Below are positions 1 through 40,805 of a stretch of DNA of 40,805 bases, piece after piece. Below the pieces are notes generated by a model that did not search any database, was not told the origin of the DNA, and saw only the letters and a list, made by a program, of their open reading frames with translations. This DNA comes from Polyangiaceae bacterium (lineage in GTDB: Bacteria > Myxococcota_A > Polyangia > Polyangiales > Polyangiaceae). The DNA lies in contig JADLAB010000085.1 in the NCBI GenBank assembly GCA_020848455.1, positions 1-40,805 of the forward strand, read 5' to 3'. Position 1 is the first letter of the stretch; each line of letters begins with the position of its first letter. Made by a program: the position numbers and the translations under genes.

Positions 1-79
1 AGGCGTAGCCTTCCACCGTGTGGGTCGTCGCCGTGAGGATGCCGTGGGGAATGCTGAGGATGAGGCGGCGCTCGGACAT
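1..79 (-). CDS. Partial CDS (N-terminus only), possibly YbjQ/UPF0145-like
   Basis: The first 26 codons of a leftward gene that leaves the window; the ATG is at 77-79 and a GGAG lies about 10 nt upstream. The translation begins MSERRLILSIPHGILTATTH and continues TVEGYA. The TT-x(2-3)-EG-Y pattern near the N-terminus resembles the start of YbjQ/UPF0145 small homopentameric proteins, where a TTxxxEG motif opens the first strand. That is a family resemblance from memory over a very short stretch. The rest of the gene is needed to confirm it. The reading frame is open throughout and codon use is typical of the window. Confidence 0.45.
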   Translation of the reverse strand, partial: MSERRLILSIPHGILTATTHTVEGYA

Positions 80-327
80 CTGAGGGGAACTCCGGGTCGG
101 GGGGCTCGGCGCGGACCGCCGTGGCGAGGCGCGCTCGTACCGAAGGTTCTACCCGAGTGGCCGAGCGACTGACAACTCACGGCCGATCGCGGTCGAGCGC
201 GGCCCCGCCGCGGCCCGCGCGCGCCCGGCCCGCTTAACGCCGGCGCGTCGGGCGGCAATCCGTGGGCAGAGCCCGCCCTGGCGGGCGCGTCCCACCCGGC
301 CCGAGAGCCGCCACACAGGAGATGTCC

Positions 328-750
328 ATGTCCCGACTCGTCCCGACCGCCCTCGCCCTCGCCGCCGCGCTCGCCCTCGGCGCGCTCGCGACGCCCGCCC
401 TCGCCCGTGACCCCGTCAAGGGCGAGGAGTTCCGGGCCCGCGTCGAGAAGCGCGTCACGCGCGCGCTCGCGCGGCTCGACCGCGCGCTCGAGCGCCACGA
501 GCTGCCCGCCGACGTGGAGCAGCAGATCCGCGCCGACGCCGCGACGGCGGCGGCGAACGTCCGGGCCGCGGCCGACCAGGCGGCGGCCGACGGCACGGTC
601 ACCCCGGAGGAGGCGAAGAGCGTGCGCGGCGTCGCCCGGAGCGCCGTCCGCGAAGGGCGCGCGAAGTACGCGAAGTACCTGCCGGAGAAGAAGGCCCACA
701 AGGGCAAGAAGGGCAAGAAGGGCAAGAAGGCCCGGCGGGCGCGCGACTGA
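328..750 (+). CDS. Small secreted basic protein of unknown function
   Basis: 140 residues. A signal peptide is clear: Arg near the N-terminus, an Ala/Leu-rich core (about residues 6-22) and an ALA-type cleavage site before RDPVKGEE. The mature part is an Ala/Arg/Glu-rich, probably helical segment, and the C-terminus is a Lys/Gly tail (repeats of KKGKKGKK) ending in RRARD. I chose the ATG at 328 over the one at 322 because AGGAG (317-321) would abut 322 but sits 6 nt from 328. A 7-bp hairpin (271-286) lies in the leader. No family is recognised; the basic tail could bind nucleic acid or anionic polysaccharide, which is inference only. Confidence 0.75.
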   Translation: MSRLVPTALALAAALALGALATPALARDPVKGEEFRARVEKRVTRALARLDRALERHELPADVEQQIRADAATAAANVRAAADQAAADGTVTPEEAKSVRGVARSAVREGRAKYAKYLPEKKAHKGKKGKKGKKARRARD

Positions 751-842
751 CCCTCGCCCGCGCGCGCCCGGCGGCGGCAGCGACACGACCCGAAGCCGGG
801 ACCGCGCGTAACCGATCCCCACCGACGGCGTACCCTCGCTCG

Positions 843-1310
843 ATGTCGAACCGGATCATGGCACGCGCAACGCCCTGGATCTTGGGGCTCGTGGCCGGCG
901 CCCTCTTCGCGGGCTGCGGCGAGGACGGCGACCCCGAGGGGGCGGCGGCGCTCTGGGAGCGCATCCACGCCGAGGGCTACCGCAGCTGGGAGCGGGCCCC
1001 GGGCTACCCGACCCTGCAGCCCTCGACCGCTCCGCACGGCGGCGAGGTCGAGATCTTCGTCAACCCCGTCGTCGCCGGGGCGCTTGCCGGCGGGCCGCTC
1101 CCTGCGTGGCCCGAGGGGTCGATCATCGCCAAGGACGGCTTCGACGGCGGCTCGCACTCGATCGTGGCCGCGATGGAGAAGCGCGCCGACGGCTGGTTCT
1201 GGGCCGAGTGGGACGGCGGAGGCGAGCTCCTCGCCTCGGGCCAGCCGAAGGTGTGCACGAGCTGCCACGAAGGCGGGGCCGACTTCGTGCGGGCCTTCCC
1301 GCTGCCGTAG
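843..1310 (+). CDS. Cytochrome P460-like c-type heme lipoprotein
   Basis: 155 residues. The N-terminus is a lipoprotein signal (hydrophobic core then LFAGC), so the protein is probably anchored on the periplasmic side or at the outer membrane. Near the C-terminus a single CTSCH heme c motif (C138, C141, H142) is followed by a D-F-V segment. Upstream are the KDGF, MEKR and GWFWAEWD strands; this order and the late position of CxxCH are typical of cytochrome P460/PF16694 proteins. Family members oxidise hydroxylamine or bind NO; which applies here cannot be read from sequence. The lysine that cross-links heme in true P460s could not be assigned, so it may be a cytochrome c'-beta relative. A second Met at codon 6 is an alternative start. 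Its stop lies 13 nt from that of the convergent cyclophilin gene. Confidence 0.75.
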   Translation: MSNRIMARATPWILGLVAGALFAGCGEDGDPEGAAALWERIHAEGYRSWERAPGYPTLQPSTAPHGGEVEIFVNPVVAGALAGGPLPAWPEGSIIAKDGFDGGSHSIVAAMEKRADGWFWAEWDGGGELLASGQPKVCTSCHEGGADFVRAFPLP

Positions 1311-1323
1311 GCGGTGCGCCGAG

Positions 1324-2082
1324 CTACGGCGCGCAGCGCGTGACCGTCACGCTCGTGATGGTGACCGGCGTGAGCGGCTTGTCGTTCGCGTCGGTGGGCA
1401 CGCCGGTGATCGTGTCGACCAGGGTCGTCGGCGCGCACTCGCCGAAGATGGTGTAGCCGCCGTCGAGGGAGGTCTGCGGCCCGTCGCAGATGTAGAACTG
1501 CGAGCCGTTCGTGTTCGCGCCCGAGTTGGCGTACGCGAGCGTGCCGTCCTGGTGCGACAGGCTCCCGATCTCGTCGGCGAACTGGTAGCCCGGGCCGCCA
1601 TAGCCGGTGCCGAGCGGGTCGCCGCCCTGCGCCACGAACCCCGGGATCACCCGGTGGAAGATGAGCCCATCGTAGAACGGGCGCCGCACCCAGTTCGCGC
1701 TCCCCGGCTCGCGCCAGGCGCGCCGGCCGCGCGCGAGGCCGACGAAGTTCGCGACCGCGTTCGGCGCCACGTCCTCGTGAAAGGTGCAGGTCAGCGTGCC
1801 GAGCGTCGTCTCGACGACGGCGCGCAGCGGGCCCGGGCCGTCGGGCAGCTCGACCAGCGCCTCGTCGAGGGTGAAGACGCCCCCCTCGGGGTCGGTGGTG
1901 CCGACGACCTCGTCCGGGGGCGCGACGTCGGGCCCGCACACCGCGCCGCCCGCGCCGCCCGTCGACGTCGTGGTCGTGGTCGTCGTCGTGCCGGCGCCGC
2001 CGCCCGTGCCGGCGCTCTCCTCCGTTCCGTTGCAGGCCGAGCCGAGGAGGGCGACACCGAGGAGCACGAGGGAGCGACGCAT
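1324..2082 (-). CDS. Lipoprotein cyclophilin-type peptidyl-prolyl isomerase
   Basis: 252 residues. A lipobox (LLGSAC) is followed by a Gly/Thr linker with a run of eight Thr codons, then a cyclophilin domain from about residue 85. Hallmarks are FHRVIPGF (catalytic Arg), QGGDP, GSQFYI and the GGYTIFGE strand. The enzyme catalyses cis-trans isomerisation of X-Pro bonds, here presumably on exported proteins because of the lipid anchor. An insertion of about ten residues (RGRRAWREPGSANW) before the PFYDGLIFHR strand resembles longer bacterial cyclophilins. It is convergent with the P460 gene; no neighbouring chaperone gene suggests a specific client. Confidence 0.9.
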   Translation of the reverse strand: MRRSLVLLGVALLGSACNGTEESAGTGGGAGTTTTTTTTSTGGAGGAVCGPDVAPPDEVVGTTDPEGGVFTLDEALVELPDGPGPLRAVVETTLGTLTCTFHEDVAPNAVANFVGLARGRRAWREPGSANWVRRPFYDGLIFHRVIPGFVAQGGDPLGTGYGGPGYQFADEIGSLSHQDGTLAYANSGANTNGSQFYICDGPQTSLDGGYTIFGECAPTTLVDTITGVPTDANDKPLTPVTITSVTVTRCAP

Positions 2083-2140
2083 GGGCCGAAGGTACCACGT
2101 GCCGCGGCCCTCGGGAGCGCTCGCGCCGTCGTCGCGCTCG

Positions 2141-2992
2141 TCAGGCCGCCGGTCGTGCCGAGCCCGGCGCGCCGGCGGGCTTCGTCGCGCGGCGCGGCGG
2201 CCACGGCCACAGGCGCGAGACCCGGCGCTGGTACGCGGCGTACTCGGGGTACTTCGCGAGCGACAGGCTCTCGGTGAAGTGGGTCGAGCCCTGGAAGAGG
2301 GCGGTCAGCACCACGGGGCCGAGCAGCGACAGGTCGAGCCAGCCACCGCCGGCGGCCACGGCGAACAGGTAGAAGGCCCACCACATCGCCTGCTCGCAGA
2401 AGAAGTTCGGGTGGCGCGAGAAGCGGAACAGGCCCGTCGTGACGAACTCGGCACGGACGGGCTCGCCGCGCGCGCGGCGTGCCTTCTTGTCCTCCTGGAA
2501 GCGCCACTGCTGCTCGTCGGCCACCGTCTCGCCCACGAGCAAAAGGACGAAGAGCCCGGCGGCGACGGCGTCGAGCGGTCCGAGCGGGGTGCCGGCGTGC
2601 GCGAGCGCCGTGTGGGCGGGCAGCGTGAAGAGCAGCAGCACGCCGTTCTGGAAGCCGGCCACGAAGAAGAAGTTGAAGATCTGGAAGGCGGCCGGGCTCA
2701 TGCGCCGGCGCAGCTCCGCCCAGCGGTAGTCCTCGCCGCCGCGCGCGTAGCCGCCCTTGCGCGCGAAGTTGAAGGTGAGCCGGGCGCCCCACAGGAATGC
2801 GAGCGCGGTCATGAGCACGAGGCGCGGATCCGAGAAGCCCGTCTGGCTCCCGAACCAGGCGACGTAGGCGGGCGGCGCGAGCGACCAGAGCCGGTCGACC
2901 CACGAGTACTCGCGCGTGACGACCGAGACGAGCCAGGTCGCGAGGGCGGCGACGGCACATCCGACGACGGCGGCGGTGAGGGCGTACGACAC
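2141..2992 (-). CDS. DUF1295 / steroid 5-alpha-reductase-like membrane protein
   Basis: 283 residues with about six to seven hydrophobic segments. The conserved core RLTFNFARKGGY, EDYRW, FQIFNFFFVAGFQN and, near the C-terminus, GLFRFSRHPNFFCEQAMWW matches the DUF1295 family, related to 3-oxo-5-alpha-steroid 4-dehydrogenases and the isoprenylcysteine methyltransferase fold. Such proteins are integral inner-membrane enzymes thought to reduce or modify lipid-like substrates with NAD(P)H. The actual substrate is not deducible. The C-terminal tail is Pro/Arg-rich. The gene stands alone, 58 nt upstream (in its own direction) of the cyclophilin gene. Confidence 0.85.
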   Translation of the reverse strand: MSYALTAAVVGCAVAALATWLVSVVTREYSWVDRLWSLAPPAYVAWFGSQTGFSDPRLVLMTALAFLWGARLTFNFARKGGYARGGEDYRWAELRRRMSPAAFQIFNFFFVAGFQNGVLLLFTLPAHTALAHAGTPLGPLDAVAAGLFVLLLVGETVADEQQWRFQEDKKARRARGEPVRAEFVTTGLFRFSRHPNFFCEQAMWWAFYLFAVAAGGGWLDLSLLGPVVLTALFQGSTHFTESLSLAKYPEYAAYQRRVSRLWPWPPRRATKPAGAPGSARPAA

Positions 2993-3187
2993 GGCCCACG
3001 CCTAGCTCGGGCGTCCCCGCAGCGCCAGAGGCTGCGCGCCGGACCCGCGCGGGCGGCGCGCGCCGAGCCCGCCTTCAGGATTGATGCCGCTCGGACCGAG
3101 ACAGGCTATCTTGAGCCGTGTGCGTCGCCGTTCCGGCGCCGCCTAACGTGTGCAGCGCGCCAAGGGGGGGACCCACGAGGTCCCGTC

Positions 3188-4966
3188 ATGACGAGCACCG
3201 CGTCTGCGAAGAGCATCCTTTACTACGGTCCTTCACGGCCGCAGTTCGACCGTCTCATGGCGGCGATGCGCCGCGCGCCGGGCTGCGACCCGGTCGTGGG
3301 GGATGCGACCTCGTTCCAGCACGGCACGCTGCGCTGCCGCTGGCTGCCGCGGCTCGACACCGACGAGCTGCTCGACGATCTGCAGCGCCGCTACGTGAAC
3401 CTCGTGGTGCTCGACCTTCGCTGCGCGCCCGCCGAGCTCGGGGCGCGCGCGGAGCGGGCGGTCGGCGCGCTCCGCGCCCTCGACCGCTCCGAGGAGATCG
3501 AGAACCGCTTCGCCTTCCACCGCACGCTGGTGCTCGTCTCGGGCGTGGCGAGCGCCGCCCTCGATGCGGTCATCCTCGAGCTCGGGGCGCTCGGCGTCGG
3601 ATGCGTGCTACGCGAGACGTCCACGCTCACCTTGCAGGGTGGTCCGGCCGAGGGCGAGGTGGCGTTCGCCGCCGAGCTGGCCTCCGAGGCCGAGCGCATC
3701 ATGGTCGGGCGCCGCCGCGGGCAGCGCGCCCTGTGCTGCGCCGGCGGCGGCATCTCCGGCATCTTCTTCGAGCTCGGGGCGCTGAAGTGCCTCGACGACT
3801 GCCTGCCCGACGGCGGCGTGAACCGCTTCGACCTGTACTTCGGCATCAGCGCCGGGGCGGTCGTGAACGGCCCGCTCGCCAACGGCTACTCGGTCGACGA
3901 GTTCATGGCCGCCATCGCGGGCGCCGAGGGCGGGCGCATCCCGCGCCTCGACATGCGCCTCTTGCGCATGATCCACTTCGATCTGCCGGGGTTCGTGCGG
4001 CGCTTCTTCCACGCCGGTCGCAACGCGGCGTCGAGCTTGTGGGGGGCTCTGGCCGGCCGCTCGTCGCCGTCGGTCGAGCAGCTCCTGTTCGACTGCATGG
4101 ACATCGTCGCGCCGCCCTTCCGCGGCGACGGCTTCGAGAAGATGCTGCGCGACATCCTCACGGTGCGCGGCGCGACCAACGATTTTCGCCGGCTCACGCG
4201 CCACCTGTACGTGGGCGCGACGGATCAGGACGAGCGCGAGCACGTGCTCTTCGGCGACGAGGCGAACGACGAGGTGCCCATCAGCCTCGCCATCCAGGCG
4301 TCCCTGAGCCTGAACCCGGCCTTCTCGGCCACGCGCATCCGCGGGCGCTACTACGAGGACGGCGCCGTCACGCGCACCACGAACTTCGTCGAGGCGATCC
4401 GCCGCGGGGCGACGCTCATCGTGGTGCTCGACCCCTTCGTCCCGTACGTGGCGCGCACGGCCGGGTTCTCGAACCGGCGTGGCCTGCTCTACAACGTCGA
4501 CCAGAACGTGCGGACCATCTCGCACACCCGCTACGAGATGAGCCGCAACTGGGTGCTGCGCCGCCATCCCGAGGTGAGCGCGTACACCTTCGTGCCCGCC
4601 AATCGCCTGCGCCGCACGATGTCGCTGAACCCGATGGACCACCGGCCCTATCTCGAGATCTGGCGCGGCGCGTACCTGTCGACCCTGCAGCGCCTGCGCC
4701 GCCTCGCGCACCGGCTCGTCGGCGACTTCCAGGCGCACGGCTTCGCCATCGACCTCGCGCGCGCCGAGGCCGTGGGCGCGCAGCTGCTCGCGACCCCGGC
4801 GCCCACCTTCGCCGATTTCTTCCCGGACCGGAAGATCGCCATCCGGCGCCCACCCCTCGCGCTCGAGGCGGCGGCGCGCCGCAAGACGCCGCTCCGCGCG
4901 GTGCCGCGCGCGTCGCCCCCCGGGCTCGCGCCCGTCTCGACGGCCGTGGCCTCCGAGCGCGGCTGA
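3188..4966 (+). CDS. Patatin-like phospholipase with an extra N-terminal domain
   Basis: 592 residues. The patatin domain starts near residue 180: a glycine-rich oxyanion segment (AGGGISGIFFELGALK, about 184-199), the nucleophile elbow GISAGA with Ser221, and the dyad Asp391 in DGAVTRT. It should hydrolyse acyl chains from phospholipids or neutral lipids. The first ~175 residues form a separate alpha/beta-looking region (ILYYG, VVLDLR, LVLVSGVAS strands) reminiscent of a degenerate receiver domain; no phospho-acceptor pattern is convincing. I chose the ATG at 3188 because GAGG lies 6 nt upstream. No signal peptide is visible, so the enzyme is probably cytoplasmic or membrane-peripheral. The last ~60 residues are Pro/Ala/Arg-rich. 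Confidence 0.88.
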   Translation: MTSTASAKSILYYGPSRPQFDRLMAAMRRAPGCDPVVGDATSFQHGTLRCRWLPRLDTDELLDDLQRRYVNLVVLDLRCAPAELGARAERAVGALRALDRSEEIENRFAFHRTLVLVSGVASAALDAVILELGALGVGCVLRETSTLTLQGGPAEGEVAFAAELASEAERIMVGRRRGQRALCCAGGGISGIFFELGALKCLDDCLPDGGVNRFDLYFGISAGAVVNGPLANGYSVDEFMAAIAGAEGGRIPRLDMRLLRMIHFDLPGFVRRFFHAGRNAASSLWGALAGRSSPSVEQLLFDCMDIVAPPFRGDGFEKMLRDILTVRGATNDFRRLTRHLYVGATDQDEREHVLFGDEANDEVPISLAIQASLSLNPAFSATRIRGRYYEDGAVTRTTNFVEAIRRGATLIVVLDPFVPYVARTAGFSNRRGLLYNVDQNVRTISHTRYEMSRNWVLRRHPEVSAYTFVPANRLRRTMSLNPMDHRPYLEIWRGAYLSTLQRLRRLAHRLVGDFQAHGFAIDLARAEAVGAQLLATPAPTFADFFPDRKIAIRRPPLALEAAARRKTPLRAVPRASPPGLAPVSTAVASERG

Positions 4967-4994
4967 CGCGACCGTCGCCTTCGGCGCAGGCCCG

Positions 4995-5357
4995 CTACCG
5001 CGCCGGCTTCGCGTCGACCGCCTGCTCGCAGGCGCGGTACGCCTCGCAGGTCGCGGCCGAGGCGCATGCCACCTTGCCGCGCAGGGTGGCGAGCATCTCG
5101 TTCGCCATCTTCTCGACCTCGGCGTTCGGTGCGCCGCGCACGTCGCCAGCCATCGCCTCGAGGCAGAAGGTGCGCACGAGGTCGGCCGCCTGCTTCCTCT
5201 CCGCCTCGTCGAGCCCCTTGTACGACTCCGCGCCGCACTCGAGGTCCTTGGCCAGGTACGCGTCGCACTCCTTCTGGCCCTTGCGGCTGCAGCCGCCGAG
5301 CGCCCCGAGCGCGACCGCGACGAGGGGCCCGAGGTACCGAACCGAGCTCTTCTTCAT
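4995..5357 (-). CDS. Six-cysteine lipoprotein, unknown function
   Basis: 120 residues. The lipobox LGGC places the lipidated Cys at residue 23. The mature part has six more cysteines (31, 41, 65, 98, 104, 110), enough for three disulfides, in a helical Ala/Glu/Lys-rich context. Small Cys-rich lipoproteins of this build are common in myxobacteria and are usually uncharacterised. It is convergent with the patatin gene (28 nt between stops) and divergent from the exonuclease gene, sharing a 137-bp region. No function is proposed. Confidence 0.8.
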   Translation of the reverse strand: MKKSSVRYLGPLVAVALGALGGCSRKGQKECDAYLAKDLECGAESYKGLDEAERKQAADLVRTFCLEAMAGDVRGAPNAEVEKMANEMLATLRGKVACASAATCEAYRACEQAVDAKPAR

Positions 5358-5494
5358 GCTCGCGTCCTACGTCGGCGGCGGCGCGAAGGATCCCTCGAGC
5401 GGCCTCGACGCGCCGCGACGGCGCCCCGCGCGCCCCCGCGCGCCGCCGGGGCTCGCGCGCCGGCGCCGAGAGCGTACGCTGTGCGGCCACGCCC

Positions 5495-6406
5495 ATGCCT
5501 CCCGTCGAGTCGCTCCCGAGCTCCGCGCCACCGGCCGCGCCGCGCGTCCACCTCGTCGACGCGACCTACGAGCTGTTCCGCAGCTGGTTCGGGGCGCCGC
5601 CGGCGCGCGCGCCCGACGGCCGCGAGGTGGGGGCCGTGCGCGGCCTCGCGGCGACCCTGCTCCGGCTCGTGCGCGACGAGGGCGCGACGCATGTCGGCTG
5701 CGCGACCGACCACGTGGTGCGCTCCTTCCGCAACGACCTCTACGCCGGCTACAAGACCGACGAGGGCGTGCCGCCGGCCTTGCTCGCGCAGTTCGAGCTC
5801 GCCGAGGAGCTGATGCGCGCGCTCGGCTTCGTGGTCTGGGCGATGGTCGACTTCGAGGCCGACGACGCGCTCGCGACGGCGGCCGCCCGCTACGCGCCCC
5901 TCGCCTCGCAGGTGCTGGTGGCGTCGCCCGACAAGGACCTCGCCCAGTGCGTGCGCGGCACGCACGTGGTCCAGCTCGACCGGCGCAAGGGGCTCGTGCT
6001 CGACGAGGCGGCCGTGCTCGCCAAGCACGGCGTGCCGCCGGTGAGCATCCCGGACTGGCTCGCGCTCGTCGGCGACAGTGCGGACGGCTACCCGGGGCTG
6101 CCCGGCTGGGGCGCGAAGTCCGCGGCGGCCGTGCTGCGGGTGCACGGCCACCTCGAGGACATCCCGGCCGATCCAGCCGAATGGCGCGTCGCCGTCCGCG
6201 GCGCCCCGCGCCTCGCGGCCACGCTCGCCGCAGGCCGCGACGAGGCCGCGCTCTACAAGACGCTGGCGACCCTGCGCCTCGACGCGCCGGTGCCGGAGCC
6301 GCTCGCGGAGCTCGCCTGGCAGGGTGCTCGCCCGGAGCTCCGCGAGCTCGCGCCGGCGCTCGGTCTCGAGGGCCTGCTCGCGCGCGTGCCGCTCTGGAGT
6401 CGGTAG
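5495..6406 (+). CDS. 5'-3' exonuclease / flap endonuclease (PolA N-terminal family)
   Basis: 303 residues, the size of a stand-alone PolA 5'-3' exonuclease domain. Seen in order: VHLVDATYELFRSWF (first metal-site Asp), ATDHVVRSFRNDLYAGYK (Asp, Arg and Lys of the arch region), DFEADDALAT (acidic cluster), ASPDKDLAQCV (metal Asp residues) and the helix-3-turn motif LVGDSADGYPGLPGWGAKSA. Such enzymes remove 5' flaps and RNA primers. The C-terminal ~80 residues are family-typical. The start is ATG 5495; no strong Shine-Dalgarno is visible. No polymerase domain follows, so it is a dedicated nuclease rather than a truncated PolA. Confidence 0.9.
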   Translation: MPPVESLPSSAPPAAPRVHLVDATYELFRSWFGAPPARAPDGREVGAVRGLAATLLRLVRDEGATHVGCATDHVVRSFRNDLYAGYKTDEGVPPALLAQFELAEELMRALGFVVWAMVDFEADDALATAAARYAPLASQVLVASPDKDLAQCVRGTHVVQLDRRKGLVLDEAAVLAKHGVPPVSIPDWLALVGDSADGYPGLPGWGAKSAAAVLRVHGHLEDIPADPAEWRVAVRGAPRLAATLAAGRDEAALYKTLATLRLDAPVPEPLAELAWQGARPELRELAPALGLEGLLARVPLWSR

Positions 6407-6438
6407 TCGAAGGTAGCGGGTCGGTACCGAGAAGGAGA

Positions 6439-6541
6439 CCACCACCGAGACGCGGAGACACGGAGCGCTGCACGGAGCCGGCACCGTTCAGTGGCTCCTC
6501 CGTGTCACGCTCCGTGGTTCGGTGCCTCCGTGGTTCTGTGG
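6439..6541. repeat. Long imperfect inverted repeat between convergent genes; possible bidirectional terminator
   Basis: The left arm (about 6439-6479) carries repeated CACGGAG words and the right arm (about 6493-6541) the complementary CTCCGTG/CTCCGTGG words. The core pairs CACGGAGCC (6471-6479) with GGCTCCTCCGTG (6493-6504) around a 13-nt loop. The whole lies between the stop of the exonuclease gene and the stop of the MYXO-CTERM gene, so a hairpin in either transcript could end transcription. There is no U-run. The purine-rich left arm, with its GAGACACGGAG wording, differs in composition from the surrounding genes and looks like a dispersed intergenic repeat. Confidence 0.6.
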
Positions 6542-6565
6542 CAGCTGCTCCTGCCCGCGGGGCGC

Positions 6566-8338
6566 TCAGCTGCGGCGGCGGCGCGCGAGGACGATCGCGG
6601 CGGCACCGAGTGCCACGACGGCCCACGGCCCCGACCCGGAGTCGCTGCGGCCCGGGAGCTGGCAGCCGCAGCTTCCCTCCTCGACGATCTCGGCCGGGCC
6701 GAGCTGTGCGGTCGAGCCGCCGTGGCCGCCCTCGTTCGGGGTGCCGCCCGCGCCGCCCTGCTCGACCACCTCGAACAGCACCTCGGCCGGGGGGCCGGCG
6801 TAGGTCTCGTCGATGGCGGGCTGGTCCGTGCACATCACGAAGCTGTGGCCCCAGGTCGGCTCGAACACGAAGTCGACGCCGTTCGCGGGCGGCGCCACCA
6901 CGTGCAGCTCGAGCCGCACCGAGACCGTCTCGTTCACGTCGAGGCTGCCCACCTGCACGCCGTTCGCGAGCGCGTTCGCACTCACGTTGGCCGGCGTGCC
7001 GTCGATCGCGAAGCCGTCGAGCACGAGGCCCGACTCGAGCGGGATCGCGACCTCGAGGTTGGCGGCCAGCGCCTGACCGCTGTTCTTGAGCGTCGCGGTC
7101 ACCGCGAGGGTGTCGCCGAGCTGCACCGCGGGGACGTCGCTCTCGGTGGTCGAGTCGCTGAAGTTCGGCGCCTTGACGTCGATCTGGAAGGCGACGAGCG
7201 TCGGCATGAAGGAGTCGCCGGTGGTCGTCGTGCGGATGACCGCCGACTTCTGGTCGTTGTCGAGGTGGCCCTCGGCCGCGCTCACCGGCACCGTCGTCAG
7301 GTCCCAGCTCTGGCGCCCGCCCGGGATGTTCTGGCCCGTGAAGGGGTCGTGGTTCGCGTCGCCGAAGGTGCCGAGCAGATCCGCCTGGCCGTCGGCGTCG
7401 TTGACCTGCGAGCAGAAGAAGTTGTCGACCGGGTTGTTCGGGCCCGACAGGGCCACGAAGGCGTTGGTGCCGCTCCGGCCGAGCGCCAGCTGGTCGCCGG
7501 TGAGGTTGGCGTCGCCCTCGACCGCGCTGATGAGGACCTTGCCTTCGACGGCGCCGTAGGGCGGCGCGCAGAAGCCCGACACCTCGTAGTCCTGCTCGGT
7601 GTCCTCGTCGACGAAGGGGCCGCCGACGAAGACCGACAGGTTGCGCATCGGCTGCGCGTCCGAGCGGTACGCGACGACGAGGCTCCAGCCCGCGGCGTTC
7701 AGCGTGTTGACCGTGGCCGCCTGGGTGGCGGGCACGCCCTCGACCGCGTAGGTGCCGGCGCCGTGGCTCTGCAGGAACGCGGTCACGTCGGCCGAGCGGA
7801 GGTAGTAGTTCACGGCGAAGCCGCTGAAGGCCGACTCGGCCAGGGTGCGCGCGGTCTGCCCGTCGGGCGCGACGAAGGTCGAGTCGCCCGCCACGCTGAG
7901 CGTGATCGGATCCTCGAGGTTCGCGAGCACGTCCTCGGCGCCGTAGCGGTAGCTGCCGGCCCACACGAGCTCGGCGTAGAGCACGGTCGCACCCTCGGGC
8001 AGCTGCAGCACGCCGGCCGAGCCGTTCTTGTGCCAGTCCCAGGTGGTGTTCGTCGGCCAGGGATTCGCGGGGTCGATCGGGTTGTCGTCGACGAGCGTCG
8101 GGTCGAGCGTGATGAAGGTGCCGATCGAGTGCTGCGTGCCCGGGCCGTTCAGCCCGTAGGCCTTGCTCAGCCCGAGGGTGTTGCCCGTCGACGCGATGCC
8201 GCCCGGTGCGGTCGCAGAGAAGCGCAGTTGCTGGGCCTCGGCGCTCGGGGCGAGACCGGTGACCGCGGCGGCCGCGAGCGCGCCGAGCAGGGCGGCGACG
8301 GAGAGGACGGGGCGGCGGGACGAACGGCGCTGGGACAT
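6566..8338 (-). CDS. Secreted surface protein with MYXO-CTERM-like sorting tail
   Basis: 590 residues. A signal peptide (basic N-terminus, long Ala/Leu/Val core, ending near SAEA) is followed by beta-rich sequence containing AELVWAGSYRYGAED, a DUF11-like repeat (DVPAVQLGDTLAVTATLKNSG) and other Ig-like strands. The end is GCGCQLPGR, a short spacer, a hydrophobic helix (WAVVALGAAAIVLA) and RRRRS. Cys motif, helix and Arg cluster match the MYXO-CTERM signal processed by a myxosortase in Myxococcota, so the protein is probably displayed on the surface and possibly lipidated at the Cys. I chose ATG 8336-8338 because the signal peptide begins there. No myxosortase gene is in the window. The function of the exposed part is unknown. 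Confidence 0.85.
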   Translation of the reverse strand: MSQRRSSRRPVLSVAALLGALAAAAVTGLAPSAEAQQLRFSATAPGGIASTGNTLGLSKAYGLNGPGTQHSIGTFITLDPTLVDDNPIDPANPWPTNTTWDWHKNGSAGVLQLPEGATVLYAELVWAGSYRYGAEDVLANLEDPITLSVAGDSTFVAPDGQTARTLAESAFSGFAVNYYLRSADVTAFLQSHGAGTYAVEGVPATQAATVNTLNAAGWSLVVAYRSDAQPMRNLSVFVGGPFVDEDTEQDYEVSGFCAPPYGAVEGKVLISAVEGDANLTGDQLALGRSGTNAFVALSGPNNPVDNFFCSQVNDADGQADLLGTFGDANHDPFTGQNIPGGRQSWDLTTVPVSAAEGHLDNDQKSAVIRTTTTGDSFMPTLVAFQIDVKAPNFSDSTTESDVPAVQLGDTLAVTATLKNSGQALAANLEVAIPLESGLVLDGFAIDGTPANVSANALANGVQVGSLDVNETVSVRLELHVVAPPANGVDFVFEPTWGHSFVMCTDQPAIDETYAGPPAEVLFEVVEQGGAGGTPNEGGHGGSTAQLGPAEIVEEGSCGCQLPGRSDSGSGPWAVVALGAAAIVLARRRRS

Positions 8339-8484
8339 GGGTCGAATGCTCCCTCGAGATGGCGGGCGAACGGTGCGTTGCCCGGGTTGGCTGAGTGGCC
8401 CCCCTGAAGCAACACCTGTGCCGAAGGGTACGCCCAGCCAAGTGTCTGTAATGCGATGTAGGCAATCGGTCGCCGAGGCCCAAC

Positions 8485-8502
8485 TGGATCGTGTGCGATC
8501 CA
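8485..8502. repeat. Short perfect hairpin between two leftward genes
   Basis: TGGATCG (8485-8491) and CGATCCA (8496-8502) flank a 4-nt TGTG loop. It lies 59 nt past the stop of the cardiolipin synthase-like gene and about 150 nt before the MYXO-CTERM start codon. It could be an intrinsic terminator stem without a U-run or a regulator site. No second copy is seen nearby. Confidence 0.35.
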
Positions 8503-8560
8503 GAACCTGGTCCATGGATTGGCCAGGCGCGGCTACCTCGCCGCCGAGGAGTGACCCGCG

Positions 8561-10006
8561 TCACAAGAGCGGCGACAAGAGGTGCGCCGCCGACTCGCGC
8601 AGCGTCTGCAGGACGGGCTCGTGCGCCAGGTCGCGCGGACGCACGCGCAGCGAGTCGGCCACGGTCTCTTCGTGCCAGCGCGCGAGCTCGCGGTTCAGCG
8701 CCTCGGAGTGGAGAAAGCAGCCGATCTCGAAGTTGAGCTTGAAGCTCCGGTTGTCGACGTTCGCGGTGCCGATGACGGCGAGGTTGTCGTCGACCACGAG
8801 CGCCTTGGCGTGGAGCATCTGGCCCTCGTACTCGAAGATGTGGGCACCCGCGAGCAAGAGCTCGCGGTAGTACGCGCGCGACGCCCAGCGCACGAGGCGC
8901 ACGTCCGAGCGCGCCGGCACCACGATGCGCACGTCGACGCCGCGGGCCGCCGCCGTCCGCAGCGCCACGGTGAGCGCGTGGCTCGGGATGAAGTAGGGCG
9001 TCGCGAGCCAGATGCGCCGCTCGGCGCGCGTGAGGGCGACGAAGAAGGCGTCGTGGATCCACTCGTCGACGGCGTCGGGCCCGCTCGCGATGACGGCGCA
9101 GGTGACCTTGCACGGCAGGGACACCGGCGCCGGCTCGACCTCGGCGACGTGCTCGCCGGTCGCGAAGAACCAGTCCTCGAGCAGCACGTGCTCGAGCGCG
9201 CCGACGGCCGGCCCGCGCAGCGACAGCGAGATGTCGAGCCACTCGTAGGCGTACTCGTCGCCGATGTTCATGCCGCCGGTGAACGCCACCTCGTGGTCCA
9301 CCACCAGGATCTTGCGGTGGTTGCGGAAGTTGAAGGCCGGCGCGCGCAGACCGCGGAAGCGCGGCGGCAGGAAGGCGGCGACGTGGGCGCCCGCGGCGCG
9401 CAGCGGGTCGGCGAACTTGCCGAGGAAGTGCGACGAGCCGACGGCGTCGACGAGCACGCGCACCTTGCAGCCCGCGCGCGCCCGCTCGGCGAGCAGATCG
9501 CGGATGCGACGCCCGGTCGCGTCGTCGTTCCAGATGTAATAGAGGACGTGGATGGTGTGACGCGCCGCGGCGATGGCGCGCTCCATCTCCGGGAAGGCGC
9601 TGCGCCCGTTGATGAGCAGGCGCACGTCGTTGCCCTGCGAGACCCACACGGTGCGCCCGAAGGCGCGTGCCGGCCCGAGGCCGTCGAGGGCGGTGCCCTC
9701 CTCGCAGCGCGCCATGTGCTGCTGGCGCTCGCGAAACACCTTGGTGCTCTTCGTGCGGCTGCGGCGCTTGCGGCGCAGGTGCGTGCGCCCGAAGAGCCAC
9801 CACGCGAAGATGCCTCCGAGCGGGAACGCGAAGAGCGCCAGCAGCCACGCGAGGGCGGCCTGCGGGCGCCCGCGGCGCTGCAGGAGCACGCTCGGCACCG
9901 ACAGGAGCGCGACGAGCTCGGCGATGCCGAGGATGACGGCCGGCACGAGGCCGATGTCGACCTCGACACCCAGGTACCGGAGCAGCCGGAAGAACGACGT
10001 GCCCAT
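8561..10006 (-). CDS. cls: Cardiolipin synthase-like phospholipase D family enzyme
   Basis: 481 residues, the usual size. Two transmembrane helices at the N-terminus (about residues 14-35 and 45-70), a basic stretch (HLRRKRRSR), then two PLD repeats. The HKD motifs are NHRKILVVD (His230, followed by GGMNIGDEY) and LHAKALVVDD (His399, followed by GTANVDNRSF). The family joins two phosphatidylglycerols into cardiolipin, or uses phosphatidylethanolamine, at the inner membrane. I preferred ATG 10004-10006 over a TTG at 10042 because the first hydrophobic segment follows it directly. The substrate cannot be told apart from that of other bacterial PLDs. It is divergent from the coiled-coil lipoprotein gene. 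Confidence 0.88.
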   Translation of the reverse strand: MGTSFFRLLRYLGVEVDIGLVPAVILGIAELVALLSVPSVLLQRRGRPQAALAWLLALFAFPLGGIFAWWLFGRTHLRRKRRSRTKSTKVFRERQQHMARCEEGTALDGLGPARAFGRTVWVSQGNDVRLLINGRSAFPEMERAIAAARHTIHVLYYIWNDDATGRRIRDLLAERARAGCKVRVLVDAVGSSHFLGKFADPLRAAGAHVAAFLPPRFRGLRAPAFNFRNHRKILVVDHEVAFTGGMNIGDEYAYEWLDISLSLRGPAVGALEHVLLEDWFFATGEHVAEVEPAPVSLPCKVTCAVIASGPDAVDEWIHDAFFVALTRAERRIWLATPYFIPSHALTVALRTAAARGVDVRIVVPARSDVRLVRWASRAYYRELLLAGAHIFEYEGQMLHAKALVVDDNLAVIGTANVDNRSFKLNFEIGCFLHSEALNRELARWHEETVADSLRVRPRDLAHEPVLQTLRESAAHLLSPLL

Positions 10007-10107
10007 GGGCGCAGGATGTCCCGCGGCCTTCCGCTGCGGCAAAGCAATTCCAGCCCGGACGCATCAGAAACTTGACCCGCCCGCGAGGCGGCGGGACACA
10101 GCACGCC

Positions 10108-11124
10108 ATGCGAAGCCTCTTTCTCGTGACCCCCGCTCCGTCCTCGTCCTCCTTGCCCCGACGCCTGCCCGGCCTGCGCGCCTTCGGCGCGCTCGTGGGG
10201 TGCGTGCTCCTGGCCGGCGTCGCGCTCGGCACGACCGGCTGCGAGAAGAAGGGCACCCCCGAGCCCAAGGTCGGCAGCTCCGTCCAGGAGGCGAACTATG
10301 CACAGGACTACCCGGGCGAGCTCGACGCGGCCGCGTCCGGGATGAGCGAGCGCCAGAAGGCGCTCGGCGAGGCCACGGCGAAGTTCGACACCTACCCCGA
10401 CCAGGTGAAGGAGCCGACCAACTACAAGCGCGTCGCCGAGGTGGCGGAGGCCGCCGACAACGCCGGCAAGAGCGAGAAGTACGTCGAGCGCCGCCGCCAG
10501 ATCGAGTGCGGCCAGAAGTTCCTCGGCGAGGGCGACGACGCCATCGCGAAGAAGGTCGCCTCGGGCGTCGGCTACACCGCCCAGCAGAAGGGCTGCTCCG
10601 CCTCCGACGTGCAGTCGGCGACGATGTACGGCTTCAAGAAGGCCATCGAGGAAGAGTCGAAGGATCGCATGCGCAAGGCCAACAGCGCGCACCTGCTCAT
10701 CGACCGCTACAAGGAAGAGATCGGCAAGGACAACGTGCCGAAGGTCGAGGACCAGGCCGACGAGATCGCCGACGCGAGCTACACGGCGAACATCGAGCTG
10801 CCCGAGCGCAAGAACCGCCTCAACAAGATGATCGGCGAGTCGGACGGCATCAAGAAGACGATGGACCGGTACATCGACGAGGAGAAGGCCTTCCAGAAGG
10901 AAGAGGGCCGCACCGAGGCGGAGAAGAAGGCGTCCGACGAGCGCATCGCGAAGATGGAGGACGCCAAGAAGAACCTCGACGACACCGTCAAGCGCGCCAA
11001 GGAGCAGGTCAAGGAGATCGACAAGCAGGTCGCCGACGCGCAGAAGCAGTACACGGACCAGCTCGGCAAGCTGAAGAGCGAGCTCAAGAAGCGCGGCAGC
11101 GAGCAGAAGAGCGACAAGAAGTAG
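10108..11124 (+). CDS. Charged coiled-coil lipoprotein, unknown function
   Basis: 338 residues. The N-terminal region (MRSLFLVTPAPSSSSLPRRL, then a hydrophobic stretch to LGTTGC) looks like a long lipoprotein signal; the lipobox TTGC is not canonical. The mature chain is rich in Lys/Glu/Asp, almost without aromatics, and from about residue 220 to the end follows heptad-like spacing (EAEKKASDERIAKMEDAKKN, VKRAKEQVKEIDKQVADAQK), predicting a long coiled coil. C165 and C180 may form a disulfide. No family is recognised. It could be a periplasmic spacer or adaptor; this is inference. A TTG at 10072 is an alternative start. Confidence 0.8.
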   Translation: MRSLFLVTPAPSSSSLPRRLPGLRAFGALVGCVLLAGVALGTTGCEKKGTPEPKVGSSVQEANYAQDYPGELDAAASGMSERQKALGEATAKFDTYPDQVKEPTNYKRVAEVAEAADNAGKSEKYVERRRQIECGQKFLGEGDDAIAKKVASGVGYTAQQKGCSASDVQSATMYGFKKAIEEESKDRMRKANSAHLLIDRYKEEIGKDNVPKVEDQADEIADASYTANIELPERKNRLNKMIGESDGIKKTMDRYIDEEKAFQKEEGRTEAEKKASDERIAKMEDAKKNLDDTVKRAKEQVKEIDKQVADAQKQYTDQLGKLKSELKKRGSEQKSDKK

Positions 11125-11152
11125 CCGTCCGCGCCGCGCCGCGCCGCGCCGG

Positions 11153-12097
11153 TCAGCCGGCGCGGACGCGCGCTTGCCGGTACCACGCCAGGGTGGTCGC
11201 GAGGCCGGCGTCGAGCGTCGTCTTGGCGCTGAACCCGAAGCGCGCCCGGGCGCGCTCGACGTCGAGCTTGCGGCGCGGCTGGCCGTTGGGGCGCGAGGTG
11301 TCCCACACGATGTCGCCGCGGTAGCCGACGGCCGCGCGCACCTTCTCGGCGAGCTCGCGCATGGCGATCTCGAAGCTCGCCCCGAGGTTCACCGGCTCGT
11401 CGCCGTCGTAGCGCTCGGCGGCGAGGACGAAGCCGTCGACCGCGTCGTCGACGTAGAGGAACTCGCGCGTCGGGCTGCCGTCGCCCCACAGGGTCACGTG
11501 CGGGGCGCCGGCCTCGTCGGCCTCGACGAACTTCCGGATCATCGCCGGGATGACGTGCGAGGTCTCGAGGTCGAAGTTGTCGCGCGGCCCGTAGAGGTTG
11601 ACCGGGAAGAGCACGACGAAGTTCGAGCCGTACTCGCGCCGGTAGCCCTGCGCCATGACGAGCAGCGCCTTCTTGGCGACGCCGTAGGGCGCGTTCGTCT
11701 CCTCGGGGTAGCCGTTCCAGAGATCGTCCTCGCGAAAGGGCACGGGCGCGAACTTGGGGTAGGCGCACACCGTGCCGGCGACCACGACCTTGGGCGTGCC
11801 GTGGCGGCGCGCCTGCTCGAGGACGTGCAGGCCCATGGCCATGTTGTCGTGGAAGAAGGAGCCGGGGTGCCGCAGGTTGGCCCCGATGCCGCCCACCTTG
11901 GCCGCGAGGTGGAACACGAGCTCGGGCCGCAGCTCGTCGAAGAGCGCCGCCGTCCGAGCGCCGTCCGTGAGGTCGCAGTCGCGCGAGTGCGGCGCCGCGA
12001 CGCTCGCCGCGCCGAGCGCGCGCAGGCGCTCGACCAGGTGCGAGCCGAAGAAGCCCGCCCCACCGGTCACGAGCACGCGCTTTCCCTGGATGTCCAT
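11153..12097 (-). CDS. fcl: GDP-L-fucose synthase (GDP-4-keto-6-deoxymannose epimerase/reductase)
   Basis: 314 residues, family length. A short-chain dehydrogenase fold with the NADP-binding GGAGFFGSHL at the N-terminus, HLAAKVGGIGAN, the active-site segments GTVCAYPKFAPVPF and NAPYGVAKKALL (catalytic Tyr and Lys), FPVNLYGPRDNFD and the C-terminal REFLYVDDAVDG. This order is diagnostic of the Fcl/WcaG group, which makes GDP-L-fucose from GDP-4-keto-6-deoxymannose for surface polysaccharide. In the place of the usual SSCIYP stands GTVCAYP. The partner dehydratase (gmd) is not in the window. I chose the internal ATG at 12095-12097, just before the Rossmann strand. It is divergent from the acyl-CoA dehydrogenase gene. 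Confidence 0.88.
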   Translation of the reverse strand: MDIQGKRVLVTGGAGFFGSHLVERLRALGAASVAAPHSRDCDLTDGARTAALFDELRPELVFHLAAKVGGIGANLRHPGSFFHDNMAMGLHVLEQARRHGTPKVVVAGTVCAYPKFAPVPFREDDLWNGYPEETNAPYGVAKKALLVMAQGYRREYGSNFVVLFPVNLYGPRDNFDLETSHVIPAMIRKFVEADEAGAPHVTLWGDGSPTREFLYVDDAVDGFVLAAERYDGDEPVNLGASFEIAMRELAEKVRAAVGYRGDIVWDTSRPNGQPRRKLDVERARARFGFSAKTTLDAGLATTLAWYRQARVRAG

Positions 12098-12145
12098 GGC
12101 GTCCGAATCACTACAGCGAGCGACGGCCTCGCGCAACGGCGCGGG

Positions 12146-12174
12146 TTGTCGCTCCGGCCCGCCGGGGCTACGAC
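12146..12174 (+). promoter_or_regulatory. Candidate sigma-70-type promoter of the acyl-CoA dehydrogenase gene
   Basis: TTGTCG (12146-12151) and TACGAC (12169-12174) are separated by 17 nt. The predicted start point near 12181 would leave a leader of about 30 nt carrying GGAGG (12202-12206) at the right distance from the GTG start. The -10 is a weak match, as is usual in such GC-rich DNA. Confidence 0.4.
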
Positions 12175-12211
12175 GCTACGTGCGGAACGGGGGCCGAGAG
12201 CGGAGGCAGCG

Positions 12212-14032
12212 GTGACGGCGACACACCACTACAAGAGCAACCTGCGCGACATCTACTTCAACCTCTTCGAGGTGCTCGAGATCCAGAAGCGCACCTTCGA
12301 GCACGAGCCCTACCGGCACCTCGACGAGGCGACGACCCGCGAGATCCTGGCGCGCCTCGACGAGCTCTGTCGCACGGAGATCGACGCCTCCTTCGTCGCC
12401 TCGGACCGCGTGCCGCTCGTGCTCGACGCCGAGGGGAACGTCACCCTGCCCGAGGAGCTCAAGCGCTCGAACGCGGCCTACAAGGAGTCGGGCTTCGACA
12501 AGCTCGACGTGCCCGAGCGTCTCGGGGGCTTCGGTGCGCCGCCCTCGGTGAGCTGGGCCGCCTTCGAGCTCGTGTCCGGCGCGAACCCCTGCGTCGGCTA
12601 CTACGCCTTCGGGTCCGTCATCGCGCGCATCATCGACCGGCTCGGCACCGAGTCGCAGAAGGCGCGCTACGTGAAGGCCATGCTGGAGCGCGGCTGGGGC
12701 GGTTCCATGGTCTTGACCGAGCCCGACGCCGGCAGCGACGTCGGCGCGGCGCGCGCCAAGGCGCGGCCCGTCGCGGGCGACGTGTGGGAGATCGAGGGAG
12801 TCAAGCGCTTCATCACGAACGGCGACTTCGACGGCGTCGAGAACATCGTGCACCTCGTGCTCGCGCGCCCCGAGGGGGCGGGCCCCGGCACGAAGGGCCT
12901 GTCGATGTTCATCGTGCCCAAGTTCTGGGTGAACGAGGACGGCAGCCTCGGCGAGCGCAACGGTGCCTTCGTCACGAACATCGAGAAGAAGATGGGCATC
13001 AAGGGCTCGGCCACCTGCGAGATGACCTTCGGCGAGCGCACGCCGGCCCGGGGTCTGCTCGTGGGCGAGGTCCACCGCGGCATCCAGCAGATGTTCCACG
13101 TCATCGAGCAGGCGCGCATGGGCGTCGGCGTGAAATCGGTGGCCACCCTGTCGACGGCCTACCTCCACGCCCTCGCCTACACGAAGGAGCGCGTCCAGGG
13201 CCCCGAGCTGCCGCGCGCCACCGACAAGACCGCCCCGCGCATCGCCATCATCGGCCACGCCGACGTGCGCCGCATGCTGATGCTGCAGAAGTGCCACGCC
13301 GAGGGGATGCGCGCGCTCGCCCTCTTCACGGCCAGCATCCAGGATCAGGTCGAGATCGCGGGCGGCCACGTGGCCGCCGAGGCGAAGTCGCTCGACGCCC
13401 TGAACGACCTCTTGCTCCCGCTCGTGAAGGGCTACTGCTCCGAGAAGGCCTACGAGATGCTGACCCTGTCCTTGCAGTGTCTCGGCGGCTCGGGCTACGT
13501 GCAGGACTACCCCATCGAGCAGTACGTCCGCGACCAGAAGATCGACACGCTCTACGAGGGCACGACGCACATCCAGGCGCTCGACCTCTTGCTGCGCAAG
13601 GTCGGGCGCGACGGCGGCGCGACCCTCGGCGTGCTGCTCGGCCGCATCGGCGAGACGCTCGCCAAGGAAGAGGGGGGCGCGGCGCTCGCCGCCGAGCGCC
13701 AGCGGCTCGGCCGGGCCGTGACGGAGCTCCAGGCCATCCTCGCGGCGCTCATGGGCAAGCTCGGCGAGTCGCTCCAGCACGTCGGCCTGCAGGGCAATCG
13801 CGTGCTCGCGGCCGTCGCCGAGACGGTCATCGGCTGGCTGCTCCTGCGCCAGGCGGCCGTGGCCCTCGGCAAGCGCGACGCGGCCGCCGAGCCCGACCGC
13901 GCCTTTTACGACGGCAAGGTCGCGGCCTGTCGCTTCTACTGCCAGAACGTGCTGCCCTCGCTCGAGCTCACCCGCAAGCTCGTCGAGCAGAGCTCGCTCG
14001 AGCTCCTCTCGCTGCCGGACGACGCCTTCTGA
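12212..14032 (+). CDS. Long-form acyl-CoA dehydrogenase (FadE5-like, about 600 aa)
   Basis: 606 residues. The GTG start is set by GGAGG five nt upstream. An N-terminal extension (YKSNLRDIYFNLFEVL) precedes the FAD-binding core with WGGSMVLTEPDAGSDVGAAR, the beta domain (GSATCEMTF) and the helical C-terminal part. The catalytic base is expected at Glu449 in LYEGTTHIQALDLLL, after GGSGYVQDYPIEQY. About 130 further residues form the C-terminal domain of long acyl-CoA dehydrogenases. The enzyme introduces the alpha-beta double bond in acyl-CoAs during beta-oxidation, passing electrons to electron-transfer flavoprotein. Chain-length preference is not readable. uvrC follows 21 nt later and may be co-transcribed. 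Confidence 0.93.
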   Translation: MTATHHYKSNLRDIYFNLFEVLEIQKRTFEHEPYRHLDEATTREILARLDELCRTEIDASFVASDRVPLVLDAEGNVTLPEELKRSNAAYKESGFDKLDVPERLGGFGAPPSVSWAAFELVSGANPCVGYYAFGSVIARIIDRLGTESQKARYVKAMLERGWGGSMVLTEPDAGSDVGAARAKARPVAGDVWEIEGVKRFITNGDFDGVENIVHLVLARPEGAGPGTKGLSMFIVPKFWVNEDGSLGERNGAFVTNIEKKMGIKGSATCEMTFGERTPARGLLVGEVHRGIQQMFHVIEQARMGVGVKSVATLSTAYLHALAYTKERVQGPELPRATDKTAPRIAIIGHADVRRMLMLQKCHAEGMRALALFTASIQDQVEIAGGHVAAEAKSLDALNDLLLPLVKGYCSEKAYEMLTLSLQCLGGSGYVQDYPIEQYVRDQKIDTLYEGTTHIQALDLLLRKVGRDGGATLGVLLGRIGETLAKEEGGAALAAERQRLGRAVTELQAILAALMGKLGESLQHVGLQGNRVLAAVAETVIGWLLLRQAAVALGKRDAAAEPDRAFYDGKVAACRFYCQNVLPSLELTRKLVEQSSLELLSLPDDAF

Positions 14033-14053
14033 CACGGTCCCGAGCGCACGGGC

Positions 14054-16051
<1,998 letters not shown>

Positions 16052-16229
16052 CGCCCGGACCCGCGACGTTCCCGCGGGGCGAGCGGCTCTCGGCCCTCGG
16101 GCTCGACGCCAGCGGCAGCGGGCAGTGGCGACCCTGAGCCCGTGGCGTCGCGGCACGATTGCCGCAGCAGGCCCGAGACCGAAACGGCGCGCCGTGCGTA
16201 GCTAGCTCTCCTGCCAACACGAGGTCCTC

Positions 16230-17510
16230 ATGCGCCCCACGCCGCGGCTCGCCATTCTCGTCGCCACCCTCGCCACCGCCTGCTCCGTCCCGAACGGCGG
16301 CGAGCCGCTGCGGCCCCCGACCACCGTCGCGGCGCAGCCGACCGCGGCCGTGCCGGCGGCCACCGTGCCACCTGCGACGCCGGTCGTCGGGCGTGGGCCG
16401 AGCGGGGCGGCGGTCGCGGGCGCGAACGCCTTCGGCTTCGATCTCCACCGGCGCCTCGCGCGCGCGCCCGGCAACCTCGCGTTCTCGCCCGCCAGCCTGG
16501 CGATCGCCCTGTCGATGACCTACGCGGGCGCGCGCGGCGCGACCCGTGACGAGATGAAGCAGACGCTCCACGCGCCGGACGACGAGGCGCTCCACCAGGG
16601 CCTCGCGGCCGTGCTGGCGTCGTGGCAGGCGTCGCAAGGCCCGCACGAAATCCACGCCGTGAACCGGCTCTTCGGCGAGCGCTCGCTGCCGTTCCACGCG
16701 CCGTTCGTCGATCTGACCGCCACGCGCTACGCGGCGCCGCTCGACCCGAGCGACTTCGCGCGGCAGCCGGAGGTCGAGCGGCAGCGCATCAACCGCTGGG
16801 TCGTCGAGCAGACGCGCGAGCGCATCGTCGATCTGCTGCCCGACGGCGCCATCACGAGCGCCACGCGGCTCGTGCTCGCGAACGCGCTCTACTTCAAGGC
16901 CGCGTGGCAGGAGCCGTTCCTCGCGCCGCTCACCACGACGGGACCGTTCCACCTCGCCGGCGCTGCGACGAAGGACGTCCCGCTCATGCACAGCAACGCG
17001 ACCGCGGGGCACGCGGCCGTCGACGGCGTCGAGCTCGCCGAGCTCCGCTACGCCGGCGGCCGCTTCGCGACGCTGCTGGTGCTGCCGGCCGCGCGCGACG
17101 GCCTCGCCGCCCTCGAGGCACGGCTCGACGCCGCCACGCTCGATCGCTGGGTCGCGGCGCTCGAGCCGAAGGAGCTCGACGTGACGCTGCCGCGCTTTCG
17201 TCTCGAGCCAGGCACGTCGCTCGCGCTGAAGGAGCACCTCGAGGCACTCGGGATGCGCCGCGCGTTCGGCCCCGCGGACTTCTCGGGCATCTCGGACGCC
17301 GGGCTGTTCGTGGACGAGATCTACCACAAGGCCTTCGTCGCGATGGACGAGGCCGGCACCGAGGCGGCCGCCGCGACGGCGGTCGTGATGAACGAAAGCA
17401 TGCCCATGCCGGCCGCGACGAGCTTCCGCGCGGACCGACCGTTCCTCTTCTTCGTCCGCGATCTCGAGACCGGCCTCGTGCTCTTCGCCGGTCGAGTCGC
17501 CGAGCCGTAG
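16230..17510 (+). CDS. Lipoprotein serpin (serine/cysteine protease inhibitor)
   Basis: 426 residues. The lipobox LATAC and a Pro/Ala/Thr linker of ~40 residues tether the inhibitor to the envelope. The serpin fold is complete: NLAFSPASLAIALSMTYAGA, GATRDEMKQTL, AVNRLFGE, INRWVVEQTRERIVDLLP, LVLANALYFKAAW, LPRFRLE and, at the end, DRPFLFFVRDLETGLVLFAGRV. The reactive-centre hinge is DEAGTEAAAATA (~373-384): small residues after Thr at P14 mark an inhibitory serpin. Counting from P17, the scissile bond should fall near Ser390-Met391. It would trap a target protease by strand insertion. GAGG lies about six nt upstream of the ATG. No protease gene is adjacent. Confidence 0.95.
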   Translation: MRPTPRLAILVATLATACSVPNGGEPLRPPTTVAAQPTAAVPAATVPPATPVVGRGPSGAAVAGANAFGFDLHRRLARAPGNLAFSPASLAIALSMTYAGARGATRDEMKQTLHAPDDEALHQGLAAVLASWQASQGPHEIHAVNRLFGERSLPFHAPFVDLTATRYAAPLDPSDFARQPEVERQRINRWVVEQTRERIVDLLPDGAITSATRLVLANALYFKAAWQEPFLAPLTTTGPFHLAGAATKDVPLMHSNATAGHAAVDGVELAELRYAGGRFATLLVLPAARDGLAALEARLDAATLDRWVAALEPKELDVTLPRFRLEPGTSLALKEHLEALGMRRAFGPADFSGISDAGLFVDEIYHKAFVAMDEAGTEAAAATAVVMNESMPMPAATSFRADRPFLFFVRDLETGLVLFAGRVAEP

Positions 17511-17527
17511 GCGACGCGGCCGGGTCG

Positions 17528-17594
17528 GCACGGTGGTGAAGCCGTCGACGATGACGGTCACGGCTTGGCGCGGCTGCGCCGGCGGCCACCGTGC
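17528..17594. repeat. Nested inverted repeats able to form a three-way junction
   Basis: The outer arms GCACGGTGG (17528-17536) and CCACCGTGC (17586-17594) match perfectly. Inside are two further stems: AAGCCGT/ACGGCTT (17539-17545 with 17560-17566) and GGCGC/GCGCC (17567-17571 with 17576-17580). The element starts 18 nt after the serpin stop and may be its terminator or a structured RNA. There is no U-run. Confidence 0.45.
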
Positions 17595-17736
17595 GCCGCC
17601 GTGCCATGGACGGCTACCCGGTTCATCGTTCATTGTTGGGGGGAGATGAGGGGATGCCTCGGAGCGTGCCATGGCGCGCATGCCGCTGCGTCGCGCTCGA
17701 CGGGGCCCATGCCCGATCGGCGCCGGCACACAGCGA

Positions 17737-17766
17737 TTGGTGCGCGCCGAGCGGCCGCCGTAATAT
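17737..17766 (+). promoter_or_regulatory. Candidate promoter giving a leaderless transcript
   Basis: TTGGTG (17737-17742) and TAATAT (17761-17766) are 18 nt apart. The -10 is the most AT-rich spot in this intergenic region. Transcription would start around 17773-17775, at or next to the ATG of the propeller lipoprotein, which has no Shine-Dalgarno. Confidence 0.45.
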
Positions 17767-17774
17767 CGTGCGCC

Positions 17775-20183
17775 ATGCGCATCTTGGGCTTCGTCGGGCT
17801 CTTCGCGCTGGCGGCGTGCGCGGGCAAGCGCGGTCCGGACGCAGCCCCGAAAAACGAAAGGTCCTTCGCCTGCGAGAACAACGCGCCGACGGATCGCGAG
17901 CAAGCGCTCACGGCCTTTCGCGACGGATGGCTCCACCACGGACTCGAGGAGCTCGCCGAGGCGAACCGCGTGTGCGCGGAGGAGGCGTCCGCCGCATGGG
18001 CGGACCAGATCGCGGTCCTCGCCGAGCTCGGTCGCGAAGCGGAGGTCCGTTCCCTCGCGAGCATCATCGAGGCATCGGAAGCCGCGCCCGCCGAGGCGAA
18101 GCGGGCCGCCGCGGCCGCGCGCGGGAGCGTCGCCACACACGCCGCCGAGGGCGCCGAGGAGCTCTACGAGCGGGCGCTTGCCGCGGGCGCCGCCGGAAAA
18201 GCCGTCGAGGCGCGGCGCCTGTTCGATCGCGCGCTCGAGGCGTTCGCGCGCCGTGGCCTCGCCGGCACGGTGCGCGCGCCGAACGGGTTCCCGCCCGGAG
18301 CGGGCGTGGCGCGCTCGGGCTCGAACCTCCTCTTCGTGGACACCGGACGGCTCGTGATCGTCGGGCCGGAGGGGCGTGCGACGCGCGAGGTCGTGCTTGC
18401 AGGCGAGGACGGTAAGCAGCTCGTGCCGTCCGCGCTCGCTACGGACGGCGCGCGCGCAGTGGTTGGCGGGGCGGACGGTTCGGTCGTCGTCGTCGACCCG
18501 GAGCGGGCCGAGGAGGTCCGGCGCTTCTCGGCGCGCGCGCCGGTCGCCGCCGTCGCCTTGCGGGGCGAGCGCGTCGCGGCCGGGCTCGCGGACGGGCGCG
18601 TCGTGGTGTGGCTGCCGGAGGCGCGCGAGCTCGGGACGCATACGGGCGGCGCCCATGCGCTCGCGTTCTCCGCGAGCGGACTGCTCGCGAGCGGCGGCGC
18701 CGACGCCGTCGTGCGCGTATGGGACGTCGAGCTGGGCAAGGAGCTCGCGAAGCTCACCACGTCGGGCGCGGTCCAGGCGCTCGCGGCGTCGCCGTCGGGC
18801 GCGGAGCTCGCGGTGTCGGCGGCTGCGGCGGCGGGCGTCACGGTCGAGGTCGTGACGTTGCCCGACGGCGCGAAGCGCACGCGCATCGGGCCACCGAAGG
18901 GCGCGCGGGCGGCGCTCGCGTTTGCCGCGGACGGCCTCGCGCTCGGTGTCGCAGCGGGCGAGTCGCTCGCCTTCTACGATGCGAGGACCGGCAAGGCGAA
19001 GGCGACCGCGGCCTCCGGCCATCCCGGGCTCGTGTTCACGGCCGCCGCCTTCGCGGGCGACGGAACGCTCGTGGGCCTCCTGGCGGACGGCGAGCTCGTG
19101 CGGCTCGACAAGGGTGGCGAGGCGCCGGGGCGCTCGGGCCGGCACGCACCGCGCCCGCGGGAGCTCGCGACCAACGCGGGCGACCGCATCGGCTTCCTCG
19201 CCGGCGCCGAGCTCTACACGGTGGATCTCCATCCGGACGGCACGCGCGCGGTGCAGATCGCGCCGGCGCCCGCGACCGCACATCACCTCTCGATGGCGGG
19301 CCGCGCGAGCGCGTTCGCGCTCGCCGACGGTGCGCGCGCGTTCACGTACGTCGTCGACGTCTTCGGCGACCAGCGCGGCGTGCTGCGACGCGAGCACGAG
19401 CTCGAGCAAGCGTCCACGGTGACCGCCACCGCCATGCCCGCCGAAGGAACCGCCGTGTACACGGGCGGTGCGGACGGCTGGGTTCGCGTGTTCGGCGCCA
19501 AGTCGGCGGCCGGACGGCAGCTCTTCGATCTCGGCGCGCCGGTCGTCGAGCTGGCCGTCGCGCCGGAGAACGCCGGGCTGGTGGCGGCGGGCGCGAACGG
19601 GCGCGTGATCGTGTGGGACGTGAGCGACGACAAGGAGATCGAGCGCGCCGAGCTCGGCGCCGACCCGATCCGCGCCGTCGGCGCCGACGAATCCTTCGGC
19701 AAGCCGCTCGCCGGTGTGCTGCGCGAATCGAGCCTGGTCCTGCTGCCGCTCGGCAAGCCTCGCGCCGAGCTCGAGGTCGCCGCGGGCGCGTTCGGCTTGT
19801 CGCTCGGGAACGACGTGGCCGTCCTGTTGCGGCCGGACACGATCGAGGTCGTCGCCGCTTCGTTCGCCAAGCCGAGGGCAGGGCAGAGCCAGCGCGTCGC
19901 CGGTGTGCGCGACGCAGCGCCCACCGGCATCATCGGCTTCATGACGCTGTCGTTCGACGGCACGGTCCGCAAGCACCACTCCTCCGGATTAGCCGAGAAC
20001 TGGCGGCGGCTCGTCGAGCACAGGCGCGCCGGCTACCTCGCCCTCGGCGGCGGGCGCTGGGCCCTCGCGGGCGACGAGCTCGACGCAGCGCGCGCGGCGC
20101 TCGAATGCTGGGTCGGCGGTCGCGCGTACCGCTTCGAGCTCTGCGAGGGCAAGGCGCTCGTGCACGACTACGTGTCGTTCTGA
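17775..20183 (+). CDS. WD40-like beta-propeller lipoprotein
   Basis: 802 residues. MRILGFVGLFALAAC is a lipoprotein signal. Residues ~30-160 are Ala/Glu-rich helices with TPR-like pairs (ALTAFRDGWLHHGLEELAEANRVC; YERALAAGAAGKAVEARRLFDRALEAF). From ~185 onward come propeller blades with WD40-like GH/VWD ends (GGADAVVRVWDVELGKELAKL, GGADGWVRVFGA, GANGRVIVWDVSDDKEIERA). It is probably a protein-interaction scaffold at the envelope; no enzymatic motif is seen. The start was chosen at ATG 17775 because the signal peptide begins there. Its stop is 57 nt from that of the convergent RHH gene. Confidence 0.85.
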   Translation: MRILGFVGLFALAACAGKRGPDAAPKNERSFACENNAPTDREQALTAFRDGWLHHGLEELAEANRVCAEEASAAWADQIAVLAELGREAEVRSLASIIEASEAAPAEAKRAAAAARGSVATHAAEGAEELYERALAAGAAGKAVEARRLFDRALEAFARRGLAGTVRAPNGFPPGAGVARSGSNLLFVDTGRLVIVGPEGRATREVVLAGEDGKQLVPSALATDGARAVVGGADGSVVVVDPERAEEVRRFSARAPVAAVALRGERVAAGLADGRVVVWLPEARELGTHTGGAHALAFSASGLLASGGADAVVRVWDVELGKELAKLTTSGAVQALAASPSGAELAVSAAAAAGVTVEVVTLPDGAKRTRIGPPKGARAALAFAADGLALGVAAGESLAFYDARTGKAKATAASGHPGLVFTAAAFAGDGTLVGLLADGELVRLDKGGEAPGRSGRHAPRPRELATNAGDRIGFLAGAELYTVDLHPDGTRAVQIAPAPATAHHLSMAGRASAFALADGARAFTYVVDVFGDQRGVLRREHELEQASTVTATAMPAEGTAVYTGGADGWVRVFGAKSAAGRQLFDLGAPVVELAVAPENAGLVAAGANGRVIVWDVSDDKEIERAELGADPIRAVGADESFGKPLAGVLRESSLVLLPLGKPRAELEVAAGAFGLSLGNDVAVLLRPDTIEVVAASFAKPRAGQSQRVAGVRDAAPTGIIGFMTLSFDGTVRKHHSSGLAENWRRLVEHRRAGYLALGGGRWALAGDELDAARAALECWVGGRAYRFELCEGKALVHDYVSF

Positions 20184-20240
20184 GCGCCTGACGCGCGCTT
20201 CGCCGTGACGGCCGACGCCTCGATCGGGGCAACGCGGAGC

Positions 20241-20465
20241 TCAGCCTCGCGGTCCGCGCGCCTTCTGCCTGCCGACCGGGGCCTCGTCGGGCGCGCCTCG
20301 GGCCCGGCTGCTGCCCGCGCCCGCCACGGGGCGCCCGGCCGCGGCGAGCGCGTGGCGGAGCGCGAACTCGACCTGCCCGTTGAGGCTGCGCAGCTCGTCG
20401 TTCGCCCAGCGCTGCAGGGCGTCGAGCACGGCGGGGTCGATCCGCAGGAGGAAGGCCTTGCGCAA
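20241..20465 (-). CDS. Small ribbon-helix-helix (Arc/CopG-type) protein
   Basis: About 74 residues. The core RKAFLLRIDPAVLDALQRWA is a ribbon strand followed by the two helices of an RHH fold (DELRSLNGQVEFALRHALAA), the Arc/CopG pattern; a basic Gly/Arg/Ala tail follows. RHH dimers insert the paired beta-strands into the major groove. I chose TTG 20463-20465 because GGAGG lies 8 nt upstream; a GTG at 20469-20471 is nearer the GGAGG (2 nt) and would add two residues. The gene starts 19 nt after the SPFH stop, so the two are one operon. It is the best candidate to bind the palindrome at the operon promoter. Confidence 0.8.
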   Translation of the reverse strand: MRKAFLLRIDPAVLDALQRWANDELRSLNGQVEFALRHALAAAGRPVAGAGSSRARGAPDEAPVGRQKARGPRG

Positions 20466-20484
20466 CGCCACGACCTCCCTCGGG

Positions 20485-21357
20485 CTACTGGTAGATGGTG
20501 CCGGCGTTGACCACCGGCTGCGTGGAGCGCTCGCCGCACAGCACGACGAGCAGGTTGGAGACCATGGCCGCCTTCCGCTCCTCGTCGAGCTCCACCACCT
20601 CGTGCTCGGCAAGCATGGCGAGCGCCATCTGCACCATGCCCACGGCGCCCTCGACGATGCGTTGCCGCGCCGCGACGATGGCCGAGGCCTGCTGCCGCTG
20701 GAGCATCGCGTGGGCGATCTCGGGCGCGTAGGCCAGGTGGCTGATCTTGGCGTCGATGATCGCGATGCCGGCCTCGTCGACGTGCGCCTGGAGCTCGACC
20801 TTGAGCTCCTCGGCGATGTGCTGCGTGTGGGCCCGCAGCGAGATGCCCTCGTCGTGCCCGTCGTAGGGGTAGCGCGTCGCGATGTTGCGCAGGGCCACCT
20901 CGGCCTGCACCCGCACGAAGCTCAAGAAGTCGTTCACCTGGAAGCGCGCCTGGGCCGTGTCGCGCACCTGCATCACGACCACGGCCGCGATCTCGACGGG
21001 GTTGCCGTCCTGGTCGTTGACCTTCAGCTTCGCGCTGTCGAAGTTCATGACGCGCACGCTGAGCCGCGCACGCGTGTAGAGGGGACTCGTGAAGCGCAGC
21101 CCCGACTCCCGGATGGTGCCGACGTAGCGGCCGAAGAGCTGGAGCACGACGGCCTCGTTGGGGTTCACCATCACGAGGCCCTTCACGACGACGATGCCGA
21201 GGAGGGTCCCGAGCGCCGCGCCGCCGAGGAGGATCGCGTCCTGGCTCGGCCCGCCCTTGACCGCGAGCGCCACCGCCCCGACGAAGAGCCCGAGCGCGAG
21301 CGCCACGAAGGCGCCGCCCGAGAGCCCATCCCGCCTCGTCTCCTCGATTCTCTGCAT
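20485..21357 (-). CDS. SPFH / band-7 domain membrane protein
   Basis: 290 residues. Two N-terminal hydrophobic segments (~15-34 and 40-62), then the SPFH domain from [20 protein letters not shown] through [19 protein letters not shown] and [20 protein letters not shown], and a C-terminal helical region ([22 protein letters not shown]) typical of stomatin-like proteins. Such proteins form ring-shaped oligomers that organise membrane microdomains. It lacks the long flotillin coiled coil. Co-transcribed with the RHH gene; expression is probably controlled at the 21381-21415 promoter/operator. Confidence 0.92.
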
Positions 21358-21380
21358 GACCGCCTGCCCGCCTTCCGTTT

Positions 21381-21415
21381 GCTAGCAAAGTGATATCACT
21401 TTGCTAGCATGTCAA
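21381..21415 (-). promoter_or_regulatory. Promoter with perfect 28-bp palindromic operator for the SPFH-RHH operon
   Basis: The left half GCTAGCAAAGTGAT (21381-21394) is followed with no spacer by its exact reverse complement (21395-21408). On the minus strand a consensus -35 TTGACA occupies 21410-21415, so the palindrome covers the spacer and -10 region. It ends 24 nt before the SPFH ATG. An AT-rich perfect palindrome in such GC-rich DNA, overlapping the promoter, is the classical layout of a repressor site. Confidence 0.8.
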
Positions 21416-21604
21416 GGCCCGGCGCGCGCTTCGGCACCCCCGCGCGGGGGGCGCGCAGCGGTCCCGCGCTTGGCGTACCGTAGATCGCGACGACGAAAGG
21501 CGAGGCACGCGCGCTCGCGCTCCACCACCTCTTCGGGTTCGGCGCAGGAACCGCGCACGCGCTGGCGCTGGCGCAAACCTCGGCGACCGGCGCGCCTACC
21601 ATGA
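21416..21604. other. Intergenic stretch without recognisable gene
   Basis: Lies between the SPFH operon promoter and the promoter-like region at 21605. Open frames here are Arg/Ala/Pro-rich and lack start signals or family motifs. I see no RNA gene and no repeat. It could hold decayed coding sequence, which I cannot show. Confidence 0.4.
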
Positions 21605-21642
21605 CGTGTAGATTTACACGACATGAAGAGACAAAATAGGAT
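21605..21642 (+). promoter_or_regulatory. Candidate promoter overlapped by an imperfect palindrome
   Basis: CGTGTAGATTTACACG (21605-21620) is a 16-bp palindrome with one mismatched pair. Its right half includes TTTACA (21613-21618), one base from the consensus -35, followed after 18 nt by TAGGAT (21637-21642) as a possible -10. The region is locally AT-rich. It precedes the putative frameshifted gene at 21681. A repressor binding here would block the -35. Confidence 0.45.
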
Positions 21643-21680
21643 AATTGTCGAAGCGTAGGCGCGTGCCTATCCATCCATGC

Positions 21681-21991
21681 ATGAAGCTGCATGGAGTCAT
21701 CGAGCTGTTCGTCGTAGGCCAGGAGCTGCTGCGCGCGCCCCGGTTCTGGGACCGGGTCAAGAAGCGCTTCGGCGTGGAGCCGGACCTGCGCACGGGTCGA
21801 ATGAAGGCCAACCTCGAGGCCACGGCCGTGGTCGACGCGGCGCGCCAGGCCTTCTCTCGCGTGGGCGCGACGCCGCGGCCCTCGCGGCCGACCCGGAGGC
21901 GGCGCTCGGCGACGCGCTCGAGACCTTCGACGCGAGCGCCTTCGACGCGGGCGACGGGGGCGGCGGGCTCGGCGACTTCGACGAGTGGTGA
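21681..21991 (+). pseudogene. Small gene of unknown function with apparent frameshift
   Basis: From ATG 21681 the frame reads sensibly for ~60 codons (MKLHGVIELFVVGQELLRAP, then FWDRVKKRFGVEPDLRTGRM, to VVDAARQAFSR) and then becomes Arg/Pro/Thr-rich. From about 21868 another frame continues plausibly (RDAAALAADPEAALGDALET, then FDASAFDAGDGGGGLGDFDE, W, stop at 21989-21991). A one-base change near 21865-21885 would join them into a ~102-residue acidic-tailed protein. This may be a genuine disabling frameshift, a sequencing error or recoding. The protein is not recognised. No good Shine-Dalgarno is seen; ATG 21677 and an in-frame GTG at 21663 are other possible starts. Confidence 0.5.
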
Positions 21992-22140
21992 CCGCGAGTC
22001 GAGCCGCCCCGGGTGGGGGGCGCCACTGCGTGCCCGCGACCACGAACGCGTCCCCGCGAGGTCCGCGATTTCGTCTGCGCGCATACCCCGGCGGCGCTTG
22101 CCCCGTCGCTCGAGGCCTGACGCTCGCGGGTAGCCAATGG

Positions 22141-23904
22141 CTAGTTCGCCGGCGGCGGCGGCACGGAGGTGATGGCCGTGAGGTTCGCCGTGTGGGCGCC
22201 CGCGTCGACCCGCTGATCCGGTACGAGCACGCCCGGGAAGCTCGCGACGACGCCGTTCGGCTGCAGGAGCACGGTCGCGAGGTAGAGCCGCGCGATGGGG
22301 CGGCCGGCGATGTAGTTCGAGCCGACCGAGCGATCCTCCCACAGCTGCCCGTCGCCGCGGCGACTCGAGAACAGCAGGAAGTAGTAGGTGCCCTCGGGCC
22401 GCTCGAGGGTGGCGTTGCCGAAGCGCGACCAGCTGTTCGTGGGGCCGGCACCCGCGTAGAGCACGGGGTCGGTCGGGGCGTCGTTGGCGACGAGGCGCGT
22501 CGGGGCGTGCGAGCCGTCGGCCGGCATCACCCAGATCTCGGCGGTCTCCTCGTCGTAGCCGCCGGTGCCCGGGGCCGTGCGCGTGTACGAGAGGAGCGCG
22601 CCGTCGCGCGAGAAGGTGGGATAGGTCTCGTTCTCGGCCGTGGCCCCGACGTGGGGCAGGGGCGCCGGAGCTCCGAAGCTCGGCGCGCCGTCGTGCGTGA
22701 CCGTGACCGGGATCTGCCAGAGGTCGGCGGTGCTGCCCTGCCAGAAGTAGCCGTCCACCATGCCGTCGGTCGCCACGAACACCACGCGATCGGCGCCCGG
22801 CGCGAAGGCCGGCGTCGCGACCGAGAGCTCGCCCTCCACCGTGCCGCCGGTTCCCGGCTTCGGGGCGGTGAAGAGCTTCGCCTGCGGGGCGTCGAGCTCG
22901 ACGAGCCCGAGCGCGCCGTCCGCGCCGACGGCCGCGAGCCAGTGCCCGGTCTCGTCGCTCCACGCGTCGCGCGCCATCGCCGGCACGGTGAGCGAGGTCG
23001 CGTCGAGCAGGGCCTGCGCCGACGGGCTGACGAAGGGCGAGGGCGTCGGCGGGGCGCCGTCGTGAGGCCGCATCACCTTGACGCGCCAGCCGGCCTCGAG
23101 GGTCTGGTAGGCGAGGTCGGCGCCGTCGGGCGACACGGCGTGGCAACCGATGCAGCCCTGCTCCTCGTTCGTGGCGAGGGTCTGCGGCGTGCCGCTCTCG
23201 AGCGCGAGCCGCTGGACCGCGAAGTCCGACGGGGCCTGCACGCTGTCGGGCTGCACGATCTCGAGGTAGTTGAGGTCGGGTGCCTCGGCGAGACCGCCGA
23301 GCAGCCGGAGCTCACCCGTGGTCTCGCCCGCGGGGGCCGCGGCGCCCGCGGCTGCCCAGCGCACGCTCCAGCCGATCTCGTCGCCGAGACAGCGCACGGC
23401 CTCCCAGGTGGCGTCGGGCAGGGCGATCGTCCACCAGGCGCCGGTGACGGTCGAGTCGTCGTGCGCCTTCGGCGCCGCCTCGGGGATCGCGGTGAAGCGC
23501 AGCGTCTCGCCGCCGACCACGAGCTCGAGCTCCGCGAGCGCCGGCATGGCGCTCGTGTGCACGAGGAAGCGCGGGCTCGGCCACACGTCCGGCACGAGCG
23601 CGCCCGACGGCGGGTCGAAGACGAGCGGCGCCTGCGCGCCCGCGGGCTCGGCGAAGAGCGCCGCGTCTGCGGCGCTGACGCCCGCGCCGAGGTCGTCGAG
23701 CCCGGAGAGGCCGCAGCCGCCGCCGTTGAAGCCGCCGCCCGCGCCCTGCCCGTTGCCGCCGGAGTCCGCGCCGCCGGCACCCGCTCCGCCGCTGCCGGTC
23801 GCGAGCGCGGCGCCGTCGCTGCTCTTGCCCGAGGCGCAGGCGCCCGCCGCCGCTGCCAGGATCACCGCCACGCCGAGAAGCCCGTGTTTGACTGCAGTTC
23901 GCAT
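22141..23904 (-). CDS. TolB/PD40-like beta-propeller lipoprotein with one CxxCH heme motif
   Basis: 587 residues. A lipoprotein signal (VILAAAAGAC) precedes a Gly/Ser-rich linker and a beta-rich N-terminal domain (PPSGALVPDVWPSPRFLVHT). At 251-255 is CIGCH, in the context CHAVSPDGADLAYQ, directly before PD40-like blades (PAFAPGADRVVFVATDG, YPTFSRDGALLSYTR, IWVMPADGSHAP). Propeller lipoproteins with a CxxCHxxSPDG junction recur in Deltaproteobacteria-related genomes. The motif implies covalent heme c, so an electron-transfer or redox-sensing role is possible. I set the start at ATG 23902-23904, with GAGG four nt upstream. Confidence 0.85.
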   Translation of the reverse strand: MRTAVKHGLLGVAVILAAAAGACASGKSSDGAALATGSGGAGAGGADSGGNGQGAGGGFNGGGCGLSGLDDLGAGVSAADAALFAEPAGAQAPLVFDPPSGALVPDVWPSPRFLVHTSAMPALAELELVVGGETLRFTAIPEAAPKAHDDSTVTGAWWTIALPDATWEAVRCLGDEIGWSVRWAAAGAAAPAGETTGELRLLGGLAEAPDLNYLEIVQPDSVQAPSDFAVQRLALESGTPQTLATNEEQGCIGCHAVSPDGADLAYQTLEAGWRVKVMRPHDGAPPTPSPFVSPSAQALLDATSLTVPAMARDAWSDETGHWLAAVGADGALGLVELDAPQAKLFTAPKPGTGGTVEGELSVATPAFAPGADRVVFVATDGMVDGYFWQGSTADLWQIPVTVTHDGAPSFGAPAPLPHVGATAENETYPTFSRDGALLSYTRTAPGTGGYDEETAEIWVMPADGSHAPTRLVANDAPTDPVLYAGAGPTNSWSRFGNATLERPEGTYYFLLFSSRRGDGQLWEDRSVGSNYIAGRPIARLYLATVLLQPNGVVASFPGVLVPDQRVDAGAHTANLTAITSVPPPPAN

Positions 23905-24051
23905 GTGCCTCGTCCTTCCGTGGGTCGTCGGGCAGAGGCAATGCAACCGCGGGGCCAGGGGCGCCACGGCCCGCGCGGGGTGCGCGCGGCCGGTGGATTC
24001 GGCCGTGTTTTCCAGGGGATTACGCGCGCTCGGGCCGCAGCCGGCGCTCGG

Positions 24052-24091
24052 CTCGAGTGCTCAGTCGACTGCGCACGACTGCTCACTCGAG
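24052..24091. repeat. 16-bp inverted repeat between two lipoprotein genes
   Basis: CTCGAGTGCTCAGTCG (24052-24067) and CGACTGCTCACTCGAG (24076-24091) pair except for two central bases, around an 8-nt loop. It starts 11 nt past the stop of the carboxypeptidase-regulatory-like lipoprotein gene (leftward), so a factor-independent or structure-assisted terminator is plausible. No U-run follows. Confidence 0.55.
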
Positions 24092-24102
24092 TCGACAGTC
24101 GC

Positions 24103-25356
24103 TCACGGCCCGCGCCCCGTGAAGTCGTTGATCTGCACCACCACGGCCGTGGCGGGCGCGGTCGCCTTCGTGGTGGAGCGCCCGCCGTTGGCGCCGCTCA
24201 TCGGGTCCGTCGGATCGATGCGCAGGCCGCTCAGCTGGACCTCGCCCGCAAGCACGTGCTCGACGACGAAGCTCCCGTCGGGCGCCGCGACGACGACCCG
24301 CCGCCCGAAGCCCTGGAAGAACGCCTCCACGACGAGCGCCGTGCCGGCGATCTGCGCCGCCGGCTTGCCGCTCCGCTCGACGAGCCTGCCCGTGACGGTC
24401 GCGTTCGCGTCGAGCACCGCGACCTGCACCCTGGCGCTCGCGGCGGCGCCCGTCACGAGCGTGAGCTTGACCTCGCCGAGCCTCGGGTGGCGGGGATCCT
24501 TCTGGTCGCGCACGGTCACCACGGCGTCGCCGATCGGCAGATCGGTGAAGGTGACGCCCCCGGCGGCGTCGAGGTACTGGGTCCAGCTGCTGTTCGCGAC
24601 CGAGACGGTCGCCTCCGCGCCGGGGCAGCCCTTCTTCGGGCAGTCGGTCGTGACGACGAGCGACGCGGCCTCGACCATCCGGATGGTCGCGGTCGCCGAC
24701 GTCTGACCCTTGGCGATGTCGAGGGTCGTGGAGAGCTCGGACTTCTGCGCCTTCGAGACCCTGATGCGCCACGAGCCCTCGGCGAGCACCGCGCGAAAGC
24801 GCCCCGCGGCGTCGGTCTTCGCGCGCGGCGGCACCACCATGCCGACCGGCAGGATCTCGATCTCCGCGTCCGCGAGCGGCTGCCCGGCGGCGTCGAGGAC
24901 CACGCCGTCGACCAGCGCCGCCTCCGGGAGCACGACCACCTGGCGCTTCGTCTCGCCGGCCGCGAGCTCCGCGTAGGTCATCACCGCCGGGCGCCGCGGA
25001 TCGTCGACGAGGACCTGGAGCACGCCCGCGCCCGCGCCGAAGCGCGCCTCGCCGTGCTCGTCCGAGGTCACGCGCTCGGGCTCGCCCGGGCCCCCGAGGA
25101 CGCGCAGTCCGACGCCCCGGAGCGGCGCGCCCGCGGCGTCTTCGACCACGACGACGAAGGTCGCCACCGAAGGGGCGCGCGCGCCGGCCGTACCCGTGCC
25201 GGAGGCGCTCGGCGCGCTCGGCGTGCTCGACCCGCTCGACGGGTCGAGCGCCCCCGCGTCGCGTCCGACCCCTGCGGTGCCCGGCGGCGTCGGGGCCGGC
25301 CCCGCACAAGCCCCGAGCGCGAGCGACGTCACGAGCCAGAGCCAGTGGCGCATCAT
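24103..25356 (-). CDS. Lipoprotein with carboxypeptidase-regulatory-like Ig repeats
   Basis: 417 residues. MMRHWLWLVTSLALGAC is a lipoprotein signal, followed by a Ser/Thr/Pro/Gly linker to ~residue 65. The rest is beta-sandwich repeats of the carboxypeptidase regulatory-like type: VVVEDAAGAPLRGVGLRVLG, VDGVVLDAAGQPLADAEIEI with KTDAAGRFRAVLAEGSWRIR, and VTGRLVERSGKPAAQIAGTA with APDGSFVVEHVLAG. Such domains fold as prealbumin-like modules and usually serve binding or structure. Two cysteines (CPKKGC) form a small loop. ATG 25356 or 25353 may be used; a GGGGG run lies just upstream. Function unknown. Confidence 0.85.
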   Translation of the reverse strand: MMRHWLWLVTSLALGACAGPAPTPPGTAGVGRDAGALDPSSGSSTPSAPSASGTGTAGARAPSVATFVVVVEDAAGAPLRGVGLRVLGGPGEPERVTSDEHGEARFGAGAGVLQVLVDDPRRPAVMTYAELAAGETKRQVVVLPEAALVDGVVLDAAGQPLADAEIEILPVGMVVPPRAKTDAAGRFRAVLAEGSWRIRVSKAQKSELSTTLDIAKGQTSATATIRMVEAASLVVTTDCPKKGCPGAEATVSVANSSWTQYLDAAGGVTFTDLPIGDAVVTVRDQKDPRHPRLGEVKLTLVTGAAASARVQVAVLDANATVTGRLVERSGKPAAQIAGTALVVEAFFQGFGRRVVVAAPDGSFVVEHVLAGEVQLSGLRIDPTDPMSGANGGRSTTKATAPATAVVVQINDFTGRGP

Positions 25357-25375
25357 CGTCCCCCTTGCGGCGCGG

Positions 25376-26350
25376 CTACACGAGCGGCCCCTGCGCGCCC
25401 CGCGACGACGACCTCGGCGGGCAGCCCGGGCGGGAGCTCGGCGAGGACCGGTGCCTTGCGCGCGGCAGCCATCGACCCGACGCTACCTCGGCGGTGGCGA
25501 GGCGCGAACCCCGATCGGCTGCCGCGCGCGCGGCCTCCGAGTCGGGCGGCCACCCGCCGCGCGCGCGCACCGCGGCGCGGGCGCGCAGCTGCAGGAGGAC
25601 GGCGTGGACGAGCCTCCGGTCGGGGGACGAGCGCGCGAGCTGGCGCAGGGTCCGCGGGTGGACGCCGAGCGCGGAGGCCAGGGTGGTCTGCGGGGCGGAG
25701 GCGCGCGGCGCGGGCCGGACCGAGAGGGCTGCTGCGACGGCGAGCGCGGCGCGGCGTGCGGCCACGACCGGCGCCGAAAGGCCCGCGAGGTCGGGCAGTC
25801 CGACGGCGCCGGCGGCGGCGTCGGGGAGGTCGTCCGGGTGGATGGCGCGCGGCTCGTCGAGATCGGGCACGCCGAGGAGCGCGAGGAGCTCGGTGCGGCC
25901 GACGCGCGGCAAGAGGCCGCGGACGTGCGCGGTGGCGTGCGCGCCGAGCAGGCGCATGCCGAGCAGATCGGGGAGGTTGCTCGCCTCGAAGAGCTCGTCG
26001 CCGCCGATGCCGTGATGCGCGTGCTGGCCGAGCACGTAGCGAAACGCGCTCGCGAGGTGCCACTGGTCGTGCACCGGGCGGAGACGTGCGCGCTCGAAGG
26101 GGGTCGGCAAGGCGAGGACGCGGCGGAGCGAGACGCCGAGACGGCGGCCGAGCTCCCGCGCCTCGGGCTCGGGGCAGGCGACCAGCAGGTGCACGTGGGT
26201 GTCGCTCGCGCGCGTGGCGAGGAGCGCGAACGGCTCCGCCACGCGGAGCACCGCCCGGGCGAACGCGCGGCGCGCCTCGACGGTGGGCGCGAGCACGCGA
26301 TCCTCGCGGAGCCTCATCACGATGTGCTGGCCGAGGGGGGCGGGTGGCAT
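25376..26350 (-). CDS. REP-associated tyrosine transposase-like (Y1/HUH) protein
   Basis: 324 residues. The N-terminal ~110 residues fit an IS200-like Y1 domain: HIVMRLREDRVLAP, then THVHLLVA with the HUH-type His52-x-His54 pair, a helix (GRRLGVSLRRVLAL), and FRYVLGQHAHHG with candidate catalytic Tyr105 where RAYTs have YIHINPV. The enzyme would nick and rejoin single-stranded DNA. The remaining part (LLPRVGRTELLALLG, GVHPRTLRQLAR) is helical and may bind DNA. The last ~45 residues are Arg/Ser/Pro-rich and less convincing. GAGG lies 5 nt upstream of the ATG. Three REP-like units start ~40 nt upstream. Overlaps of RAYT and REP are known in other bacteria. Confidence 0.75.
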   Translation of the reverse strand: MPPAPLGQHIVMRLREDRVLAPTVEARRAFARAVLRVAEPFALLATRASDTHVHLLVACPEPEARELGRRLGVSLRRVLALPTPFERARLRPVHDQWHLASAFRYVLGQHAHHGIGGDELFEASNLPDLLGMRLLGAHATAHVRGLLPRVGRTELLALLGVPDLDEPRAIHPDDLPDAAAGAVGLPDLAGLSAPVVAARRAALAVAAALSVRPAPRASAPQTTLASALGVHPRTLRQLARSSPDRRLVHAVLLQLRARAAVRARGGWPPDSEAARAAADRGSRLATAEVASGRWLPRARHRSSPSSRPGCPPRSSSRGAQGPLV

Positions 26351-26390
26351 GGGACCTCGTCGGGCGGGAATGGGTGGATCGTCGCGGCCT

Positions 26391-26648
26391 CGAACCGGCC
26401 GAAGCTCGGGGCAGACCGAAGGTTCGGGGAAGGTTCGGGGGCAGTTACGGCCTCGAACCGGCCGAAACTCGGGGCAGATCGAAGGCTCGGGGGCAGTTAC
26501 GGCCGGTTGGCTGCTCGCAAGGCCCGATGGATGCTCGCAAGTGGTGGACGACTGGTCGGGTGGGGGGCTTGGACGGCCGAGAAACGGACTTGAACCGGCC
26601 GAAACTCGGGGCAGATCGAAGGTTCGGGGGCAGTTACGGCCGGTTGGG
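26391..26648. repeat. Three REP-like elements upstream of the RAYT-like gene
   Basis: Units at 26393-26452, 26456-26508 and 26593-26645. The last two are 53 bp, almost identical, and bounded by AACCGGCC and GGCCGGTT, an exact inverted pair. Inside, GAAACTCGGGGCAG, then CGAAGGTTCG (itself palindromic), then GGGGCAGTTAC recur. The first unit carries an extra 11-nt duplication (GGTTCGGGGAA) and has lost part of its right arm. All three have the same orientation. Shape and location agree with REP/BIME elements mobilised by a neighbouring RAYT. Confidence 0.85.
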
Positions 26649-26661
26649 GGGATCGAGGCGG

Positions 26662-26678
26662 CAGACGCGGGGCGTCTG
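26662..26678. terminator. Short hairpin downstream of the kinase gene, possible terminator
   Basis: CAGACGC (26662-26668) and GCGTCTG (26672-26678) flank a GGG loop. It lies ~210 nt past the stop of the leftward kinase gene, before the REP units. There is no U-run in either direction, so termination is uncertain. Confidence 0.3.
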
Positions 26679-26724
26679 TCCATAGGTCGGCCGAACCGGC
26701 GCTCGAGTTGCGCTCGGGTTCGCT

Positions 26725-26827
26725 GTCCGGGGCGCGAGCGGAGCGGGCGGCGTCCGGGGCGCGAGCGGAGCGGGCGGCGTCCGGGGCGCGAGCGGAGCGG
26801 GCGGCGTCCGGGGCGCGAGCGGAGCGC
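26725..26827. repeat. 27-bp minisatellite, about 3.8 copies
   Basis: Perfect units at 26725-26751, 26752-26778 and 26779-26805, with a fourth, truncated copy to 26827. Each begins GTCCGGGGCGCGAGCGGAGC. There are no spacers. It lies between the REP-like units and the 3' end of the kinase gene. Rapid copy-number change by slippage would be expected. Confidence 0.9.
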
Positions 26828-26885
26828 GGGGGGTGCCGTGCGAGCCAGCGCGCGGGGCTCCGTGCGAGCAGCGCGCGAACGGCGC

Positions 26886-29800
26886 TCACTCCATGTCGAA
26901 GTTCATGTCGTTGTAGCTGCGGCTCTTCGAGTCGCGGTTGCGCCGGGCGTCGCGCTTCAGGAGGGCGATCTTCTCGAGCTCGCGCCACGCGTCGGCCCGC
27001 GCCGGGTCGCGTGCGCCGTCGGCCCGCGCCGGGTCGCGTGCGCCGTCGGCCCCTCGGGCACCCCCCGCGTCGAGGAGCGCGAGCGCCCGGCGCAGCTCGA
27101 CCTCGGCGCGGTCGACCCGGCCCCGGCGCTCGAGCAGGGCGCCCATCTCGCCGTGCGTGACCGCGAGATCGCGTCGCAGGCTGCCGTTGTCGGGGTCGGC
27201 GGCGGCGAGCTTCTCGCGCAGGGCGAGCGACCGGTCGAGCGCCACGATCGCCTCGTCGAGCCGGTTCATGTCGAGGTACACCGCGGCGAGCGTCGCCTCG
27301 CTCACGGCGAGATCGCGCTGCCAGCTCGTGTTGTCCGGATCGCGCAGCGCGAGCTCGCGCGCGATGGCGGCGTCCTTCTCGAGGCTCGCGAGCGCCGCCT
27401 GGTGCTCGCCGCCCGCCGCGAGCAGTCGACCCACGCGCGCATGGCTCACGGCGAGCTCGCGCTTCCACTCGACGTTGGCGGGGTCGCCCGCGCTCAGCCG
27501 CTCGCGGATGGCGAGCGCGCGCCGGTACTCGGCGAGCGCGCCCGCCCGGTCGCCCCGCGCCTCGGCGAGGCTGCCGAGGTTGTTGATGCTCACCGACAGA
27601 TCGTGCTGCCAGCCGGCGTTCGAGGGGTCCGCGGCGGCGAGGTGCTCGGTGATGGCGAGGTCCTTGCGGTAGAAGGCCTCGGCCTCGGCGAGCTCGCCGC
27701 GCTCGGCGAGGGTCTCGGCCAGGTGGTGGTAGGTCATCGACAGATCGTTCTGCCAGCCGGCGTTCGAGGCATCGAGCTTCGCGAGCCGCTCGCGGATCTC
27801 GAGCGCCTGCCGGTAGGCGCCGAGCGCGGGCTCGCTCGCGCCGCTCGCGGCGTGGGCCATGCCGATGCTCTCGTGGCTGGCGGCGAGGAAACGCTGCGCC
27901 GTGGCGTTGAGCGCGTCGCGCTCGACGAGCCGGCTCGCGACCGCGAGTGCCTTCGCGTAGGCGGCGAGCGCGTCCTCGCGCTTGCCCTGTGCCGCCAGCA
28001 GATCGCCCACGCTGTTGTAGCTGCCCGCCAGATCGTGCTGCACCTCGAGCAGCTCGCTCCCCGTCGCCGCGAGCCGCTCGAGCCGCTCGAGCGCGGCGCG
28101 GTGCGCGGCGAGCGCCTCGGAGCCCCGTCCCTCGTCCTCGAGCACGGCGGCGACGGTCTTGTGGCTCGAGGCGAGGTCGTGCTGCGCCTTCACGTCGTCG
28201 GGGCTCGCGGCCGCGAGCTCCACCCGCGCCGCCAGGCTCTGCTCGGCCAGGCCGAGCGCCTGGGCGAGCTGGTTCTGCTTGGCCGAGATGCGCGCCAGGG
28301 CGTCGAGCGCGCGGGCCCGCACCGTCACGAGCTCGCGGTCCGCGGGGCCCGCGGTGAGCACGGCCTCGACGGCGGCGCGCCCTTCCTCGTAGGAGCCGCG
28401 CGCCTCGTCGAGCTTGCCGCGCGGCTCGCGCGCCTTGCCGAGTCGGATGAGCGCGTCGGCGTAGCGCGCCGCGATCCCGGGCGCGCGCCGGTCGAGCGAG
28501 CGGTAGTAGTCGACGATGCGCTCGCTCACCGCGTCGAGCAGATCGAGCCGGCCCATGGGCTTCAGGCGCTGGTAGAGGTCGTCGGCGACGAAGGCCGCGA
28601 GCTTCTCGGCGCGCTCGCGCTCGGCGTCGGCCAGGGCGCGTGCGTCCCTCGCGGCGTCGCGCTCGCGCAGGGCGTCGGCGCGCTCGCGGCTCACGAGCAC
28701 GAAGCTCACCGCCACGAGCCCGACGACGGCGAGCACGCCCACCCCCGCGAGGCGCACCAGGCCCTTCTGGCGCGCGTGGAACAGGCGCAGGTACTCGAAG
28801 GCCGACGGCGGCCGGGCGCGGATCGGCCGGCGCTCGGCGCAGGCGCGCAGATCGTCGGCGAGCTCGGCCGCGCTCTGGTAGCGCTCCTCGGGGCGCCGCG
28901 CGAGGCACTTCTGGAGCACGATCTCGAGCTCGCGCGGCACGCGCCGCTCGAGCTCGCGCGCCGGTCGCGGCTCCTCGGCGAGCTTCTTCTGCAAGAGCTC
29001 GCTCACGTCGTCGGACGGGTAGATCGGCGCCTGCGTGGCGAGCTCGTAGAGCGTCGCGCCGAGGCTGTAGATGTCGGCGCGGTGGTCGACCTTGAGGAGC
29101 TTGGCCTGGAGCTGCTCGGGCGCGGCGTAGCGGGCCGAGCCCACGAAGTCGCCGCCGCCCGCGGCGGTGTAGGACACGGAGGCGTCGGTCGTCTTGGCCA
29201 GGCCGAGGTCCATCACGACCAGCCGCTCGCCGTCGGCGGTGAGCATGAGGTTCGCCGGCTTGAGGTCGCGGTGCACGAGCCCGCGCCGGTGCACCTCCTC
29301 GACGCCGTCGGCCGCGGCCGCGAACAGGAGCGCGAGCCGGTCGTACACGCTGCCCTGGTCGGCGAGCTCGGCCGGCAGCGGCGGGGCCGCGCGCGCGAGC
29401 TCGGACAGGGTGCGCGCCTCGACCGCGGCGCCCGGCGCGGGTGTCGCGTCCGGCTCGCGGTCGCCGCGCGCCCGCTCGTCGCTCGCGGGGTCGCGCTCGT
29501 CGCTCGCCGTCGCGCGCGCCGCCGCCCGGCCCGCCGCTCGTCCGGCCGCTCGGCGCCGCCGGCTCGAGGACGCGGCCTGCAGGTGGCCGGCCGTGAGCTC
29601 GCGCTCGCCCTTCCAGCGCACGAGCGTCGCGTACACCGCGGCGAGGTCGGCCCCCTCGACGAGCTCCATCGCGAACCACGGGCGCCCCTCCTCGATGCCG
29701 GAGGCGAGCACCCGCACGACGTTCGGGTGATCGCAGCGCCCGAGCGCCTGCACCTCGCGATGGAAGCGCCCGAGCGCGATCGGGTCCTCGAGCAGCGCGG

Positions 29801-31031
29801 GCGGCAGCACCTTGAGCGCGACCGAGCGCCCGAGCGCGCGCTGCGTCGCGCGGTAGACGATGCCCATCGCCCCGCGGCCGAGCTCGGCCTCGATGACGAA
29901 GTCGCCGAAGCGCCGCTCCGAGCGCCGCCCGGCCGCCGGGCGCTCGCCCTCGTCGCTCGAGCTGGCGTCGTCGCCCGGGCCGCCGGCGTCGCCGAGCACG
30001 GCCGGCGCGAGCCGCGCGAGCTCGTCGGCGAGGGTGTCGTCGCGGAACGCGCCCCCGAGGTAGTCGAGGTACTCGATGCCGCGCGCCTTGCGCTCGCCGC
30101 GCTCGCTGCCCTTGCGGCCGAGCGCGCGCTGGAAGAACCCGAAGCGCGACAGGCCGGTCGCGTCCTCGTCCTGCACGACGAGGAACGAGAGCGACACGGG
30201 CTCGGCGAGCACCGGCAGGGCGCCCGACTCGGGGGCCGCGTCGCGCTCGCCGAGGTCGCTCGCGCGCCGGCGCGGGTCGGGCACGAAATAGAGGCAGCGC
30301 GGCGACGGCTCGGCCGCGCTCGGCAGCTCGTCCGACGGCTCGACCACGGCCTCGCTCACGCCGTGCAGGCGCTTCCAGTAGTGCCGGCCGTCGGCGCCGA
30401 GCACGTCGACCGCCGTGCGCCCGAGCCACGCGCCGTCGAAGAGCGCCGGCAGGCGGAGCACGTGGCTGGTCGCGCCGAGGAAGGGCAGGGCGAGGCGGCG
30501 CGCGACCGCCTCGGGGAGCATCGCCCCGTGGCCGTAGACGCGGTTGCGGAAGGTCGCGAGGAAGTCGAAGAACCCGAGTGGCCCGTGCTTGATGCCGCGC
30601 TTCAGGGCCGCGACGAGCGCGCCGCCCTCGTCGCCGAAGGCCTCCTTGTCGGCCTCGAGCGCGCGCGCGAGCGCCTCGAGCGCCGGGGACGCCTCGCAGG
30701 CACGCGTGAGCGCCACGAAGGGCTCGCCGCCGACCGCGCTCGCCGACTCGCGCCACAGGCCGACCCAGCCCCCGAAGGTGCCGCCGCGACCGAGCAGCGC
30801 CGCGAGCTGCTGCTGCATCGCCGCGCTCGAGCTGCCGGCCGCGAGCGCCCGGCCGAGCCAGTACGCGGCGGCGAGGCGCGCCCCCGCCTCTCCGAGGTAG
30901 TGCGCGGCGTTCTGGAGCACGGCGGCGCCCGTCTTGGCGTTGCGCGCGCGGCGCGCGAGCTGCGCGAGCGGCATCGGCCCGGAGGCGATGAGCCCTTCGA
31001 TGGGCGCGGAGCTGGGATCGCGGGGCGGCAT
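26886..31031 (-). CDS. Giant Ser/Thr protein kinase: novel N-terminus, kinase, TM helix, TPR array
   Basis: 1381 residues. Residues ~1-380 are unrecognised (FRNRVYGHGAMLPEAVARRL, and two strand-rich stretches). The kinase domain (~385-735) has LGRGAMGIVYRAT, Lys407 in VALK, HRDLKPAN with Asp589, DLG with Asp608 (DFG variant) and APEQ; a ~95-residue Ala/Arg/Ser-rich insertion sits before helix E. A single membrane helix (~756-780) follows. Residues ~800-1370 are TPR-like repeats of ~48 residues with a recurring WQ-x-DLS pattern, suiting protein binding outside the cytoplasm. It would phosphorylate Ser/Thr of partners in response to signals sensed by the TPR part. ATG 31031 has no clear Shine-Dalgarno. 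Confidence 0.93.
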   Translation of the reverse strand: MPPRDPSSAPIEGLIASGPMPLAQLARRARNAKTGAAVLQNAAHYLGEAGARLAAAYWLGRALAAGSSSAAMQQQLAALLGRGGTFGGWVGLWRESASAVGGEPFVALTRACEASPALEALARALEADKEAFGDEGGALVAALKRGIKHGPLGFFDFLATFRNRVYGHGAMLPEAVARRLALPFLGATSHVLRLPALFDGAWLGRTAVDVLGADGRHYWKRLHGVSEAVVEPSDELPSAAEPSPRCLYFVPDPRRRASDLGERDAAPESGALPVLAEPVSLSFLVVQDEDATGLSRFGFFQRALGRKGSERGERKARGIEYLDYLGGAFRDDTLADELARLAPAVLGDAGGPGDDASSSDEGERPAAGRRSERRFGDFVIEAELGRGAMGIVYRATQRALGRSVALKVLPPALLEDPIALGRFHREVQALGRCDHPNVVRVLASGIEEGRPWFAMELVEGADLAAVYATLVRWKGERELTAGHLQAASSSRRRRAAGRAAGRAAARATASDERDPASDERARGDREPDATPAPGAAVEARTLSELARAAPPLPAELADQGSVYDRLALLFAAAADGVEEVHRRGLVHRDLKPANLMLTADGERLVVMDLGLAKTTDASVSYTAAGGGDFVGSARYAAPEQLQAKLLKVDHRADIYSLGATLYELATQAPIYPSDDVSELLQKKLAEEPRPARELERRVPRELEIVLQKCLARRPEERYQSAAELADDLRACAERRPIRARPPSAFEYLRLFHARQKGLVRLAGVGVLAVVGLVAVSFVLVSRERADALRERDAARDARALADAERERAEKLAAFVADDLYQRLKPMGRLDLLDAVSERIVDYYRSLDRRAPGIAARYADALIRLGKAREPRGKLDEARGSYEEGRAAVEAVLTAGPADRELVTVRARALDALARISAKQNQLAQALGLAEQSLAARVELAAASPDDVKAQHDLASSHKTVAAVLEDEGRGSEALAAHRAALERLERLAATGSELLEVQHDLAGSYNSVGDLLAAQGKREDALAAYAKALAVASRLVERDALNATAQRFLAASHESIGMAHAASGASEPALGAYRQALEIRERLAKLDASNAGWQNDLSMTYHHLAETLAERGELAEAEAFYRKDLAITEHLAAADPSNAGWQHDLSVSINNLGSLAEARGDRAGALAEYRRALAIRERLSAGDPANVEWKRELAVSHARVGRLLAAGGEHQAALASLEKDAAIARELALRDPDNTSWQRDLAVSEATLAAVYLDMNRLDEAIVALDRSLALREKLAAADPDNGSLRRDLAVTHGEMGALLERRGRVDRAEVELRRALALLDAGGARGADGARDPARADGARDPARADAWRELEKIALLKRDARRNRDSKSRSYNDMNFDME
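26991..27044 (-). repeat. In-frame 27-nt direct repeat in the kinase gene
   Basis: Two identical 27-nt units (26991-27017, 27018-27044), followed by a partial third. On the coding strand they encode GARDPARAD near the C-terminus of the kinase. The unit differs in sequence from the 27-bp minisatellite 200 bp away, although the period is the same. Confidence 0.8.
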
Positions 31032-31144
31032 GTTGCGCCCGGCAGGCGCCGACGAGGCGGCCCCCGCCGAGGAAGGGATTGTACGCGACCGGACGCGAGG
31101 ATGCCCCCTCGGGGGTGGCGCCCTGCCCGAGGCGGTGTGCGGGC

Positions 31145-31174
31145 TTGACGCTTGCGCCACGCAGCGCGTTCCAT
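31145..31174 (+). promoter_or_regulatory. Weak candidate promoter of the acyltransferase gene
   Basis: TTGACG (31145-31150) and TTCCAT (31169-31174) are 18 nt apart, ~50 nt before the ATG at 31225, in the divergent region shared with the kinase gene. The -35 is good; the -10 is poor. Confidence 0.3.
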
Positions 31175-31224
31175 GCCGGTACCCGCCGCGCGCCACCACG
31201 CACGCGCGCGCCGGCTCGAGCCCG

Positions 31225-32052
31225 ATGCGCCGCTACGACGTCGACTCCCTCGACAACCGCGACCCCGACCGCTTCCGCCGCCTCGTCGACCGCCTCGAGC
31301 CCTTTCTCTGGTGGTACTTCCGGCCGGTCGTGCTCGGCCTCGAGCGCATCCCGCGCGGGGCCGCGCTCTACGTCGGAAACCACAGCGGGGGCGTGGTCAG
31401 CCCCGACACCTACGTGCTCGGGGTCGCGATCTACCGCCGCCACGGCCTCGCCGACACACCCTACGGCCTCGCCCACGGCGTCGGCCTCGGCCTGCCCTTC
31501 GTGCACCAGCTGCTCGTTCCCATCGGGGCCGTGCGCGCCTGCCACGAGAACGCGCACCGCATCTTCGATGCGGGCGGCAAGGTGCTCGTGTACCCGGGCG
31601 GCGACATCGACAACATGCGCGCCTACCGCAAGCGCGACGAGATCGTGTTCGGAGCGAGGCGTGGCTACGTGCGGCTCGCGCTCCGCTCGGGCGTGCCGAT
31701 CGTGCCGATCGTCACGGCCGGCTCGCACGCCACGATGTTCGTCCTCGACGAGGGGCGCTGGCTCGCGAAGCTCCTGCGCACCTCGCACCTGTTCCGCACC
31801 GAGGTGTGGCCCGTGAACCTCGGCCTGCCCTGGGGCCTCAGCGTCGGGCCCATCCCCCAGTTCCCGCTGCCGTCGCGCATGTTCCTCGAGGTGCTCGAGC
31901 CCATCCGCTTCGACCGCGCCGGCGCAGAGGCCGCCGCGGACGCCGCCTACGTCGAGCGCTGCCACGAGCGGGTGCTGTCGACCATGCAGACCGCGCTGAC
32001 GGCGCTCGCGCGGCGCCGGCGCGAGGCGGGCGGGCTCCTGAGCTCGTGGTGA
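31225..32052 (+). CDS. Lysophospholipid acyltransferase, MGAT-like subgroup
   Basis: 275 residues. The N-terminus is a short amphipathic region, then WWYFRPVVLGLERIP. Block I is VGNHSGGVVSPD, a His followed by Asp eight residues on instead of the classical HX4D, as in the monoacylglycerol-acyltransferase-like branch of PlsC relatives. Block III is VLVYPGGDIDNMR, and block IV is VPIVPIVTAGSHATMFVL. It transfers acyl groups from acyl-CoA or acyl-ACP to a lysolipid or a similar alcohol at the membrane. The specific acceptor is unknown. It is divergent from the kinase gene and convergent, 12 nt away, with the NlpC-like lipoprotein gene. Confidence 0.85.
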   Translation: MRRYDVDSLDNRDPDRFRRLVDRLEPFLWWYFRPVVLGLERIPRGAALYVGNHSGGVVSPDTYVLGVAIYRRHGLADTPYGLAHGVGLGLPFVHQLLVPIGAVRACHENAHRIFDAGGKVLVYPGGDIDNMRAYRKRDEIVFGARRGYVRLALRSGVPIVPIVTAGSHATMFVLDEGRWLAKLLRTSHLFRTEVWPVNLGLPWGLSVGPIPQFPLPSRMFLEVLEPIRFDRAGAEAAADAAYVERCHERVLSTMQTALTALARRRREAGGLLSSW

Positions 32053-32064
32053 CGCGTCGACTCG

Positions 32065-33777
32065 TCACGGCAGGCCGAGGTGCTGCCGGATCGCCGTGTC
32101 GAGCCACTCGGGCCGCGGGCGCACGCGCCGCTCGAGGTAGCGGCGCCAGGTCACCTGCATGACGCCCTGCATGGTCTGCAGGCGCGGCCGCGCGGCGTTG
32201 CCGGCGACCAGGCTCGGCACGCCCGAGAAGGGGTCGGTCTCCATGACGAGAACGGCGTGGTACATCGAGTGGCCGTCCCACTTCGGGCGTTTGAGCACGA
32301 GCACGTCGCCCGCGCGGAACCGCGCGGCGTTCTTGCCGAGCATCTCGAAGAAGGCGGCGGGCTTCGTGTACTCCACGCGCTCCTCCGGCGGCACGACCCA
32401 GACCTCGAAGGCCTCGGGGTGCGAGGCGCTGAAGTCGACGAACGACTGGAAGCGCCGCGGGCTCGTGAGGCCGAGATCCGGCAGCTCGAAGGTGCCGACG
32501 ATGCGCTTCGGAGCGGGCTCGAGCGCGCCGCCCGGCGTGCGCGCCGCCATCGGCGCGAACCAGGTCCCGGCCGCGCGCTCCCAGGTGTCGTACACGAGCT
32601 CGATGCACACCTGCGGCCGCAGCGGGCGGCCGAGGGCGTCGTACACGTCGTAGCGCCGGTCGCCGTAGCGGTAGGTCCGGAGCCCCGCCGCGTAGGCCGA
32701 GTCCCAGCGCGGCCGCAGCGGGAAGCGCTCGTCGCCACCACCGCTGTCGCCGCGCGGCGAGTCGAAGGGCAGCGCCTCGCGCACCTCGTCCTCGACGACG
32801 TCGCGGAGCCGCGCGCGCACCGGGGCCGCGCGCCGTGCCGCCTCGCGCGCCGCGGCGACGACGGGCGCCTGGGCGGCGCTCGGCGCCTGGCAGAGCACCT
32901 TGCCGATGGTGCCGCTCACGTCGAACAGCGTCGGTACCCACTCGGCGCCGTAGCGCGCCTCGGCCGCGAGCGTGTCGCCGACCCACGTGACGGCGCCGAG
33001 GGCCTCGAAGCCGAGCTCCGCCTGCGCCGCGCCGAGATCGACGGCGAGCGTGCCCTGTCCGAGCGCGCCCGGATCGAGCCCCACGCGGTCGCCGAACAGG
33101 AGCTCGGCCGGCTCGCCCGCCATGGGTCCCTCGGCGTGCACGTAGCGCTCGGGTCCGCGGGCGTCGCGCGGCACGCGCCGCACGAGGTGCACGACCCCGC
33201 GGCGCAGCACGAACACCTGCGGCTCGGCGAAGAGGGCGGCGAGGCTCACCTGATCGACGAGCGCGAGCGCCTCGTCGACGCGGCTCGCGAAGAGGTAGCC
33301 CTCGCGCAGGAGCGCGGCGCGCAGGGCCGCCGGGCTCTTCTTGTGACGGCGCAAGAGGGTCCGAACGGCGTCGTGCGCGCGCTCCGTGCCCTTCTTGCCC
33401 CTCTTGCCCGCGGCCGCGCCCGTCGCGTCGCCCGCGGCCGGCGTGCTCGGCGCCGGCTCGCGCCGCCACCACGCGGTCGCGCCGCGCACGCGCCCGACGA
33501 GCTCCACTCGGTGGGCCTCGAGCTCGGGCGCGCCTGGCTCGCGCGGGCCCGACGCGAGCGCGGCACGTCGCGCCGCGCAGGCCGCACTCTCGGCGAGGAC
33601 GTCGCCCTCGGACGCGACGGGGGCGCTCGACGACACGCCCGGCGCCGCGCTCGAGGCCGCCGCGTCCGGCGAAGGACCCCGACCGCATCCGAGCGCGCCC
33701 GCTGCCGCCGCGAGCGCGCCCGCGAGCACGCAAGCCGCCACGTGGCTCCGAAGCGACGAGGCGCGCCGCGCGTCCAT
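32065..33777 (-). CDS. Lipoprotein with possible NlpC/P60-like cysteine-hydrolase domain
   Basis: 570 residues. A lipoprotein signal (VLAGALAAAAGALGC) is followed by a Ser/Pro/Ala linker. The middle is Ala/Glu/Arg-rich; the C-terminal ~200 residues read YDALGRPLRPQVCIELVYDT with Cys391, then GDVLVLKRPKWDGHSMYHAV with His507. The Cys at the start of a helix and a His in a later strand are the spacing of papain-like NlpC/P60 peptidases, which cut peptidoglycan peptides; the match is loose. A Lys/Gly cluster (GKRGKKG, residues ~120) occurs in a linker. It is divergent from the methyltransferase gene. Confidence 0.75.
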   Translation of the reverse strand: MDARRASSLRSHVAACVLAGALAAAAGALGCGRGPSPDAAASSAAPGVSSSAPVASEGDVLAESAACAARRAALASGPREPGAPELEAHRVELVGRVRGATAWWRREPAPSTPAAGDATGAAAGKRGKKGTERAHDAVRTLLRRHKKSPAALRAALLREGYLFASRVDEALALVDQVSLAALFAEPQVFVLRRGVVHLVRRVPRDARGPERYVHAEGPMAGEPAELLFGDRVGLDPGALGQGTLAVDLGAAQAELGFEALGAVTWVGDTLAAEARYGAEWVPTLFDVSGTIGKVLCQAPSAAQAPVVAAAREAARRAAPVRARLRDVVEDEVREALPFDSPRGDSGGGDERFPLRPRWDSAYAAGLRTYRYGDRRYDVYDALGRPLRPQVCIELVYDTWERAAGTWFAPMAARTPGGALEPAPKRIVGTFELPDLGLTSPRRFQSFVDFSASHPEAFEVWVVPPEERVEYTKPAAFFEMLGKNAARFRAGDVLVLKRPKWDGHSMYHAVLVMETDPFSGVPSLVAGNAARPRLQTMQGVMQVTWRRYLERRVRPRPEWLDTAIRQHLGLP

Positions 33778-33861
33778 GACCCCGGGCGTTTCGGGCCTCG
33801 CGGCGGCGGCGTCAACCGCGACCGTGTGACACCGGCGGGATTGCGCTACAGCATCGGCGCG

Positions 33862-35988
33862 ATGGCGGCGCGCACAGGGTCCGGGAGCCGGCAGGCGGAG
33901 CCCGGCGCCGGGCGTGGGGAGGCGAGCGGCGAGCACGCGGGCCTGCGCCGAGCCGTCGAGGCGGCGCTCGGGATCTTCGCGCAGGGCTACCTCGCCCATC
34001 CCGAGAACACGGCGCTTCGCGACGCGCTGCGCACGGGCCGGCTCGGCGCCGCCGCCTTCTGCGAGGAGCTGCTCACGCTCGTCCACCGCCAGCTCTTCCG
34101 CCTCGCCGTCGAGGAGCGCGGCGTCGCGCACCCCGCGGGCTCGTTCGGGCCGGCCGCGTGCCCGACGCTCGACGCGGCCGCGCTCGACGACGCCGCGCTC
34201 CGGCGCGCCCTCGAGGCCCTGTCGAGTCCCCCCGGGCCGGCGGGCCCGGAGCCCGCGCGTCGCCGCGACCTCGAGCCCGAGGCGCTCGGCGCCGTGTACG
34301 AGGCGCTGCTCGAGCGCGAGCCCCGCGTCGAGGTCGAGGCGTGCGCGCTCGTGCTCGGGGCGTCCGACGCCACGAAGGACCACGCGCGCCGCACGAGCGG
34401 CAGCTACTACACGCCCGACGATCTCGTAAGGGTGCTGCTCGACCGCGCGCTCGAGCCGCTCGTGGCGGACACGGTCGCCGCGCATCCCGACGCGCCCGCC
34501 GAGGCGCTGCTCGAGCTCGCGATCGTCGATCCGGCGTGCGGCTCGGGCCACTTCCTCTGCGCCGCGGCGCGCCGCCTCGCGAGCCACGTCGCGCGCCTTC
34601 GGGCGCCGGGGCCCGCCTCGGCCGGCGACGAGCGCCGCGCGCTCCGCGAGGTCGTCGCGCGCTCGGTCCACGGCGTCGACCGCAGCGCGCTCGCGGTCGA
34701 GCTCTGCCGGGCGCGACTGTGGCTCGAGGTGGCGGAGCCCGGCCCGCCGCTCGCGCAGGACGCGCACATCCACCGTGGCGACGCGCTCCTCGGCTGGGGA
34801 GCGGCGGGGCAGGACACCGAGTCCCCCGCGCGCCGCCACCGGCTCGACTGGCGCCTCGCCTTTCCGGAGGTCTTCGCGCGCGGCGGCTTCGATCTCGTGC
34901 TCGGCAACCCGCCCTGGATCGCGCACGCCGGCCGCGCCGCGCAGCCGTTGCCCGAGGGGGTGAAGGCCTTCTACCGGCGCGCCTACCCGTCCTTCGCCGG
35001 GTACCCGACGACCCACGGCCTCTTCGTGACGCTCGCCGCACGCCTGCTCCGACCGGGCGGGCGCCTCGGCCTCGTCGTGCCCTCCTCGCTGTCCGAGCTC
35101 GCCGGCTACGAGCCGACCCGCCGCGCCCACGACGAGCTCTGCGCCTTCCCGGCCGAGCTCGTCGACTTCGGCGAGGGCCGCTTCCCCGGCGTCACGCAGC
35201 CCTGCATGGCGCTCGTCTCGCGGCGCTTGCCCGGCGGACGCACCGACGCGCCGCCCGGCGAGCCCTGGCCGGTCGAGCGGCCCGATCTCGATGCGACCGC
35301 GCGCGGCCTGCTCGCGCGGCTCGCGGCCCTGCCCCCCTTGCCCCCGGAGCTCTTCGGCGAGCGCGGCGTGCAGTCGGACCCGGCGCTGCGCGCGCACTTC
35401 CGCCGTACGTCCGTGCCCCGCGAGCGCTTCGACACGCCCATCCGCGAGGGCACCGACGTGCGCGAGCTCGTGCTCCTGCCGCCGCGCTTCCACGTCGACC
35501 GCGCCGCGCTCGGCCGGCGCATCCGGCCGGCCGAGGAGTTCCAGGCCGTGCGCATCGTCGTGCGGCAGACGGCGCGCTATCCCATCGCCGCGCTCGCGGA
35601 CGGCGTCGCGTTCCGGAACTCGCTGCTCGCCGTCTTCGACAGCGACACCTGGCCCGCCGCGGCGCTCGTCGCGCTCCTCAACTCCGCCCTCGTCCGCTAT
35701 CTGCACTACCAGCGCTTTCGCGACGCCCGCCAGCCCGTGATGCCGCAGGTGAAGATCGGCCACCTGCGCGCCATTCCGGCCCCGCCGTGCCCGACGCCCG
35801 AGGCCTTGGCGCGCCTCGCCGAGGAGGGGGCGCGACTCTCCCTGGCGCGCACCGGGCCCGGCCGGGCCCGCACCGGGCCCTGCGAGCGACGCGCGCTCGA
35901 CGCGCTCGTCGCCGACCTCTACGGCCTCGACGCGGCCGAGCGCGCGGCCGTCGGGCGCTGGCACGACGAGCACGGGCCGCGCGGCTGA
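33862..35988 (+). CDS. Solitary Eco57I-type N6-adenine DNA methyltransferase
   Basis: 708 residues. Residues ~1-175 are helical and Ala/Glu-rich. The methyltransferase core starts with SGSYYTPDDLVRVLL (~178), motif I DPACGSGHF (Asp223), HGVDRSALAVELCRARL, motif IV GNPPW (Asn349), and LRPGGRLGLVVPSSLSEL. A target-recognition region with TaqI/Eco57I C-terminal features follows (RQTARYPIAA, RNSLLAVF, LLNSALVRYLHYQ, MPQVKIGHLRAIP). It should methylate adenine at N6 in a specific DNA site. No PD-(D/E)xK or other nuclease motif is evident, and no defence genes adjoin. The chosen ATG is the first in a divergent promoter region. Confidence 0.9.
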   Translation: MAARTGSGSRQAEPGAGRGEASGEHAGLRRAVEAALGIFAQGYLAHPENTALRDALRTGRLGAAAFCEELLTLVHRQLFRLAVEERGVAHPAGSFGPAACPTLDAAALDDAALRRALEALSSPPGPAGPEPARRRDLEPEALGAVYEALLEREPRVEVEACALVLGASDATKDHARRTSGSYYTPDDLVRVLLDRALEPLVADTVAAHPDAPAEALLELAIVDPACGSGHFLCAAARRLASHVARLRAPGPASAGDERRALREVVARSVHGVDRSALAVELCRARLWLEVAEPGPPLAQDAHIHRGDALLGWGAAGQDTESPARRHRLDWRLAFPEVFARGGFDLVLGNPPWIAHAGRAAQPLPEGVKAFYRRAYPSFAGYPTTHGLFVTLAARLLRPGGRLGLVVPSSLSELAGYEPTRRAHDELCAFPAELVDFGEGRFPGVTQPCMALVSRRLPGGRTDAPPGEPWPVERPDLDATARGLLARLAALPPLPPELFGERGVQSDPALRAHFRRTSVPRERFDTPIREGTDVRELVLLPPRFHVDRAALGRRIRPAEEFQAVRIVVRQTARYPIAALADGVAFRNSLLAVFDSDTWPAAALVALLNSALVRYLHYQRFRDARQPVMPQVKIGHLRAIPAPPCPTPEALARLAEEGARLSLARTGPGRARTGPCERRALDALVADLYGLDAAERAAVGRWHDEHGPRG

Positions 35989-36103
35989 TGGGCCGGCGCC
36001 GTCACGGCACCGCGCCGTCGGGTCGGCCGAGGGTACACACGGTCGCGGCGACGTGACGGCAATGTGACGGTGCCCGGCCGCCCGGTCTGGCACCTTCCAC
36101 GCC

Positions 36104-36907
36104 ATGCGCGCGGCGGCACGACTGAAGAATCTCGTGGGGCGAGCCTGGCTCGCGGCCTTCGGCTGGCAGGTCGAGGGCGGCAAGCCCGCCACCCGCAAGG
36201 CCGTCGTCGTCGCGGCGCCCCACACCTCGAACTGGGACTTCCCCTTCACGCTCGCCATCGCGTGGACCATCGGCCTCGACATCGCGTGGCTCGGCAAGGA
36301 CACGATGTTCCGCTGGCCCGTGGCCGGCATCTTCCGCGCGTGGGGTGGCATCCCCGTCGACCGGCGCGCCAAGCACGACCTCGTCGCGCAGGTGGCCGCC
36401 CAGCTCCGCGCCGCCGACGACCTCTACGTCATCCTCTCGCCCGAGGGCTCGCGCCGCCACGTCGACCGCTGGAAGACGGGCTTCTATCACATCGCCGTCG
36501 CCGCCGACGTGCCGGTGGTCCTCGGCTTTCTCGACTACGGCACGAAGAGGGGCGGCCTCGGCACGATGTTCGCGCCGACCGGCGATCTCGCCGCCGACGC
36601 GGCCGCCATCCGCGCCTTCTACCAGGGCAAGCGCGGCAAGCTCGCGCACAAGTTCGCCGGCGTGAAGCTCGATCTCACGGCACCGGCGGACGCTCCCGCG
36701 GCCGCGGCTCCTCAAGGGGCCGCGAGCGCGGCGACCACCCGCTCGAGCCCGACCGCGCGTGCTCCCTTCACGACGACGACGTCGCCCGGCCCGAGCGCGG
36801 ACGCGAGCGCGCGCGCGAGCTCGGGGTCGGAAGCGAACCGCTCGGTCGGGACCGGCGCGGCAGCCTCGGCGAGCGCGGCGGCGTCCGGCCCGTCGTCGAG
36901 CACGTAG
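36104..36907 (+). CDS. PlsC-like 1-acylglycerol-phosphate acyltransferase, over-long C-terminus
   Basis: 267 residues. Block I is PHTSNWDFPFTLA, with a classical His-x4-Asp; LGKDTMFRWPVAGIFRAWGG and PVDRR follow; block III is SPEGSRRHVDRWKTGFY. Family members of this sort end near residue ~195 (KFAGVKLDL). Here the frame continues for about 70 Ala/Ser/Thr-rich residues, which lie antiparallel to the end of murF. The stop may have been lost, or the tail may be real. It is transcribed towards murF and probably acylates lysophosphatidic acid or a related lipid. Confidence 0.8.
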   Translation: MRAAARLKNLVGRAWLAAFGWQVEGGKPATRKAVVVAAPHTSNWDFPFTLAIAWTIGLDIAWLGKDTMFRWPVAGIFRAWGGIPVDRRAKHDLVAQVAAQLRAADDLYVILSPEGSRRHVDRWKTGFYHIAVAADVPVVLGFLDYGTKRGGLGTMFAPTGDLAADAAAIRAFYQGKRGKLAHKFAGVKLDLTAPADAPAAAAPQGAASAATTRSSPTARAPFTTTTSPGPSADASARASSGSEANRSVGTGAAASASAAASGPSSST

Positions 36908-38058
36908 AGTCGGTCGAGTCCGAGCGCGGCGACGAGCGCGCCCATCTCGCGGTGCAGCGCGAGACTCTCGGGCCCGAGCTCGCGCATGGAGCCGAGCACC
37001 GCGAGGCGCCGGCGCGCGGGCTCGGCTGCGAGCGCCCGCAAGACCGCGCGCATCGAGTCGGGCGCGGCGTTGTAGCTCTCGTCGAGCAGGACGGCGCCGG
37101 CCGGCAGCTCGAGGCGGCGCCCGCGCCCGCCCGGGAGCTCGACGTCGAGGGCGCGGAGCGGCGCCCACGGGATGTCGAGGACGCGCGCGACGGCGAGGGC
37201 CGCGAGGAAGTTCCGGGCCTGGTGGGCCCCCGGTAGGGGCAGAGCGAAGCGCTCGCCCTCGACCACGAGCTCGCCGGGCGCGCGGAGCTCGCCCTGCACG
37301 TCTCCCGCGCCGAGGCCGAAGGTCACCACGCGTCCGCGCCACAGCTCGCGCGCGAGCGCGACGAGGGAAGCGTCCGCGGCGGGCAGGACCGCGACGCCGC
37401 CCGGGGCGAGCTCCTCCAGGAGCTCGCACTTCGCGCGCGCGACGGCGGCGCGCGAGCCGAGGCGCCCGAGGTGCGCTTCGCCGACGTTCGTGAGCACGCC
37501 GACCTCGGGGCGCGCGATGGCGGCGAGGGCGCGGATCTGACCCGGGCCCCGCATGCCGAGCTCGAGCACGAGGAAGCGATGCTCGGGCGCGAGGCGCAGG
37601 AGCGTCGCCGGGACGCCGCGCTCCTCGTTCTGGTTGCCGGGCGTCGCGAGCGTCGTGCCGGCGGTCGCGAGCGCATGGCGCAGGAGCTCCTTCGTGCTCG
37701 TCTTGCCCGCCGAGCCCGTCACGCACACGACCGTCGCCGTGTGGCGCCGGCGCCAGTCGCCCGCGAGCATGGGGTGCGCGCGCGCCGTGTCGTCGACTGC
37801 GAGCAGACTCCCGCGCGGGACGCCCTCCGGCGCGAAGCCGCGCCGCACGACCGCCCCGATGGCGCCCCGCAGCAAGGCCTCCGGCACGAAGTCGTGGCCG
37901 TCGCGCGCGCCCGCGAGCGCGACGAAGAGCGCCCCCGGGCGGCGAGCGTCGAGCGTGCGGGTGTCGTCGGTGATGTGCTCGACCACGCGCCCGGGCTCGG
38001 CCGGAGGCGCCGCGCCGAGCAGGGCGGCGAGGGAACCGAGCGTGGGCAGGGTCGGCAT
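36712..38058 (-). CDS. murF: UDP-N-acetylmuramoyl-tripeptide--D-Ala-D-Ala ligase (MurF)
   Basis: 448 residues, the family length. The N-terminal UDP-binding domain (ITDDTRTLDARRPGALFVAL) is followed by the ATP-binding GSAGKTSTKE (Lys119), TPGNQNEERGVP, ELGMRGPGQI, TNVGEAHLG, HQARNFLAALAVA and, in the C-terminal domain, DESYNAAPDSMRAVLR and LGSMRELG. It adds D-Ala-D-Ala to UDP-MurNAc-tripeptide in the cytoplasm. I chose ATG 38056-38058, with the conserved start; 76 nt separate it from the divergent murJ. Its last 196 nt overlap the acyltransferase frame on the other strand. Confidence 0.95.
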   Translation of the reverse strand: MPTLPTLGSLAALLGAAPPAEPGRVVEHITDDTRTLDARRPGALFVALAGARDGHDFVPEALLRGAIGAVVRRGFAPEGVPRGSLLAVDDTARAHPMLAGDWRRRHTATVVCVTGSAGKTSTKELLRHALATAGTTLATPGNQNEERGVPATLLRLAPEHRFLVLELGMRGPGQIRALAAIARPEVGVLTNVGEAHLGRLGSRAAVARAKCELLEELAPGGVAVLPAADASLVALARELWRGRVVTFGLGAGDVQGELRAPGELVVEGERFALPLPGAHQARNFLAALAVARVLDIPWAPLRALDVELPGGRGRRLELPAGAVLLDESYNAAPDSMRAVLRALAAEPARRRLAVLGSMRELGPESLALHREMGALVAALGLDRLYVLDDGPDAAALAEAAAPVPTERFASDPELARALASALGPGDVVVVKGARAVGLERVVAALAAP

Positions 38059-38134
38059 CGACACGATTGTTCTCCGCGCGCGCCGCCAGGACAATCGCTA
38101 CGACCGGCCCGCGCACCGTGGTACGCGAGCGGCC

Positions 38135-39772
38135 GTGTCGGGCGAGGGCGGCGACGGCGGTGCGAGCGGCGCGAGCGAACGACACCGGCTCGCGGGGCGC
38201 ACCGCGGTCGTCGGCGCCGGCACCCTCGTCTCGCGCATGCTCGGCCTCGCGCGCGACGCCGTGCTCGCGGCGCTCTTCCCGCGCGCCGTGACGGACGCCT
38301 TCTTCGTCGCGTATGCGATTCCGAGCGCGCTCCGGCAGCTCTTCGCCGAGGGACCGGTGCAGGGCGCCGTCTTGCCCGTGCTCGCCGAGCAGCGGCGCGC
38401 CGCGGGTGACGAGGGGGCACGGCGCTTCTTCGCGGCCCTGCGCGGCGCGTGGCTCCTCGCCGTGTGCGTCGCGACCGCGGCCGGCATCGCGGCCGCGCCC
38501 ACGCTCACGGGCCTCTTCGGCGTGCACGTCGAGGACGGCGCCGAGGCCTACGCCCGCACCGTGACCTTCACGCGCTGGGTGTTCCTGTGCCTGCCGCTCG
38601 CCGCGTGGGCAGCGCTCGACATGGCGGCACTGCAGGCCCGGCGGCGCTTCGCGGTCGCCGCCTTCAGCCCGGCCATCGCGAACGTCGCGATGATCGCCGC
38701 GGCCGTCGCGCTCCCGCCCGTGCTCGCGGCCGAGGGACAGGATCCGGCGCTCGCGCTCGCGCTCGGCGCGGTGGTCGGTGCCACGCTCCACGTGGTCGCG
38801 CAGTGGCCGTCCTTGCGGCGCATCGGCGAGCTCGCGCGCCCGCGCTGGCAGCCGCGTCACCCCGGCGTGCGCGAGGTCGGCCTGCGCATCCTCACCATGG
38901 GGGTCGGTATCGGCGTCTACCTCGTCAACATCGCGCTCGCCCGGCGCCTGCTCGCGGACACGGGCGAGGGCGGGCAGAGCTACTTCACCTGGGGTTTTCG
39001 CCTGTGCGCCATCCCGCAGGGGCTCTTCGTCATCGCGCTCGCCACGGCGGCCCTGCCCACGCTCTCGAGCCTCGCCGCGGCGCGCGAGAAGGACGAGCTC
39101 GCCCGCACGTTTGCCTTCAGCATGCGCCTCGCGCTCTTCGTCGCCGTGCCCGCGGCCGCCCTCTTCGCGGCGCTCGCCGGGCCGCTCGTGGTCGCGTTCT
39201 TCCAGCGTGGCGCGTTCGGCCCCGAGGCCGCGAGCGAGACGGCGGCGGCGGTGCTGGCGCTCGCGCCGGGCATCCCTTCGGTCGCCGCCATTCGCCAGCT
39301 CGCGCCCGTCTTCTTCGCAGAGGGCGACACGCGGACGCCCGTGCTCGGCTCCGTCGCGAACCTCGCGGTCTTTGCCGGCGCCGCGCTCGCGCTCCGCCCC
39401 GTGCTCGGCCACGCGGGCGTGTCGGCGGCCTACTCGCTCGCGAACCTCGCGCAGGCGCTCTTGCTCTTCGTGCTCGTGCGGCGCCGGCTCGTGCGCCTGC
39501 ACACGGCCGCCATCGCGCGCGCCTGCGCCAAGACCGGGCTCGGGTCCGCCGCGGCCACGGGCGCCGCGCTCGCGCTCCTCGCGGTCCTGCCCGCCCCTGC
39601 GGGCCTGGCGGGCTCGGCGAGCGCGCTCGGTCGCCTCGTCCCCGCCGCGCTCGGCACGGCGACCTTCGCCGTCGTCTTCGTCGCGGTCGCCTGGGCCGTG
39701 CGGTCCGAAGAGCTCGGCGCGCTCGTCGCGGCTGCGCGTGCTCGCGGGCGTCGGAGCGGGAGCGACGCGTGA
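38135..39772 (+). CDS. murJ: Lipid II flippase MurJ (MviN family)
   Basis: 545 residues with about 14 hydrophobic segments. Family signatures: GAGTLVSRMLGLARDAVLAA, AYAIPSALRQLFAEGPVQGAVLP, SYFTWGFRLCAIPQGLFVIAL, LPTLSSLAA and FFAEGDTRTPV. It moves lipid II across the inner membrane for peptidoglycan polymerisation. The GTG at 38135 is the best start: it precedes the first helix by about 22 residues and no ATG is available in this frame. A weak GAGCGG lies upstream. It is divergent from murF; the pairing is functionally coherent. Ends in a short Arg/Gly-rich tail. Confidence 0.95.
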   Translation: MSGEGGDGGASGASERHRLAGRTAVVGAGTLVSRMLGLARDAVLAALFPRAVTDAFFVAYAIPSALRQLFAEGPVQGAVLPVLAEQRRAAGDEGARRFFAALRGAWLLAVCVATAAGIAAAPTLTGLFGVHVEDGAEAYARTVTFTRWVFLCLPLAAWAALDMAALQARRRFAVAAFSPAIANVAMIAAAVALPPVLAAEGQDPALALALGAVVGATLHVVAQWPSLRRIGELARPRWQPRHPGVREVGLRILTMGVGIGVYLVNIALARRLLADTGEGGQSYFTWGFRLCAIPQGLFVIALATAALPTLSSLAAAREKDELARTFAFSMRLALFVAVPAAALFAALAGPLVVAFFQRGAFGPEAASETAAAVLALAPGIPSVAAIRQLAPVFFAEGDTRTPVLGSVANLAVFAGAALALRPVLGHAGVSAAYSLANLAQALLLFVLVRRRLVRLHTAAIARACAKTGLGSAAATGAALALLAVLPAPAGLAGSASALGRLVPAALGTATFAVVFVAVAWAVRSEELGALVAAARARGRRSGSDA

Positions 39773-40000
39773 AGGGCCCGCGCGGCTATCGGGCTGCCGC
39801 TACCGATTGAGTCGCGAGACGGATTGACGTCGCGGGGGCGGCATGCTCTCATCATTATGGGCCATTGCACGCTGGTGCGTGCCCTGACCCGGGCGCCGGG
39901 GCATTCCTGGCGTAGGGTGCACGGGCGCAGGGTGGCGGTGCGGGGTGCGCGCGCCCTCGGCGCCGGGGTGGTGGTCACTCGACCGCAAACGGAGCTTTCC

Positions 40001-40805
40001 ATGCGAATGAGGACGTGTCTGCGGGGTGCGCTGACGATTGCGGGGCTGTGTACCGCGGGGAGCGCGGTCGCCGCCGTGCCGGGCACCCTCACGCAGCAGG
40101 GGCGGCTGTACGATGCCAATGGCAGTCCCGTAACGGGACAAGTGAGCGTCGTGTTCGCGCTCTACGACGCCGTGGACGGACAGGCGCCCATCTGGAGCGA
40201 GACACACGCCATCACCTTCGACGAGGGCTACTTCTCGGTCGCCCTCGGCGGCGTCGTGCCGTTCGACGACACGACCTTCGACGGCTCGGTGCGTTACGTC
40301 GGCATCCAGGTCGGGGCGGATCCGGAGATGGTGCCTCGTGCGGCGGTGCACAGCGTTCCCTATGCGATTCTCTGCAACAACGCGACCGGGGACATCACCC
40401 CGAGCTCCGTCACCGTGGGTGGGACGCTCGTCATCGACGGCGCGGGCAACTGGGTGGGAGCTCCCGGCGGGCTCGTCGGGCCGACCGGGCCCACGGGCGC
40501 GACCGGGGACGCAGGCGCGACCGGCGTTGCAGGCGCGACGGGTGCCGGCGGGCCCACGGGCCCAGCGGGAGCCACGGGCGCGGCGGGGCCCGCGGGCGCC
40601 GATGGCGCGCCCGGGGCGGTGGGGGCGACGGGCGCCGCGGGGGCGACGGGCGCCGCGGGGGCGACGGGCGCCGCGGGGGCGACGGGCGCCGCGGGGGCGA
40701 CGGGCGCCGATGGCGCGACCGGGCCCGTGGGGCCGGCCGGCGCAACCGGGGCCCTGGGTGCCACCGGGACCGCGGGTGCGCCCGGCGGGATCGGTCCGAC
40801 TGGAG
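40001..40805 (+). CDS. Secreted collagen-like (Gly-X-Y) protein, N-terminal part
   Basis: 268 residues visible; the frame is open at the window edge. GGAG lies 6 nt upstream of the ATG. A signal peptide ([20 protein letters not shown]) is followed by a globular beta-rich domain of ~125 residues ([50 protein letters not shown]). This domain opens many surface proteins of myxobacteria and relatives. From ~residue 155 the chain is uninterrupted Gly-[18 protein letters not shown] and GATGAAGATGAAG. A bacterial collagen triple helix is expected. Several codons in the N-terminal part (AAT, AGT, GTA, GGA, CAA) are rarer than in neighbouring genes. Confidence 0.9.
40622..40711 (+). repeat. 18-nt in-frame tandem repeat in the collagen-like gene
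   Basis: Four perfect copies of GGGGCGACGGGCGCCGCG (40622-40639, 40640-40657, 40658-40675, 40676-40693) and a fifth differing in its last codon (GAT). Each encodes GATGAA, two Gly-X-Y triplets. Their identity at the DNA level suggests recent slippage. Confidence 0.92.

Follow-up and report, generated by a model that had tools for sequence, protein, structure and literature searches.

A probable REPtron-like pairing of a RAYT-like HUH endonuclease with helically phased palindromic units in Myxococcota

A gene for a divergent RAYT-like (TnpA-REP-like) Y1 HUH endonuclease and the palindromic units that lie beside it probably form a REPtron-like pair, so far seen only in Myxococcota, in which the protein would cut and bind its own units. 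Genes of this family are linked to arrays of palindromic units, most genes have a unit of their own, the units are dispersed in intergenic DNA, arrays are present or absent between congeners, and the units within an array are spaced in steps of 10.5 bp. Residue conservation and structure prediction support the catalytic residues and the fold, while cleavage, mobility and the binding of double-stranded units by a helix-turn-helix (HTH) domain are what we infer. RAYTs are credited with scattering small palindromic repeats over bacterial chromosomes; by what means and to what end they maintain and propagate REPs has long been an open question.

Gene and palindromic units in the window

The window, which is the whole stretch of 40,805 nt that was analysed, belongs, as contig C86, to a Myxococcota MAG of 9.2 Mb in 742 contigs. 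The RAYT-like HUH/Y1 gene is an ORF of 324 aa on the minus strand (25376..26350), with its start at 26350 and its end at 25376. The predicted Y1-like catalytic core comprises residues 1–113 (26012..26350, minus strand) and features a DTHVH motif with His52 and His54 as well as Tyr105 in the sequence YVLGQHAHHG. A C-terminal HTH-like domain, present family-wide, spans about residues 165–266 (25553..25858, minus strand). The tail from residue ~275 to residue 324 (25376..25526, minus strand) is read-through into host DNA and not family sequence, because the congener G001, which lacks the gene, has the same DNA with 92% identity. The first-pass annotation had described a long helical C-terminal extension; this extension is the family-wide HTH-like domain, followed by the read-through of the last ~50 residues.

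Three palindromic units are located upstream of the gene on the plus strand, and the gap between unit 1 and the ORF start measures 43 bp, in agreement with the distance of ~40 nt from a gene with an HxH pair and a candidate Tyr that was first described. Unit 2 (26456..26508) and unit 3 (26593..26645) are complete 53-mers that run from AACCGGCC to GGCCGGTT with a second hairpin nested inside, as had been noted for the units in general. Unit 1 (26393..26452) contains the 11-nt GAAGGTTCGGG twice, and its right end is cut, so that it abuts unit 2 directly. The internal duplication was already known from the first reading, which left it between decay and a founding variant; the truncated right arm favors decay. 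Unit 2 starts 63 bp (6 turns) past the start of unit 1, and unit 3 starts 137 bp (13 turns) past the start of unit 2. A spacer element, CAAGTG (26538..26543, plus strand), is positioned 55 bp before unit 3, and in other arrays of the window unit family this distance is 54–55 bp. DNA folding showed that the window units beat 200 of 200 dinucleotide shuffles, with a z of −3.6 for unit 3.

The gene, the units and a set of 27-bp repeats make up a cassette (25527..26854) that is present in the window and absent at the orthologous site of G001, where the flanks are about 92–96% identical. The 27-bp repeats (GTCCGGGGCGCGAGCGGAGCGGGCGGC) are four in tandem at 26725–26832, within the segment that G001 does not have. 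Two other repeats were observed in the window. A perfect 27-bp in-frame direct duplication is found at 26990–27043 near the 3' end of a protein kinase/TPR gene, and a 54-bp tandem repeat of ~2.9 copies, unrelated to the palindromic units, is found at 40574–40732 near the contig end.

Distribution and conserved residues of the protein family

The window genome encodes four paralogs counting the window gene, the other three being 43–60% identical to the window protein, and further relatives occur in other genera. Of the 377 Myxococcota genomes sampled, 32 have the family, often in multiple copies and some with at least six matches, with up to six candidates scored in each genome. A scan of GTDB genome contigs gave 17 family loci, all of them labelled Myxococcales, Myxococcota, Polyangiaceae or Deltaproteobacteria. 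The window protein has no match in Pfam, NCBIfam, PHROGs or PADLOC and, searched as a single protein, no sequence match in the PDB. The Pfam family PF01797 gave zero matches across the window genome, for the window protein and for the members of alignment A1; distal members score 11–14 bits against a cut-off of 23, which no member reaches. The absence of the window protein from Pfam, NCBIfam and PHROGs and the spread of the family through Myxococcota bear out the initial suggestion of a distinct myxobacterial lineage. This lineage, invisible to these databases and to PADLOC, has several independent gene-repeat pairs per genome.

Among 51 aligned family members, His52, His54 and Tyr105 are each kept in 50, and this near-invariance argues for catalysis. 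Residue 109 is Gln in 40 of the 51 and Asn in 10. The family features a Y---Q--HH signature (YVLRQEEHHG), in which some members have RH or KH for HH. One member, at locus L049 (G025:C483), has DTHLP instead of DTHLH and, judged by this substitution, is probably catalytically dead, yet it still stands beside a 63-bp tandem array.

Predicted fold and remote homology

The sequence link of the family to Y1 enzymes is marginal. A profile of 46 members (A3) aligns with the E. coli RAYT (4er8) over the full core, with the HUH pair, the Tyr and the K/HHG in register; the E of 0.06 is marginal. HHalign with a profile of 50 members against IS608 aligned 103 columns with a score of 25.3, versus a decoy maximum of 15.1, where the first IS608 row is the one confirmed as an independent result and later rows repeat values; HHalign with a shallow profile of 13 members was uninformative (probability 0.2%). 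The AF2 model obtained from the A3 alignment has a pLDDT of 94.8 and a pTM of 0.91, and its helices include 220–228 and 232–238. The best PDB match of this model is the complex of the E. coli RAYT and a REP hairpin (4er8), both by Foldseek (E 2.2e-3, prob 1.00) and by VIA-align (Z 9.6, 3.1 Å over 135 residues; the next match has a Z of 7.5). Nothing informative matched the model in a library of viral folds. By residue identity and predicted fold, the protein thus combines an HUH pair and a single Tyr on a Y1 ferredoxin-like core, and a Y1-like fold, on which the first-pass annotation had staked its reading, is what is predicted. In the C-terminal domain, individual members have weak HTH_23, HTH_17, Xre-like and MarR matches, and profile A3 gives HTH matches in the PDB.

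Ferredoxin folds of the Thg1 type score close behind 4er8 in the structure searches. Thg1-like proteins share the fold at similar scores but are not known to have HUH/Tyr, and a Thg1-like identity was set aside.

Linkage of genes and unit families

Palindromic repeated units number 61 in 101 kb near family genes versus 19 in 512 kb farther off. A strict palindrome detector found arrays at 16 of 43 family genes and at 0 of 202 control genes (p 5e-14), and Tandem Repeats Finder (TRF) found an array within 500 bp at 27 of 46 family genes and at 5 of 202 controls (p 6e-19), leaving ~40% of the family members with no array by the TRF detector. With 0/202 and 5/202 control genes, a chance coincidence of genes and arrays is rejected. 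The units are located on either side of the family genes and not just on the promoter side.

Most family genes have their own distinct unit (20 gene-unit pairs), and close relatives share partly similar units. Units tend to be more alike where the proteins are more alike, but the correlation is weak (Mantel r 0.24, p 0.02). Copy numbers go with the state of the gene. For unit B, G000 with its intact gene gives 46 matches, and G001, in which a C-terminal fragment is all that was found of the gene, gives 5; unit E peaks in G001, where its gene is intact (101 matches, with both strands of the palindrome counted). At L175 (G000:C13:3146-3720), a family-gene remnant consisting of the C-terminal 65 codons is followed by an intact unit-E array, a case in which the repeats outlive the gene.

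Across families the units are 45–53 bp long with nested hairpins, and the arrays are tandem and direct. Spacers are alike within an array and different between loci. Reading the units by eye did not reveal a GT[AG]G foot, and Rfam has no name for them. Upstream of the gene at L107 (G354:C4) there are near-perfect hairpins with stems of 19–21 bp, whose inner arms are conserved and whose outer arms vary; these are unlike the nested hairpins of other loci.

Dispersal and presence/absence between congeners

Sequence searches, from which the genome-wide unit counts are taken, located the window unit at 23 places in its genome, mostly in pairs, and found 9 diverged copies in the congener G001; it was absent from five other genomes searched. 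A count of 23 is low for a REP, and the assembly breaks at arrays. Further copies of the unit, which the original proposal called for, therefore exist, and unit copies are almost all intergenic as it anticipated: 126 of 128 dispersed copies lie outside predicted genes by a simple codon model at the examined loci, which are 67% coding. Arrays fall between convergent genes in 14 of 34 cases, versus 4 of 32 for large intergenic gaps generally.

In addition to the cassette, several further array sites are absent in G001. The missing segments are 320–910 bp, larger than the units, their ends differ between sites, and their flanks are mostly 88–98% identical. Each of these sites may reflect an insertion in one genome or a deletion in the other. 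A 430-bp segment around a single unit at L016 (1328–1757) is absent in the congener, and close to either end it has runs of short repeats of the TGACAACTGACAACTGAC type. A difference of the opposite kind was observed at 25396–25398 of the window, where a ~4.7-kb segment of G001 (L039, G001:C324, 2886–7633) is missing. This segment carries an ATPase gene and a gene that joins a Cas4-like nuclease to an SspH/FtsK-like ATPase (PADLOC SspH, E 3e-63), and it appears to be a defence-like cluster that was either lost in the window genome or gained in G001.

Helical phasing of the arrays

Neighbouring units are ~10.5n bp apart, start to start, over a range of 51 to 168 bp. The spacings are 63, 116, 137, 149 and 159 bp in the window family; 147–148, 158 and 168–169 bp for B; 64 bp for C; 62–64 and 72–75 bp for D/E; 62, 73, 83 and 94 bp for the G354 family; and 73 and 145 bp for the G099 family. 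In the discovery families, where each spacing class of a family contributed a single value (n = 17), R is 0.83 at 10.5 bp (Rayleigh p 7e-6). Among periods from 6 to 25 bp, 10.60 fits best, and 0 of 20,000 jittered sets reach this phasing. In other families, with period and phase preset, 18 values gave a V-test p of 2.6e-6 and a best period of 10.55. TRF arrays beside family genes are also phased (n = 28, V-test u 5.45), and the far tandem repeats at the same loci have no significant phase (n = 16, u 1.35); most TRF repeats sat beside family genes, so the control consists of the far repeats only. The p-values for phasing are guides and not exact, because the families share descent.

The spacer elements hold similar offsets. 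In the B arrays, an ACTTG element follows the same unit motif, in most cases by 64 bp (6 turns), and the distance from ACTTG to the next unit is 84, 94–95 or 105 bp (8, 9 or 10 turns). In the window family, CAAGTG stands 54–55 bp ahead of the next unit, also in the window array (26538 to 26593), and the other gap ranges between 62 and 104 bp. In a targeted literature search, none of the papers covered described helically phased REP arrays or a RAYT from myxobacteria, which is not proof of novelty.

Proposed mechanism and alternative explanations

Each gene is proposed to serve one unit family. The HUH/Tyr core would recognise the unit as a single-stranded hairpin, such as one on the lagging strand. 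It would cut and join this hairpin as RAYTs do and thereby spread both units and gene cassettes to intergenic sites. The phasing is expected of double-stranded sites that share one face of the helix and suggests a second, double-stranded role, in which the units are probably also bound as helically phased arrays. The C-terminal HTH-like domain may bind these units in double-stranded form, which would explain direct tandem arrays at whole helical turns; alternatively, another nucleoid protein may read the arrays. The fuller proposal, which we put forward tentatively, is that an HUH-HTH protein both cuts its palindromes as single-stranded hairpins and binds them double-stranded on the same face, iteron-like, and that the resulting nucleoprotein complex templates the arrays. 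If true, a double-stranded architecture would be built into this REP-type system, which would be general across Myxococcota. The phasing is a quantitative signature: adding 5 bp between units should break a phased function and adding 10–11 bp should spare it.

The helical phasing of both units and spacer element, the HTH-like domain, the direct orientation of units within arrays and the excess of arrays between convergent genes (14/34 vs 4/32) would also suit a regulatory or architectural role, with the arrays as operator- or nucleoid-type double-stranded sites of the HTH and the HUH core serving autoregulation or replication-linked nicking, like an iteron and its initiator. This is possible but doubtful, since the units are dispersed and present or absent between congeners, flank the gene on either side instead of the promoter only, and accompany a protein whose His and Tyr residues are near-invariant. 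The arrays could instead be passive tandem duplications of palindromes, produced by slippage or replication errors at hairpins, with the gene there by chance. Local duplication would give spacers that are similar within an array and different between loci, as observed, but the linkage to family genes (27/46 vs 5/202), the distinct units of most genes, the same spacing ladder in unrelated unit families and the lack of significant phase in far tandem repeats make this the least probable of the readings. A decaying insertion sequence of the IS200/IS605 type with MITE-like remnants is scarcely more probable. Its appeal lies in the Y---Q--HH signature, which resembles class 1 TnpA-Y1 proteins (PMC6006769), and in a cassette that is present or absent between congeners; against it, the paralogs differ by 40–60% in sequence and are not near-identical IS copies, the genes are flanked by arrays and not by single subterminal hairpins, the C-terminal domain is family-wide, and no identical multicopy insertions or conserved ends were seen here. 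A RAYT-like endonuclease paired with its own units remains the preferred reading.

Comparison with known systems

The pair resembles RAYT/TnpA-REP systems (E. coli, 4er8) and REPtrons in the Y1 fold with HUH and a single Tyr, in a gene beside its own palindromic repeats, in dispersed intergenic copies and in several unit families per genome. It is unlike them in that this family has Y---Q (or N) and not the Y---NP of class 2, escapes PF01797, and adds a C-terminal HTH-like domain that the E. coli RAYT (165 aa) does not have. Its units of 45–53 bp form direct, helically phased tandem arrays and not inverted REP/iREP pairs, whereas the BIMEs of E. coli-type systems join REPs in inverse orientation (PMC8266576). 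The IS200/IS605 TnpA proteins (IS608, ISDra2) share the fold and the Y---Q metal-ligand motif, and HHalign covers the core; unlike these elements, the loci described here have unit arrays and an added HTH-like domain, and no IS ends and no tnpB were seen.

Within TnpA-Y1 proteins, subclass 1.2 shares the Y---Q--HH signature and also has a conserved C-terminal domain. Subclass 1.2 occurs mostly in Cyanobacteria and Bacteroidetes, has no association with REPs and in general shows no hairpin structures at the ends (Quentin et al. 2018, PMC6006769), whereas the genes of this family have flanking palindromes. Class 3 is a rare REPtron-like group, reported mainly in Planctomycetes, Acidobacteria and Proteobacteria, that has atypical palindromes which can be multicopy; atypical palindromes are also reported for subclass 2.6 (PMC6006769). 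Class 3 features NHVH, Y----Q and a CnGA foot on the flanking structures; the motifs here are DTHxH and Y---Q. Judged by motif, the family fits none of the described TnpA-Y1 classes (PMC6006769) fully; by analogy, it would work like a RAYT/REP pair, and its surroundings are REPtron-like, similar to those of class 2 or 3. Two features go beyond what the first-pass annotation foresaw: the units, in direct tandem arrays and with no recognised foot, do not look like classical REPs, and the distances between them come in whole helical turns.
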